DNA of 57,483 nucleotides from Candidatus Bathyarchaeota archaeon (GCA_016927015.1 JAFGNM010000066.1:1-57483), one strand, 5' to 3'. Shown: positions 1 to 57,483, counted from the first letter of the stretch. Program-made: numbers and translations. The notes: a model not told the origin generated them from the letters alone.

Positions 1-85
1 GCGGGGGTCTCCCAGTCTGGTCAAAGGAGCAGGGCTTAGGACCCTGTCGCGTAGGCGTTCGTGGGTTCGAATCCCACCCCCCGCA
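1..85 (+). tRNA. tRNA-Leu (anticodon TAG)
   Basis: Acceptor GCGGGGG pairs with CCCCCGC; anticodon stem CAGGG/CCCTG with loop CTTAGGA; long variable arm; T-loop GTTCGAATC. Confidence 0.95.
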
Positions 86-202
86 CTTATATAATCAAAA
101 TTAAGCAAAATTGACGGCGTGTTGCTCACAAGAGCCTAACCAATTTTACGTAAACAAATATATCCAGCCAATGCTTAGGGAATTGAGACGGAGAAGACTT
201 GA

Positions 203-787
203 TTGAACAGAAACTTTTTGATAGCAATAGTCATTGTCGTTATCGCTTTGATAGTTGGCGGTATCTTTGCGGTGCTTTATTTTGGCACCTACAACAACAT
301 AGTTACTCTTGAAGCCACAGCGGACGAAAAATGGGCACAGGTCCAGCAGGAGCTTCAAAGAAGATACGACCTCATACCTAACGTGGTAAACGCGGCTAAA
401 CTTTACATAGAATACGAAGGCTCCGTACTGGAAGAAATAACGAGTCTTAGAAGCCAATGGGCTGCAGCCAGCCAAACGGGTGATGTTGACTCCATAAACA
501 ACGCTACAGGCGATTTGGAATCAAGCCTTTCAAGGCTGATTGTGGTTTTCGAGAATTACCCTGAACTGAAGGCGTCTCAAATAGTTGAAGACATGATGAT
601 AGAACTGGAGGGAACCGAAAACAGAATCTCAACCGAACGGATGCGGTACAACGAAGCCGTAAGAGACTACAACGTAGCCGTTAAAGCGTTCCCAGGCAAC
701 TTCTGGGCTTCAGGATGGGGATTTGAAAGCAAAGCATACTTCGAAGCAAAAGTTGGTGCAGAAGACCCTCCACAAGTCCCATTGTAG
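203..787 (+). CDS. LemA family protein
   Basis: N-terminal TM then YNNIVTLEATADEKWAQVQQELQRRYDLIPNVVNAAKLYIEYE...ERMRYNEAVRDYN, typical of LemA; TTG start. Confidence 0.92.
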   Translation: MNRNFLIAIVIVVIALIVGGIFAVLYFGTYNNIVTLEATADEKWAQVQQELQRRYDLIPNVVNAAKLYIEYEGSVLEEITSLRSQWAAASQTGDVDSINNATGDLESSLSRLIVVFENYPELKASQIVEDMMIELEGTENRISTERMRYNEAVRDYNVAVKAFPGNFWASGWGFESKAYFEAKVGAEDPPQVPL

Positions 788-810
788 CCCAGATAAGAGG
801 CAAACTGGCA

Positions 811-1545
811 ATGCCCAGCGTATCAGGAAAAATATTTTCCGTAATTTTTGTTTTCACGCTTCTTCCCATGCTGGTTCTCCCCGCTCAAGGCTACCTAATC
901 CCCATCGAGTGGATAGACGAAATCGAATATTACGCGCTCCAAGTGGACCATGACACAACGGCGGAAATAGTTGTGGTGGTTCTCCAGTCACTTACTGGGC
1001 ATGAAGTAACAGATGGAGACGGCAACGAAATATTGGATATAGTCCAGCTTGGAGTCTACATTTTCAATGAGCTACCTTTAGAAACCTATGATGGCGACAC
1101 AGTTGTGGGCATAGGAAAAGAGGGAAAAGACAACGGCGTGCTCATCCTTATTGCAATCGAAGAGCAGCAGTGGAGAATAGAAGTAGGCTACGGCTTGGAA
1201 GGCGACATAACTGACATAGAAACGAACCGCATAGCCCAAGATTATTTGGTTCCGCAACTAAGCCAAAGTAATTATGGAGAAGGACTTTACGACACGCTGG
1301 TTGCTCTCGGGCAGCAAATACCCGTCACCAACCAAACTACCGCTGAAGTTCGCGGAACATACTATTACGAGCAAGACACCGCAACAGAAGAAATTCCGTT
1401 CTGGGAAACCGACTGGTTCCTATATGGCATTATAATACTAATTGTTCTGCTCGGTTTCTCAGTAGGCGTTCCCGTATTCAGACGGGGCGGGGGAAGCAGT
1501 AGAGGCGGGCGCTCAGGTGGAGGCGGCTCCACAGGCAGATGGTAA
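811..1545 (+). CDS. TPM-domain (YgcG-like) membrane protein with Gly-rich tail
   Basis: TPM-like core (VVGIGKEGKDNGVLILIAIEEQQWRIEVGYGLEGDITD), C-terminal TM, Gly/Ser/Arg tail; follows lemA. Confidence 0.88.
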   Translation: MPSVSGKIFSVIFVFTLLPMLVLPAQGYLIPIEWIDEIEYYALQVDHDTTAEIVVVVLQSLTGHEVTDGDGNEILDIVQLGVYIFNELPLETYDGDTVVGIGKEGKDNGVLILIAIEEQQWRIEVGYGLEGDITDIETNRIAQDYLVPQLSQSNYGEGLYDTLVALGQQIPVTNQTTAEVRGTYYYEQDTATEEIPFWETDWFLYGIIILIVLLGFSVGVPVFRRGGGSSRGGRSGGGGSTGRW

Positions 1546-1585
1546 ACACCTGTATTAGTTAGGGCGAAGAATCAGTCTTTGACGT

Positions 1586-2575
1586 TTACTTTTTAGTTTC
1601 AATTGTTATGACGTATTGTTTGCTGACGCTGCTTTTGTGGTCTTCGTCACCCTCAAATTTGGCGTGGATTTCAGCAGTGTTATCGAAAGCATCAGTTTTT
1701 TTGGCTTTCCACTCTACAGCGAAACTTCCATCTGCTTGGGTGACTCCTGAAGCTAAGAGGTCGTCTCTGCCTATGTCCACGTCAAATATCCCCACAGTTT
1801 TGCCTGACAGAGGCTTTCCGCCTTCTTCGAAAAGTTTCCCCGTGAACGTCACGGTGCTACCTTTTTTGGCGCTGGTTGCAGGAGCATCAAGAATAAGCGT
1901 GGTTCTCGCAGGCTTCATAATCGCCTTCGGCAGCTTCTTCTGAATTATCTGGGTTACGATACTTCCGCTTGGGATGAGAATGTCTTTTAAGCCATCTTCA
2001 GTCTCCAAGATAACATGCATCAATTTAATCTCTTTAACCGTACCAGTTTGACCCGCCACCGTTATCACGTCACCGTAGGTGAAGGGGCGCGAAAGCAAGA
2101 GAAAAATGCCCGCAACGACGTGTGTGAGTATGGTTTGGGTGGCGAAGCCAGCAACTAGACCGCCGAAGGAACCCACAGTCAAGGCTGCGGCTGGGTCAAC
2201 GTTAAATATGGAGGTCATTAACGCCAGCAGAACAGCGATGCCTGCAATTCGTGTTATTGTTCGTAAAGTCGCAGCTGTAGCGTGCTCAGTCGCCTGTCTA
2301 AAATACGTGTAGACCATTCCGCTTGCGGCGTTAACTGCAAGGTAGCCGAAAACGAAAATCACCGCGGCCTGAATGTATCGAAGGTAAGGATGGACCGCCA
2401 ACAAAATACCGCTGTACTGCTGAAGAAAAGCTGGCATGTCATCAGCTGAGGTCCAACCGAAAAGAAAGTTCATCAAAACCAGCACTATGGCAAGCAACAC
2501 AATGTATGCAACTGTTTTGGAAAGCGCATAACGAAAACTCGGAATTTCCTTCTCTTCACATTTTGCAGCCGTCAA
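1586..2575 (-). CDS. MscS-family mechanosensitive channel with C-terminal Ig-like/Big domain
   Basis: VGSFGGLVAGFATQTILTHVVAGIFLLLSRPFTYGDVITVAGQTGTVKEIKL is MscS-like; C-terminus (STVTFTGKLFEEGGKPLSGKTVGIFD) is Ig-like. Confidence 0.88.
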   Translation of the reverse strand: MTAAKCEEKEIPSFRYALSKTVAYIVLLAIVLVLMNFLFGWTSADDMPAFLQQYSGILLAVHPYLRYIQAAVIFVFGYLAVNAASGMVYTYFRQATEHATAATLRTITRIAGIAVLLALMTSIFNVDPAAALTVGSFGGLVAGFATQTILTHVVAGIFLLLSRPFTYGDVITVAGQTGTVKEIKLMHVILETEDGLKDILIPSGSIVTQIIQKKLPKAIMKPARTTLILDAPATSAKKGSTVTFTGKLFEEGGKPLSGKTVGIFDVDIGRDDLLASGVTQADGSFAVEWKAKKTDAFDNTAEIHAKFEGDEDHKSSVSKQYVITIETKK

Positions 2576-2672
2576 GTCCCGTCACCAAATTATTGTTACC
2601 GTTAGAGAAACACTTTTCATTAAAAATTTTTGCGCTCCGATACCGCGTTTTTTCAGCGTTAACGTTCTAAAC

Positions 2673-3710
2673 TCAGGGTTCGAGTAAAATTTGCATGTCT
2701 GCGTCTCGGAAGCGTTGAAATGCTCTTGCGCCGTATCTGTTGTCCAATCTCTGCACGTAAGTTTGTAGCGCTTTGAGAGTAGCCGCGCTGCCAACCTTTT
2801 CCTCAAATGACATCTGCAGGACCCAACCCTTCTTTCGAAGATACCCTGTGCCAGTCGTTAAATCGTCACTATCCACGCCCTCTAACGCAACGCGTTCGCA
2901 GCAAACTCCGAATTCAGATAAAACCTTGAAAACAGTGTCTTCAACAAAAGACCAAATCGCCAGCGTCTTCTCGCTGCCCCGGTTATCGATGTAAGTCTCG
3001 GCGTCAACAACAAGGCTTGTACCCGTCTCTTTCTCGAATTTGCCGTAATTTCCGAGTAACCACAGAAACCTCGAAACATGTGCTCTTTGGTTTTCAAGTT
3101 TGTGCTGTTGAGCAAATGTGTCGGTGCCCCGCAGCCCCAACGAGGAACGTGCCAAGTTTGCGAGCAAATTGTGAACTGCTTTGAAAGATGCGGTCTCTTC
3201 TTTGGAGAAGGGCAGATTCCGTGGAAAGTCAGCAATTCTTGTCTCAGATGTTGGAATTTTTGCAGGTTCCACAATCTCGTCGGGCTTAAGCGAAGCGCGA
3301 ATAGCCTCTAAACGCTTTATTCCCTCGAAAGGTTCGACAAACGAGTGATACGCCTCTTCAGAAATCGGCGCGCCAAGCTTCGCTTCAATGCTTTCACGGT
3401 TCCAAGCGCCCGCCGTTGCTTTCAACGTGTCGCATGGAAAACTAGCGCAGTAAGCACAGTTTGGCACTCCAGTTTTGTCTACGCACCGCCGTATCAAGCA
3501 TTTTCGGTTAGGCAACCTTGATTCTTTAGGGATTTCAGAGTCTGGAGTCTGGCAGGTCACGCACGGCGTCTTAATTGGCATGTACCCGAGAATTCTCTTG
3601 GCGTCGTTTCTATACTGCTCAAAATCTTTGGCGGTCATTTCTTTCCGCGGGTAAGGCCCCCAAGGGCACGCACCGCAGTCCATGCCGCATTTAGAAACAA
3701 GGTTTGGCAC
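2673..3710 (-). CDS. Cys-rich DUF3795-like protein
   Basis: N-terminus CGMDCGACPWGPYP and CxxC clusters (CVTCQTPD, CAYCASFPC). Confidence 0.6.
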   Translation of the reverse strand: MPNLVSKCGMDCGACPWGPYPRKEMTAKDFEQYRNDAKRILGYMPIKTPCVTCQTPDSEIPKESRLPNRKCLIRRCVDKTGVPNCAYCASFPCDTLKATAGAWNRESIEAKLGAPISEEAYHSFVEPFEGIKRLEAIRASLKPDEIVEPAKIPTSETRIADFPRNLPFSKEETASFKAVHNLLANLARSSLGLRGTDTFAQQHKLENQRAHVSRFLWLLGNYGKFEKETGTSLVVDAETYIDNRGSEKTLAIWSFVEDTVFKVLSEFGVCCERVALEGVDSDDLTTGTGYLRKKGWVLQMSFEEKVGSAATLKALQTYVQRLDNRYGARAFQRFRDADMQILLEP

Positions 3711-3934
3711 TCGTTAAACCTCAATAAACAAAGCAGAGAAACGCAATAAAAGATTTCTCCTATAACCAACTGTGAAGCATAAAAGGCGTTAGTGAAGCAA
3801 ACAACAATGAGCGTTTGGGTAGCCCTTGGACTATCGGTCGGTATTCAATCTGAGCAAAAATCATGTAACAAGATGGCTCGAGGACTGAAGCTTGAAACTT
3901 CGTTTTTCACAATTTCGGTTTCAAACATCGCGCT

Positions 3935-4789
3935 CTATTGAAGCGGCGGCTTCCTTTGTACAAGGGCTTTCACAGCGTTGACGAGTTCTTCACACGCGAA
4001 TTGCCTGTTCTCCACGGAGCCATCAGTTTCCAAGCCCTCAACTTTCTTCTCCAGACTCCTCACCTGCTCAGTTACGGCTTGTTTCTTTTCCTCGTACTCG
4101 CCGTGGAGTTTTTCCTGCTCAACCTCAAAAGCCTTCGCGACCGATTCAAGTTCGCTTTTAGCGGCATCCAGTTTCCGAGTCACCTCAGCTGCTTTATGCG
4201 ACTTAGCTCTTCGCGCGAAGGGACTGAAGATGCTTGCTTTCATTTGACTGGTCTCTTCAAGTTCTTCTTCGAAGTCACGGACCCTGCGGGTTAAGCGTTT
4301 GACTTCACTGTTTCTTTTCGACGACAGGGTCTGAGTTGCATCAGCATATTCCGCGTCAGTCTGAACGAGAAGATTATTCTGTTTTGCAAGACGTCGTGTA
4401 GCCTCTTCGAGAACAGCCTCCTCACGTCGGTTCGCGGCAAGTTTAAGCTCAATGTCAGCGATTACTTGTGAGCGTTCTTTCACGAACTCTTCATCCACGT
4501 TTACGGCTGGATTTGACTCAAACTCGGAGAGAACGCTCTTCAGACTTAACAACCAATCGTCATAATACTGGCTGAACGGCGAAAACGCAAAAATCTGGCC
4601 TCCAAGGTTGCTCAGTCTGCCGAGAGTTTTCTCCACAACCTCTTCGAAAGTGGGAGCTTCGCTCGCTTCCAGCAGGTATTTGCCGCCGGAACGATGTTTC
4701 TGCCCTTTCGTCTTCCCCTTCTCATGGCGCACCTTTCCGCGGCCTCGCCCACTGTTGCGACGTGAACTCGTTTGAGGTCGGTAGCTCAT
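3935..4789 (-). CDS. coiled-coil protein with basic N-terminus
   Basis: Long ORF with Arg/Gly-rich N-terminus and heptad-like Glu/Lys/Leu-rich middle; no recognised domain. Confidence 0.7.
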   Translation of the reverse strand: MSYRPQTSSRRNSGRGRGKVRHEKGKTKGQKHRSGGKYLLEASEAPTFEEVVEKTLGRLSNLGGQIFAFSPFSQYYDDWLLSLKSVLSEFESNPAVNVDEEFVKERSQVIADIELKLAANRREEAVLEEATRRLAKQNNLLVQTDAEYADATQTLSSKRNSEVKRLTRRVRDFEEELEETSQMKASIFSPFARRAKSHKAAEVTRKLDAAKSELESVAKAFEVEQEKLHGEYEEKKQAVTEQVRSLEKKVEGLETDGSVENRQFACEELVNAVKALVQRKPPLQ

Positions 4790-4865
4790 TAACGAACCCT
4801 TCCTGTTTCAAGGATAGTTAAGCAACTGTTTAACTGTTAAGAGTTTCTGCAATCTGAAACCCCTG

Positions 4866-5507
4866 TTAAGGCAATTGTCTGCATGGAACAAGAGTGCACA
4901 GCGAGCCGTGAGCGCTCTTCTTGCCCAAATCAAAAGCTTTCAAGTTCTGCTCTATAGTCTTTTTCGGCACTGCCTCCGAGATGCTTTCTCTGATGGCTTT
5001 CTCGTCTACTGGGAAGGCTTCGAGGGCTGACAGGCAACCCAAGAAAACTGTGTTCTCGGTTCTCACGTTTCCGCTTTCTCTTGCAAGCTTTAAGGCGTCA
5101 ACAACCGCGATGTTCTGCGTCCAACCCCTCAGCTTAGCAACGATGTCTTCAAGGGTGATGTATTTTGACTCTTTCTCAGTTATGATTTTTGAGGTTTCAA
5201 TCGGCGGATGCATAATTCGCTTGTTCATTAGCACTATGCCATCTTTCTTCAGGTACTCTATGTAACGCAGCGTCTCAATCGCCTCAAGGGACAGGAGGAT
5301 GTCCGCCTCGCCATACGGGATTAACGGTGAAAACGCGTCTTCGCCTATTCGCAAGTGAACGGAGACAGCTCCGCTTCTCTGGCTCAACCCATACATTTCG
5401 CCAGTTATCACGTTGGCGCCGCTTTTGGCGCAAGCGTTTCCTATCACAGTCGTCAGGAGTACGAGTCCTTGTCCGCCGACGCCGCATATGAATATGTTCA
5501 GGCTCAT
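4866..5507 (-). CDS. iorB: indolepyruvate ferredoxin oxidoreductase beta subunit
   Basis: MSLNIFICGVGGQGLVLLTTVIGNACAKSGANVITGEMYGLSQRSGAVSVHLRIGE; overlaps iorA by 4 nt. Confidence 0.93.
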   Translation of the reverse strand: MSLNIFICGVGGQGLVLLTTVIGNACAKSGANVITGEMYGLSQRSGAVSVHLRIGEDAFSPLIPYGEADILLSLEAIETLRYIEYLKKDGIVLMNKRIMHPPIETSKIITEKESKYITLEDIVAKLRGWTQNIAVVDALKLARESGNVRTENTVFLGCLSALEAFPVDEKAIRESISEAVPKKTIEQNLKAFDLGKKSAHGSLCTLVPCRQLP

Positions 5508-7405
5508 GTTTTCACCTCAGTTCGCTTTACTGACTGTATCGGGCATAATCGGGCGCAGACGGAACAGCCGTCGCAAAGTTCAGGCGATATCCGCGGTTGC
5601 TGGTCCTCGTCCAGTTCGTAGGCTGGACAGTAAAACGTTCTCAAGCAAACGTACGGTCTCTTGCACATGTCTTTATCCACGTAGAACGGCACAATCTTTT
5701 CGCCGCGACGCCTCTTGTTACGGTCACCGTAAAGCGCGCACTCTCTTCTGGAAACGACAACGGCGAGCCCGTCGTAATCAAGCGCCTTCCTGAACACTTC
5801 CACGTTGCCCTTGACATCGTACGAATCAACAATTTCCACGAATTCGACGCCTATGGCTTTGCAGATGTTTTCTATGGATATCTTTTTTCCTTGCCGCCCG
5901 CCTGCCGTGAACTCGGTTGACGGGTTAAACTGTTGCCCAGTCATGGCTGTTACGGAATTGTCCAGAATTAGCATGGTGAATTTGTTGCCGTTGTGAACCG
6001 CGTTGATAAGCGCAGGTATAGTCGCGTGGTAGAAAGTTGAGTCACCAACCACCGCCACAACTCGTTCCTCGATAACATGTGACAAGCCGTTTGCTACGCC
6101 TACCGAGGCGCCCATGCAGAGCGAGCTGTCGCCGCGCGATATGGGCGGATAAATCCACATTGAGTAGCAGCCTATGTCATTCGAGAAATAGTGCTCTTGA
6201 CCCTTAGCCACCTGAATCTTCAACGCTTGGTTAAGAGCCACAAACGTGCCTCTGTGCGGGCAGCCAGCGCAGAACGTCGGGTACCTGTCTGGAATAACCT
6301 CCTTGAACTTCGCGGCTTCTTCAACGATAGCCTCGTGCCCAGCGTACTCCACGCCCATAGAGGAAGCGATTCCCCGAGCAACAATGTTCGGGTTATACTC
6401 CCACGCCTCTGAAAAAACGCCAGAGTTCTTGCCGAAAACCTCTAGACCAGGATTAGCGTCTTTGGCGATGGCGCATAGTTCCTTCTCCAAGTACGGCGAA
6501 AGCTCTTCCACAACGACGACTTTTTTCAGGTTTTTAATGAAGCGTTTAATCGTGTTTTTCGGAAGCGGGTACGTGGTGCCAAGCTTCAGGATGTTGACTT
6601 TGTTTTGGAGCTTCAGCATCTTCAGCGCCTCCAGCACATGCAGGTAGGAGACTGAAGCGGTTACGACGCCAACGTCTGAGTCAGCCTGCTTGGTGAAGTT
6701 GAATTCTGACTGGTCGAACTCTTCCGCCAGCTTAGCGGTGCGCTCAAGCATTTTAAGCTTTTTTCGCCGTGCAACCGCGCCCAACGTAGTGTATTCCTCG
6801 TTAAGTTCTTTCCATTTGACCTTCTTGAATTCGCTACGGTTGATTTCGCCTAGCTGGACGATTCCGCTTTGATGGTTTACCCTTGTAACGGTGCGGATAA
6901 TCACGGGCACCCTGTGCTTCTCGGAGATTTCGAACGCTTTTTTCACCATGTCTTTGGCTTCTTGCGGTGAAGACGGTTCAAACATTGGTATGTACGCGTT
7001 AGGTCCGAAGAATCTGCCGTCTTGCTCTGACTGAGATGAGTGCGCGTGCGGGTCGTCTGCCATCACCACTACCAAGCCGCCTTTTACTCCTGTGTAGCCG
7101 AGAACAAACAGTGTGTCAGAAGCAACGTTTGTTCCAACGCTCTTCATGGCTGTGAGGCTTCTGACTCCTGCGAAGGCGGCGCCGGCGCACACTTCAAGTG
7201 CGACTTTCTCGTTTGTGGTGATTTCCATTTGGTAATCAAAGTTTCCCAGCGCGTCTGAAAACGTGTCCAAAACCTCGGAAGTAGGCGCACCAGGATAGAA
7301 AGCTACGACCTTCACGTCAGCTTCTAAAGCGCCTCTAACGATTGCCTCGTTGCCCAGCATGAAAGCTGCTTTCTTTTCTTTAGATAAAACGTCCTTGAGA
7401 ACCAT
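5504..7405 (-). CDS. iorA: indolepyruvate ferredoxin oxidoreductase alpha subunit
   Basis: Pyrimidine and TPP domains (YPTFCAGCPHRGTF, VVGDSTFYHATIPALINAVHNG) plus C-terminal ferredoxin motif (CDGCSVCARLCP). Confidence 0.95.
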   Translation of the reverse strand: MVLKDVLSKEKKAAFMLGNEAIVRGALEADVKVVAFYPGAPTSEVLDTFSDALGNFDYQMEITTNEKVALEVCAGAAFAGVRSLTAMKSVGTNVASDTLFVLGYTGVKGGLVVVMADDPHAHSSQSEQDGRFFGPNAYIPMFEPSSPQEAKDMVKKAFEISEKHRVPVIIRTVTRVNHQSGIVQLGEINRSEFKKVKWKELNEEYTTLGAVARRKKLKMLERTAKLAEEFDQSEFNFTKQADSDVGVVTASVSYLHVLEALKMLKLQNKVNILKLGTTYPLPKNTIKRFIKNLKKVVVVEELSPYLEKELCAIAKDANPGLEVFGKNSGVFSEAWEYNPNIVARGIASSMGVEYAGHEAIVEEAAKFKEVIPDRYPTFCAGCPHRGTFVALNQALKIQVAKGQEHYFSNDIGCYSMWIYPPISRGDSSLCMGASVGVANGLSHVIEERVVAVVGDSTFYHATIPALINAVHNGNKFTMLILDNSVTAMTGQQFNPSTEFTAGGRQGKKISIENICKAIGVEFVEIVDSYDVKGNVEVFRKALDYDGLAVVVSRRECALYGDRNKRRRGEKIVPFYVDKDMCKRPYVCLRTFYCPAYELDEDQQPRISPELCDGCSVCARLCPIQSVKRTEVKT

Positions 7406-7448
7406 ACGTAAACATGGTTTTCATTAGTAATAAATTTTCACGTTCAAC

Positions 7449-9368
7449 CTAGTTTTCCGCGTGTTTAGCTTTTATAGCAGCCAACTTTCCGCCTGCTTTC
7501 AGCAAATCTTTTTCGCGGTCGCTGAGGTCAAGCGCAACCCTGAACGCCACGCCTTTCGCAGCGTTCTTCACGCAGAGATTCCGCTGTAAACCCTTCACAT
7601 CCAACTCTAACATGTCGCCTTGAGCAACAGCCGCGTAGTCCTGTTTATCCACGAAAGTCAACGGAACAATCCCGAAGTTAACAAGGTTCGCAAGATGTAT
7701 CCGCGCAAACGACTTAGCAATGACCGCTTTCACACCGAGATACTTCGGCGCCAAAGCAGCATGCTCCCTCGAAGAGCCCTGACCATAGTTTTCGCCGCCA
7801 ACAATGAACCCGCCTCCCTTCGCTAAAGCCCTATCCGCAAAACTTGAATCCACATAACGGAACACGTGCTTGCTTATCTCGGGAATATTACTTCGCAGCG
7901 ACATGACTTCGGAACCGCCCGGCAGAATATCATCAGTTGAAACGTTATCACCTGTCTTCAACAAGACCTCGCCCGCGAGCCTCTCCGGAACCGGCGTGAA
8001 CTTGGGCAACGGCTTAATGTTTGGACCGCGCCTGACCTCGCCCGTGAAAGGTTGCTCTGGGAATATGAACATGCTGTCCTCAACGATTACCTTCTCGGGC
8101 AGTGTTATCTTGGGGTATTCGCCTATTTTTCGCGGGTCGGTGATTTCCCCGTAAAGTGCCGCTGCAACAGCTGTTTCTGGACTAGCCAAATAGACCTGCG
8201 CGCTCTGCGTTCCTGACCTGCCCTTGAAGTTGCGGTTGAAAGTTCTGATGGATACGGCGTCGGTTTGTGGCGCTTGCCCAATTCCGATGCATGGACCGCA
8301 CCCGTTCTCAAGTATTCTGGCGCCTGCTCGTATGATATCCACGAGTTCGCCGCTTGCAGCCAGGTTCTCCAGAACCTGCCGCGACCCAGACGAGATGGTG
8401 AGGCTGACTTTTTCGCTGACTTTTTTGCCTTTCAAGAGTGCGGCAACAGTTTTTAGGTCGCGAAGCGAAGAGTTTGTGCAGCTGCCGATGCAGACTTGGT
8501 CCACGGGTGTGCCTTCCACGTCGCTTACAGCTTTCACGTTGTCTGGGCTGTGAGGCAAAGCTATCAAAGGCTCAACCTTCCCCAAGTCTACTTCGATGAC
8601 CTCACTGTATTTGGCGTCGTCATCAGCCGTGAGCGGAAGCCACTGGTCAGCTCTGCCTTGGCTTCTTAGAAACGTTTTTGTCACTTCATCCGACGGGAAG
8701 ATGGATGTTGTTGCTCCTGTTTCTGTGCCCATGTTGGTTATGGTTGCTCTTTCGGGTACGCTTAGGGTTTTAACGCCTGAGCCGAAGTACTCCAAGATTT
8801 TGTTTACTCCGCCCTTCACACTTAGCCGTCTCAGCACCTCGAGTATCACGTCTTTTGCTGAAGCGAAAGGCGACAATGCACCTGTTAACTTGACGCCCAT
8901 GATGCTGGGCATTTCCAGGTAGAAAGGTTCTCCAGCCATAGCCGCGGCGACATCAAGGCCTCCAGCGCCTATAGCAATCATGCCCATGCCTCCGGCGGTG
9001 GGCGTGTGACTGTCGCTTCCCAGCAACGTGTAGCCTGGTCTGGCGAAACGTTCCAGATGAATCTGGTGGCAGATGCCGTTGCCAGGGCGAGAGAAAACAA
9101 CGCCGTATTTGGCTGCGACATCCTGCAAGTATCGGTGGTCGTCAGCGTTCCTGAAGTCGTTCTGCAGCATGTTGTGGTCAACAAAGCTCAGGCTCAACTT
9201 GGTCTTGACGCGGGGAACACCCATGGCTTCAAATTCGAGGTAAGCTAGGGTTCCAGTGGAATCCTGCGTTAGAGTGTGGTCTATCTTCAAGCCGATCTGT
9301 TCGCCCGGCTCCATTTTTCCTTCAGCTAGGTGATGTGTGATAATTTTCTCCGCCAAGGTTGTGCTCAT
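7449..9368 (-). CDS. aconitate hydratase (single chain)
   Basis: LGSDSHTPTAGGMGMIAIGAGGLDVA, VCIGSCTNSSLRDL, NGCGPCIGIGQAP, GGENYGQGSSREHAA. Start chosen at MSTTLAEKI rather than the longer track ORF. Confidence 0.95.
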   Translation of the reverse strand: MSTTLAEKIITHHLAEGKMEPGEQIGLKIDHTLTQDSTGTLAYLEFEAMGVPRVKTKLSLSFVDHNMLQNDFRNADDHRYLQDVAAKYGVVFSRPGNGICHQIHLERFARPGYTLLGSDSHTPTAGGMGMIAIGAGGLDVAAAMAGEPFYLEMPSIMGVKLTGALSPFASAKDVILEVLRRLSVKGGVNKILEYFGSGVKTLSVPERATITNMGTETGATTSIFPSDEVTKTFLRSQGRADQWLPLTADDDAKYSEVIEVDLGKVEPLIALPHSPDNVKAVSDVEGTPVDQVCIGSCTNSSLRDLKTVAALLKGKKVSEKVSLTISSGSRQVLENLAASGELVDIIRAGARILENGCGPCIGIGQAPQTDAVSIRTFNRNFKGRSGTQSAQVYLASPETAVAAALYGEITDPRKIGEYPKITLPEKVIVEDSMFIFPEQPFTGEVRRGPNIKPLPKFTPVPERLAGEVLLKTGDNVSTDDILPGGSEVMSLRSNIPEISKHVFRYVDSSFADRALAKGGGFIVGGENYGQGSSREHAALAPKYLGVKAVIAKSFARIHLANLVNFGIVPLTFVDKQDYAAVAQGDMLELDVKGLQRNLCVKNAAKGVAFRVALDLSDREKDLLKAGGKLAAIKAKHAEN

Positions 9369-9572
9369 GCTTTTTTCTCCTATTGACTTTTTTTTAATCT
9401 GCGAAGCGAAATTTCGCCTCAATTTCTTAATCAAAAATGGGCTGCTGGAAATTTAAGTTTCGTGTAACAAGACCGCGTTTTCAGTAAGCAAAGCATTAAA
9501 ATTCGCCAGTGAAAATGCCGAAACAGTAAAGGTTATGGGTTCCACACCTAAATAAGAAAAGGGGATTGGAAG

Positions 9573-10343
9573 ATGTCGTTCAAAGCGAAAATGGAAGAGA
9601 CCGCGAAGAAAAAAGAATCCAGCATTGTTTTAGCACTTGATTTTCCTTTTCACAGCCCAGAGAAACGCGAAGAACTCCTCGTCAAAGCTCAAGATGTTCT
9701 AGAGGCGGTTAACGCGTATGTGTGCGCCGTAAAAATCAATCATCACTTGGTTCTTCCTCTCGGCACTTTAGACGGAGTGCAAAAACTCGTAAAGCGAATC
9801 CATGAGAAAGGGCTTCTCGCAATAATGGATTGCAAAGTAAACGATATCGGCGCAACCAACCAAGTTATAGCCGATTACTATTACGCCGCAGGTTTTGACG
9901 CTTTAATAGCTAACCCGTTCGTAGGCTGGGAAGAAGGCTTAAAACCCATCTTCGACACGGCACGCAGGCTTCAACGCGGCGTGGTTCTCCTCGCTTACAT
10001 GAGCCACAAAGGAGCAAACGAAGGCTACGGCCAGACAATATACGACGAGAAAACAGGCGCAAAAACCGCCCAGTACATTTCCTTCGCGAAAAAAGCCCTG
10101 AACTGGAATGCTGACGGCGCAGTGGTGGGCGCAACGTACCCCGAAAAAATAAGTGAAATCCACGAAATACTTGGAGAAAACGTACCCATATACTCGCCGG
10201 GAATAGGTGCTCAAGGCGGGGCAGCGGAAACAGCGCTTAAGGCTGGTGCTCGCTACCTTATCGTGGGACGCGACATCACTCTTGCGCAGAGCCCAGGCGA
10301 GGCAGCTAAAAAGCTCTACTTGGCAATAAGGCACGCGAGATAA
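9573..10343 (+). CDS. pyrF: orotidine 5'-phosphate decarboxylase family protein
   Basis: IVLALDFPF, GLLAIMDCKVNDIGATNQVIADYYYAAGFDALIANPF, YSPGIGAQGGAAETALKAGARYLIVGRDI. Confidence 0.88.
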   Translation: MSFKAKMEETAKKKESSIVLALDFPFHSPEKREELLVKAQDVLEAVNAYVCAVKINHHLVLPLGTLDGVQKLVKRIHEKGLLAIMDCKVNDIGATNQVIADYYYAAGFDALIANPFVGWEEGLKPIFDTARRLQRGVVLLAYMSHKGANEGYGQTIYDEKTGAKTAQYISFAKKALNWNADGAVVGATYPEKISEIHEILGENVPIYSPGIGAQGGAAETALKAGARYLIVGRDITLAQSPGEAAKKLYLAIRHAR

Positions 10344-10379
10344 ACGCGTTTAAACAAGAATAGGATGTGGAATGCCAGT

Positions 10380-10532
10380 TTATCTTCCGCGTTTTTCCCA
10401 GAGCTCTTTCCTCAGCAAATCTCTGACGGCTGACCGTATTACTGAACTTCTGCTCGGATACATATTTGCCCTAACAAGTTCATCTAACCCTTCGAGATAA
10501 GCTTCGGGTAACAGAACAGTTACAAGTTTCAC
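10380..10532 (-). CDS. ribbon-helix-helix (CopG-like) microprotein, 50 aa
   Basis: Hand-translated: (M)KLVTVLLPEAYLEGLDELVRANMYPSRSSVIRSAVRDLLRKELWEKRGR; below the ORF-track length cutoff; GTG start. Confidence 0.8.
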   Translation of the reverse strand: MKLVTVLLPEAYLEGLDELVRANMYPSRSSVIRSAVRDLLRKELWEKRGR

Positions 10533-10640
10533 CTGTTTCCCTCCCCAACTATATTAGCAATATAACATATGGCAAATATAAAAATTAATCCCAAACAGAA
10601 AATGCCCAAACTAAACGTCTTCAGGCTATAACAACGCGGC

Positions 10641-10763
10641 AAGCCGTCATATTTGGATCCTAATAGAGGTTCATTGCAGAAACCTATAGGGGGTCTATCA
10701 CGGCGCTTCCCTTCAGAACTATAAATAGTTTCTATATAAATGGGGCTATAGACTTTCCCAAGT
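10641..10763 (+). repeat. dispersed intergenic repeat, copy 1 (core plus structured 3' extension)
   Basis: AAGCCGTCATATTTGGATCCTAATAGAGGTTCATTGCAGAAACCTATAGGGGGTCTATC..., near-identical to copies at 17.9 and 56.6 kb. Confidence 0.85.
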
Positions 10764-10907
10764 ACAACAGTTCTAAACGCAAACGAGCAACAAACTCCGA
10801 AAACTCCAACTTTAAAACGTCAGACTTCATAATTTGATAACGAATTATATGAATCATTAACAAAAAATATATCAACACTCAGCCTAATAAGAAACGTTAA
10901 AACTGAA

Positions 10908-11807
10908 GTGGAACCAATGGAAAAAGAACTGCAGGTCTACATAGATGGAGTTTACTATCCGAAATCACAGGCTAAAGTCTCCGTTTACGATCACGGTCTC
11001 CTCTACGGTGACGGCGTTTTCGAGGGAATCCGCGCCTACAACGGAGTTGTCTTCAAACTCAAAGAACACATCATCAGGCTCTATCGTTCTGCACATGCAC
11101 TAATGTTGAAAATACCCTTAACAGAAGAAGAGATGACGCAAGCAGTGGTCGAAACGCTGAGAAAAAACAAGCTGCGAGACGCTTATATTCGTTTGGTGGT
11201 GACAAGAGGCGTGGGCGACCTTGGACTGGACCCACGAAAATGTCCCAAACCTTCTGTGATAATCATAACCGACACAATTTCGATAATGTCAAAGGAAGCT
11301 AAAGAAAAAGGCATTTCCACCATGATTACGTGGGTTAGAAGAAACCCTGTGGACGCAACATCCCACGAGATAAAATCGCTAAACTACCTCAACAGCGTGC
11401 TAGCCAAAATGGAAGCCACCGCGAACGGCGTGGATGAAGCAATTTGCTTAGACAAAAACGGTTTCATATCCGAGGGAGTTGGCGAGAACCTGTTCAGCGT
11501 TAAGGACGGCAAAATCTTCACTCCGCCAAGCAGCACTGGTGCTTTGGCAGGTATTACGGCTGAGCTTGCAAAAAAGTTTGCCAAAAGCCTGGGGTACGAT
11601 GTGACTGAAACTAACATAACGCCGTTCCAGTTGTTTACCGCCGACGAGGTGTTCTTTACTGGAACCGCCGCGGAAGTCGTGCCCATAAGAGAAGTGAACA
11701 AGCGACAAATAGGCAACGGAAACCCAGGTCCTGTCACTAAGAAGTTGATGGCAGCTTTCCAAAAAGCAACTGCTGACCCAGCAGAAGGAGTGCCGATTTA
11801 CTCCTAA
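10908..11807 (+). CDS. ilvE: branched-chain amino acid aminotransferase
   Basis: VYDHGLLYGDGVFEGIRAYNGVVFKLKEHI, YLNSVLAKMEA, SEGVGENLFSVKDG, EVFFTGTAAEVVPIREV. Confidence 0.95.
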   Translation: MEPMEKELQVYIDGVYYPKSQAKVSVYDHGLLYGDGVFEGIRAYNGVVFKLKEHIIRLYRSAHALMLKIPLTEEEMTQAVVETLRKNKLRDAYIRLVVTRGVGDLGLDPRKCPKPSVIIITDTISIMSKEAKEKGISTMITWVRRNPVDATSHEIKSLNYLNSVLAKMEATANGVDEAICLDKNGFISEGVGENLFSVKDGKIFTPPSSTGALAGITAELAKKFAKSLGYDVTETNITPFQLFTADEVFFTGTAAEVVPIREVNKRQIGNGNPGPVTKKLMAAFQKATADPAEGVPIYS

Positions 11808-11835
11808 AACCGAAGCGGACCATTAGCTTCGCAGT

Positions 11836-13038
11836 TTACTTCTTTTTCATGAACCGCTCTACTTCGTTGAGTGCTTGTTCCAGCGTTTCAATCGGAGGAA
11901 GGAACACTCCTCTGACGTGCCCAGCGCCGTAAATCGGGTCGAAGCCTGAGCCATGCACCAGAAGCACGCCGGTTTCTTTTAGAAGTTCAACAGCGAACTC
12001 CATGTCTGTCTTCCACTTTGACCCCACATCGTGGATTTTAGGAAAAACGTAGAAGGCGCCTTCCGGTTTTGCGCAGCTTATCCCTTCAATCTCGTTAAGT
12101 CTCTTCCACGCGTAGTCTCTTCTGATCCTGAGCTTTTCCACCATGGCTTTCACGTGGTCTTGCGGACCTCTCAATGCAGCTATTCCCGCCATCTGGACTG
12201 GGGTGCTGGCGCAAATTCTTATGCGCTCCTCTTTTTCGATGGCTTTCTTCAGCTCCTGCAATTCACCGTTTGGCTCGTAGAAGTACATGTACCCAAGTCT
12301 CCAGCCGGTCATCAGGTACACTTTGGAGAAACCGTTCAATCCTACTACGGGCAAGTCTTTAGCTAAACGGGCTGTGCTGACGTAGTCTTCAGTGTATCTT
12401 ATTTGGTCGTAAATTTCATCCGATAAAACAAGGAGATCGTGTTCTCCTGCTACGTCCAGTATTTGTTTAACCATTTTCCTTCTGTAAAGCGCGCCTGTAG
12501 GATTATTTGGATTTATTACTACTATGGCACGCGTTTTTTCTGAGATTTTGCTTCGTAAGTCGTCGATGTTCGGCTGCCAGTTTTCTTCTTCAATGGTCTC
12601 GTACGTGATGGGTGTTCCATCATAAGCCTTAGAGTAGGATATGTATGGCGAATAGGCGGGTCCTGGAACAAGGATTTCGTCTCCCTTTTCTATTAGGGCG
12701 GATATCAGCATTCTGATTCCTTCGGAGACTCCGGAAGTGATTAGGACGTTTTCTGCGGATATGTTCACGTCGTTGACTCGTTTTTCTTTTTCGGCTATAG
12801 CTTGTCTTAGTTCTGGAACTCCTTCTGAAGGTGAGTAGTTGTTTTCGCCAGATTGGACCGCTTCAATCAGTGCTTGCTTGATGTGATTGGGTGTGGGGAA
12901 GTCAAAGGCTACAGGGTCTCCGATGTTTAGGTAAAAAATCTTTTTGCCCATTTTTGTAATTGGGCCTGCGTTGACTATTACGTCGCGTATGGCGTACTCG
13001 ATAGCTTTTGCTCGCGCCGTAACTTTAACTTTCACCAC
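11836..13038 (-). CDS. class I/II PLP aminotransferase (Asp/Ala-type)
   Basis: LNIGDPVAFDFPTP, VINPNNPTGALY, LNGFSKVYLMTGWRLGYMYF (PLP Lys motif). Confidence 0.93.
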   Translation of the reverse strand: MVKVKVTARAKAIEYAIRDVIVNAGPITKMGKKIFYLNIGDPVAFDFPTPNHIKQALIEAVQSGENNYSPSEGVPELRQAIAEKEKRVNDVNISAENVLITSGVSEGIRMLISALIEKGDEILVPGPAYSPYISYSKAYDGTPITYETIEEENWQPNIDDLRSKISEKTRAIVVINPNNPTGALYRRKMVKQILDVAGEHDLLVLSDEIYDQIRYTEDYVSTARLAKDLPVVGLNGFSKVYLMTGWRLGYMYFYEPNGELQELKKAIEKEERIRICASTPVQMAGIAALRGPQDHVKAMVEKLRIRRDYAWKRLNEIEGISCAKPEGAFYVFPKIHDVGSKWKTDMEFAVELLKETGVLLVHGSGFDPIYGAGHVRGVFLPPIETLEQALNEVERFMKKK

Positions 13039-13225
13039 TGTAAAGCCTCTGTGTTAATGCACAGTTGCGCTGTTCAAAAACATAAAGCTTCCGAAGAAGT
13101 AATACGGTTGAATGGAAACTGGCATGTTTTCTGTTTCACTAAGTGAGTATTAAGTCGTAATTGTTCAGTAAGCTTTTATTTCCACGATGCCATAAGATAT
13201 GCATACATTAGTTAGGTGAACGTGA

Positions 13226-15058
13226 GTGTTTGGTTGGACGGGTGTTTTCCTGCAAGTTGACTTAAGCAGGAACAAGGCAGTTGCAGAATCATACGATACA
13301 CTTTTGGCTTTGAATTATATAGGCGGCAGAGGCTTCGCAGCGAAAATTCTCTGGGACAAGCTAAATCCAGGAATCGATCCGTTATCACCTGAAAACAAGC
13401 TTGTTTTTGCTGCGGGTCCATTGACTGGCTTAGGTGTGCCGAACAGCGGTAAATTAGTTGTAGCCGCCAAGAGTCCTTTGACAGGTGGCTACGGTGACGG
13501 GAACATGGGAACTTTTGCGGCGATTCAAATGCGCAAAGCTGGCTACGACGCGGTGATCATAGAGGGCAAAGCGGAAACGCCTGTTGTTCTTCACATCAAA
13601 GACAAGGTCGCTGAGTTTATAGACGCCAAAGATATCTGGGGCTTAAACACGTTCGAGACTGAGGCTCAACTGAAGATCCTATACGGGCGCACCGCAGGCG
13701 TAGTCTCTATTGGTCCAGCAGGAGAGAACCTCGTAAAGTTTGCGATGGTTATGTCTCAAGAAGGCCGCGCTGGCGGAAGAGCCGGAATGGGAGCTGTAAT
13801 GGGCTCCAAGAACTTGAAGGCCGTAGTTTTCGAGGGTTACAATGAAATCCCTGTTGCCTATCCAAAGGACATGAAAGAGCTGAGCGCTGCTGGTTACCGA
13901 GAAGTCTTAACAAAACCCAGTTATTCCTTTTGGAAACGACAGGGAACTATGTCTACGGTAGAGTGGTGTCAAGAAAACAGTGCGCTTCCCGCTTTTAATT
14001 TCCGTGAAGGCGTTTTCGAAAAAGCTAACAAGATCGGCGGGTTTACCATGGAAAAAATCAAGGTGTCTAACCGCGGCTGTCCAAATTGTAACATGACGTG
14101 CGGTAACGTGGTTAAAGACTCTGATAGGAAAGAGTCTGAGATCGATTACGAAAACGTGGTGATGTTGGGCTCAAACATTGGGCTGGGCAATCTCAGGCAG
14201 GTTGCTGTTTTAAACCGTGTGGCAGATGAACTTGGTTTGGACACCATCTCGCTTGGGAGCGCGATAGGCTTCGCTATAGAAACTTCCCAGAAAAAGCGGA
14301 TTCCTGAGAAGCTGGATTGGGGAAAATACAAAGAAACCAAAGAGTTGATTAAAGACATAGCGTACAGGCGCGGTTTTGGAGATGTTCTCGCTGAAGGCGT
14401 AAAAGCGGCTGCGGCTAAAATAGGTCATGGGTCAGCTGATTGGGCTATGCACGTTAAGGGTTTGGAGGTGTCTGCTTACGACTGTCACGCTGCACCTGCT
14501 ATGGCGTTGTCTTATGCTACAAGCTCGGTTGGGGCTCATCACAAGGAGGCGTGGGTGATTGCTTGGGAGGTTAAGTTTGGACGCGGGAGCTACGATGAAG
14601 AGAAAATTAACAAAGTCATAGAGATGCAGCGGCTTCGCGGCGGAGTTTTTGAATCTCTCGTCGTTTGTCGTTTTCCTAATACTTCGCTTGATTTTGAAAT
14701 TGAGTGGTACACGAAGTACCTTCGTGCGGCAACAGGAAGGGACTTACCCTTTAACGCTTTAATCTACGCTGCTGATAAAACGTTAAACTTGATTCGTGCC
14801 TTTTGGATACGCGAGTACGGTAACAGCTGGACAAGGGAAATGGAAATTCCGCCCATGAGGTGGTTTAAGGAGCCTTTAACTGAAGGACCAATGAAAGGCG
14901 CAATGCTTGATTTAGTGAAATTTGACGGTATGCTGAAGAAGTATTACAAGAAGAGAGGCTGGGATGAGAGAGGAATACCGAGGAAGACAACGTTGCAAAA
15001 GCTTGGGTTGCCAGACGTAGCTAAGGAACTTGAAAAACACGTAAAACTGTCCGAGTAG
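13226..15058 (+). CDS. aldehyde:ferredoxin oxidoreductase (tungsten AOR family)
   Basis: YIGGRGFAAKILWDKL, GRAGGRAGMGAVMGSKNLKAVVFEG, CPNCNMTCGN; GTG start. Confidence 0.95.
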   Translation: MFGWTGVFLQVDLSRNKAVAESYDTLLALNYIGGRGFAAKILWDKLNPGIDPLSPENKLVFAAGPLTGLGVPNSGKLVVAAKSPLTGGYGDGNMGTFAAIQMRKAGYDAVIIEGKAETPVVLHIKDKVAEFIDAKDIWGLNTFETEAQLKILYGRTAGVVSIGPAGENLVKFAMVMSQEGRAGGRAGMGAVMGSKNLKAVVFEGYNEIPVAYPKDMKELSAAGYREVLTKPSYSFWKRQGTMSTVEWCQENSALPAFNFREGVFEKANKIGGFTMEKIKVSNRGCPNCNMTCGNVVKDSDRKESEIDYENVVMLGSNIGLGNLRQVAVLNRVADELGLDTISLGSAIGFAIETSQKKRIPEKLDWGKYKETKELIKDIAYRRGFGDVLAEGVKAAAAKIGHGSADWAMHVKGLEVSAYDCHAAPAMALSYATSSVGAHHKEAWVIAWEVKFGRGSYDEEKINKVIEMQRLRGGVFESLVVCRFPNTSLDFEIEWYTKYLRAATGRDLPFNALIYAADKTLNLIRAFWIREYGNSWTREMEIPPMRWFKEPLTEGPMKGAMLDLVKFDGMLKKYYKKRGWDERGIPRKTTLQKLGLPDVAKELEKHVKLSE

Positions 15059-15069
15059 AAAACGCGCGT

Positions 15070-16512
15070 TTAGTATGATTTGGCGAAGTACACCATTTCA
15101 ACGCTTTCCTTTCCACAGCAGAGGCAGGTGCCTACTGGCTTCTCCTTTTCAAAGGGCTTCAACCTGATTGTTGCTCCAGTTTCTTCCTTTATTTTTTCTT
15201 CGCATTCTGAGCTGCCGCACCACGCCGCTTTTATGAATCCGCCTTTGTTTTTGAGCGCTTTCTGGAAGTCATCGTAGTTCTGAACGGTTGTTGTTTTTTC
15301 TTCTAAGGCTGTTTTGGCTTTAGCGTAAAGGTTGTTTTGGATTTCTTCAAGAAGCTTTTCTGTGGCTTGCACCGCCTCGTCCATTTTTGCAGTGGTTTTC
15401 TGGTAGGTGTCGCGTCTTGCCAAGGTTACCTGCTCCTGTTTGAGGTCTCTGGGGCCAATTTCTATTCGGACGGGCACGCCTTTTAGTTCCCACTCGTTGA
15501 ATTTCCATCCTGGGGTGTATTCTGTTCTGTCGTCCAAGAAGGCTACGATGCATTTTGCTTTGAGTTTTTCCAGTATTTCTTTGGCTTTCTCTAGTATTGC
15601 GGTGGAATCCGCGGCTTTGTAGGTTATGGGAACTATGACTACCTGCACTGGGGCGACTTTAGGCGGCACAACTAATCCCCTGTCGTCGCCGTGAACCATA
15701 ACAAGCGCGCCTATCAGCCGTGTGGATATGCCCCATGAGGTTTGCCAAACTTGATGCTCTTTCTCGTCTTCTCCGATGAATTTGATGTCGAAAACTTTGG
15801 CGAAGTTTTGGCCGAGGTTGTGGCTTGTTCCCATCTGCAGCGCTTTCCCGTCGGGCATCATAGCTTCCAGCGTTGTTGTGTAGAGGGCTCCAGCGAACTT
15901 TTCGTTCTCGGTTTTTACTCCGACAAGCACTGGAATTGCCAAGTAGTTTTCCATCACGTCCTTGTACTCGCCGAGGATATCCATCACTTCTTTTTCGGCT
16001 TCTTCGCTTGTTACGTGGGCTGTGTGGCCTTCTTGCCATAGGAACTCTCGGGTTCTGAGGAAGGGTTTAGTGGCTTTGGTTTCCCACCTGACGATATTGC
16101 ACCACTGGTTGATTTTTATGGGCAAGTCACGCCAGCTTCTAATCCACTTGGCGAAAGTAGCGTAGATTATCGTTTCAGAAGTCGGTCTTATCGCAAGCTT
16201 TTCTTCCAGTTTGGTGCTTCCGCCTTCGGTTACCCAAGCAACCTCTGGAACGAAGCCTTCGAAGTGCTCTGCCTCCTTTTTCAGAAAACTTTCAGGAATA
16301 AACATTGGGAAATACACGTTTCGGTGACCGGTAGCCTTTATTTTCCGGTTGAAAACTTCCTGTATTTTCTCCCAAATAGCGTAAGACTGCTCTCGGAGAA
16401 TCATGCAGCCTTTTATGGGCGCGTACTCTGCCATCCCGGATTTCAGGACGACTTCAGTGTACCATTCCGAGAAGTCTTCGCTTTTCTTTACTGTTACTCC
16501 AATGTCTGACAT
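15070..16512 (-). CDS. proS: prolyl-tRNA synthetase (archaeal type)
   Basis: SEWYTEVVLKSGMAEYAPIKGCMILREQSYAIWEKIQ, RPTSETIIY, FLRTREFLWQEGHTAH, MVHGDDRGLVVPPKVAP. Confidence 0.97.
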   Translation of the reverse strand: MSDIGVTVKKSEDFSEWYTEVVLKSGMAEYAPIKGCMILREQSYAIWEKIQEVFNRKIKATGHRNVYFPMFIPESFLKKEAEHFEGFVPEVAWVTEGGSTKLEEKLAIRPTSETIIYATFAKWIRSWRDLPIKINQWCNIVRWETKATKPFLRTREFLWQEGHTAHVTSEEAEKEVMDILGEYKDVMENYLAIPVLVGVKTENEKFAGALYTTTLEAMMPDGKALQMGTSHNLGQNFAKVFDIKFIGEDEKEHQVWQTSWGISTRLIGALVMVHGDDRGLVVPPKVAPVQVVIVPITYKAADSTAILEKAKEILEKLKAKCIVAFLDDRTEYTPGWKFNEWELKGVPVRIEIGPRDLKQEQVTLARRDTYQKTTAKMDEAVQATEKLLEEIQNNLYAKAKTALEEKTTTVQNYDDFQKALKNKGGFIKAAWCGSSECEEKIKEETGATIRLKPFEKEKPVGTCLCCGKESVEMVYFAKSY

Positions 16513-16632
16513 AGTCTTTTCTCTCCTTCTGTTTTACGCTGGCAGCATATAACCATAACGCAGAACCCAAATCAAAACGTACACCGCTTGCTGCTTTTTG
16601 ACGGAAAATGAAGAGTAACAAAACATCCCTGT

Positions 16633-17787
16633 TTAGTGTTTGCGTTTCTTAAAATAGACCAGCAGAGCCACGCCGATAGCAGCTACTGACGCAGCAGAAG
16701 CAGTTGTGACCAATGCTGTTGGAAAAGGCTCATTAACTGTGAAGTAAACTGTCTCTGAGACACCATTTACACCATAAACGTCAATGGCATAAACCGTTAG
16801 GTTGTAGAGACCGGGCGCTAAGCCACTCAGGGTTACGTTGCCAGTGAAGGTTACGTTGGCTTCTCCGTTCAGGCTGTAACCCATCCACTGGGTGGGCTTG
16901 TTCACGGTAAAGTTCAAAGGATAACTTTGAGAGTAGGTGACGTTATCCGCCTCAAACATGGCCAGCTCTGGAGTCCCCCAAGGATACAAAAGAGGGTAAC
17001 GGTCAATGTTTATTGCGTTGGGAAACTCTTTCGTTGTATAGGGCGTTCTCTCTATTACGTACGGCGTGTCACCTATCCCTGTGTTGCCGTTTTCTGCGGC
17101 AGCAGGACAATCTATCGAGTAGTTACCCCAGTAATTGCCGACAGAGCCATTATCCCAAAAATTATCAGAACAAATACCAGAAAGTTCTTTCAAAAAGAAG
17201 TTGTTCTGATACAGTCTGTTGTTATAACCACCAACATGCAGTTCCTGCAAAACAGTGTTGTTTACAGCTAAATTGTTGCTTGCGCCTCCCGCTAACCCTA
17301 TATGAAGACGTTTAACAGTATTTCCTACAATCGTGTTAAAATTGCTTCCATCCGTTAAATATATGCGGTTATTGGTTTTTACGTTTGTAATCAAGCAGTT
17401 GGAACTGTAGTAGAGATAAATACCCGTATAGCGACCAACCACTTCAAGGTTTTTGACAGTTACGCCAGTAACATCAGTCAACTCTAAGGCAGAAGTATCT
17501 CCCATGGTAGTGTTTATGGTGTGTCCAGTTCCGTCAAAAACAATGTTGCTGCGTTCAATAACCAGAGAATACCCCTCGACATTAGCTGTCAAGGCGTAAG
17601 TGTCCCCTGTCCGGTTTACGAATCCAGTTTCAAGACCCGTTATGCTACCGTCACTTTCAATAATGACCTCTGGTAAAGCCTGGACCCAAAACAGACTTGC
17701 AGTTGCCAGATTAACAAGCGCTACGCCTATTGTAGCTGAAAACAGAAGGGCAAAGATAAAAGACAAACACAAAACTGTTTTCTTCAC
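16633..17787 (-). CDS. secreted/cell-surface NosD-like parallel beta-helix protein
   Basis: Signal peptide, repeated NNLAVNNTV/NCLITNVKTNN motifs, NYWGNYSIDCP, C-terminal TM followed by KKRKH. Confidence 0.82.
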   Translation of the reverse strand: MKKTVLCLSFIFALLFSATIGVALVNLATASLFWVQALPEVIIESDGSITGLETGFVNRTGDTYALTANVEGYSLVIERSNIVFDGTGHTINTTMGDTSALELTDVTGVTVKNLEVVGRYTGIYLYYSSNCLITNVKTNNRIYLTDGSNFNTIVGNTVKRLHIGLAGGASNNLAVNNTVLQELHVGGYNNRLYQNNFFLKELSGICSDNFWDNGSVGNYWGNYSIDCPAAAENGNTGIGDTPYVIERTPYTTKEFPNAINIDRYPLLYPWGTPELAMFEADNVTYSQSYPLNFTVNKPTQWMGYSLNGEANVTFTGNVTLSGLAPGLYNLTVYAIDVYGVNGVSETVYFTVNEPFPTALVTTASAASVAAIGVALLVYFKKRKH

Positions 17788-17864
17788 GGGTTCAACTCCT
17801 CAGGTGTTTCTCACTACACTATATAGGGTGCCTTCGCCGCTAAAAGGGTTTTTGTAAAGATTCC

Positions 17865-17891
17865 TTGACTAAAAGGGATTTTTTTAGTCAA
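17865..17891. other. perfect 10-bp hairpin upstream of NosD-like gene
   Basis: TTGACTAAAA-GGGATTT-TTTTAGTCAA. Confidence 0.6.
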
Positions 17892-17902
17892 GATTTCTTG
17901 AC

Positions 17903-18026
17903 AAGCCATCATATTTGGAGCCTAATAGAAATAGTATGCAGAAACCTATAGAGGGGGTCTACCCGCCGCGCTTATTTTTGAGCTATTATAGTTCCTTTAA
18001 ATAAGGGGGGTATAGACTGCTCCAAG
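17903..18026 (+). repeat. dispersed intergenic repeat, copy 2 (core plus structured 3' extension)
   Basis: AAGCCATCATATTTGGAGCCTAATAGAAATAGTATGCAGAAACCTATAGAGGGGGTCTACC... Confidence 0.85.
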
Positions 18027-18205
18027 CAGCTAGACTTAACACGCTACGTGTCAAGCGTTTGTTCTACTCTAAAATTCAAGATATACTATAGTATAAGACA
18101 AAAACTGGATTAGAAAAATTTTGATAAAGAGAGAAAGAAACTCTCAGGTAGGTGTGAGAGAGAACGCGTGCGTAACGGTTGAAGCGAACGTGGCGAAGCG
18201 GAAAC

Positions 18206-18388
18206 TCACTCGATTACCTGAATTGCGCCTTCAGGACATTGAGCTTCGCATGCTCTGCAGACTAAACACTCGTCAACGTTAACTGGGACAGATTTGCCTT
18301 CTTTAATCTCATAGACGCCTACTGGACAAGTGTTTGCGCAGGTTTCGCATCCGTTGCACCTATTATTATCAACTACTATTTTTACCAT
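18206..18388 (-). CDS. small 2x[4Fe-4S] ferredoxin
   Basis: CNGCETCANTCPVGVYEI...CLVCRACEAQCPEGAI. Confidence 0.92.
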   Translation of the reverse strand: MVKIVVDNNRCNGCETCANTCPVGVYEIKEGKSVPVNVDECLVCRACEAQCPEGAIQVIE

Positions 18389-18450
18389 GTTCTTTACCTC
18401 TGGTAAGTTTGATTCAAACTCCCGCAGTAAAATAAAAGTGTTTAGGTCAG

Positions 18451-20187
18451 TTAACGAATTTCTTCACGTAATCTTAACAGAATTCCGTTAATTGTCGCCT
18501 CAGCTTTCTCTTTCCGCCGCTGATAATCCGCCAATGACCTCTTGTACGCCTCCAACGGAAACTCACCTTTCCTATGCCGAACCTCAACAGTCCTAGTATT
18601 CGTTTCAACCTCAACAAGCTCAGCTTCTGCAACATCAAGCTGCCGAACCAAACTCGCATAATTGCCACCCGCACTACGGAAAACCTTTTTCAACCCAGCT
18701 ATATTCCTAGAAAGGTTATCCAAACGAACCTCAAACGTCCTCCTCTGCACTTTATATCGACGCCTTGGAATCCTGCCTTTCTGAGCCCTTTCCTCAAGAG
18801 TCTTTAACTCCGAGGCTATTCTGCTTTTATCTTCGTACGCTTCAGTGAAAGCTCTAACATGATCAGGACTAAGAGCAATGGAAGCTTCTGGCGTTGCAAT
18901 ACGCAGCGGAGCAGAAGTTTTAGGTCTTTTCCAGAAAGCCACAATTACGCATCCAACCACTACTAGAGTCCACATCCACAAAGTGGGTCGAAAAGACAGC
19001 CACAGAGGACTGTAATCATACGTAACTTGAACATCTTCGGAAAGAACAACGGAATCTACTTTGCTAACGCCTTCCCTGCTAATTGAAAGGGTTTCCTGGA
19101 AGACCTCTCTTATTAAACTTGAAGAAAAATCGATTGACGAGAATTGCGGTGCTATAAACCTTGCCCCTTCAGGAGGAACAAAGGTAACCTTTGCCGCCTC
19201 AACGTAATAGTCAAAGTCGGGGAAAAGGTCAAAGTTTAATGTAAAATGTGGAGCCGTAGAAGAGACGCTGGGTAAAGTATATTCAGCAGTCAGCAGGGTA
19301 GATGCACCGCTTTTTATAGACGATATAAATGTGAAGTTGACAAAGCGTGTATTGCCGCTACTAGTTAGAACATCAGATGTCAGGATTCTGCCGAATTCAT
19401 CTCTTGCAACAATATTCGAAGCGGCAAGAGGCAACCCTATTTTGAGAGAACCGAAGCTGCTGGCTCCGTTGTTTGTAATACGGTAACTGTCAAAAACCAC
19501 TATATCGCCTACAGGGCTTATTGCGATTTGACGGCTTAGCTCTTTTAGGGTAATTATTTGAAGACTGCCACTGGATAGTGAAAAATTGGCAACTGCAGGA
19601 GAATAAGTGAAAACAGGCAAGTTCTCCTTAACGAAACTAGTTGCACTAACTTCTCCATCGCCTTTTGTGACTTTTATGGTTGGGGAAGCCCCAGGAAGAA
19701 TAATCGCGACGTTACAGCGGGCAACCTCTTTTGTGAAGCTGGGATAAGCTGGAAAATCGAGGGTGAACACGTCTGCGTCCAAATCTTGACTGAGAAGGCT
19801 ATTCGAAAGAATAAAGACGACAGTAAAAACTTGAGGAGACCCCTGCGGGAAACTTACTTTTGCGCCGTAAAAACCAGTTCGGCCTGTTAATTGCACGCCA
19901 AGGCTTAATGGAAAACCGTTATTGTTGGCGTCATACGCCATGCCTTTAAGAACGGAGGAACCGTACTTATACGGGAAACCGATTAAGAAGTCACCTGTTA
20001 ATTGCCCGCTTAAATGTATTGTGTCACGTATAATCACGTGTCCAGAATACATAATCTCCACTTCGTGATCAACGCGCTGTATAGTATAGCTATCCTGAGC
20101 CAAAACCATTCGCGTGCTAAGAGAAAAGGGCAAGAGAACAGCCACTGAAAAAACTATAAGCACAACGACCGCTGCGGCTCTCTTCAC
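18451..20187 (-). CDS. exported membrane-anchored protein with cytoplasmic coiled-coil tail
   Basis: Signal peptide, large extracytoplasmic domain, single TM (PTLWMWTLVVVGCVIVAFW), charged helical C-terminus. Confidence 0.75.
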   Translation of the reverse strand: MKRAAAVVVLIVFSVAVLLPFSLSTRMVLAQDSYTIQRVDHEVEIMYSGHVIIRDTIHLSGQLTGDFLIGFPYKYGSSVLKGMAYDANNNGFPLSLGVQLTGRTGFYGAKVSFPQGSPQVFTVVFILSNSLLSQDLDADVFTLDFPAYPSFTKEVARCNVAIILPGASPTIKVTKGDGEVSATSFVKENLPVFTYSPAVANFSLSSGSLQIITLKELSRQIAISPVGDIVVFDSYRITNNGASSFGSLKIGLPLAASNIVARDEFGRILTSDVLTSSGNTRFVNFTFISSIKSGASTLLTAEYTLPSVSSTAPHFTLNFDLFPDFDYYVEAAKVTFVPPEGARFIAPQFSSIDFSSSLIREVFQETLSISREGVSKVDSVVLSEDVQVTYDYSPLWLSFRPTLWMWTLVVVGCVIVAFWKRPKTSAPLRIATPEASIALSPDHVRAFTEAYEDKSRIASELKTLEERAQKGRIPRRRYKVQRRTFEVRLDNLSRNIAGLKKVFRSAGGNYASLVRQLDVAEAELVEVETNTRTVEVRHRKGEFPLEAYKRSLADYQRRKEKAEATINGILLRLREEIR

Positions 20188-20431
20188 TCAAATTCACCCA
20201 TTTCAGGTTTTTCTATGTTATTGGCAGCTTATTTATTTACTTTTATAGAACACTGCGTTCCTATGCGCTCAGCTTTGGCTGTTTGCTCGACCATTATCAG
20301 GCTGTTTTTGGTGACGTTGTGCATTAGTTCTGCAGTGTAGCATCCGCAACAAACAACCTTATCAGCATCAACAGTAGATAGCATAAAACTTATAGAAAAG
20401 GGCGAACTCAAAGTTACTGAGGTGAAAAGTA

Positions 20432-21031
20432 ATGTCACAAGACGATGAAGATTACCCAGAATGGTTCAAAAAACGGCGCAAGTCTTCATATAGAGACCCC
20501 TTTTTCGGCGACGTCGACCGCATGTTTCGTGAAATGGAAAAAATGATGGAAGAAGAATTCAAAAATTTCACAGAAAAAGTCCCCAAAGACTACGTCAAAG
20601 AACGCAAACTTCCCGACGGCAGAACCGTCAAAGAGATGGGTCCCTTCGTATACGGCTACAGCATGAAAATAGGTCCTGACGGCAAACCTGAAATCCGCCA
20701 GTTCGGCAACATCAAAAAGAGCCTCAAAGGTCCACAAGTTAAAAATGAGCGGGAACCACTCGTGGATATAGTTGAAACAAACGACGAAGTTCGCGTAGTC
20801 GCGGAACTGCCTGGCGTAGAAAAAACAGACATAAAACTCCACGGCACAGAAGACTCGCTGACGATGTCGGTTAACACGGCTCAAACCAAATACTACAAGG
20901 AAGTCACTTTGCCAACAAAAGTAAAGGTGAAAGAGGCAAAATCATTCTACAAAAATGGCGTTCTGGAAGTTGTATTCCCCAAAGCTGAAGCCCCAACTAC
21001 ACCGAAAGGCGAACCAATAGACATAAACTAA
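20432..21031 (+). CDS. Hsp20/alpha-crystallin family small heat shock protein
   Basis: PLVDIVETNDEVRVVAELPGVEKTDIKLHGTEDSLTMSV...YYKEVTLPTKV...YKNGVLEVVFPKA. Confidence 0.93.
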   Translation: MSQDDEDYPEWFKKRRKSSYRDPFFGDVDRMFREMEKMMEEEFKNFTEKVPKDYVKERKLPDGRTVKEMGPFVYGYSMKIGPDGKPEIRQFGNIKKSLKGPQVKNEREPLVDIVETNDEVRVVAELPGVEKTDIKLHGTEDSLTMSVNTAQTKYYKEVTLPTKVKVKEAKSFYKNGVLEVVFPKAEAPTTPKGEPIDIN

Positions 21032-21083
21032 CCACCCCAATTTTGCCATACGCCCGTTCTTTTCCTGAAAAGCCTGTGTCCAA

Positions 21084-21494
21084 ATGAATGACAACTCGGA
21101 AATCGACGCGTTAAACGCTATTTGCCGTGAAGCAAAAGCAGAAGGCAAACTTTCTGGCAAAAATCTGACTCAACTCTACGAGCTTTTCGGCCAAAGATTC
21201 ACAAAAGCCCTCGGCACCCTGAAAGAAAACCGTGTGAAAAAATACGTTTTCAAGCCCAGCGGCAGAACCGTCTGGATAGTCATTGGAAGAGAACGCGATT
21301 ACCTGATAATGCCCGAGGCTGAATTCTGCATGTGCGACGACTTCTACTTTCGCGTATTAGACAAAAAAATCCACCTGTGCTATCACTTAATCGCTCAGAA
21401 AATCGCGCGCAACCTAGGATGGTACGAAACCATAAAAGAAAACGACGAACTGTACGAGCCATTAATGAGCGAGTGGAAAAAAGCTACTGCCTAA
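21084..21494 (+). CDS. SWIM-type zinc finger-like protein
   Basis: CMCDDFYFRVLDKKIHLCYHLIAQKIA matches the CxC...CxH SWIM pattern. Confidence 0.65.
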   Translation: MNDNSEIDALNAICREAKAEGKLSGKNLTQLYELFGQRFTKALGTLKENRVKKYVFKPSGRTVWIVIGRERDYLIMPEAEFCMCDDFYFRVLDKKIHLCYHLIAQKIARNLGWYETIKENDELYEPLMSEWKKATA

Positions 21495-21614
21495 ACATTC
21501 GGTTGTTGCGGTGTGATGCTGGAACCCGTTGATGAGGCAACTTTCAATCGCCCTATGATTGCAAAAATGAGCCTGCTTGAAGCATCTTGACGAAATTTTC
21601 ACCACACATAGAAA

Positions 21615-22346
21615 TCAAGTTTGATTAGCGCTGAGAGGGGTTACGCCCACCAAGTAAACGGCGTAAGGGATTATCGCTTTGAATTCTTGCAAGTCTCGTT
21701 TTACCTGCTCAAATTTGGGTTCCTTGTAGGTGGGAACTATGAAAACCAATACATCTAATTGTTTTTTGGCATAAGCCCAAAGGCATCTAAAGAGCGACCT
21801 GTGAACTGCGTCAATCAATGACCTTTCAATTTCGATTGCTGTTTTCTCTTTGAAGGCATCAAGCTTGTAAGTTGCCACTGGAAATAGGGATACCTCGACA
21901 TCCCACATGTTCTTATGAAGAAAATGCTGTATCTTACCATGCGTATCAGTCGATGAAAGGTCTGTTAAGGAAGCAGCCTGCAGAATAGTTGAAAGCTGAC
22001 CTTTTCTCTGCAGAATCTCTTCAGCTCCTCTAAAACTAAAAACCTTTCTCTCTATTCCAAAGTCAGACAAGGCTTTTCTGCTTTCCACGTCTGCTTCTGG
22101 CAATTCAGGAACTGTTTCTCTTAGAGAGTATTTGCCCTGCCCAATTTTCGTTAGTACTCTGTCTTCTGGGAGGAAAAAGGAAGATTCGCTTTCTTGACAC
22201 AGGTCGTCCATTATTTTTTCAATGTCTTTCCAGTCTTTTCCATATTTTGACTTTATATAATCTCTCACTTCAGTTGCTGTGCCGGAACCGCCTAAAGCAT
22301 TTAATGCTTCAACAATTGTGTCTTTCAAATTGAAAACTGGAACCAT
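21615..22346 (-). CDS. putative winged-helix plus PD-(D/E)XK (BglII-like) endonuclease
   Basis: N-terminal GGSGTATEVRDYIKSKYGKDW HTH-like; KLDAFKEKTAIEIERS has D-x8-E-x-E spacing as in the BglII active site. Confidence 0.5.
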   Translation of the reverse strand: MVPVFNLKDTIVEALNALGGSGTATEVRDYIKSKYGKDWKDIEKIMDDLCQESESSFFLPEDRVLTKIGQGKYSLRETVPELPEADVESRKALSDFGIERKVFSFRGAEEILQRKGQLSTILQAASLTDLSSTDTHGKIQHFLHKNMWDVEVSLFPVATYKLDAFKEKTAIEIERSLIDAVHRSLFRCLWAYAKKQLDVLVFIVPTYKEPKFEQVKRDLQEFKAIIPYAVYLVGVTPLSANQT

Positions 22347-22485
22347 TCTTGAAACACCTAAGCATATTTAGTGAATCTATGCAAGATTCAGTTCTAATAA
22401 CTTTGTGGAAACCGCATCTCTTTTTTCAAACATTCCGAGGGAATAGAGAAAAGAAGAAGGATTCAGCCGTATCAGAGAATAGGCT

Positions 22486-22689
22486 CTACGTAACCTTATT
22501 CTTTGCCTTCTTGACAGCCTTCTTGGTTTCCTTAACGCCCTTCTTTGCAACTTTCTTAGTTGCTTTAGCGCCTTTCTTCGCTACATTTTTGGTTTCTTTG
22601 AGACCCTTCTTCCCCAGCTTAGCGCCTCCTTCTCCAACCTTCTTGACTGATTCTTCAGTTTTGTCTTTTACTTTCTTTAGAAAACTCAT
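22486..22689 (-). CDS. Lys/Ala-rich repeat protein (histone H1/HU-tail-like composition)
   Basis: MSFLKKVKDKTEESVKKVGEGGAKLGKKGLKETKNVAKKGAKATKKVAKKGVKETKKAVKKAKNKVT; start moved to the internal ATG. Confidence 0.6.
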   Translation of the reverse strand: MSFLKKVKDKTEESVKKVGEGGAKLGKKGLKETKNVAKKGAKATKKVAKKGVKETKKAVKKAKNKVT

Positions 22690-22801
22690 AAAACACCACA
22701 CACTAGTAATATTCAATAAACCCTAAAATAATTTTTGCAAAAAACCAAAAGTAATCTCTAGGTGACTCAACTGAAGAGCTTACATTATCTTTTGTAGCTA
22801 T

Positions 22802-22963
22802 TTAGGCTGCGCAATCTTGTTTGTTTTCCCGTGCTTTGCACTGGTCGCAGAGGTCAAATGTCGGTCTATTAGAGCGTCTTGCGTAGATTGATAGGGGATA
22901 TTGCGTACAATTCTTACACCAATGCCACCTGTCAGGTGGGGGCCCCTTAACATACTCTACCAC
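22802..22963 (-). CDS. zinc-finger microprotein (53 aa)
   Basis: Hand-translated: (M)VEYVKGPPPDRWHWCKNCTQYPLSIYARRSNRPTFDLCDQCKARENKQDCAA; GTG start with GGGAGG upstream; below ORF-track cutoff. Confidence 0.6.
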   Translation of the reverse strand: MVEYVKGPPPDRWHWCKNCTQYPLSIYARRSNRPTFDLCDQCKARENKQDCAA

Positions 22964-23261
22964 TATTATCCTCCCAAAATAGTAATTATGTCGCCACTAA
23001 TATTTTTCAGTTTCGCCAGCTATAAACTGCTTAGATTAATCATGATTCCATTACTCTTTTTATTTCTTTCATTTCACAAACACTCGGAGCCTTCCTGAAA
23101 AGTAATTTTGAGGAAAAATCAAACAGTGTACGCAATTGCAGAAAAAGGCTATTCTGGAAGAACACGTCTAATTAAAAGCGCAAAATAAATTAACGCTTTC
23201 GCATAATTATTCAAGAATGCATGAGGACACGGCATACAAACCATAAGGAAGGCAAGATTTC

Positions 23262-23372
23262 ATGGAGAACCAAGAAGTTACCAACTGTTTTAACTGCCCA
23301 GAGTTCAACAGTCATAAAGGCTGCTGCGAGAGAGCCAACAAATTGAAGCCATGTATCAGACAAAAACAGTAA
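23262..23372 (+). CDS. Cys-rich microprotein (36 aa)
   Basis: Hand-translated: MENQEVTNCFNCPEFNSHKGCCERANKLKPCIRQKQ; CxxC and CC...C; Shine-Dalgarno-like GGAAGG upstream. Confidence 0.45.
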   Translation: MENQEVTNCFNCPEFNSHKGCCERANKLKPCIRQKQ

Positions 23373-23513
23373 AAGTTTTTGTTTTTCTTTAGCTCGACCT
23401 TTGTGACCGCATAATCTTGGTGTTCGGAAGGTATGTTCGATTTGCGCGCTTAAAACTGTTTAAAAATGGTGGCTGTGAAAAAACGTGCAAGTTTGCTATT
23501 CACGAACACTAAA

Positions 23514-23628
23514 TATAGCAATTTTAGTTCAGCTAACACCGAAAAAATTCAATTTAAATGTTAAAACTTGCGGGGAAAGAACCCTCGCTACTTCGAAGTT
23601 CGAAGCTTGAGCCACGAGAATTGCTATA
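23514..23628. ncRNA. candidate structured RNA/element bounded by a 10-bp inverted repeat
   Basis: TATAGCAATT (23514-23523) pairs with AATTGCTATA (23619-23628); internal GCGGGG/CCCTCGC and CTTCGAAGTTCGAAG. Confidence 0.3.
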
Positions 23629-23926
23629 AACTTTAACAGTCTAATGGATTTTATTATGGGAATGCTATTTCCGCTTGTGAATATAGAACACGACCAAAAG
23701 TTTGATGACGCTTTAGTGAAACGGCTGGCTAAAATTATTGAATTTTTGCAAAATTTAGAGGATTAGCTCCCAACCAGTCCAACCGCTTTGTTATATCAAC
23801 CCGCTCGTTTTCCGGAGGCGCGTAGTCAAACAATTTGAGACAAGTCATCTCTATAGCTTACCAGCTTCCAAGAGCAAAAATGGTTATTAACGAGAAAACA
23901 AATAGGCAGTGCAAGGAGAAACAAAG

Positions 23927-24406
23927 ATGCTGGACATTACAGTTATTCCATTAGCAACAGTAGTGATAATGTTTATCGCGGTTGCTGTTTCATTTCTTAA
24001 CATGGGAATAAACCGCCTTCTAATCACTCGCATATGTGGATGGGAAGAATACAAAATAATGCGAAAGGAAACTTCGGAATACCAGTCTCAACTGATGAAA
24101 GCCATGCGCGCAAACGACAAAAAACTCGTCGAGAAGCTGAAAAAGAAAGAATCACAAATAAAAAACATGCAAGCCAAGATGGCGAAGCCACAGATGATTC
24201 TTCTCCCGATTTCCTTCAGTTACATAATAATCTGGTACCTCTTCCTAATCCCTACCTTCGGGGCAACCCCCGTGGCGGTTGTGCCCGGAATCGCGCCAGG
24301 AGCCTTAATGGCGACCGGCATACCTGTGATATATTGGTACATGATCTGCTCGTTCTTCTTCGGCACCCTTGCCTCTCGTATAATAGGTGTAACACCTATA
24401 GCGTAA
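23927..24406 (+). CDS. DUF106/EMC3-like membrane protein (Oxa1 superfamily)
   Basis: NMGINRLLITRICGWEEYKIMRKETSEYQSQLMKAMRANDKKLVEKLKKKESQIKNMQAKMAKPQM; adjacent to cmk. Start chosen after AAGGAG. Confidence 0.88.
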   Translation: MLDITVIPLATVVIMFIAVAVSFLNMGINRLLITRICGWEEYKIMRKETSEYQSQLMKAMRANDKKLVEKLKKKESQIKNMQAKMAKPQMILLPISFSYIIIWYLFLIPTFGATPVAVVPGIAPGALMATGIPVIYWYMICSFFFGTLASRIIGVTPIA

Positions 24407-24426
24407 AGACGCATGGCTGAGGCGCT

Positions 24427-25041
24427 ATGACCAGAAACGAAAAAACGGAGAGCGCTTCCAAGAAAAACATCGTAGTCTGCATATCAGGAATGGCTGGAAC
24501 TGGAAAGAGTACATTAGCCAAGAAGCTCGCAAAAAAATACAATTTAAGATACTATTCAGGCGGCGACGCCTTGAAAGAGTTAGCAAAAGACGAAGGATAC
24601 AATTCATCCAGCCGCGGATGGTGGGAAAGCCCAGAGGGCCTCAGCTTTTTAGAGAAAAGAGAAGAAAACCTTGAATTTGACAAAGCCGTCGACGATAAAC
24701 TCGTGGAATACGCGCAACAGGGGCGTGTTCTTTTAGACAGTTGGACAATGCCGTGGCTACTCAAAACGGGCTTCAAAATATGGCTAGTTGCCTCAGTGGA
24801 AAAGAGAGCTGAAAGAATCGCCAAGAGAGATAAAATCTCCAGAAAAGAAGCCTTACAAGTGTTGACGGAAAAAGAAGCAGGAACAAAAGCTATTTACAAG
24901 AAACTTTACGGCTTCACGTTAGGCGAAGATTTCGAGCCGTTTAATCTGGTTTTGGACACTGACAACTTGAATGCAGGAGAAGTTTTTCAGGCCCTTTGCA
25001 GGGTAATAGATAATATTGTCCTCAAAAGTGAAAACCTATAG
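24427..25041 (+). CDS. cmk: archaeal cytidylate kinase
   Basis: IVVCISGMAGTGKSTLAKKLAKKYNLRYYSGGDALKELAKDEGY, LDSWTMPWL. Confidence 0.9.
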   Translation: MTRNEKTESASKKNIVVCISGMAGTGKSTLAKKLAKKYNLRYYSGGDALKELAKDEGYNSSSRGWWESPEGLSFLEKREENLEFDKAVDDKLVEYAQQGRVLLDSWTMPWLLKTGFKIWLVASVEKRAERIAKRDKISRKEALQVLTEKEAGTKAIYKKLYGFTLGEDFEPFNLVLDTDNLNAGEVFQALCRVIDNIVLKSENL

Positions 25042-25162
25042 CAGGTTCTGCTAATTTTTAATGAATAAATTTCTTCTTTCATAACAAAACGAATCCGCAA
25101 GTTTTAAAACTTAAACCTATCCTATAGAGTTAACTTCTAGAATTAACTCCACGCAGTGCGCA

Positions 25163-25579
25163 ATGTGGAACAGAAAGGAAATCAAGCGAATGAAATTCAA
25201 AAGCAACCGCTTAGTTACAGGGCTCTTCTTAGAAGCAATCGGGTTATGCTTGATGCTATCCTTCATTTTCATCAACATCGCCGCCACAGCCACACTCTTA
25301 ATCTTTAACTTGTTTTTTCTCTCCCTCATCATCCAATTGAACGGAACCCTCAACATAAAACTAGGCATCCTGACCTTAGGCAACATCACAGGTCTATTCT
25401 GGAACGTTGTTCTCCATCACTTCGCCATTGCAGGCGTCACCTTTTTTGGAGAACCATTCAACGTTTTCTACGCAGTTTCTTATCCTTTTCTGAATTTCAT
25501 GTGGGTCGTATCCTTCTGGTCCATGAGCCTCGCGGTTCTCCCTAAGCCCAAAAGCATGAAAGCAGAGGTGAAAACTTGA
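25163..25579 (+). CDS. multi-TM membrane protein
   Basis: Hydrophobic ORF overlapping the following GT2 by 4 nt. Confidence 0.65.
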   Translation: MWNRKEIKRMKFKSNRLVTGLFLEAIGLCLMLSFIFINIAATATLLIFNLFFLSLIIQLNGTLNIKLGILTLGNITGLFWNVVLHHFAIAGVTFFGEPFNVFYAVSYPFLNFMWVVSFWSMSLAVLPKPKSMKAEVKT

Positions 25580-26856
25580 TTATCGAAACGCTGGAAGTCA
25601 TATTCCTATTTTTAACCGCGTTTATGATAGCCTACCTCGTCAGACACTACGTTTTCACATTAACCGTTTTAAGAAGAAACAAAAAAGTCAGAGGCAAAGT
25701 TACGGTAGACGCGAAGTATGAGCCCACCGTCTCCATTCTGATCCCGGCGCGTGATGAAGAAAAAGTAATTGGACGACTGCTACAGCGGATGACCAAGCTG
25801 ACCTATCCACACAATAAACTGCAGGTCCTCACAATCGACGATGCCTCATCGGACAGCACAAGGCAGATTGCCGAAGAGTATTCAAAACGCCATCCGTTCA
25901 TCGAAGTGTTACATCGCGACAAAAAAACTGGCGGCAAAGGCAAAGCTTCAGCTATGAATTCTGGCTTAGCACGTTCAACAGGCGAAATTGTGCTTTGCTT
26001 CGACGCAGATTACTACCCGCAGAGAGACATCGTGGAGAAACTTGTAAAGGAATTTAACGACCCCGTAGTTGGCGCGGTGCAGGGACGCCCAGTTGTATTG
26101 AATGAAGCAAAAAACGTTGTAACGCGGTTAGTAACGCTGGAAAGGATTGGCGGCTATCGGATTGATCAAGAGGCGCGTGACAATCTAGGCCTTATACCTC
26201 AGTTCGGCGGCACAGTTGGGGGCTTCAGACGCAGCATTTTGGAAAAACTAGGTGGTTTTGATGAGTCAATGTTGACTGAAGACACGGATTTGACGTTTCA
26301 AGTTTATCTTGCAGGCTTTAAAGTTCGCTACGTAGGCGACGCTGAATGCTACGAAGAAGCCGTGGACAATTGGAAAGCTTACTGGCGACAGAGGCACAGG
26401 TGGGCGCGAGGACACATGCAGGTATGTTTCAAGCACACGCCGCGTGTCTTAAGAAGCAAAAAACTAAATGCAAAAGAGAAAATTGACGGTTTACTCCTTC
26501 TGCACGTGTATTTCATGCCTGTTCTAACTCTGGTCTCATTTTTTGTGGGCGTTACCCTTATTCTCTTTGGATCTTCACAGCTTGTTAACGCATTTTGGTT
26601 TTTTGTGCCCGTGTCCTTTTACAGTCTCGTAGGCAACTTTGCGCCGTTTTTTGAGATTGGGATTGGTGCATATTTAGATGGCAGAACGAGAATTCAATGG
26701 TTGATTCCTCTTTTGCTTTTCGTGTATTCGTATAATATCCTCATATGCACAAAAGCGCTTTTGGACCTTTTTGTTGCAAAAATGCTTAGGAAAAGTCAGA
26801 GCGACTGGGCGAAGACTCAGCATCGTGGTAATGGAAATAGTTATATTGGGAACTAA
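25576..26856 (+). CDS. processive GT2 membrane glycosyltransferase
   Basis: PTVSILIPARDEEKVIGRLL, CFDADYYPQ, EDTDLTFQVYLAG, WRQRHRWARGHMQV (QxxRW), C-terminal TMs. Confidence 0.92.
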   Translation: MIIETLEVIFLFLTAFMIAYLVRHYVFTLTVLRRNKKVRGKVTVDAKYEPTVSILIPARDEEKVIGRLLQRMTKLTYPHNKLQVLTIDDASSDSTRQIAEEYSKRHPFIEVLHRDKKTGGKGKASAMNSGLARSTGEIVLCFDADYYPQRDIVEKLVKEFNDPVVGAVQGRPVVLNEAKNVVTRLVTLERIGGYRIDQEARDNLGLIPQFGGTVGGFRRSILEKLGGFDESMLTEDTDLTFQVYLAGFKVRYVGDAECYEEAVDNWKAYWRQRHRWARGHMQVCFKHTPRVLRSKKLNAKEKIDGLLLLHVYFMPVLTLVSFFVGVTLILFGSSQLVNAFWFFVPVSFYSLVGNFAPFFEIGIGAYLDGRTRIQWLIPLLLFVYSYNILICTKALLDLFVAKMLRKSQSDWAKTQHRGNGNSYIGN

Positions 26857-26879
26857 GTCATATTGCTCAAAAGATTGTA

Positions 26880-27146
26880 ATGATTCCGCATCTGACTGAA
26901 ATTATTATAATAATTGTAACAACCCCTGCGCTTATTTTTATCATATTCTTACCGGCTTTTATTGAGCTAAAAAAGCCAAAGGATGGAGGCCCTCGAATGA
27001 TAACTACGGAAATTCCTGAAGTGAACTTGCTTACAACGCGTTTCATTCCCATTGCAAACATTGAAGATGAGCAAAAACTTGTTGACAGTTCGCTAATCCA
27101 AACAATAGCAAAAATCGTTGAAGTCTTACCAAGTTTGGAGGTTTAG
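26880..27146 (+). CDS. small single-TM protein
   Basis: MIPHLTEIIIIIVTTPALIFIIFLPAFIELKKPKDGGPRM... Confidence 0.5.
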   Translation: MIPHLTEIIIIIVTTPALIFIIFLPAFIELKKPKDGGPRMITTEIPEVNLLTTRFIPIANIEDEQKLVDSSLIQTIAKIVEVLPSLEV

Positions 27147-27148
27147 TG

Positions 27149-28204
27149 CTACCTCTCCAAGAGAAACTTGGCGTTTTTCCACTGATCCTTGGCCAGCATC
27201 AAGTTTCCATAAGGGCTTCCGTGAAGCGAATAAAAAATGTAGCATAAGTAGGCGCACTGTGTGCATTCATTGTAAGTTTTGCGTAGCAAGTCAAATTCGT
27301 CGCTATGCCATATTTTGGGTAAATCAAACACTGATCCTATAAATTTGTGATTATGGCAACCAGCGATTCTGCCTAAGTGGTCTAGGACTAAAAAGTTCTG
27401 AAGTGCGCGGCAGTTCCACGTTCTCTTGCCCTCAAGAAAGAGTGTCCTAATAGCCTTCAATAATTCGGTAGTCATGAAGATTTTACTGTTCCTCTTTTTC
27501 ATTTCGATTAGAGAGTCACAGAGCGTAACCATCGCTTGCTTGTCCTTTATTATAAACTCGTCGTTAGCTTTGCCGATTCTAAAAATTTGGTTTACGTCTT
27601 CAGTTTGATCAAACGAGTAAAGGCAGTACCAAACCGGGATTCCTTTTTGAGTGAAGTAGTTTGTGATGTCCACGATTTCGTAAAGGTTTAGTTGCGAAAT
27701 TGTGGGTGTGACGCTCACGTTTATCCCTTCGCTATTCAGTGTTTCCACGGCTTCCATGGCCTTTTTCCAAGCGCCTGGGACAGCTTTTATGTAATCGTTT
27801 TTGGCTTCGTCCAAACTGTCTATTGAAATTGCTATAAAATCCACGTTTCGCAAGGCTTCAAGTTTTTTCTTGGCCATGCTACCGTTGTCGTAAACTGTGG
27901 TTACAAAAAGATTTGAAGCGTACTCGATTATTTCTGGAGCGTCCTTTCTTAAAAGCGGGTCTCCGCCAGAGAGTACAAGCTCTACGATGCCAAGGTCCTT
28001 CAGTATGTCTAGCCCTTGTTTTACCTCTTCAGTGGATAGTTCTCTCTGGTCTTGTTCTTTCCAGACATTGCAGCCTCTGCAACGATAATTGCATTTCCTC
28101 GTGATCATCCACTGAGCATGATGAGGTCTGTTAGGAGTGAGCGCGTTGATCACTGTTCGGGAGGCCTTTCGTAATTTTATATTCAAATGTTGAGCACCGT
28201 GCAT
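27149..28204 (-). CDS. radical SAM protein
   Basis: MITRKCNYRCRGCNVWKEQ (Cx3Cx2C), LVLSGGDPLLRKD; start placed at MHGAQHLN. Confidence 0.9.
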   Translation of the reverse strand: MHGAQHLNIKLRKASRTVINALTPNRPHHAQWMITRKCNYRCRGCNVWKEQDQRELSTEEVKQGLDILKDLGIVELVLSGGDPLLRKDAPEIIEYASNLFVTTVYDNGSMAKKKLEALRNVDFIAISIDSLDEAKNDYIKAVPGAWKKAMEAVETLNSEGINVSVTPTISQLNLYEIVDITNYFTQKGIPVWYCLYSFDQTEDVNQIFRIGKANDEFIIKDKQAMVTLCDSLIEMKKRNSKIFMTTELLKAIRTLFLEGKRTWNCRALQNFLVLDHLGRIAGCHNHKFIGSVFDLPKIWHSDEFDLLRKTYNECTQCAYLCYIFYSLHGSPYGNLMLAKDQWKNAKFLLER

Positions 28205-28238
28205 GTCGATTGTGGCTGTTTTAATAGACCTATACCAC

Positions 28239-28250
28239 ACTTATATAAGT
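28239..28250. promoter_or_regulatory. palindromic TATA box between the divergent radical SAM gene and candidate ncRNA
   Basis: ACTTATATAAGT, perfect palindrome, about 25 nt upstream of the 28264 hairpin and about 35 nt upstream of the ATG at 28204. Confidence 0.45.
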
Positions 28251-28263
28251 CATGAGGCAAAAA

Positions 28264-28375
28264 GGGGCGAAACTGGGTGAATGGTTAAAAATGCAGTTTC
28301 GTCCCCTGAAGAGCTAACTGCCAGTTCGAACGCTGTTGGGCGTTCCCAGCAAGGAGCTGTTGACTTGCGGTTTTA
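28264..28375 (+). ncRNA. candidate structured ncRNA with three consecutive stem-loops
   Basis: GGGGCGAAACTG/CAGTTTCGtCCCC; GAACGC/GCGTTC; GCAAG/CTTGC; T-rich run after the last stem; TATA box at the expected upstream distance. Confidence 0.4.
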
Positions 28376-28419
28376 TATTATGGTAGGAAAGAATCTTTAA
28401 GAAATAGTGTAGTTGAATA

Positions 28420-29166
28420 GTGAATATGCGTGTGGACGTCGTCATAATTACGAAAAATAGTGAAAACATGTTAAATGAATGCCTCAAATCTGTTTATGAA
28501 AACGTTCCACTCAACCGCCTGATAGTTGTTGATGGGTATTCAACCGATAAAACATTAGAAATAGTGCGCGAATTTCAGGAGAAATATGGAAACGTTTTGG
28601 TGATACAAGACAGAGGAAACCGCGCCACGGCGAGACAGAAAGGCATAGACCAAGTGAAAACCGAGTGGTTCATGTTTGTCGATAGTGACGCGGTTCTTTG
28701 TAAGGATTGGTTCAAGAAAGCCGAAAAACACTTGGGCCAGAACGTGGGTGCGGTCTGGGGAATTGAAGTATGGTCTACAATCCAGAATCCAGCTATTCTT
28801 AAAGTATTCTTGTGGATAACGCGGAAGATATTTGATCTTCGGGGTGGAACTCATGACACACTTATCCGCACAGACTTGGTTAAGGACATAAAAATCCCGA
28901 AAATTCTCCATGTTTTTGAGGATGCTTACATCAAAGATTGGATAACCCAGAAAGGATACAAACAGATTGCATGCTACGATCCATACTGCATTCATTATAG
29001 ACCTGCAAGCGTCTGGACTATTCAGGGTAGCTTAAACATAATAGCCGATGCAATCAGGGCTGGCAGACTAGCTTTGCTTGTTAAATTAACATTTGCCTAT
29101 GGCTTCTATACAGCGTATTCGGTGTATCAGTTTCTCGCGACTAACATAAGACGCAGAGGGAGTTAG
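28420..29166 (+). CDS. GT2-family glycosyltransferase
   Basis: VDVVIITKNSENMLNECLKSVYENVPLNRLIVVDGYSTDKTLEIV, DSDAVL. Confidence 0.88.
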   Translation: MNMRVDVVIITKNSENMLNECLKSVYENVPLNRLIVVDGYSTDKTLEIVREFQEKYGNVLVIQDRGNRATARQKGIDQVKTEWFMFVDSDAVLCKDWFKKAEKHLGQNVGAVWGIEVWSTIQNPAILKVFLWITRKIFDLRGGTHDTLIRTDLVKDIKIPKILHVFEDAYIKDWITQKGYKQIACYDPYCIHYRPASVWTIQGSLNIIADAIRAGRLALLVKLTFAYGFYTAYSVYQFLATNIRRRGS

Positions 29167-29299
29167 TTTTCATGCCTTTAAGTATCAGAAAAACCCGTGA
29201 TCCTAGTTGGGAAATGGGTAAAGTCTTATTTTCAATCAGCTCCATACATCAACGTTTATCAAAACACAAGGCTTTGACAAAACAGAAAGGGGCACAGTA

Positions 29300-30079
29300 A
29301 TGCAGCCAATAGATGTCGTAGTGCTTACAAAAAACAGCGAACACTTACTCGGCAAGTGCTTAGCCTCAGTCTACGAAAACGTGCCCGTTAAAAACTTGAT
29401 AATAGTTGACGGCTTTTCAACTGATCGCACCCTGAAAATAATAAACGAAACCAGCGAAGCACACGGGAATGTTGAAGTCCTGAAAGTTAACGGTTCAAGA
29501 GCTAGAGCACGAGAGAAAGGCATACAGCAGGTCAGTACGGACTGGTTCATGTTCGTAGACAGCGACGTCATACTCGGGCGAGACTGGTTTAGAAAAGCCG
29601 AAAAAAACGTGAAAAGCGATGTTGGAGCCGTCTGGGGAGTAAACATCGACGTCATCCCCAACATGAAAGCCAAACGTGTCCTGAAGTTGCAGAGCCTAAT
29701 CGCCAGGCAATGTTTTAGTCTTCGAGGCGGGATGCATGACACGCTTATCCGCCGTGAGGCTGTTGATGGAATAAGAATTCCTGAACAGTTGCATGCTTAT
29801 GAAGACGCGTACATAATCAATTGGATAAAAAAGAAAGGGTACAAAACGGTGATAGGGGACGACGTTTACTGTTTGCACTTTAAGCCGCCAACGAATTGGA
29901 GTTTGCAGAACGGGGTTTCACAGGCTATTGTCGAATTTAGGTGCGGACTCGTCTATTCTCACATGTACGAGTACATGTTCTTCTACCCAGTTTTCATGTT
30001 TCACTGGTTCATTCAGCTTTCTCTTCAAGGCGCAAAAGGATTATTATCGTCTCAGCGCGGTCCACAGATGGTCGGATAA
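29300..30079 (+). CDS. GT2-family glycosyltransferase, paralogue of the preceding gene
   Basis: IDVVVLTKNSEHLLGKCLASVYENVPVKNLIIVDGFSTDRTLKII, DSDVILGRDWF. Confidence 0.88.
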   Translation: MQPIDVVVLTKNSEHLLGKCLASVYENVPVKNLIIVDGFSTDRTLKIINETSEAHGNVEVLKVNGSRARAREKGIQQVSTDWFMFVDSDVILGRDWFRKAEKNVKSDVGAVWGVNIDVIPNMKAKRVLKLQSLIARQCFSLRGGMHDTLIRREAVDGIRIPEQLHAYEDAYIINWIKKKGYKTVIGDDVYCLHFKPPTNWSLQNGVSQAIVEFRCGLVYSHMYEYMFFYPVFMFHWFIQLSLQGAKGLLSSQRGPQMVG

Positions 30080-31051
30080 CGGCAGCGGCAAGGCCTTTGC
30101 CCCACCGTCCTTTTGCATTAAAACCCGATGGGTCACGTTTTCCGTGAAATCACCGATGACCGAAGCCTGAACCCCTTCGCGCCTCAAGTTTTTAACTATC
30201 TCGTTTGCGCTTTTCGCTTCTGCTGAAATGAGCAAAGCACCTGAACCAATCAACTGTAAGGGATCAATCTTGAAGTAGCTGCAAATCTGGGATGTTTCAG
30301 ACTGTACCTTAATTGCTTCTTCGACGACTTTTACGCCAACATTTGAGGCGGCTGCCATTTCGTGGATTCCACCTGCCACGCCGCCTTCAGTAGGATCATG
30401 CATAGCGTGGACCCCGCCGGTTTTGCACGCCGTCAAAGCGTCGTTTACAACGCTTATCTGACTGTAAAAGTCCTTTGCCGCTTGCAGCATCGTGTTGCTC
30501 ATGATTTTTTTGAGCGCTTGCTCTCTGTCCGTGGCTAGTATCGCAGTGCCTTCTATCCCTGCGCTTTTTGTCAAGATGAGTTTGTCTCCGGGTTTTGCGC
30601 CGCCTGCTGTGACGTAGCAACCCTTACCTGTTAAGCCTAGGACGCATCCCACCACTATTGGGTTGGACAAGCTAGGCGTAGATTCGCAGTGTCCGCCCAC
30701 TATGGCTATTCCCAAGTTTTGAGCTGCGGCGTTCATCTGGGTGCTTATGGTCTCAACAAGTTTTCTCTCTGCGTTTTCAGGGAGCATAATGCACGAGAAC
30801 AAGAAGGCGGGTTCAACGCCGAAAGTGGCAACGTCATTAGCGTTCACGTTAACGGCTAGCCAGCCGATTCGCTCAACCGCGCCCGTGATGGGGTCCATGG
30901 AAACGACCAGCGACTTGTCGCCTAAGTCTAAAACTGCGCCGTCGATTCCCGCTGCGGGTCCTATGGTTACTTCTTTGCGTTCGGCGCCTAAGTTCTTGAA
31001 AACTACCTCTTTTAGGATGTCTACAGGGATTTTTCCAGGCGGCAGCTTCAT
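30044..31051 (-). CDS. AIR synthase-related protein (HypE/ThiL/SelD superfamily)
   Basis: KSLVVSMDPITG, WLAVNVNANDVATFGVEPAFLF, AMHDPTEGGVAGGIHEMAAAS; overlaps the convergent GT2 by 36 nt. Confidence 0.9.
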   Translation of the reverse strand: MKLPPGKIPVDILKEVVFKNLGAERKEVTIGPAAGIDGAVLDLGDKSLVVSMDPITGAVERIGWLAVNVNANDVATFGVEPAFLFSCIMLPENAERKLVETISTQMNAAAQNLGIAIVGGHCESTPSLSNPIVVGCVLGLTGKGCYVTAGGAKPGDKLILTKSAGIEGTAILATDREQALKKIMSNTMLQAAKDFYSQISVVNDALTACKTGGVHAMHDPTEGGVAGGIHEMAAASNVGVKVVEEAIKVQSETSQICSYFKIDPLQLIGSGALLISAEAKSANEIVKNLRREGVQASVIGDFTENVTHRVLMQKDGGAKALPLPLSDHLWTALRR

Positions 31052-31064
31052 ACTTACTCATCTG

Positions 31065-31616
31065 TTAAATCTGGCTTTTAAGCTGTGGGAAAATACGCAT
31101 CACTGCATGCATGATTGGAACAGCGATTATTAGGCCTACAAGCATTTGGCCGATGTTTAAGGGAATTTCAGCAATTGCAAATATTTCTAAGCCTGGAAAG
31201 AGCACGGCAAGAAGAGTTTCATAGAGGAAGTAGCCTGCAACCATCTCTAGCCCTCCAACTATAACTGAGATAATGGCTCGTACAGTTGGGTTTGGAATGT
31301 ATTTTCTGAGTTTGATATTTAGAAAGCCGACAATTGTGCCTTCAACTCCTTTAATTATCAATGTTCCAGGCGCAAAAAGCCCATAACCTAAGTAAATATC
31401 AGCAAGCATTGCACCTATTCCCCCCGAAAAAGCACCCACAAAGGGGCCAAAAAGTAGGGCGGCAACGTAGATTGTTGCTTCTCCCAAGTTGAAGTAGCCC
31501 CCTGTGGCGGGTATGGGTATTGGCGGAATCAGTGAAGTGACTACAAACACGAGCGCAGCGAATACAGCGGCAAGAGTTATTTTAACTGTGATTCCGAATT
31601 TACCGTCTTTCTTCAT
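31065..31616 (-). CDS. ECF-type transporter S (substrate-binding) component-like membrane protein
   Basis: LAAVFAALVFVVTSLIPPIPIPATGGYFNLGEATIYVAALLFGPFVGAFSGGIGAMLADI. Confidence 0.82.
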   Translation of the reverse strand: MKKDGKFGITVKITLAAVFAALVFVVTSLIPPIPIPATGGYFNLGEATIYVAALLFGPFVGAFSGGIGAMLADIYLGYGLFAPGTLIIKGVEGTIVGFLNIKLRKYIPNPTVRAIISVIVGGLEMVAGYFLYETLLAVLFPGLEIFAIAEIPLNIGQMLVGLIIAVPIMHAVMRIFPQLKSQI

Positions 31617-31795
31617 TTACTTCACAGCGTTGCCTTTACAAGGCGTACTTAATTTTGGCTACCCAATATAAAAGCATCATCACTTACAAATTTTACCCTT
31701 AAAATAAGTGAGGGATAACATCTTTTAGAGCAGCTGCTGTTTTGGAAGGGGAAAATCTAAATTGGAGTGCACTGCTTGATATAGCAAGTTAAGAG

Positions 31796-32179
31796 TTGAC
31801 GGTTATGAGTGAAAAAGAAGACCCAATTAAAATGCACAAAGACGCAAATAACCTCATGGACGCGGGCAAGCTTGAGGAGGCACGTGAGCTGTTCCTGCGA
31901 ACCGCTGAGCTTTACAAGAAAAAACAGAACTATTTTGACTCCACAACCATGCTTTACAAAGCTGGCGAATGCAGCTTCGCCCTTAAAGAGTACGAAAAAG
32001 CAGTTGAGCAGTTCACGCAGTCCGCAGAGCTTTCCTTTGATAAGGGGTACGACCGCTTCGGCGTCAGCGCCTTGGACTACGCGAAAGACTGCCACAAAGC
32101 CTTAGGACACACCAAGGAAGTCGAGGAGCTGGCTAAGAAAATCAAAGAAGTCAAAGCAAAACTTGAAAGCGCCTTTTAA
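31796..32179 (+). CDS. TPR-repeat protein
   Basis: Helical repeats: KLEEARELFLRTAELYKKKQNYFDSTTMLYKAGECSFALKEYEKAVEQFTQSAEL. Confidence 0.8.
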   Translation: MTVMSEKEDPIKMHKDANNLMDAGKLEEARELFLRTAELYKKKQNYFDSTTMLYKAGECSFALKEYEKAVEQFTQSAELSFDKGYDRFGVSALDYAKDCHKALGHTKEVEELAKKIKEVKAKLESAF

Positions 32180-32279
32180 GCATCGCTTCCGTTCATAACA
32201 AAATCTTTGAGAGGCAGTTCGCCGGGAAAGGCAAATATAAAGCTGACTAACACCCATTCTCTCTTAGGCGAGAACAGAG

Positions 32280-33323
32280 ATGGATGCTGCGGACAGAAAA
32301 GCGTTTGCTTCTGAATTCTACAGTCGCCAAGTAATCCTCAACGAGCTAGGCGTGAAAGGCCAGCAGAAACTGGCAAAATCGAAAGTTGCCGTGGTCGGCG
32401 TAGGCGGGCTAGGCACTGTTTCTTCGCTGTATCTGGCTTTGGCAGGCGTTGGGCACCTGCGTTTGATAGATCAGGACACAGTGGAAACGCCTAATCTTCA
32501 CCGCCAAATCCTGTACAGCCTAGATGATTTGCATTATCCGAAGGCTGAGGTCGCCGCAGAACGGCTGGAGAAGCTTAATCCGCTTTTGAAGGCTGAACCC
32601 ATCTCAGAGAACGTGAACGCAGGCAACGTTGAGAAGCTTTTGGCGGGGGTTGACCTTGTCGTTGACGGCTTGGACAACATGTTCACCCGCTATTTACTGA
32701 ATCGCACATGCGTCAAGTTGAGTGTTCCGTACGTTTTCGGCGCAGCCATCGGCATAGAGGGAAACCTCTCGGTTTTTGCGCCTCCTGAAACCGGCTGTTT
32801 AGAGTGCTTGCTGCCGAACATGTCAGACGCTGATTTGCTGACGTGTGACACACGCGGCGTTATGGGCGCTACGCCTGGAATAATCGGCGCGATGCAAGCC
32901 ATGGAAGCCATCAAGGTTTTAACTGGCATTGGTTCGCCGTTGAAGGGCAAACTCATGGTTTGCGACTTCAATGACATGTACTTCACCACGGTTGACACCT
33001 CGAAAGCCGCGAACTGCCCCGCTTGCCGAGGCACTCTGGCTCCGTTGGAACGGCGAGAGAGACTTGTTTGGCTTTGCGGTCGAGACACTGCTAACATTAA
33101 CCCTGAAAAACCGTTAAAGCTGAACCTTAACGAAGTTTACGAAACAGTGAGGCAGCGGTTTAAGGTTCGCGTGAAATCGCACCTCGCCATAATTTTCGAC
33201 TATGAAGATTTGGAAGTTAGTCTGTTCAACGGCGGGCGCATGCTCATAAAAAACGTCCAGAACGAAGAAGCAGCGTTGAAGGCGTATAGAGAGGTTCTCA
33301 AGAAACTAAATATAATTCAGTAA
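32280..33323 (+). CDS. ThiF/MoeB/HesA (E1-like) adenylyltransferase
   Basis: SRQVILNELGVKGQQKLAKSKVAVVGVGGLGTVSSLYLALAGVGHLRLIDQDTVETPNLHRQILY; zinc-site CxxC (ECL.., NCPACRG). Confidence 0.94.
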   Translation: MDAADRKAFASEFYSRQVILNELGVKGQQKLAKSKVAVVGVGGLGTVSSLYLALAGVGHLRLIDQDTVETPNLHRQILYSLDDLHYPKAEVAAERLEKLNPLLKAEPISENVNAGNVEKLLAGVDLVVDGLDNMFTRYLLNRTCVKLSVPYVFGAAIGIEGNLSVFAPPETGCLECLLPNMSDADLLTCDTRGVMGATPGIIGAMQAMEAIKVLTGIGSPLKGKLMVCDFNDMYFTTVDTSKAANCPACRGTLAPLERRERLVWLCGRDTANINPEKPLKLNLNEVYETVRQRFKVRVKSHLAIIFDYEDLEVSLFNGGRMLIKNVQNEEAALKAYREVLKKLNIIQ

Positions 33324-33410
33324 TTTCGGGTATGGCTGCGTTATTTGCCGTCAAAAACGGTGCTGAAAAAGAAGGAAAGGGTATTAGGTTTTGCTTCCGC
33401 CTTTTTATGC

Positions 33411-34676
33411 TTAGTCTAGTTGGTATGCTTCTTCTCCGTGTTCGCTGAGGTCTAGACCTGCGTCTTCTGCTTGAGGGCTTACTCTGAGTGGCGAGAATAC
33501 GTTGACCAGTTTCAGTAGCAGGTATGAGCCGAAGAAGGCGAAAAGCGCTACTACTGCGACTGCCAGCAACTGAGCGACCAGTTGGTCGGGGTTTCCGAAG
33601 AGTAAGCCGTTTACGCCGTTAACAGCTGCTGAAGCGAATAAGCCAGTTGCTATTGAACCCCAAATTCCGCCGACGCCGTGGCATGCAAAGACATCTAACG
33701 TATCGTCGATTTTTGATCTGCCTGCTCTCCAGTTAGCGACCAAGTTTGAGATTACTCCTGCGGCTAAGCCTATGATTAATGCTGAAGTTACTGTAACGTA
33801 TCCTGCAGCGGGCGTTATGGCAACTAGCCCAACGACTGCGCCGACTGATATGCCGACTGCTGAAGGTTTACCTTTTATCGCCCAGTCTAGAAGCATCCAG
33901 CTTACTGCAGCGGCAGCCGCGGCTAAGTTTGTGGTGACAAGGGCTAAGACGGCGAAGTCATTTGCAGCAAGAGCGCTTCCCCCGTTGAAGCCGAACCATC
34001 CGAACCAGAGTAGACCTGCACCAAGTATTACGTAGGGTATGTTTGTCGGCTTGAACTCGCTGGCGCTTTCTTTCTTGGCGGCTTTCATGTGTTCTTTCCA
34101 TGGGATTCCGCAGTCTTTTCTTCTGCCGATTACGAGAGCTGCTGCGAGGGCTGATAAGCCTGCTGATACGTGGACGACGATGCCGCCTGCGAAGTCAATT
34201 GCGCCTAAGGAGCGTAGCCATCCGTCGGGGTTCCATACCCAGTGAGCGATGGGCGCGTAGATAAGCGTCGACCAGAGAACTATGAAGATTAAGAGTGAGC
34301 GGAACTTTATTCTTTCTGCGCATGCGCCTATGATTAATGCTGGTGTGATGGCTGCGAATTTCAGTTGAAACGCGAAAAACAGTAGTTCAGGAATGTCTGG
34401 TGCGAGCGCTTGGTTGACGCTGTGTACGCCTATGTTGGTCAAGCCAACTATTGATAAGTCGCCTATTATTCCGTTTATGCTTGGTCCGAATACGAGGCTA
34501 TAGCCTAGAATAGCCCATATTATGCTTACGACTGCGAATATGATTAGGCATTGAACTATTGTGGATACAAGGTTTTTCTTTCGCACTAAACCTCCGTAAA
34601 AGAAGCCTAGTGCGGGGGTCATCAACATCACTAGCGCGGTTGCGGCCATTAACCATGATATGTCTCCTGAAGCCAT
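33411..34676 (-). CDS. amtB: ammonium transporter
   Basis: ALVMLMTPALGFFYGGLVRKKN, AGGIVVHVSAGLSALAAALVIGRR, ACHGVGGIWGSIATGLFA. Confidence 0.97.
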   Translation of the reverse strand: MASGDISWLMAATALVMLMTPALGFFYGGLVRKKNLVSTIVQCLIIFAVVSIIWAILGYSLVFGPSINGIIGDLSIVGLTNIGVHSVNQALAPDIPELLFFAFQLKFAAITPALIIGACAERIKFRSLLIFIVLWSTLIYAPIAHWVWNPDGWLRSLGAIDFAGGIVVHVSAGLSALAAALVIGRRKDCGIPWKEHMKAAKKESASEFKPTNIPYVILGAGLLWFGWFGFNGGSALAANDFAVLALVTTNLAAAAAAVSWMLLDWAIKGKPSAVGISVGAVVGLVAITPAAGYVTVTSALIIGLAAGVISNLVANWRAGRSKIDDTLDVFACHGVGGIWGSIATGLFASAAVNGVNGLLFGNPDQLVAQLLAVAVVALFAFFGSYLLLKLVNVFSPLRVSPQAEDAGLDLSEHGEEAYQLD

Positions 34677-35111
34677 TTTTTTAAATTCCTCTTTTGACAG
34701 GTGTATTGAATGTACGCCGTTTTCTGTGCATTTATCGGAAACAAGTATTTAAAACTATCCATATAAAAGCCTAAATCATTCAAATATGAACAAATGTCTC
34801 AAAAACAAGCAGGCAAAGAAACACCCCTTCAGTTTTCCCCTCCAAAAACCATCCACACTGAAAAAACATTCAAAAGTCAGAAACCACACATTACAATAAG
34901 TAACAAATAAACCGTCCCAAAACTAAGAAACAGCACCAAAAGCGTACAAAGAAATCCTCAAAAAAAGCTAAACACAAAACCATAATTTTTATGAAAAAAT
35001 TGTGTGCCGTGGGCAGTGCGAGAATAGCTCCCACATATTTGAATCCAAATATGAGGTTGTTCTTCGTTGTGCGGACCGTAGCCCCATTAAAGGAGCCGCT
35101 TTGCTCAGATG

Positions 35112-36032
35112 TCACTTGAAAATCCAAGGAAACTGCCGATGCATAACTTCTTTCACCGAATGCGGTGGAATTACGCCCTCTTCGCAGATCACGCCATGGA
35201 TGAAGTCGCGTCGGGTAACGTCAAACGCGGGATTCCGAATCACAAGCTTTTCAGGCGCGCCCTTCCATACCTCGTCTGGGCTGCGCTCTTCGATTTCTTC
35301 GTAATCCCCGCAGACCGTGTCTGGGTCAAACTTTAAAAGCTCCGAGACCACGTAGAAGGGCTTCCTCGCCTCATGAGCCAAAAGCGCAATTGTGCCTGTG
35401 CCTATCTTGTTGATGACGTTTCCCTCCGAAGTTATAGCGTCAGCGCCCACAATCACGAGGTCAGCCTGGCGCATAAAGGAACGCGCCGCCGAATCCACAA
35501 TAAACGTTGTCTTCACGCCGAGCGCCAGCAGTTCTTTAGCGGTTATTCTGCCCTGAAAAACGGGGCGGGTTTCCGTGCAGACCACTTCAAACGCTTTCCC
35601 GTCTTCTTTGGCTTTGCGAAGGAGATGCGTTACCGTGGAAGAGTGGCAATGCGTAAAAACCACCGCGTTATCACGTATCCGCTTAGCACCTATCTCAGCG
35701 ATGCACTCTTTTGAGGCTTCAAGGTTTTTTAGAAACTGGCTTGAACTTAAGGAAACAACTTCAGCGAGGGCATCTACTTTTTCTTTGCTGCTGTTTTCCA
35801 CTTGGCTAATTATCCATCGGACCGCGTTTCGCATAAGCGGCTCAGTTGCCCTTGAAGCGAACAGGGTAACGCGGGCTTCCTTAAGCTCCGTCATGAATTC
35901 TTTCCGCGTCTTCGCGGTTGTTTCCCCCGCCAAAGCTTCAAGTGCCTTGATGGCTGCTATGGCGACGTTTCTGGCGCCCTGCACTTCCAGTTTCCGAATT
36001 TTATCCGCAACAACGCGAACTGTTTGTGCCAC
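35112..36032 (-). CDS. aIF2B-like protein (ribose-1,5-bisphosphate isomerase / eIF2B alpha family)
   Basis: VFTHCHSSTVTHLLRKAKEDGKAFEVVCTETRPVFQGRITAKEL, VIVGADAITSEGNVINKIGTGTIALLAHE. Confidence 0.9.
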   Translation of the reverse strand: MAQTVRVVADKIRKLEVQGARNVAIAAIKALEALAGETTAKTRKEFMTELKEARVTLFASRATEPLMRNAVRWIISQVENSSKEKVDALAEVVSLSSSQFLKNLEASKECIAEIGAKRIRDNAVVFTHCHSSTVTHLLRKAKEDGKAFEVVCTETRPVFQGRITAKELLALGVKTTFIVDSAARSFMRQADLVIVGADAITSEGNVINKIGTGTIALLAHEARKPFYVVSELLKFDPDTVCGDYEEIEERSPDEVWKGAPEKLVIRNPAFDVTRRDFIHGVICEEGVIPPHSVKEVMHRQFPWIFK

Positions 36033-36108
36033 GGCACTTCACCCTTTTTTCAGTTATTACACGGCGAAGCATATAAGGCAATTCAAACAAGTTGCTAGGC
36101 GAAAACCA

Positions 36109-37248
36109 ATGATGCCCGATGAAGACACCCTCAACAGCATTTTGCAGCCGATAATTGGTCCATGGTACGAGTCGCTGGAGAACCCGCAGAAAGCGCAAGA
36201 ACAGATTCTCAGCGAGCTACTGAAGAAGTACGCGGACACGGACTACGGAAAAAGCCACGGCGCCCCAGAAATCAATGGAATAGCTGATTATCAAAAAAAC
36301 TTCCCAGTAATAGACTACAAGGGGCTGCTGCCGTACTTTGCACAGGTGAAAGAGGGAAACTACAACGTAATTTTACCTGAACCCCCCGAGTGCTGGGTGA
36401 TGACGAGAGGCTCAACTGGACGGTCAAAAGTCTTGCCCGTGACACAGGCGCATCTAAAACAGATTTTCACGTGCGGAGCAAGAGCACTGATAAACTACGC
36501 GCTTAAACGGAAAAGCTTTGAAGTCTTCACCGGCGACATATTGAACTTGAATTTTCCCTCCAGCGTCCACACCATGACCTCGGAAGGGCGAGAAGTCACT
36601 TACGGGTACAGTTCTGGAACTTACGCTAGGCTTAACCCCATGTTCGACAGGGTCAGCCTGATACCGCGGCAAGAAGCAATAGACGCGGTTGGTTCGGGAA
36701 TCGGCAGAACAGATTGGGAGAAGAGGTTTGAACTGGTTTACCAGCAGGCGCTTGGCAAGAACGTCACCGCCACTATGGGCGTTACGCCTGTAATCCTAGC
36801 GTTCGCCAAGTACATCCAGCGGAAGCACGGGAAGAAGCCTGCTGACTTGTGGAAGTTTCAAGCGTTGTTCTGCACCAGCGTACGTAAGATACAGTTCAAG
36901 TACGCTTCAGTCCTCAGAAGGTACTTTGGACCCGCACCAGTTGTAGAAATGTACACGGCAACGGAGGGAGTTTTCGCCCAGCAGCTAGACGAGTTGCCTT
37001 ATGTTACGCCTAACTATGATGGCTACTTCTTTGAGGTGGATACTGGTCGCGGCGTGAAAATGCTGCATGAACTTAAGCGCGGCGAGTGGGGTAGCCTGCT
37101 AATCTCTTCCTGTATGTTTCCCCGTTACGCTATTGGCGACATGATAGAAGCGGCTGGAAAAAACTATTTTCGCGTGTTCGGGAGGCGAAACACTTGGACG
37201 CTTCTGGAACACAGATTGTACCGACTGTTTTTGGGCTGGCTCCTCTAA
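36109..37248 (+). CDS. GH3 auxin-responsive promoter family protein (acyl-adenylate-forming)
   Basis: YADTDYGKSHGAPEINGIADYQKNFPVIDYKGLLPYF, CWVMTRGSTGRSKVLPVT, EMYTATEGVFAQQ; start chosen at MMPDEDTLN. Confidence 0.85.
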   Translation: MMPDEDTLNSILQPIIGPWYESLENPQKAQEQILSELLKKYADTDYGKSHGAPEINGIADYQKNFPVIDYKGLLPYFAQVKEGNYNVILPEPPECWVMTRGSTGRSKVLPVTQAHLKQIFTCGARALINYALKRKSFEVFTGDILNLNFPSSVHTMTSEGREVTYGYSSGTYARLNPMFDRVSLIPRQEAIDAVGSGIGRTDWEKRFELVYQQALGKNVTATMGVTPVILAFAKYIQRKHGKKPADLWKFQALFCTSVRKIQFKYASVLRRYFGPAPVVEMYTATEGVFAQQLDELPYVTPNYDGYFFEVDTGRGVKMLHELKRGEWGSLLISSCMFPRYAIGDMIEAAGKNYFRVFGRRNTWTLLEHRLYRLFLGWLL

Positions 37249-37649
37249 GAAGGAGGAGGATACCGCTTTCGCGCCATACTGGCAAAGTACACAGCAGCAA
37301 TTATGACTATAACGCCGATTATCAAGAGCACTAAAGCCCAGCTAATTCCTGAAGTAATAATGTTAGAGATTTGAAGCAGCGCGAAGAAACCGATTAGTAT
37401 AAGGATTAAGCCGCCAACTAACCAACCTACAAAGCCGTACTGGCCCTTCTCGTGCTTTTCGCCCTTTTCAGGCTCCTGCTTCTCCTGCTTTTCCTGTTTC
37501 TCACCTTTCTCAGCTTTTTCGCTTCTCTGACGAACTGGAGCCGCCTGAACTGGAGCTACCGTTTTTAATGGCGCCCCACATCGGGGGCAGAAAGCCATAG
37601 CTTCATCAACTTCATTGCCGCATTTCGGACAATAAACCATGAACCTCAC
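37245..37649 (-). CDS. zinc-ribbon protein with EK-rich linker and C-terminal TMs
   Basis: YCPKCGNEVDEAMAFCPRCGAPL, then EKAEKGEKQEKQEKQEPEKGEKHEKG, then hydrophobic segments. Confidence 0.85.
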   Translation of the reverse strand: MRFMVYCPKCGNEVDEAMAFCPRCGAPLKTVAPVQAAPVRQRSEKAEKGEKQEKQEKQEPEKGEKHEKGQYGFVGWLVGGLILILIGFFALLQISNIITSGISWALVLLIIGVIVIIAAVYFASMARKRYPPPS

Positions 37650-37763
37650 CCTTCCCTAATCTTCTATTAAAGCGTAAGTATTTAAAATATGCACCTGCCC
37701 GTTGCAGAAAAGGGCAAAGTTTTATGTGCTCCAGCCGCGAATAGTCGAGTAGGGAGAAGCAAA

Positions 37764-38267
37764 ATGAAAGAGAAGCTGAACACGCAAAGTAGCGCGTATA
37801 AGTTTCAAGAACGCCTATTTTCTGCATTATCTGCAGGCACCTTCTTCATTCTGCTTGGAATAGTTTACGTCATTAATCTCCCCTACAGCCTTTGGAACGA
37901 AGTATTCGATTTCTTCGGTAGTTTCTCCCTAGCCCAAGTTCCCACCACAGGAATATATTTGCCAGCACCCATCAATCCAGCTGCCCACGCAGTGCTGTAC
38001 GGAGCGGTATTCCAGTTCTGCATAGTCTTAGGCATCTTGCAAGTCATATTTCTGGTGCTGAGGATTATGATGAACTCGCCAATCAGCAAGACGGCGGAAA
38101 CAATGGGAAACCTTGTGTACTGGTTTGGAGCAGGTTACTTGGTAACAACGTACCTCAACAGCACCACAACTACAAGCAAGTGGTTCGTGTTCTGGGCTGG
38201 AATACTGATTATTCTGGGCTTATCATTCATTGCCAGATCGTTTGTCTTTCTAGCCAAAAGAAAATGA
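37764..38267 (+). CDS. multi-TM membrane protein
   Basis: Hydrophobic ORF; start chosen at MKEKLNTQ. Confidence 0.75.
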   Translation: MKEKLNTQSSAYKFQERLFSALSAGTFFILLGIVYVINLPYSLWNEVFDFFGSFSLAQVPTTGIYLPAPINPAAHAVLYGAVFQFCIVLGILQVIFLVLRIMMNSPISKTAETMGNLVYWFGAGYLVTTYLNSTTTTSKWFVFWAGILIILGLSFIARSFVFLAKRK

Positions 38268-38276
38268 GTTCCTAAA

Positions 38277-38987
38277 CTACTGCACTTTCAAATGCCACCA
38301 GAGCGAGAATATCTGCCAACCCATATACAACGAGTCGCGAAAGAGCCTAACTTTCGTTTCGCGTCCGCTTTTCCACAACACTGGAATCTCTTTTATCTTG
38401 TACCCCTTGCGGTGCGCCCTGACAAGAATCTCGGTGTCCCAGAACCAGTGCTTAGCGCCTACTTCGTCAAGTAGCTGCATAAGCGGCTCTCGCCGGAAGG
38501 CTTTGAACCCGCACTGATGGTCTTTAACTTTAGAGCCTAAAACGGCTCGGACCATAAAGTTGTAAGTTTTAGAGGCTGTACGCCGCGTACCGCTCCTTTC
38601 AACGTTGCTTTCACGAAGCATCCTTGAACCAGTGGCAAAGTCGTACCCTTCCTTTTCAACGCTGTTAATTAGCTCTTTTAACTGTCTTACATCAGTGGCT
38701 AAATCTACATCCATGTAAACGAGGATTTCGCCGCTGGATTCTTGGAAGGCGTTCTTCAGTGCTTTTCCTCTTCCGAGGCGCTTTTCTGCGTGGAGATGCT
38801 TTACGGCAGGCAACCTTTCAGAAAGTGCATCGGCTTTTTTGTCGGTTCCATCTGTGCTGCCGTCTTCAGCGATTATTATCTCATAAGCCTCTGCGTATTC
38901 GTCGAGGGCTTTAGTTATTTCCATCACTGCGGGTTCTAAATTGTCTGCCTCGTTGTGAGCTGGGAGAACCACTGAAACCTTCACCAT
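38277..38987 (-). CDS. dolichyl-phosphate mannose synthase-like GT2
   Basis: VKVSVVLPAHNEADNLEPAVMEI, EDGSTDGTDKKAD, YMDVDLATD, KDHQCGFKAFRR. Confidence 0.92.
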   Translation of the reverse strand: MVKVSVVLPAHNEADNLEPAVMEITKALDEYAEAYEIIIAEDGSTDGTDKKADALSERLPAVKHLHAEKRLGRGKALKNAFQESSGEILVYMDVDLATDVRQLKELINSVEKEGYDFATGSRMLRESNVERSGTRRTASKTYNFMVRAVLGSKVKDHQCGFKAFRREPLMQLLDEVGAKHWFWDTEILVRAHRKGYKIKEIPVLWKSGRETKVRLFRDSLYMGWQIFSLWWHLKVQ

Positions 38988-39016
38988 ACACCCGTGACCA
39001 ATCTCTTCTTTCACGT

Positions 39017-40756
39017 TCAGAACACCCAGCTTCCAAACCATTTCAAACTGTCAATCCACAAATCAGAGGCGGGCATCCCAGAAATGACGGCGTAAAACAG
39101 CCCGAACAAAGCCACGGTGCCTGCAAAATAGGCTATTGCCGCCACCTTCACCCACTTGCTGCTCCAATATTTGCTGATGAAATACGCTGCGGCTAAGCAG
39201 AGAAACGGCACATTAACGTAAAAGTGGTAGATGAATATGACTCTCGAAATTAGCATGTATGGAACCCACTGAAAAAAGAAAAATATTGCGATAAATATGG
39301 CAGGGAAGTCTATCTTGTGGTCAAGTCGCTTTACAGCAGTGATTACTGTTTGGACTAGCTTAACTGTCAGGGTTATTGTGCAAGCGAAGCCAACCCACCA
39401 GACAGCAGGGTTCCCCAGAAGCACAATGGTTGACTTTGCGTTACTGGGAAGGTATGACACGAAAAGCCACAAAGGTTTCAGCATAAAGGGCCAACTCCAC
39501 CATGGAGACGAAAACGCGTGAGTAGCATTCAATGTTGAATGGTAGCCGTACATTGACCCCTGAAGACCCACAACCTCGACCATCGTGCGACCAGCAAGCA
39601 TGTCTGGAATGTACGTTAAAAAGTAGACAATCACAGCCACCAGCGAGAAACCGATAATCACGGCGTAGGGGTGGTCAGAGAAAGCGTTGATTTTATCTAA
39701 TAAGCCCTTCTTCACTTTCGCCACCTCTCTAAGCCTGAGCGCGACGAGAATAGCTAACTGCGCTGCAAAACCGTAAAGCACAACCCACTTAGTTGAAAAG
39801 CCAAGCGCGAAAAACAGAAAAGCCAAAAACAGCGGCTGAACTGGAGCTTTCCACCCGTTTTTAAGCACGCCCTTGAGGTAGATCAGGAAGAAAAGTTGTG
39901 ATGCCAACGAAAAGAAGACTACGTAGGTGTCAACAGTTGCCATCCGCGCCATGGTGAAATGCATGAAATCGAAAGCTAACAGGAAGGCTGAGGCGAAACC
40001 GCCTATCCATGTCCCAAACAGTTTCTTTCCTAAGATGTAAATCAAGGGTATCATCAACGTAGCGAAGATGACGCCCATTATTCGCCATCCGAAGGGGTTA
40101 TAGCCGAACGCCGCGATTCCAGAGGCGATAATTAGTTTTCCCAGAGGCGGATGAGTCCACTCATACGGCACCTGAAGGTTAAGGTACTGCTCAGCGGTTC
40201 TAACATAGTAAATTTCGTCGAAAAACGTTTCCCCCAAGTAAGTGGGCGGAAGCTGAACGAGATTCTGCTCGTCAATCAGGCGGGACAAGTTCGGGTCAGA
40301 ATCGCCTTCACCAGTAACCGCAGTAATCGCAATAATCTGGCTGTCTGAACTCAGAACGGCGACTTCGGCAAGCTCAATAGAAGACCGCGGCTGCAAATCA
40401 AATCGCACATACCGAGTCAGGCTGTTGATGTCTACTTTTTTCCAAGTGTAGTAACTGGTTGAAATGCTAAGGTTTCTGCTGTTACTCCAGCTTCCAGGAG
40501 AACCAGTGTAAACTTGAACGTCAGTGGAACCGATCTTAACTAATAAATAAACGGTGCCTGCGCTCGCTTGTTCGCCGAGGTCAATGTAGAATGCTTCGTT
40601 TTCACTTGTTCGCCAACTAGTAACAGGCACCTGTGCTATACCAAGGTTCCAGACGGCAAGTGAAAAGAAAACGATTGAAACCACAGCAATCGTTAACAAA
40701 TCTCGTTTATTGAGGTCTATCTTGATGTTCATTCTCCTTTGCCTCTTCCTTGACAC
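39017..40756 (-). CDS. PMT/GT39-family protein mannosyltransferase
   Basis: FFDEIYYVRTAEQYL (DE motif), THPPLGKLIIASGIAAFGYNPFGWRIMG, multiple TMs; N-terminal beta-rich insert. Confidence 0.9.
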   Translation of the reverse strand: MSRKRQRRMNIKIDLNKRDLLTIAVVSIVFFSLAVWNLGIAQVPVTSWRTSENEAFYIDLGEQASAGTVYLLVKIGSTDVQVYTGSPGSWSNSRNLSISTSYYTWKKVDINSLTRYVRFDLQPRSSIELAEVAVLSSDSQIIAITAVTGEGDSDPNLSRLIDEQNLVQLPPTYLGETFFDEIYYVRTAEQYLNLQVPYEWTHPPLGKLIIASGIAAFGYNPFGWRIMGVIFATLMIPLIYILGKKLFGTWIGGFASAFLLAFDFMHFTMARMATVDTYVVFFSLASQLFFLIYLKGVLKNGWKAPVQPLFLAFLFFALGFSTKWVVLYGFAAQLAILVALRLREVAKVKKGLLDKINAFSDHPYAVIIGFSLVAVIVYFLTYIPDMLAGRTMVEVVGLQGSMYGYHSTLNATHAFSSPWWSWPFMLKPLWLFVSYLPSNAKSTIVLLGNPAVWWVGFACTITLTVKLVQTVITAVKRLDHKIDFPAIFIAIFFFFQWVPYMLISRVIFIYHFYVNVPFLCLAAAYFISKYWSSKWVKVAAIAYFAGTVALFGLFYAVISGMPASDLWIDSLKWFGSWVF

Positions 40757-42020
40757 TCCCGCTTATTTTGATTGGGGATATTTTGAACCACGACCGACCT
40801 TTAAGCTCGTCCCATATCAGCACTAAAACGTATAGGAACACTATTAAATTAATCGAGCTTACTGCGAGAACTATGGGATCGCCTGCTGGGATAAACTGGT
40901 TAGCAGAATTAAGAAACGATAGCACGTAAGCCTGATTAACAAAGAAGGTGAAGCTTAAAACCGCGTAGATGGGTCTCGTTTTCTTGAGGAAAGGAAATGT
41001 TAAGGCTAAAATGCTTAGCGCTGGGAATAGATAGCGCTCGTGAATTCTCGTTGGAAGCATGAAGAAACCGAATAGGAGCATGAACGCTGAAAAAAGCACA
41101 AGCAACTCGCCTGAAACGTTAAGGCGCTTATTTAAAACGTACAAGGTGAAAGCCGTTAAGGCTCCAAAGAGTATCCATCCTAAAATGAAAAGGTTTCCAT
41201 CAGGCACCCATAGGCCACCTAAAGCCCACGTGTTAAAAGCATTTACTGAAGTGTACTCGTAGCCGCCATAGGCTCCGAAGTAAATATTGCTCAAGAAAGT
41301 TATGGGGTTGCTCCATTCAAAAGGGATAATCACCACAAAAAGCGTTGCCGCTCCAGCGAGGATTGAAGTTAGCAAGCGTCGCCATCCATTCTTCTTGAAA
41401 ATCAGAAAGGCAATCAACGGCAACAAAGCTACGCTCTGAGGCTTCGTTAAGATTCCAAGAGTAAAAGTTACGGCTGAAAGCTCTGGTTTCGAAGCCAAAG
41501 CCAGCATGAGCGACAGAACAAGGAAAAACGTGTAGATTGCGTCGAACTGTCCCCACACTGCCGCGTTAAAGACCACAGCGGGGTTAAACACGTAAAGCGC
41601 AGTAGCGAGCATTGCCGCCTTAAAATCTAGTCGTTTTCTCACGAACATGAAAATCAAGAAGGCTGTAGCAGTGTCAAAAAGGTTCGGAAGCAACTTGATT
41701 ATGTAGAATATTGCAGGTGTTCCAGAAAGCGAAAGCATTCTGGCTAAGGAGCCGAAACCCCAGAAGAAGTAGACGTTAAAAGGCGGATAATCAACCCAGC
41801 CTACAGCTTCAAATACGACATCGTAAAAGACTCGAGGTCCATGCTCCGCGGCCGTGTTAAACCAGTACGCAAAAGTGTTCATGTCGTTTGCGTACCCTTG
41901 CGTTGGAAACAGGAGAAGCCTGATTAGAAACGAAAGCGACAGTAACCCTGCCAAGATTATGGCTTCGCGTTTTTCAAACGAAAAGTTGATTTTCATTTTC
42001 CCCTCTGAAGTCTTATTCAT
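40707..42020 (-). CDS. integral-membrane mannosyltransferase (GT87/PIG-M-like)
   Basis: GYANDMNTFAYWFNTA, YPPFNVYFFWGFGSLARM, VAFNPAVVFNAAVWGQFDAIYTFFL, RIHERYLFPAL. Confidence 0.82.
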   Translation of the reverse strand: MNKTSEGKMKINFSFEKREAIILAGLLSLSFLIRLLLFPTQGYANDMNTFAYWFNTAAEHGPRVFYDVVFEAVGWVDYPPFNVYFFWGFGSLARMLSLSGTPAIFYIIKLLPNLFDTATAFLIFMFVRKRLDFKAAMLATALYVFNPAVVFNAAVWGQFDAIYTFFLVLSLMLALASKPELSAVTFTLGILTKPQSVALLPLIAFLIFKKNGWRRLLTSILAGAATLFVVIIPFEWSNPITFLSNIYFGAYGGYEYTSVNAFNTWALGGLWVPDGNLFILGWILFGALTAFTLYVLNKRLNVSGELLVLFSAFMLLFGFFMLPTRIHERYLFPALSILALTFPFLKKTRPIYAVLSFTFFVNQAYVLSFLNSANQFIPAGDPIVLAVSSINLIVFLYVLVLIWDELKGRSWFKISPIKISGSVKEEAKENEHQDRPQ

Positions 42021-42083
42021 GCAGCATCCGAATAAAAGCGTTTTTTAAGAACCCTCAAAAGTACATTTCAAGCTGCCTAGGCA

Positions 42084-43988
42084 TCAGTAAACTACTTTGT
42101 ACACCCGTAAACTTCCATCATAAACAGGTTCTAACCATTCTACGCTGTTAAACCTTGCAACACATCCAGTATAATGACCTAACTCTTCTTCGCCAACATA
42201 GATGTAAGTGACGTTGTACGTTTCAACAACCTGTCTCAGATCATCTTCGCTGCCCGTGTAGGCTCTGTCAACATCGTCAAATCTTTCATGAATATCGTCA
42301 AGTGCTACGCCGTGACCGTAAGGCCAATTCACGTAGGACGCTACCCTTAGTCGCCCGCCAATCATTGCTGGCGGACAGTGAATAGAATAGTAGGTTAAAA
42401 AGACCGCTCGTTCTTCAGTGTTGTTTCGAACCCACATGCCTAAATTGTATTCATCCCAGTTTGCTGCTTGATAGCTTGTTCCTACGTTGTAGGTGATGAC
42501 GCTTGCTGTCGTTAAAACGGAAAGCAGAAGCAAAACTAGCGCTATTCTCTTTCTGATTCTTGCTAGAGCAGCTCCGCTAAGTACGGCTATGGGAACCCAA
42601 GCGAAAATGAAGAACTTGTACATGTCCCAAGCATTCGGTGTTACAGAGACAAGGTTTGGAATTAGAAATAGGACAATGAAGACAACTTTCAGAAGATCGC
42701 CTTTAACTTTTGTAATGAAAACAAAAGAGAGTAAAAAGGGAACCCCGAGATTCACAATGTAAAACAGAACTGGATTATCCTTCAAGAAGCTTAAAGCCCA
42801 TAGAGGAGCAATTGCGATTGAAACTGAAGAACTGCTTGAAACAAGAAAGGGCAACGCGATGACAGCTGACACCAAAAAGTAGAGGTAATGCCTTTTGAAG
42901 TTTTTACTGTTTAACAAGAGGCTGACGAAGTAGGCAGCGTAGGCGCAAAGGAAGGATACTGCGTGGAAAGGAAACAGCAAACCAGTAACGACGCCGGCTA
43001 AAAGTGTCCTGTTTTTGTCTTCCATGTCCCTCAGCAGGGTTAAAACGAACGCGAAAACAGGCAAGCCTATCAAAAGAGGTCTCTGTTGCAGCAGATTATC
43101 GAGTATAGGCGGCAAACCAAAGAATTCGCCATACTGGTACATGTAATTCTGTGAGAGGTTAAATTGTCCGCTGGTTAACGCTGAAAAAAGGCCGATGTAA
43201 CTTAAGCCCCAGCCGAACGTTGCTATAAGAGTGGCGAAGACTGCCGCGCGTTTTCCATTCACCCTTGCTAAAGAGTAGACTGATAAGGCAAAAATGAGAA
43301 TAAAGGCGGCGTTCAAAAAGGGCAAGAGCTTTGGCAGAAAACCATAGACTTTTTCTAAAATGGCGGTGTGGAAGTCCACAAAGTAGCGGTAGCGCATGCT
43401 GTTTCCGGCGTAGTTTGGCATTTCTGGGGGAAAATTACCGTTGTTTATGCTTTCGATTATTTCGTAATGCAAGGGCGTGTCTTGCCAGTTTGAACCTGTT
43501 ATGACTATGCCAAAGTCGTTTTCAAACCAGACGCTTCGGTTAAGTACGCCCAAGGCGATAACGAAAATTAGAAGAAAAATCAGCAGCAGTGCTTTGTTGA
43601 GCCGGGTGATTTTGAGGAAATCTTTGAAGGAGCACGGCGCAGTCTTTCGCGAATTCACCAACCCGTAGATGATAGTCAAGGCAAGAAACGAGGCGAGTAT
43701 AGTTTCTCTGGAATAGCCGAGAACCAAAGATAAGTAGTATATCAGTTGAGTTGAGATGAGGACACTGAAAATTGGAACGAAAACCAAGATTTCGTGGAAT
43801 TGTAACTTGAAGAACCTGTAGAAAATCAGGCCTGGAACAAGGAAGGTGAAGACGAGCGCGGTTAACAAGCCCATGTGAATTGAAACAAAGGATGCCAGCG
43901 TCAACAACAGCAACAGAAAGAAAAGCCAGTGTTTCTGCAAAGCCCTCGAAGCCAGAATTTCTTGAAGCTTGCTCGTCTGGAAGGGCAT
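42084..43988 (-). CDS. large polytopic membrane protein, probable lipid-linked glycosyltransferase
   Basis: Many TMs; GSNWQDTPLHYEIIESINNGNFPPEMPNYAGNSMRYRYFVDFHTAIL luminal loop; end of glycosyltransferase cluster. Confidence 0.75.
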   Translation of the reverse strand: MPFQTSKLQEILASRALQKHWLFFLLLLLTLASFVSIHMGLLTALVFTFLVPGLIFYRFFKLQFHEILVFVPIFSVLISTQLIYYLSLVLGYSRETILASFLALTIIYGLVNSRKTAPCSFKDFLKITRLNKALLLIFLLIFVIALGVLNRSVWFENDFGIVITGSNWQDTPLHYEIIESINNGNFPPEMPNYAGNSMRYRYFVDFHTAILEKVYGFLPKLLPFLNAAFILIFALSVYSLARVNGKRAAVFATLIATFGWGLSYIGLFSALTSGQFNLSQNYMYQYGEFFGLPPILDNLLQQRPLLIGLPVFAFVLTLLRDMEDKNRTLLAGVVTGLLFPFHAVSFLCAYAAYFVSLLLNSKNFKRHYLYFLVSAVIALPFLVSSSSSVSIAIAPLWALSFLKDNPVLFYIVNLGVPFLLSFVFITKVKGDLLKVVFIVLFLIPNLVSVTPNAWDMYKFFIFAWVPIAVLSGAALARIRKRIALVLLLLSVLTTASVITYNVGTSYQAANWDEYNLGMWVRNNTEERAVFLTYYSIHCPPAMIGGRLRVASYVNWPYGHGVALDDIHERFDDVDRAYTGSEDDLRQVVETYNVTYIYVGEEELGHYTGCVARFNSVEWLEPVYDGSLRVYKVVY

Positions 43989-44123
43989 ATGCTTTAAGAG
44001 CGTGCTATGCGATTATAAAATTTGCTTTAGTAACAACAAGCTTATTTCAGAAAATTATTAAAGCGAGGTTAATCTGCTAAAATCTATGCTCAGGAGGTAT
44101 GAGCTTTAAAAAAGAAACTTTCA

Positions 44124-45488
44124 GTGGCAAAATTCGGCGGCAGCCTCTTAGATGCGGAAGGAAAAGGATTTCCAAAAATTCTTAACCGCATAAAAGAGCT
44201 TAAAGCCAAAGATTCCTTAGGTCCGATAGCTGTGTTCTCAGCGCCAATGGGCTGCACTGACGCACTTATCGGTATAGGGGAATCCTACGCGCGGTCAGCG
44301 CAGGTGCCCATCGATTCTGTTTTCAAGGTTTATGACCGCATCGCGAAGCTTCACGTTAGAGGCAAGTGCCTTGAGCAAGCGTTGGCCGAATTAGCCAGTT
44401 ACAAGATGCAGACTCAGGAAGCTCTGGCTTCAGTCAATAAGCGTTTCAGCGGAAACGTGAAAGCAAAAATTCTCACTCTTGGCGGGGAGCTTGCCATGTC
44501 TGCGATAGCGGAGTTTATTCTGAAAAGTAATGGTGTTGATTCTTGCCGTGTTCCTGTGCAGAACTGGCCTATTGTCACGGATGACGATTTTGATGATGCA
44601 GCACCAGATTACGAACTGAGCAAAAAAAGAGCCAACGCGTTAATCGAACCGTTGGAAGAGGGCAAGGTTGTTTCGTTAGCGGGCTTCCTCGGCGTAACAG
44701 CTGACGGGCTTGAAACCGTCTTAGGCAGAGGCGGCTCAGACCTCACCGCGGTTTTCACCTCATGCCTACTGAAAGGTCGCTACCAAACGGAGACGCTCTT
44801 ATTCAAGGATGTGCCAGTGCAAAGCGCTGACCCTAAAGTTGTGAAAGGACAGAAAACCACGCATGTGGCTGCGCTCACTTACAATGAGGCTCACAAGGCT
44901 TCGCTGATGGGCATGAAAATACTGCAGAGCCCAGCAATTGCTATGGCTAGGCGGTTCCTGCAGCCGTTGCGGGTAGTTCCAATAGATCAGCCTGAAAAAT
45001 ACTCAATGATCCAGTCTGAGACAAAAGGCGAAGAAGTCGTGAAGTGCTTGACGGGCAAAGCTGGCTGCGCAATCCTTTCTATGAACGATGAGAAAAGCCG
45101 TTCTCTGGAAGATTCGTTGAGAATCTGGGAAAAACGCAATGACTTCATGGATTTAGGCGCTGAAACTCTGGAGACGGGCGAGAGAATTCGAGACTTCCTG
45201 TTCTTGGACTCGGATTTTCTAAGGAAAAACGAGGAAAAGCTGAAAGGCTTTGACGAAAACTTGAAGATAGAGTACGGTTTAGGCGTGGTCACACTCATCG
45301 GCGACAGGATGAAAGACTCCGCAGGCGTAGCTTCTACTGCTATAGGTGCCATATCAGGAATCAACATAAAACGGGGAATCTTTGCGCCTCACACATCCCA
45401 AATAATAATTGTGGTGGAAGAAAAGAACATTAACGCCACTGTGGCGGCTATTCACCTCAAAAAAACCGAAATGAACCAATCTCTGTAA
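44124..45488 (+). CDS. lysC: aspartate kinase
   Basis: VAKFGGSLLDAEGKG, FLGVTADGLETVLGRGGSDLTA, C-terminal ACT (LIGDRMKDSAGVASTAIGAISGINIKRG). Start uncertain. Confidence 0.9.
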   Translation: MAKFGGSLLDAEGKGFPKILNRIKELKAKDSLGPIAVFSAPMGCTDALIGIGESYARSAQVPIDSVFKVYDRIAKLHVRGKCLEQALAELASYKMQTQEALASVNKRFSGNVKAKILTLGGELAMSAIAEFILKSNGVDSCRVPVQNWPIVTDDDFDDAAPDYELSKKRANALIEPLEEGKVVSLAGFLGVTADGLETVLGRGGSDLTAVFTSCLLKGRYQTETLLFKDVPVQSADPKVVKGQKTTHVAALTYNEAHKASLMGMKILQSPAIAMARRFLQPLRVVPIDQPEKYSMIQSETKGEEVVKCLTGKAGCAILSMNDEKSRSLEDSLRIWEKRNDFMDLGAETLETGERIRDFLFLDSDFLRKNEEKLKGFDENLKIEYGLGVVTLIGDRMKDSAGVASTAIGAISGINIKRGIFAPHTSQIIIVVEEKNINATVAAIHLKKTEMNQSL

Positions 45489-45594
45489 TAAACTGTAAAA
45501 CTATTCCGCTGAAAGTTACTTGGAAACTGACCGTCGCATCGGAAAAGTGTTTGCTGACAAGCAGGCTGTTAGCTCTTGTATAGAGCTGAAAATT

Positions 45595-45720
45595 TTAGAA
45601 AGCAGACACTGGTATAAAGCGGGTCCACGCGTCAGGATTCTGGTACTTCACTGGCGGGCCTTCTTCGTAAATAGCCTCTAAACAATTAAGGAAATCCTTT
45701 CTTGATAGACGTTTGCTCAT
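45595..45720 (-). CDS. candidate 41-aa microprotein divergent from the radical SAM operon
   Basis: MSKRLSRKDFLNCLEAIYEEGPPVKYQNPDAWTRFIPVSAF; GGAGTG 8 nt upstream of ATG. Confidence 0.4.
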   Translation of the reverse strand: MSKRLSRKDFLNCLEAIYEEGPPVKYQNPDAWTRFIPVSAF

Positions 45721-45827
45721 GTTTGTTCACTCCACAGTAACGCATTGAATCGTAATATAAACTAATTTTCTGAGGTGCGCATATATCGGGAACCGAAATA
45801 TGGTCGCGTGGTTGAAGGGCAAAATTA

Positions 45828-45852
45828 AATTGTGAGATGCTACACCACAATT
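45828..45852. promoter_or_regulatory. operator-like inverted repeat before the DUF2207/rSAM operon
   Basis: AATTGTG (45828-45834), 11-nt spacer, CACAATT (45846-45852); GTG start at 45857. Confidence 0.4.
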
Positions 45853-45856
45853 AAAT

Positions 45857-46207
45857 GTGAAAATCGTAACGGTATTAGGCGCCATTGCGGTAGCGGTTTT
45901 ATTCTTTTTCGGAGTAATCTTCGCTCTAGCCGCCTCAGCTGAGCCATCGCTTACTCTCACAAGATTAACTATCAGTGTTATTCTACTAGGCGTCGGCGTT
46001 GCGATAGCATACTACATAACTCGCAAGCCAAAAACTGTGATTCACCAAGTAGAATTATCTGGGCAAATGAAGGCTGCCCCGCTTAAATGCCCCAACTGCT
46101 CAGCCTCGATTGACGTGAACCAGATTAAAATAGTGTCAGGCGTTCCCTACGCCACATGTGCTTACTGCGGAAACACTTTTGAAGTAACCGAGGAGCCAAA
46201 ATGGTGA
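45857..46207 (+). CDS. two-TM protein with C-terminal zinc ribbon
   Basis: Two hydrophobic helices, then LKCPNCSASIDVNQIKIVSGVPYATCAYCGNTFEV; overlaps the next gene by 7 nt. Confidence 0.8.
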   Translation: MKIVTVLGAIAVAVLFFFGVIFALAASAEPSLTLTRLTISVILLGVGVAIAYYITRKPKTVIHQVELSGQMKAAPLKCPNCSASIDVNQIKIVSGVPYATCAYCGNTFEVTEEPKW

Positions 46208-47835
46208 AAAACCGCTTTCACCTCATAGCAATCGCATTTGCCATAGTTTTTGCTCTCGCGGCTATAAGCACCGTTAACGCGCAGGAGAGAGTCTACCACG
46301 TTGACCATGAATGGGTGAAAATCTGGATAAACCAAGACGGAACCATCGACTTATTCTACGATATGAGCCTAACGCTTGACTCTGGTCAAGAAATAAGTCG
46401 CGTGTTTATCGGGCAGCCTCAACGCGACTTCACTGTTGGCGAAGCCGTAGACCAGTACGGGCACATGTTGACTGCTTCTGACGAGAGTTCTGGAAGCGAC
46501 TACAAAGTGCAAGTTAACCTTTACGAGCCGTTAAGGGCTGGGCAAACAGCCAGATTCAACTTAACCACGAACGTGGCGCACATGGTGTGGGAAGACACGC
46601 AAAACGAGGGCAACGTGGGCATGCAGTTCACTCCAACATGGTGGGAGCAAGCAAGCGTTAACGACCTTCGCATACTGGTCGTTTTGCCCACCGGCGTAAG
46701 CAGCGACATGGTCAAAACCACTGAGGTTCTCTGGGATAACACGGTGGTTGAGGATGGTCGGTTGGGGGTTTATTGGGAAGCGCAGAATCTCAGCCCAGAC
46801 GAAAGGTACCCCGTGGGTGTTTCTTTTCCAGCTGAGTACGTGCAGAACTACGAGACGCAGCCCACGGGCGTAACAGCGTTCTTTCAAAACTACGGGTTAA
46901 TACTTTTCGCATCTGTTTTCGGCATTATTGTAATAGTTGCCGTTATCTACGCGGCACGCAAAAAATCTTACCTGTCGCCTCAGGTTAGCATGGAAACTCT
47001 TGGAGTAAAGCGTGGTTTGACAGCGGTTGAAGCGTCTTACCTGCTTGACATGAAGCCCACGCAGATCGTTACAGAAATTCTCTACAGCCTGCTGCAGAAA
47101 AGAGCCGTGTGGGTTGAATCAACTAACCCCGCGCTTAAGCTTAGAATAATGCCTTCCTTCGAAGGCAAAACGGGAACCGACGAAAACCCGCTACGTTACT
47201 ACGAGATTGACTTTCTCCACGCGTTAAAGGATGATGGCACTCTTGACGAGGGTAAACTGGCGCACACCGTCGTGTTTCTCAGGGACACCGTGGAGCAGAA
47301 GCTGCGGGGGTACAGCAGGCGCGACACAGTGGACTATTACAGGAAAATCGTGACGAAAGCTTGGACGCAAGTGGAGCAGGCAGGCACAGTTGACTTGACA
47401 TCCAAAGCCTATGACGAGCAACTGCTGTGGCTTATGCTTGACCCAGACTACCGCAACCGCACAGAAACAACCTTCCGTGACCGAGCGTTCGACCCGAGCC
47501 CGCTCTGGTTCTGGTACTGGTACGGCTACCACCATTACAATCCCCATCCCACGCACAAACCAAACATTAATGCACCATCCAAAGCTGGGAAGCCACCAAC
47601 TATTCCAGGCGCCGAGTTCGCGAACAACATAGCCACTGCCGTGGAGAAAACCTCAAGCAACATCGTAACAGACATTGAGAAATTCGCCAACGCCATAATC
47701 CCCGTGCAAACCCAGAAGGCGTCTCATGCGCCCGCCCGCAAAGAGGATGGGTGCGTCTGCGCCTGTGCCGCGTGTGCCTGTGCGTGCGCCTGTGTTTCAT
47801 GTGCGTGTGCTTGTGCAGGTGGAGGTGTCGGCTGA
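46201..47835 (+). CDS. DUF2207-like membrane protein with Cys-Ala C-terminal tail (putative radical SAM substrate)
   Basis: Signal peptide, VYHVDHEWVKIWINQDGTIDLFYDM, central TM, ending EDGCVCACAACACACACVSCACACAGGGVG. Confidence 0.88.
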   Translation: MVKNRFHLIAIAFAIVFALAAISTVNAQERVYHVDHEWVKIWINQDGTIDLFYDMSLTLDSGQEISRVFIGQPQRDFTVGEAVDQYGHMLTASDESSGSDYKVQVNLYEPLRAGQTARFNLTTNVAHMVWEDTQNEGNVGMQFTPTWWEQASVNDLRILVVLPTGVSSDMVKTTEVLWDNTVVEDGRLGVYWEAQNLSPDERYPVGVSFPAEYVQNYETQPTGVTAFFQNYGLILFASVFGIIVIVAVIYAARKKSYLSPQVSMETLGVKRGLTAVEASYLLDMKPTQIVTEILYSLLQKRAVWVESTNPALKLRIMPSFEGKTGTDENPLRYYEIDFLHALKDDGTLDEGKLAHTVVFLRDTVEQKLRGYSRRDTVDYYRKIVTKAWTQVEQAGTVDLTSKAYDEQLLWLMLDPDYRNRTETTFRDRAFDPSPLWFWYWYGYHHYNPHPTHKPNINAPSKAGKPPTIPGAEFANNIATAVEKTSSNIVTDIEKFANAIIPVQTQKASHAPARKEDGCVCACAACACACACVSCACACAGGGVG

Positions 47836-47837
47836 AC

Positions 47838-49184
47838 ATGAGTTTTCTGCGAAAAGCGCTGCAACCACCACGGGTTCCTCAGGGACGCTACACTTACCGT
47901 GGGGCGGGCGAGTTTGCGGGCATGGCGCTTCAGTTGCGCATCCAACCTGACGGGCGCGGGGTCATGGTGATAAACGCTAATACTGTGCTTCACTTGAACG
48001 AGACGGCTTCCGCTTACACCTACTACTTCATGCAGGACATGCCTGAAAGCGAGGTGCTGAAGCAGATTCGCCGCATGTACCGCGTGAACGCAGCCAAAGC
48101 GAAAGCAGACTACGAACAACTCGTTTACACGATTAGCACGCTGGCTCGAACCGAGAAAATCTGCCCAATATCTTTCCTTGAAGTGGAAAAAGAGGAGCCG
48201 TTCAGTTACCAGTATTCCGCGCCGTTACGAATGGACCTAGCGGTTACCTTCAAGTGCTCGAACAACTGCATCCACTGCTACGCCGGCGGGCCCCACGAAA
48301 CCCCCGAGCTAAACACCAGCCAATGGAAGGAGGTTATAGATCGCCTCAGCCAAATCGGCGTTTTCATCGTAACCTTCACGGGTGGCGAGCCGACGCTGCG
48401 CGAGGACCTACCGGAGCTGTTGCAGTATGCCCAGAACAAAGGCATGGTTACAGGGTTAATAACCAACGGTAGGAAGCTGAAAGACAAGGAGTACGTGAAA
48501 ACTCTGGAGAAGGCTGGCTTAGACTTTGTGCAGGTGACCCTTGAGTCGCACAAGCCTAAAATTCACGATTTGATGACCGCGGCTGAGGGAAGCTGGAAGG
48601 AAACGGTGGTTGGAATAAAAAACGCGGTGCGCTCGCAAATCTACGTGACCACGAACACCACGTTGAGCAAACATAATGCTCCAAAATTCCTGAGAACTAT
48701 TGATTACGTCAAGGAGCTTGGCGTCGCGGCTTTCGGCTGTAACAGCCTCATATACTCGGGTAAGGCAAATGCGGTCAGCCAAGAGTTCGCGTTGCCTGTT
48801 GAGGAGCTAGAGCCGCTTCTGACGAGGATACGTGATAAAGCCCAGCAGCTTAACCTAAAGTTTCTGTGGTACACGCCCACGCAGTATTGCCGTCTTGACC
48901 CTGTTCAGCTGGGTTTAGGCGTCAAATCCTGCACGGCGGCGATGATAAACATGTGTGTGGGACCAAACGGCGATGTTTACCCGTGCCAAAGCTACTTCGA
49001 AAGCCTCGGAAACATTCTCGTTGACACGTGGGAAAAAATCTGGAATCACCCTCTCGCCGTTAAGATTCGAAACAGAGAATACGTGGAGCCTAAATGCAAG
49101 GACTGCCCTCAACTGCAAGTGTGCGGCGGAGGCTGCCCCCTAGAACTGCAAGACAAACAGTACCTTTGCGGACAAACAGAATAG
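47838..49184 (+). CDS. radical SAM/SPASM peptide maturase with N-terminal PqqD-like (RRE) domain
   Basis: TFKCSNNCIHCYAGG (Cx3Cx2C), FTGGEPTLRED, SPASM CVGPNGDVYPC...CKDCPQLQVCGGGC; N-term MVINANTVLHLNETASAYTYYFMQDMPESEVLKQIRRMY is PqqD-like. ATG at 47838, GGAGGTG at 47821-47827. Confidence 0.92.
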   Translation: MSFLRKALQPPRVPQGRYTYRGAGEFAGMALQLRIQPDGRGVMVINANTVLHLNETASAYTYYFMQDMPESEVLKQIRRMYRVNAAKAKADYEQLVYTISTLARTEKICPISFLEVEKEEPFSYQYSAPLRMDLAVTFKCSNNCIHCYAGGPHETPELNTSQWKEVIDRLSQIGVFIVTFTGGEPTLREDLPELLQYAQNKGMVTGLITNGRKLKDKEYVKTLEKAGLDFVQVTLESHKPKIHDLMTAAEGSWKETVVGIKNAVRSQIYVTTNTTLSKHNAPKFLRTIDYVKELGVAAFGCNSLIYSGKANAVSQEFALPVEELEPLLTRIRDKAQQLNLKFLWYTPTQYCRLDPVQLGLGVKSCTAAMINMCVGPNGDVYPCQSYFESLGNILVDTWEKIWNHPLAVKIRNREYVEPKCKDCPQLQVCGGGCPLELQDKQYLCGQTE

Positions 49185-49274
49185 AAGCGCTTTCCCCAGA
49201 CATCACAACTCATTTTAGGGCATAAAACGTTACCTATGAAAGTCACAAGGGAAACGGAATCGAAGTGAAAACGG

Positions 49275-50519
49275 TTGCAGGCGGCAGACAAAAGCAAGCC
49301 ACGTCTCGTGGTCTTCGATGTTGAAGGAGTGCTGATTCCCAAAAACCGTTTTATCTTTGATGTGGGCAAAAGCCTAGGCGTTTCTCAGCTTTTGAAAATG
49401 CTTTTCATCGGCTTTCTATATGGAGCAGGCGTTGTTGCGTTGAAGTCAGCTCTGAAACGCATATTCAAGATTATGCAAGGAGTTAAAATCGAGACGCTCA
49501 TACAAATTTTCGATGACATCCCTTCGAAGCCTCAGTTGCAGAGCCTTTTTGCTCAACTTAAGATGCGCAACTGCAAAATCGCGTTAATCAGCTCAGGAAT
49601 ACCCACAGTCATCGTTGAGAAAATGGCTAGCACGTTTGGCGCAGACTACGCGGTTGGCATTGAAGTCGGCGTGAATGATGACGCGTTGACAGGTGAAATT
49701 TGGGGCGATGCCATAGAGGCTAATGGAAAACGCAAGGTTCTAACGCGAATCTTAGCTGCTGAAGGGCTGAACCTGGAAGATTGCGTGGCGGTCGCAGACG
49801 ACAGGAACAACAGTTGTATCTTCCTCTCTGGAATGCAGAAGATAGGGTACAACCCAGACTTTGTGCTGCGCGTCAAAGCTGACGCCGTTGTAACAGGCAA
49901 GCTGTCTAAAATTTTGCCGATAATTGATGGCAAACTGCAACAGCGGGCTCTGCCGTCAAAGAACGACATCCTAAGAGAGGCTATTCATGCTTCGGGCTTT
50001 TTTGTTCCAGTTCTTGCTGTTTTAGCAGGCGTTTTCCCAGTCGCGTTGATGATTTGTGTGGTAAGCTTGGTTTACTCGCTGTCTGAGCTGGCGCGGATGA
50101 ACAGAAAAAACCTGCCCGTCATATCGACGATAACTCGGAACGCTGCGTCGCCGGCAGAACTTTACGAGTTCACCGCGGCTCCCCTGTACTTCGCAGCAGG
50201 CATACTGTTGACTTTGCTGCTGTTTCCTGCGCCCGTGAACGGCGCCGCCATTGCCATATTCACTTTGGGCGACAGCACCGCCTCGCTTTTCGGAGGGCTA
50301 ATCTCGAAAAAGCCGTTGCCGTTCAACAAAGGCAAAACGTTAGAGGGCTCGCTCGCTGGGTTCTTTTTTGCTTTTTTGGCAGGCTCGTTTTTCGTGTCGC
50401 CAGTGCTGGCGTTAATTGGCGCCGCAGTCGCCATGATAATCGAGAGCCTGCCCTTGCCAGTAAACGACAACATTCTAATACCGTTAGGCACCGGCTTGGC
50501 GTTAATGCTTATAATTTAA
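49275..50519 (+). CDS. HAD-superfamily phosphatase fused to dolichol kinase/CTP-transferase-like membrane domain
   Basis: VVFDVEGVLIPKNRFIFD, ISSGIPTVIVEKMA, VAVADDRNN; C-term GDSTASLFGGLISKKPLPFNKGKTLEGSLAGFFFAFLAG. Confidence 0.8.
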   Translation: MQAADKSKPRLVVFDVEGVLIPKNRFIFDVGKSLGVSQLLKMLFIGFLYGAGVVALKSALKRIFKIMQGVKIETLIQIFDDIPSKPQLQSLFAQLKMRNCKIALISSGIPTVIVEKMASTFGADYAVGIEVGVNDDALTGEIWGDAIEANGKRKVLTRILAAEGLNLEDCVAVADDRNNSCIFLSGMQKIGYNPDFVLRVKADAVVTGKLSKILPIIDGKLQQRALPSKNDILREAIHASGFFVPVLAVLAGVFPVALMICVVSLVYSLSELARMNRKNLPVISTITRNAASPAELYEFTAAPLYFAAGILLTLLLFPAPVNGAAIAIFTLGDSTASLFGGLISKKPLPFNKGKTLEGSLAGFFFAFLAGSFFVSPVLALIGAAVAMIIESLPLPVNDNILIPLGTGLALMLII

Positions 50520-50989
50520 ATTTGGATTAACGATTTTCCGTAGTTTAGCACCGCGTATTTTTTGCCCTTCTTGATTACCTTGTGCCCTTCCCGCTCTAAC
50601 CGCAGCTTTTGAGCTTCTACGCCGCCTGGATATTTTTCGTTCAAAACGCCGCCTGTCTTTAAGGTGCGCCAGTAAGGTGTGATGTCTTTCTCGCCGTTTT
50701 GTTCTTGCTCTTCTGCGGCGTTGGCTGCGATCCAAGCGAAGATACCTGTGGTCATAGGACAGCCGATTGTGGCTTTATGTTTCTTGGCAAGTGCAGCACG
50801 GATGTCGTTGATTGTGGTGAGTTTCCCTGATGGCACCTGTCTCATTAATTCATCCACTTCGATTGGTGCGGGTATAACGACGGAGCCTGTGCCCCAGCGT
50901 TTGCTCAGTTTATCGGTGATTTTCTCAACCTTTGGAAGTCCTTTGCTGTCGTTCAGCTTTTCAACCCATGTTGTTTTCTTTTTTGGCAT
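50516..50989 (-). CDS. MGMT-fold alkyltransferase-like protein lacking the catalytic Cys
   Basis: VPSGKLTTINDIRAALAKKHKAT...ITPYWRTLKTGGVLNEKYPGGVEAQKLRLEREG; PYWR occupies the PCHR position. Confidence 0.78.
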   Translation of the reverse strand: MPKKKTTWVEKLNDSKGLPKVEKITDKLSKRWGTGSVVIPAPIEVDELMRQVPSGKLTTINDIRAALAKKHKATIGCPMTTGIFAWIAANAAEEQEQNGEKDITPYWRTLKTGGVLNEKYPGGVEAQKLRLEREGHKVIKKGKKYAVLNYGKSLIQI

Positions 50990-51058
50990 GAACTCGCCTG
51001 TTGTGGAGATTGTAGAAAGTTTTTAATCAATTTTTCTCTTGGAAATGCATCGACCGCA

Positions 51059-51316
51059 TTATTCGTTGGTGTTTCTGGAATTAATCAAATTGAGTTTCTG
51101 CTGATGCGACAGCTTTTTTATTTCTCTTTCGCGTTTCATGGCTTTCGCCCGGGATTCAAAAAGTTCAACGTAAGCAACCTGCTTAGGTTTATGCGTCCTT
51201 GTGTATCGGGCGCCTTTGCCGCTTTCGTGAAGCCTTGTTCGCTCGTCTATGTCTTTGGTGTATCCCGTGTAGAAGCTTCCGTCCCTGCAGAGGAGGATGT
51301 ACACGTAGAAGGGCAT
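51059..51316 (-). CDS. GIY-YIG nuclease superfamily protein (YhbQ/URI-like)
   Basis: FYVYILLCRDGSFYTGYTKDIDERTRLHESGKGARYTRTHKPKQVAYVE. Confidence 0.95.
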   Translation of the reverse strand: MPFYVYILLCRDGSFYTGYTKDIDERTRLHESGKGARYTRTHKPKQVAYVELFESRAKAMKREREIKKLSHQQKLNLINSRNTNE

Positions 51317-51336
51317 GGCGCTAACGCTCCCAGAAG

Positions 51337-52005
51337 TTAAGAGACCGCGTAATCGGAAAGTATGCCTCTGTGTAATGCGCGTTTCATGTAGGCTTCTGGG
51401 TCGATTTCTTGAACTTTCGCGTGGTCAACGTCGATTATGTAGATTTCTTGTATGCGAGCGTTTTGTATGTCTTCTTCGGTGACGGGCGGATTTTGGTAAT
51501 ACTTGTCGCAGAGCTTTTTGATTGCTTCGATTTCTTCAGGCGTTCGTTTTCTCGGCGGCTTGGCTAACGCGCGTGGAAAGGGCAGGATGTAGTGAGGGGG
51601 CATGCCTAGCGCAAATTTTCCAGCGAAACTGCTGTACCTGATTATTTTGCTGGCTAAACGCGCTGATGTATAAGTCAAGGGGGCTAACGCGTGTTCGGGG
51701 GGAATGAAGCCGGTTTCTATCTCCACTATAAGGTTTCCGTAGCCTTTTATGGAGTACAAGTCGCAAGTTAAGAGGTCATTAAGCGGATACTCAAGCTGCA
51801 CCTCGTAACCCTTCAGGATTAGGTATTTAGCGCAAACAAGCTCCATGATGGAATGGTTAATCTTTACAACGTTCTTCCTTTGCAGGTTCACAAGCCAGTC
51901 CTTAAGCATGTTTAGCTTGTTCTCAACCTCTTTCTCCACGTCAAGCGTAAGCCGCGACATTAAAGCAGTTAAATCCTGCTCGAATCTCTCCCTGCTGTTC
52001 ATCAC
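51337..52005 (-). CDS. putative PD-(D/E)XK-like protein
   Basis: YEVQLEYPLNDLLTCDLYSIKGYGNLIVEIETGF has a D...ExE arrangement after a helix and strand. Confidence 0.5.
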   Translation of the reverse strand: MMNSRERFEQDLTALMSRLTLDVEKEVENKLNMLKDWLVNLQRKNVVKINHSIMELVCAKYLILKGYEVQLEYPLNDLLTCDLYSIKGYGNLIVEIETGFIPPEHALAPLTYTSARLASKIIRYSSFAGKFALGMPPHYILPFPRALAKPPRKRTPEEIEAIKKLCDKYYQNPPVTEEDIQNARIQEIYIIDVDHAKVQEIDPEAYMKRALHRGILSDYAVS

Positions 52006-52531
52006 TCATTTCCTTACCAGTTGATACAGGCGAGTTACTTATTTAAATTTCAGACATTAATGTTTAAACACCATATATAAACCCAGAAACCGCTTAAACC
52101 CATAGCGCGATGGGCACTCAAGCTGCGTCTATGTTTAAATACTGTCCATTATTTTCGGCGCTTGACCGCATATATCGTGCGCTAGTTTCGATGTTTCTGT
52201 CAAAAGGTTGGCTCCTTACAAATGTTCAATTAATGCGCTGTTGTACAAACAACTTTATATGAAACGGAAGGCTTATTGTATATTTACCAAGTTGGGGAGC
52301 ATGCTGGGACGCATCAGCAAAGAACAGTTGTCACAGTGACTGACTGCTTCAAGTTCCTCTCAAGAGATTATTTCAAATGGGAAGAATGGCGGCGTTGGTT
52401 AACAGCTGGCTGGACAATGTTGGGCGTTCGGGCTTAGACTCAGCTTGGTAATAGTTTTTTATGCAGCCTGAAACCAGTTTTCTTTCTTGTGTCCTTTTAA
52501 AATTGCAGCGCACCCGGAGAAGTTGAGAAGG

Positions 52532-52924
52532 CTATTCTGAGGCAAGCAGAAGCAATCCACAAGTGATGTTAGCTACGCCTATGAAGCCCATAGCAGCCAA
52601 AGCGATGAAGCTTGAAGATGAAAACATTTGAACGCCCATGAGCAGCTGCACTGAAAAAAACGTTGACAAGACACCTGAGAACATTAACAGAACAATCAGG
52701 TACTTACGCATTGAAGCCAACACTTCAAAAACCTGAAAGCGCTCACCACGAGTGGTGTCAACAACCAAGTTATCTACGTCAATCGTTGGAGGCTCAGCGT
52801 CAATATAACATTTTTTGCGTTTGCGTCGCATACAAAACAACATAGGTGCCTCTGGCTTTAAAGTTTGCCAACCTACGAGTAAGCCCAATTGTAGCTTGCC
52901 AGCTGCCCTAACGGTCGGGTGCAA
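52532..52924 (-). CDS. small two-TM membrane protein
   Basis: Hydrophobic C-terminal half; start may be the internal MLFCMRRKRKK. Confidence 0.5.
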   Translation of the reverse strand: MHPTVRAAGKLQLGLLVGWQTLKPEAPMLFCMRRKRKKCYIDAEPPTIDVDNLVVDTTRGERFQVFEVLASMRKYLIVLLMFSGVLSTFFSVQLLMGVQMFSSSSFIALAAMGFIGVANITCGLLLLASE

Positions 52925-54386
52925 GCAGGTTTAATATTCCAGCCAGAACCTGAATTACGCTGACGAACAGCAGAAAGCAGAAAACTATCGTTACCGTTTC
53001 CTGCGGGACGCCTTGCAGCATGGCGTTTGTTCCAACTAGGTATGCTATGAACGCTACAAAGGCGCCTAAGCCTAAGCTTACTCCTCCGAAAGCGATTCGA
53101 ATGCGGCGGTGTCCCACCATTTTGATGTAGTAAACCAGCAACGCTACGATGCCCAGTTCAAAACCTAGAATCAGCACTGAAGGCTCGATGAACAGCAGTA
53201 GGAACGCTGAAGCAGCTATTCCTGCGATGGGCGTTAAAGGGTACAGCGGCGTTTTAAACGGTCTTTTCAGGTGAGGCGCGGTCTTCCTGAGTTTAATCAC
53301 TGACAGGTTCACGATGGAGAAGCCGATTATGAAGCCGAGGTTAACCGCGTAAACCACAAAGTTCACAAAGCCAGTTGCAGCAAAAATCACCGTGAAAATT
53401 GCGCCGACGATAATTGCAACGTGAGGTGTACAGAAGCGCTTATGAATCTTGCTTAGACCTTTAGGCAAGTAACCGTCTCTGCTCATAGCGTAGAGAACTC
53501 GTGACTGCGCCATTATAGCCTCGTTGGTTGCCGCTAAACCTGCAATCGCCAAGCCTATTGTGATTAAAACGGCTCCGGCAGGCCCTAACGCTTGTTCCGC
53601 GACAAACGCGATCGGCGATGATTGGTGGCTGAGAACGTCTGGGGGAACGATGCCGACGGCAACGGATACAACACTCGTGTATAGCGCAATCAGAACCACC
53701 GCGGACAGCACTATTGCAAGTGGAATGTTTCGCCCAGGGTTTTTCACCTCAGCTTGAGCTGCCGCAACGGCCTCGGCGCCTAGGTACAGTTCGAAAAGGT
53801 AGGCAGTGGCTGCAAAGATTCCAAGTATTCCTATTGAAGAAGACGCTGGCTCCGATGGGGTTCCTTGAACGTAAGACCAGCCGCCTATGACGAATATGCC
53901 CAATATGATAAGGACTATAACGGTTATTATGGTGCCTATAGTGCCGGTTTCTTTCGTGCCTCTGAGGTTGACGATTGCGAATATTATGACCACTATCACT
54001 GCGGTTAGCGGGATGTTGATCTGTGGGAAGAGGTAGGAGACCACGTATGCGAAGCCTATGGCGGATAACGCCGTGTAAAACATGTTGCTGAGCCATTCGA
54101 ACCAGCCTGTGAGGAAGCTGGGGAAGCCGCCGTAAGCCACTTTTGCAAATGTGTACTCGCCCCCAGCTAGCGGAATCGCTGTGCCTAGCTCGGCGTAGCT
54201 GAACATGGTGAAGAGACTTAGGATGCCGCAGATGAACACGATGGGGACGATGGCGTAGCCCGCCATGCCTGCAGCTTCGCCGATTATCACGAAGTTGGCT
54301 GCGCTGAGGGTGCCGCCTATGCCCAGCATTGTTGTGCGTATAAGCCCGAGTTCTCTTTTCAGGTGAGGTTCATCCATGGCGGTCAC
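52908..54386 (-). CDS. APC-family amino acid permease
   Basis: LKRELGLIRTTMLGIGGTLSAANFVIIGEAAGMAG, ELGTAIPLAGGEYTFAKVAYGG, 12 TM-like pattern. Confidence 0.93.
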   Translation of the reverse strand: MTAMDEPHLKRELGLIRTTMLGIGGTLSAANFVIIGEAAGMAGYAIVPIVFICGILSLFTMFSYAELGTAIPLAGGEYTFAKVAYGGFPSFLTGWFEWLSNMFYTALSAIGFAYVVSYLFPQINIPLTAVIVVIIFAIVNLRGTKETGTIGTIITVIVLIILGIFVIGGWSYVQGTPSEPASSSIGILGIFAATAYLFELYLGAEAVAAAQAEVKNPGRNIPLAIVLSAVVLIALYTSVVSVAVGIVPPDVLSHQSSPIAFVAEQALGPAGAVLITIGLAIAGLAATNEAIMAQSRVLYAMSRDGYLPKGLSKIHKRFCTPHVAIIVGAIFTVIFAATGFVNFVVYAVNLGFIIGFSIVNLSVIKLRKTAPHLKRPFKTPLYPLTPIAGIAASAFLLLFIEPSVLILGFELGIVALLVYYIKMVGHRRIRIAFGGVSLGLGAFVAFIAYLVGTNAMLQGVPQETVTIVFCFLLFVSVIQVLAGILNLLAPDR

Positions 54387-54394
54387 TCTCGTGT

Positions 54395-54613
54395 TTATGG
54401 TTCATAAAAGAGGAAAAGTCCGCTTATGGCTGATAATAGGCCGAAGATTATGAAGGCCCACAGGTAAAGTCCAATTGCCTCTGCTGAGAAGCCGAAAACA
54501 GTTTGAATGTTGAAGATGTTGTAGAATACGAAGAAGGCGAAAAGCATGATGAACCCGCCTATGGCGGTTTGTGTTACGCCAACTATTTTTGAGAGGATTC
54601 TTTTCGCGTTCAT
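54395..54613 (-). CDS. small two-TM protein A
   Basis: GVTQTAIGGFIMLFAFFVFYNIFNIQ...; tandem with 54620-54838. Confidence 0.65.
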   Translation of the reverse strand: MNAKRILSKIVGVTQTAIGGFIMLFAFFVFYNIFNIQTVFGFSAEAIGLYLWAFIIFGLLSAISGLFLFYEP

Positions 54614-54619
54614 TAATGG

Positions 54620-54838
54620 TCATCTCTTCAGGAGGAGGATTCCTGCGACGAAGTCTAATATGCCAACGGCTAGAAAGATCAATGTTAACACTGATGTGAT
54701 TGCTTGGTCTGCGAAAACGCTTACTTCAATCATGTTTAGTAATATCAGAAAAATTGTTCCTGTTAAGATTAGGCTGGTTACTATAAGGAAACCGCCTATG
54801 GCGACTCTTAGTCTGACGAGTTTCCGCATACTGTTCAC
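54620..54838 (-). CDS. small two-TM protein B
   Basis: RVAIGGFLIVTSLILTGTIFLILLNMIEVSV...; tandem with 54395-54613. Confidence 0.65.
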   Translation of the reverse strand: MNSMRKLVRLRVAIGGFLIVTSLILTGTIFLILLNMIEVSVFADQAITSVLTLIFLAVGILDFVAGILLLKR

Positions 54839-54992
54839 TCAGTTGATTGCAAGAGACGCAAGCTTAAGCGGATAATATTGTGGGCAGCCAATTTAACACA
54901 TTTGCTAGTTACCTGAAAGTTAAATTGTTTGGAGCCTATCTTGGCGGAGTTAAACATCAGAGCTTAGAAACTGGAGACTGACGTGGGTGACT

Positions 54993-55178
54993 TTAGGGTT
55001 TCACGGCTGTTAAAACAAGCCTTGTCGAGTTCACGTCAACTTCTGTGATTTTACAGTTTTTGAATTCTTTTCCCTCGCCTAACACGTTTTTTACAGTGAC
55101 AACGTTGCCTTCAGTTTTAGCGTAGACCACATCTTTGAACAAAGTTTCTCCGTTGAGGATAACATTGAATTCACACAT
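54993..55178 (-). CDS. CooT-like small protein
   Basis: MCEFNVILNGETLFKDVVYAKTEGNVVTVKNVLGEGKEFKNCKITEVDVNSTRLVLT, consistent with the CooT fold and N-terminal MCE. Confidence 0.75.
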   Translation of the reverse strand: MCEFNVILNGETLFKDVVYAKTEGNVVTVKNVLGEGKEFKNCKITEVDVNSTRLVLTAVKP

Positions 55179-55278
55179 TTTGCATTCACAAGTTTGAAAG
55201 GGTTTCTCTCGGTTATAAGCGCTTTGTTCTGAGGGCTTGCGTGATTGTTTGCGGTTTAGCCTAGCTCTGAATGAGGTT

Positions 55279-55929
55279 TCAGGTGATTGCGCTCAAAATG
55301 GCTGGAATCAAAACGCTTACCACTATAATGTACACAATCAGCAGTGCTATGGTTATTAGAAGATTTTTGAGCCAGTTCTTGCTCCATGCCAAGCCAAAAG
55401 GGATTCCGATGGCGAAGCCTATTATGTGGGCGATGTAAGCTACGTTTCCTTCAGTGCCAGAGTACACCGCCAACGCGTTATACATGAAATACAGAATCGC
55501 CACTAGCCCTTGAGGCAAGAAGAGAAGGATTGAGAATTTCAAGGGTTTAATCAGCATGACAATTGCGGCTAGTGTGAATATGGCTGCTGAGGCGCCGATT
55601 AACGGGGTTGCCGCGTCGTAGAATAGTAGGCTTAGAGGAAAAGTTATGATGCCGCCGATGAAGAAGGCGCCTAAAGTCTTTGTGGCTCCCAGTTCTTCTT
55701 CTATGGTGTTGCCGAATATGTAGAGGAAAAGCATGTTGCCGGCTAGGTGCAGGATGTCGGCGTGGAGAAACAGCGAGGTAATCAGAGTCCACGCTTTTCC
55801 GTTGAGGAGGTTATCGCCGCTGAACGCTAGGTACTCAAGGATTACGTCTGGGTTTGAAAGCCAGAAAACAAGAGAAACGAGAATGCATGCGATGATTACA
55901 AAGTTGATTTTTCTCACTTGCTGCTTCAC
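55279..55929 (-). CDS. rhomboid family intramembrane serine protease
   Basis: WTLITSLFLHADILHLAGNMLFLYIFGNTIEEELG, PLIGASAAIFTLAA (GxS), NVAYIAHIIGFAIGIPFG (His). Confidence 0.93.
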   Translation of the reverse strand: MKQQVRKINFVIIACILVSLVFWLSNPDVILEYLAFSGDNLLNGKAWTLITSLFLHADILHLAGNMLFLYIFGNTIEEELGATKTLGAFFIGGIITFPLSLLFYDAATPLIGASAAIFTLAAIVMLIKPLKFSILLFLPQGLVAILYFMYNALAVYSGTEGNVAYIAHIIGFAIGIPFGLAWSKNWLKNLLITIALLIVYIIVVSVLIPAILSAIT

Positions 55930-56069
55930 CCTGAAGAATCAATTGCGTTTTAGGTTAATGAAAATTATTCTTTGTTTAACGTGGCTTTCCTTTGCTTTGC
56001 TTAGATAAGTAATTATAATTCATGGGTCTTATACGTTTAAAGTTACAATTGGTTTAGCCGTGATTCGAG

Positions 56070-56528
56070 ATGCCTGAGAAAAGCTCTTCGAACGTGGACA
56101 TATTCGGTCTCTTATCGGTCGACAAGGATGAGGCGAAAAAGAAGCAGAGAAAAGAGCTTTTGGCTGCTTCAGGCGTGAAAGAGTTTTTTGAGGAGGGAAA
56201 AATTAGCATTGACAAGCGGACGTGCTGGGGGCTGGAATGCAAACTGTGCATTAAGGCGTGTCCAACCAACGCGTTGTACTGGAAAACTGGCGAAGTTGGA
56301 ATTGTCGAAGACTTATGCGTTTACTGCGGCGCCTGCGTTTTATGCTGCATGGTGGATGACTGCATAGAAGTGGAGAGAAAACGGGAAGACGGCAATGCTG
56401 AACACTTTAGTAAGCCGAAGGAAGTTGTGAAGCTACAGGACAAAATTAACGCGAAAAAACGGTTTCAACGTGTGAATGACGTTTTTCCTACGTGTGAAGC
56501 GTACTGTGAACGGTATAAACATGAGTGA
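56070..56528 (+). CDS. 4Fe-4S ferredoxin-type protein
   Basis: CWGLECKLCIKACPTNALYWKTGEVGIVEDLCVYCGACVLCCMVDDCIEV. Confidence 0.88.
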   Translation: MPEKSSSNVDIFGLLSVDKDEAKKKQRKELLAASGVKEFFEEGKISIDKRTCWGLECKLCIKACPTNALYWKTGEVGIVEDLCVYCGACVLCCMVDDCIEVERKREDGNAEHFSKPKEVVKLQDKINAKKRFQRVNDVFPTCEAYCERYKHE

Positions 56529-56590
56529 TTTTTACGAGAGGCAGCTTGCTCCTGCTGAGGGGGTTCTCGGCAGAGCGCAAAGGACACCAG

Positions 56591-56638
56591 CATATTTGGA
56601 TCCTAATAGAGATTCTATGCAGAAACCTATAGGGGGTA
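56591..56638 (+). repeat. dispersed intergenic repeat, copy 3 (core only)
   Basis: CATATTTGGATCCTAATAGAGATTCTATGCAGAAACCTATAGGGGGTAGG. Confidence 0.85.
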
Positions 56639-56691
56639 GGTCCGTATTGCCTGTTTTCACAGTCAATAGCATGCTGAAAAACCAAGCCCTG

Positions 56692-56744
56692 CCTATTTGG
56701 CGCCTAATAGCCAATCTATGCAGAAACCTATAGAGGGGGTCTAT
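56692..56744 (+). repeat. dispersed intergenic repeat, copy 4 (core only)
   Basis: CCTATTTGGCGCCTAATAGCCAATCTATGCAGAAACCTATAGAGGGGGTCTAT; starts 101 nt after copy 3. Confidence 0.85.
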
Positions 56745-56860
56745 CTGGATTGGCGTTTTTCATAATTAAAAGCTCGGCTTGTCAGGTCTTTCAGGTTAAC
56801 TTGTGTGGTGAATAGGTTAATCTAAAAAGAAAGGGGTGTTTGTTGGAGCAGTTCCTCGAA

Positions 56861-57481
56861 TCATGTTTCTTTTGTCATTTTCTTTGCCATGGCGTATGCG
56901 ATTGGAATCAGCATTATTGCCAGTGCTATTGCGAAAGCCCAAGAGATGTTTGCTACGATGTTGGTTACGCCTGAGAACGTTGCAAATATTGCGCCTGCGC
57001 CGATTATCAGGAAGATGCTGTATAGGACGAACTTTGCGTATCCTGCGACTCCTTTGAATTCTGAATGATCATCAACTATTGATTTTATCAGTGTGTCTGT
57101 TAATGCTATGCCTGCGCCGATTATTACAAAGCCTAGTATTAGCGGGTATATGAGGTCGCCTGAGAGTAGCATGAGGTCAAGTGCCATCATCAGTATGAAG
57201 GCTATTAAGCCAATCATCAGAAGGTTTTTGAGCATGTCGGCGATTTCGCTTTTGGCTTCGGGGAACATTGGTCTTATCATTCTGCCGATGAATGACGCTA
57301 GGAAGTCGACGAGTACGGTGCCGAAGACTATGAGGAGGATTCCGCCGAGAAGTCTGGGTAGGTAGTCTGCTATGGTTGTTAGGTATGTGCCGATTGTGCC
57401 GCCTACGTTGAGGATTTGTATGGCGAGGATTATTGCCAGTATCGTTATGAATGCTTTGATTACTCCTCCGATGAAGTTTGA
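56861..57481 (-). CDS. multi-TM protein, 5' end truncated by the window edge
   Basis: The track ATG at 57280 is internal: the frame stays open to the edge (SNFIGGVIKAFITILAIILAIQILNVGGTIGTYLTTIADYLPRLLGGILLIVFGTVLVDFLASFIGRMIRPM). Confidence 0.75.
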   Translation of the reverse strand, partial: SNFIGGVIKAFITILAIILAIQILNVGGTIGTYLTTIADYLPRLLGGILLIVFGTVLVDFLASFIGRMIRPMFPEAKSEIADMLKNLLMIGLIAFILMMALDLMLLSGDLIYPLILGFVIIGAGIALTDTLIKSIVDDHSEFKGVAGYAKFVLYSIFLIIGAGAIFATFSGVTNIVANISWAFAIALAIMLIPIAYAMAKKMTKET

Positions 57482-57483
57482 TA

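Follow-up and report, generated by a model that had tools for sequence, protein, structure and literature searches.

A radical SAM-SPASM enzyme as a likely maturase of the conserved Cys-Ala tail of DUF2207-related membrane proteins in archaea and bacteria

We report a three-gene operon in a 57,483-nucleotide stretch of DNA from Candidatus Bathyarchaeota archaeon (GCA_016927015.1 JAFGNM010000066.1:1-57483; hereafter the window), in which a membrane protein terminating in an alternating Cys-Ala tail is followed by a radical SAM enzyme with an N-terminal RRE and a SPASM domain. The tail is very likely the substrate of this enzyme: the proposal, made in the initial annotation of the window, is now well supported, since the co-occurrence tests were passed, the RRE was confirmed and the cytosolic topology was supported. 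By analogy with characterized enzymes of this fold, we favor, with some confidence, the reading that the enzyme is a dedicated maturase of the tail, which would likely receive thioether bonds and be retained on the protein.

Results

A compact operon with a conserved zinc-ribbon component

All three genes lie on the + strand: gene 1 (45857..46207, with a GTG start) encodes a 116-aa zinc-ribbon protein with two transmembrane (TM) helices; gene 2 (46201..47835) a 544-aa DUF2207-related membrane protein with the Cys-Ala tail; and gene 3 (47838..49184) a 448-aa RRE-radical SAM-SPASM enzyme. Re-derivation of the open reading frames reproduced the tight packing noted earlier, with genes 1 and 2 overlapping by 7 nt and genes 2 and 3 separated by a gap of 2 nt. 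Likewise, the Shine-Dalgarno-like site of gene 3, GGAGGTG (47821..47827, + strand), sits within the last codons of gene 2, i.e. those of the tail. The genome to which the window belongs is 1.93 Mb in size, and its closest relative in the searched set is L140.

The gene 1 product has TM helices at about residues 6-24 and 37-55, followed by a CPxC...CxYC zinc ribbon, which is cytosolic. Across the 20 homologues compared, the ribbon cysteines C78, C81, C101 and C104 are invariant, as is the EEPxW motif with which the protein ends. Gene 1 is the conserved first gene of the operon, and no archaeal version lacks such a zinc-ribbon partner. The gene order is kept even among homologues with 37-40% identity, and the genes stay together even in rearranged versions. 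Other classes of the phylum have a different order, again with the genes clustered, and there the tail takes the form CACVSCACACACVSCACACASGGAG. The neighboring genes, which were clustered without annotation, yielded no recurrent transporter, protease or second substrate near the operon. On this clustering, an additional operon partner of these kinds was rejected, as only lineage-specific neighbors recur outside the core genes.

The Cys-Ala tail is the best conserved part of the membrane protein

The membrane protein of the window terminates in CVCACAACACACACVSCACACAGGGVG and its 10-Cys tail is present as initially described; the proposed substrate segment, C518-G542 (CVCACAACACACACVSCACACAGGG), comprises all 10 Cys and is encoded at 47752..47826 (+ strand). 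The cysteines are spaced as CxCxCxxCxCxCxCxxCxCxC, with mostly Ala between them, and this spacing is kept across homologues of the archaeal class at 37-85% identity; one clade (L021/L088) has lost one CA unit. Proteins of the class that are 37-67% identical overall share the tail at their C-termini. Column identity is 94% in the tail vs 57% in the rest of the protein, and no other 24-residue stretch of the protein is as well conserved (0.94; next best 0.78). Pairwise codon differences in the tail comprise 21,651 synonymous vs 2,313 non-synonymous ones (about nine to one); by these sequence statistics the tail is under purifying selection. With the reversed pattern as a control, 120 genomes gave no CA tail. 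Together, the codon statistics and this control rule out a chance or low-complexity artefact.

Topology and family relationships of the membrane protein

The gene 2 product displays an N-terminal signal/TM segment, a β-rich ectodomain (residues 31-210) and one TM helix (about 223-253), followed by a cytosolic helical region, a disordered linker and the Cys-Ala tail. In its predicted structure (pLDDT 82) residues 504-544 are disordered. The cytosolic location suggested for the tail agrees with the positive-inside rule, as 27/28 and 41/41 homologues carry a net positive charge in the region after TM2. The cytosol is where the radical SAM enzyme would work.

The earlier label 'DUF2207-like' holds only in part. 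The window protein itself gives no match to the Pfam DUF2207 model at E<1; eight of 28 archaeal homologues match it weakly (best E 7e-4), and a sister family with CHSAC-type tails (see below) passes the Pfam cut-off (PF09972). A CHSAC-tailed sister protein also hits TIGR04222 (7e-10, 39 bits), just under the cut-off of 43, while the window protein gives no match to this model, and a search of solved structures with its sequence returned nothing useful. No MNIO-like gene was identified among the recurrent neighbors, as clustered without annotation.

The enzyme combines a PqqD-type RRE with radical SAM and SPASM domains

The gene 3 enzyme has an RRE at about residues 16-104, a CxxxCxxC motif at C140/C144/C147, invariant in 24 and 41 enzyme sequences, and a TGGEP motif at 181-185; Pfam recovers the radical SAM (4e-24) and SPASM (6e-11) domains. 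The auxiliary-cluster cysteines C365, C383, C420, C423, C429 and C433 are present in 41/41 enzymes and C351 in 39/41. The last (C-terminal seventh) canonical SPASM Cys is unconserved, with any Cys after C433 being found in only 21/41.

The RRE had been predicted for this N-terminus, and several lines of evidence now uphold it. A profile of the N-terminal region alone retrieves solved RREs, namely the lasso-peptide RRE TfuB1 (1.3e-7) and TbiB1 (0.002). The Pfam PqqD model scores over its cut-off in two paralogues, namely the RSAM-B clade (see below) and a pseudo-enzyme, i.e. the paralogous partner enzyme of Chloroflexota operons that is without the CxxxCxxC motif; the window enzyme alone gives E 0.067. 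In the predicted structure this region forms β-strands and three helices. On these profile and model grounds, the N-terminus is a PqqD-type RRE.

Profile searches against solved structures recovered SkfB (2e-33), followed by PqqE, BlsE, SuiB and CteB, with TfuB1 aligning at the N-terminus. The best fold matches of the enzyme model (pLDDT 91.7) are SkfB, SuiB and CteB, nearly over the full length; PqqE, anSME and the epimerase EpeE are also among its structural matches. None of the NCBIfam models reaches its cut-off on the enzyme. The scores of NirJ2 (157 bits), AhbD (134) and PqqE (114), the first two being the highest, might suggest a small-molecule radical SAM enzyme of the heme or PQQ type, unrelated to the rest of the operon. 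We rejected this as scarcely credible, given that the scores are far below the respective cut-offs (500, 500 and 381) and that an N-terminal RRE is present; moreover, the gene 3 family hardly ever occurs apart from the tailed membrane protein.

Tail and enzyme are gained and lost together

In the archaeal class of the window, the membrane protein is found in 73/248 genomes and the enzyme, at the orthologue level, in 70, all among those 73: both are present in 70 genomes, the protein alone in three, the enzyme alone in 0 and neither in 175 (Fisher p 9e-59, which overstates independence because genome-level counts ignore relatedness). In the three protein-alone genomes the protein is fragmentary: two copies are truncated by contig ends and the third is a short piece. 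Within families the presence-absence pattern is patchy, with the genes for the enzyme and the membrane protein gained and lost together.

Since the GTDB scan described below selects for the tail, Chloroflexota were tested with a tail-free model: 110 genomes were searched separately with the tail-free membrane-protein model, the enzyme and the tail pattern. The full membrane protein was recovered in 14/110, and exactly the same 14 carry the pattern, directly after the protein; two more (L270, L271) have a shorter variant of the tail. Eleven weaker matches of the model are proteins with a different Cys tail, made of CHSA repeats, that pair with a second enzyme clade (RSAM-B), 31-35% identical to the first (RSAM-A). 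A CHSACHSAC DNA pattern occurs in 14 Chloroflexota genomes, all among the 15 with RSAM-B; in the fifteenth, G606, the enzyme gene sits at a contig edge. Tail type and enzyme clade thus match with no crossing: RSAM-A with CACACACAGCACACAGGGR-type tails (16 genomes) and RSAM-B with CHSAC-repeat tails (14). A tail without the enzyme was seen in 0/30 Chloroflexota genomes (p 6e-25).

Ordinary DUF2207 proteins, present in 86/110 of these genomes, served as a control. The best-scoring 30 of their loci in the same genomes have neither a Cys-rich tail (0/30) nor the enzyme (0/30); most of the complete copies end in poly-Gly, and in several of the 30 the true tail is unseen because they run off their contig.

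These data also bear on the possibility that the Cys-Ala stretch acts as a membrane anchor or forms a re-entrant segment, with an incidental link to the enzyme. Such a role would fit its mean hydropathy of 2.2 and a 19-residue segment in it that scores like a TM helix. However, the CHSAC tails are His/Ser/Asp-rich and not hydrophobic, yet pair with the sister enzyme; further, the co-occurrence with the enzyme is exact and the exact Cys spacing would be needless in an anchor. No Cys-to-Leu tails beside an intact enzyme were seen in nature. We accordingly consider an anchor highly improbable.

The system is widespread in archaea and bacteria

The DNA pattern C-A-C-x-C-x-x-C-A-C-A-C-A was run over one genome per species for 85,462 species (GTDB) and recovered at least 118 stretches. 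Among the 118 matches listed, 115 lie at the C-terminal end of an ORF and 113 fit the membrane-protein model; in 98 the enzyme is encoded within the stretch itself, whose length is at most 8 kb. Of 17 others, 15 were searched genome-wide and all hold the enzyme (14 at E<=2e-86, one fragment at 3e-55); in the remaining two (L185, L228) the sequence breaks off at the end of the stretch or contig. Six pattern matches on viral contigs are not this system, with neither an enzyme nor a membrane-protein match.

Across the surveys, the two kinds of counter-example named in the initial annotation were rare. An enzyme without the tailed protein was found in 0/70 cases in the archaeal class and in 2/32 Chloroflexota genomes (G587, and G606 with the enzyme at a contig edge); a Cys tail without the enzyme in 3/73 (all fragments), 0/30 Chloroflexota and 0/15 of the tail genomes searched in full. 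Because every tail genome examined has the enzyme, usually adjacent, it is very probable that the tail is modified chemically without being detached from the protein.

Archaeal hosts among the matches listed are Bathyarchaeota, other Thermoproteota, Hodarchaeota, Heimdallarchaeota, Sigynarchaeota, Theionarchaea and Methanocella; bacterial hosts comprise many Chloroflexota, along with Fermentibacterota, Aminicenantes, Krumholzibacteriota, Coatesbacteria, Zixibacteria, Armatimonadota, Planctomycetota, Hydrogenedentota and Clostridia (Bacillota). In a tree of 78 enzymes, sequences from the same phylum group together and the phyla are little intermixed (15 label changes, the minimum for 16 groups), which suggests an old system and not one that spread recently, a reading limited by paralogy and by the binning of metagenome-assembled genomes. 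The members of the cross-domain alignment were fetched by the tail pattern, and hence this alignment cannot prove tail conservation; the unbiased sets are the 248-genome archaeal and 110-genome Chloroflexota surveys.

Discussion

A proposed reaction and its alternatives

In the mechanism we propose, the PqqD-type RRE would dock the cytosolic C-terminal region of the membrane protein, the radical SAM cluster would abstract hydrogen atoms from residues of the tail, and electrons would pass to the SPASM clusters. The Cys sulfurs would probably be linked to carbons of neighboring small residues, forming thioether crosslinks. The modified tail would most likely stay attached, as no protease or exporter recurs among the clustered neighbors of the operon, and would form a rigid or metal-binding cytosolic appendage beside the zinc-ribbon partner.

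If the tail is indeed the substrate, a thioether is the probable bond, judged by analogy. Asp, Asn, Thr and aromatic acceptors are common in known thioether RiPPs; the tail has no Asp, Asn, Thr or aromatic residues, which would leave only Ala, Cys or Ser as acceptors. The bond type is thus a guess by analogy: the acceptors are atypical, the seventh SPASM Cys is unconserved and the best curated models are those of small-molecule enzymes.

Radical SAM enzymes of this fold perform several other reactions, and the tail might instead undergo alternating epimerization of Ala and Cys, dehydrogenation, Cys oxidation or C-C bond formation. The matches to PqqE, anSME and EpeE are in line with such changes, and the alternating C-A pattern with its invariant Ala would suit a repeat-wise change of the backbone. 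Nevertheless, the closest profile and fold matches are the crosslinkers SkfB, SuiB and CteB, ten spaced Cys favor sulfur chemistry, and epimerases are usually without a SPASM domain; we therefore hold a non-thioether change to be unlikely, though worth keeping in view.

A further alternative is that the tail is unmodified and binds a metal or cluster, akin to a metallothionein, as a sensor or donor, with the enzyme serving a linked but different substrate. CxC-rich segments are known to bind Cu(I), Zn or Fe-S, His stands beside Cys in the second type of tail (CHSAC), and the zinc-ribbon partner is constant in the archaeal operon. However, the residues between the Cys of metallothioneins are variable, unlike the nearly invariant Ala observed here; the enzyme has an RRE of the peptide-binding type and no other substrate gene recurs near the operon. 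This renders an unmodified tail improbable, and we return to the thioether-forming maturase as the preferred reading.

Relationship to known systems

SkfB installs thioethers between Cys and α-carbons, and CteB has an open auxiliary cluster to which a substrate Cys binds (PMC6231123). The gene 3 enzyme resembles SkfB, SuiB and CteB in the order of its three domains, in the cluster motifs and in the Cys-rich substrate candidate encoded adjacent to it, but is only 16-22% identical to them. Moreover, their substrates are short peptides that are cleaved and exported, whereas here the candidate is the last ~25 residues of a membrane protein of 320-700 aa. The same contrast applies to the sactipeptides and ranthipeptides with their small, cleaved and exported precursors: the window has a 544-aa membrane protein, with no recurrent protease or transporter recognized nearby.

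The closest precedents are QhpD, for its protein substrate, and the MNIO-associated TIGR04222 tails. The SPASM radical SAM enzyme QhpD installs several Cys thioethers in QhpC, a protein subunit of quinohemoprotein amine dehydrogenase (PMC8172795). As with our candidate, its substrate is a protein rather than a peptide; however, the bonds in QhpC, a small enzyme subunit, are Cys-to-Asp/Glu ones, while the tail considered here is a low-complexity Cys-Ala segment without acidic residues on a membrane protein. For membrane proteins of the TIGR04222 family with Cys-rich tails, encoded next to MNIO (DUF692) enzymes, a role as MNIO substrates has been proposed and a periplasmic location of the tails predicted (PMC12452194). 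They share with the present system the use of membrane proteins with C-terminal Gly/Ser/Cys-rich tails as proposed RiPP-type substrates, but differ in that the enzyme is an iron oxygenase and not of the radical SAM type, the tail is predicted to be periplasmic and not cytosolic, and the reported co-occurrence is looser.

DUF2207 proteins (PF09972) have the same overall organization of an ectodomain, a TM segment, a cytosolic domain and a low-complexity tail; ordinary members, however, mostly have poly-Gly/Ser ends without Cys and no radical SAM neighbor (30/30 loci). A DUF2207 mutant of Streptococcus mutans showed sensitivity to acid and peroxide (PMC10457818). Finally, the RSAM-B clade scores 105 bits with the ACGX model (TIGR04340), far under its cut-off of 400; we take this system to be a radical SAM/SPASM enzyme named after repeated AC motifs.

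More broadly, and only tentatively, there may be an ancient and widely distributed poly-thioether system of archaea and bacteria acting on cytosolic DUF2207/TIGR04222-type tails, with at least two codes (CA and CHSA), each served by its own enzyme clade, sometimes a catalytically dead partner enzyme, and a product that would remain in the membrane protein for good instead of being released as a natural product. No report of this tail-enzyme system was found in NCBIfam, Pfam or open-access full text.

Biological implications

Radical SAM peptide chemistry is known mostly from small released peptides, and the same peptide-modifying machinery seems to be at work here on an integral membrane protein. 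As the tail is kept nearly letter-for-letter from Bathyarchaeota and Asgard archaea to Chloroflexota and Clostridia, a basic cellular role is implied, rather than that of an antibiotic. The system is present in the cultured Anaerolineae Ornatilinea apprima, Leptolinea sp. HRD-7, Levilinea saccharolytica and Bellilinea caldifistulae, and is hence testable. It would link two orphan membrane families, DUF2207 and TIGR04222, to peptide-modifying enzymes and suggests that their low-complexity tails may be platforms for chemical modification.

Domain architecture and genomic neighborhood

The modelled structure of the ectodomain of the DUF2207-related membrane protein (window 46291-46830) resembles the β-domains of ribophorin I/OST1 and of the M1 aminopeptidases (Foldseek 3e-11, with a low TM-score over the whole chain); its match to the Ribophorin_I Pfam model is weak. 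Downstream of the radical SAM enzyme, window 49275-50519 codes for a fusion-like protein with an N-terminal SerB-type HAD phosphatase and a C-terminal multi-TM region.

Probable inactive versions of the enzyme

At L143:4275-5447 and about 34 similar loci from Chloroflexota, Armatimonadota and Planctomycetota, a second enzyme-like gene lies after, or close to, the first enzyme gene. Its product retains the RRE, with PqqD scoring above the Pfam cut-off in the one copy tested, and the radical SAM fold, and has lost the CxxxCxxC motif; it is a predicted pseudo-enzyme partner. A distinct, degenerate second copy (L062:2125-3417, genome G041) has an in-frame TAG and lacks CxxxCxxC. No tailed protein was found near this copy, as would be expected if it is a decaying orphan.

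Variations of the tail

A second tail code is seen at L298:5840-9272, L299, L300 and L301: here the DUF2207 protein carries a tail of CHSA repeats, which has a separate radical SAM clade to itself. CHSAC amounts to a tetrapeptide repeat of the form AC-xx, a pattern that also appears in the name of ACGX (TIGR04340).

In the Bathyarchaeia genome G036 (L061:5100-5420, minus strand), an in-frame TGA takes the exact place of the tail's third Cys codon, giving RCVCA-TGA-ASCACACACVSCACACAGGGAR. This TGA may be a selenocysteine codon; however, the same ORF is also broken near residue 130, and hence a sequencing error is likely.

In seven loci (L137, L148, L158, L160, L200, L211 and L220) from Clostridia, Krumholzibacteriota and Aminicenantes, short membrane proteins with only a signal, ectodomain, TM and tail have GGGRAGC/GGGGAGC after the tail, followed by about 20-35 further residues. 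Hence, an extreme C-terminal position is not required for the tail.
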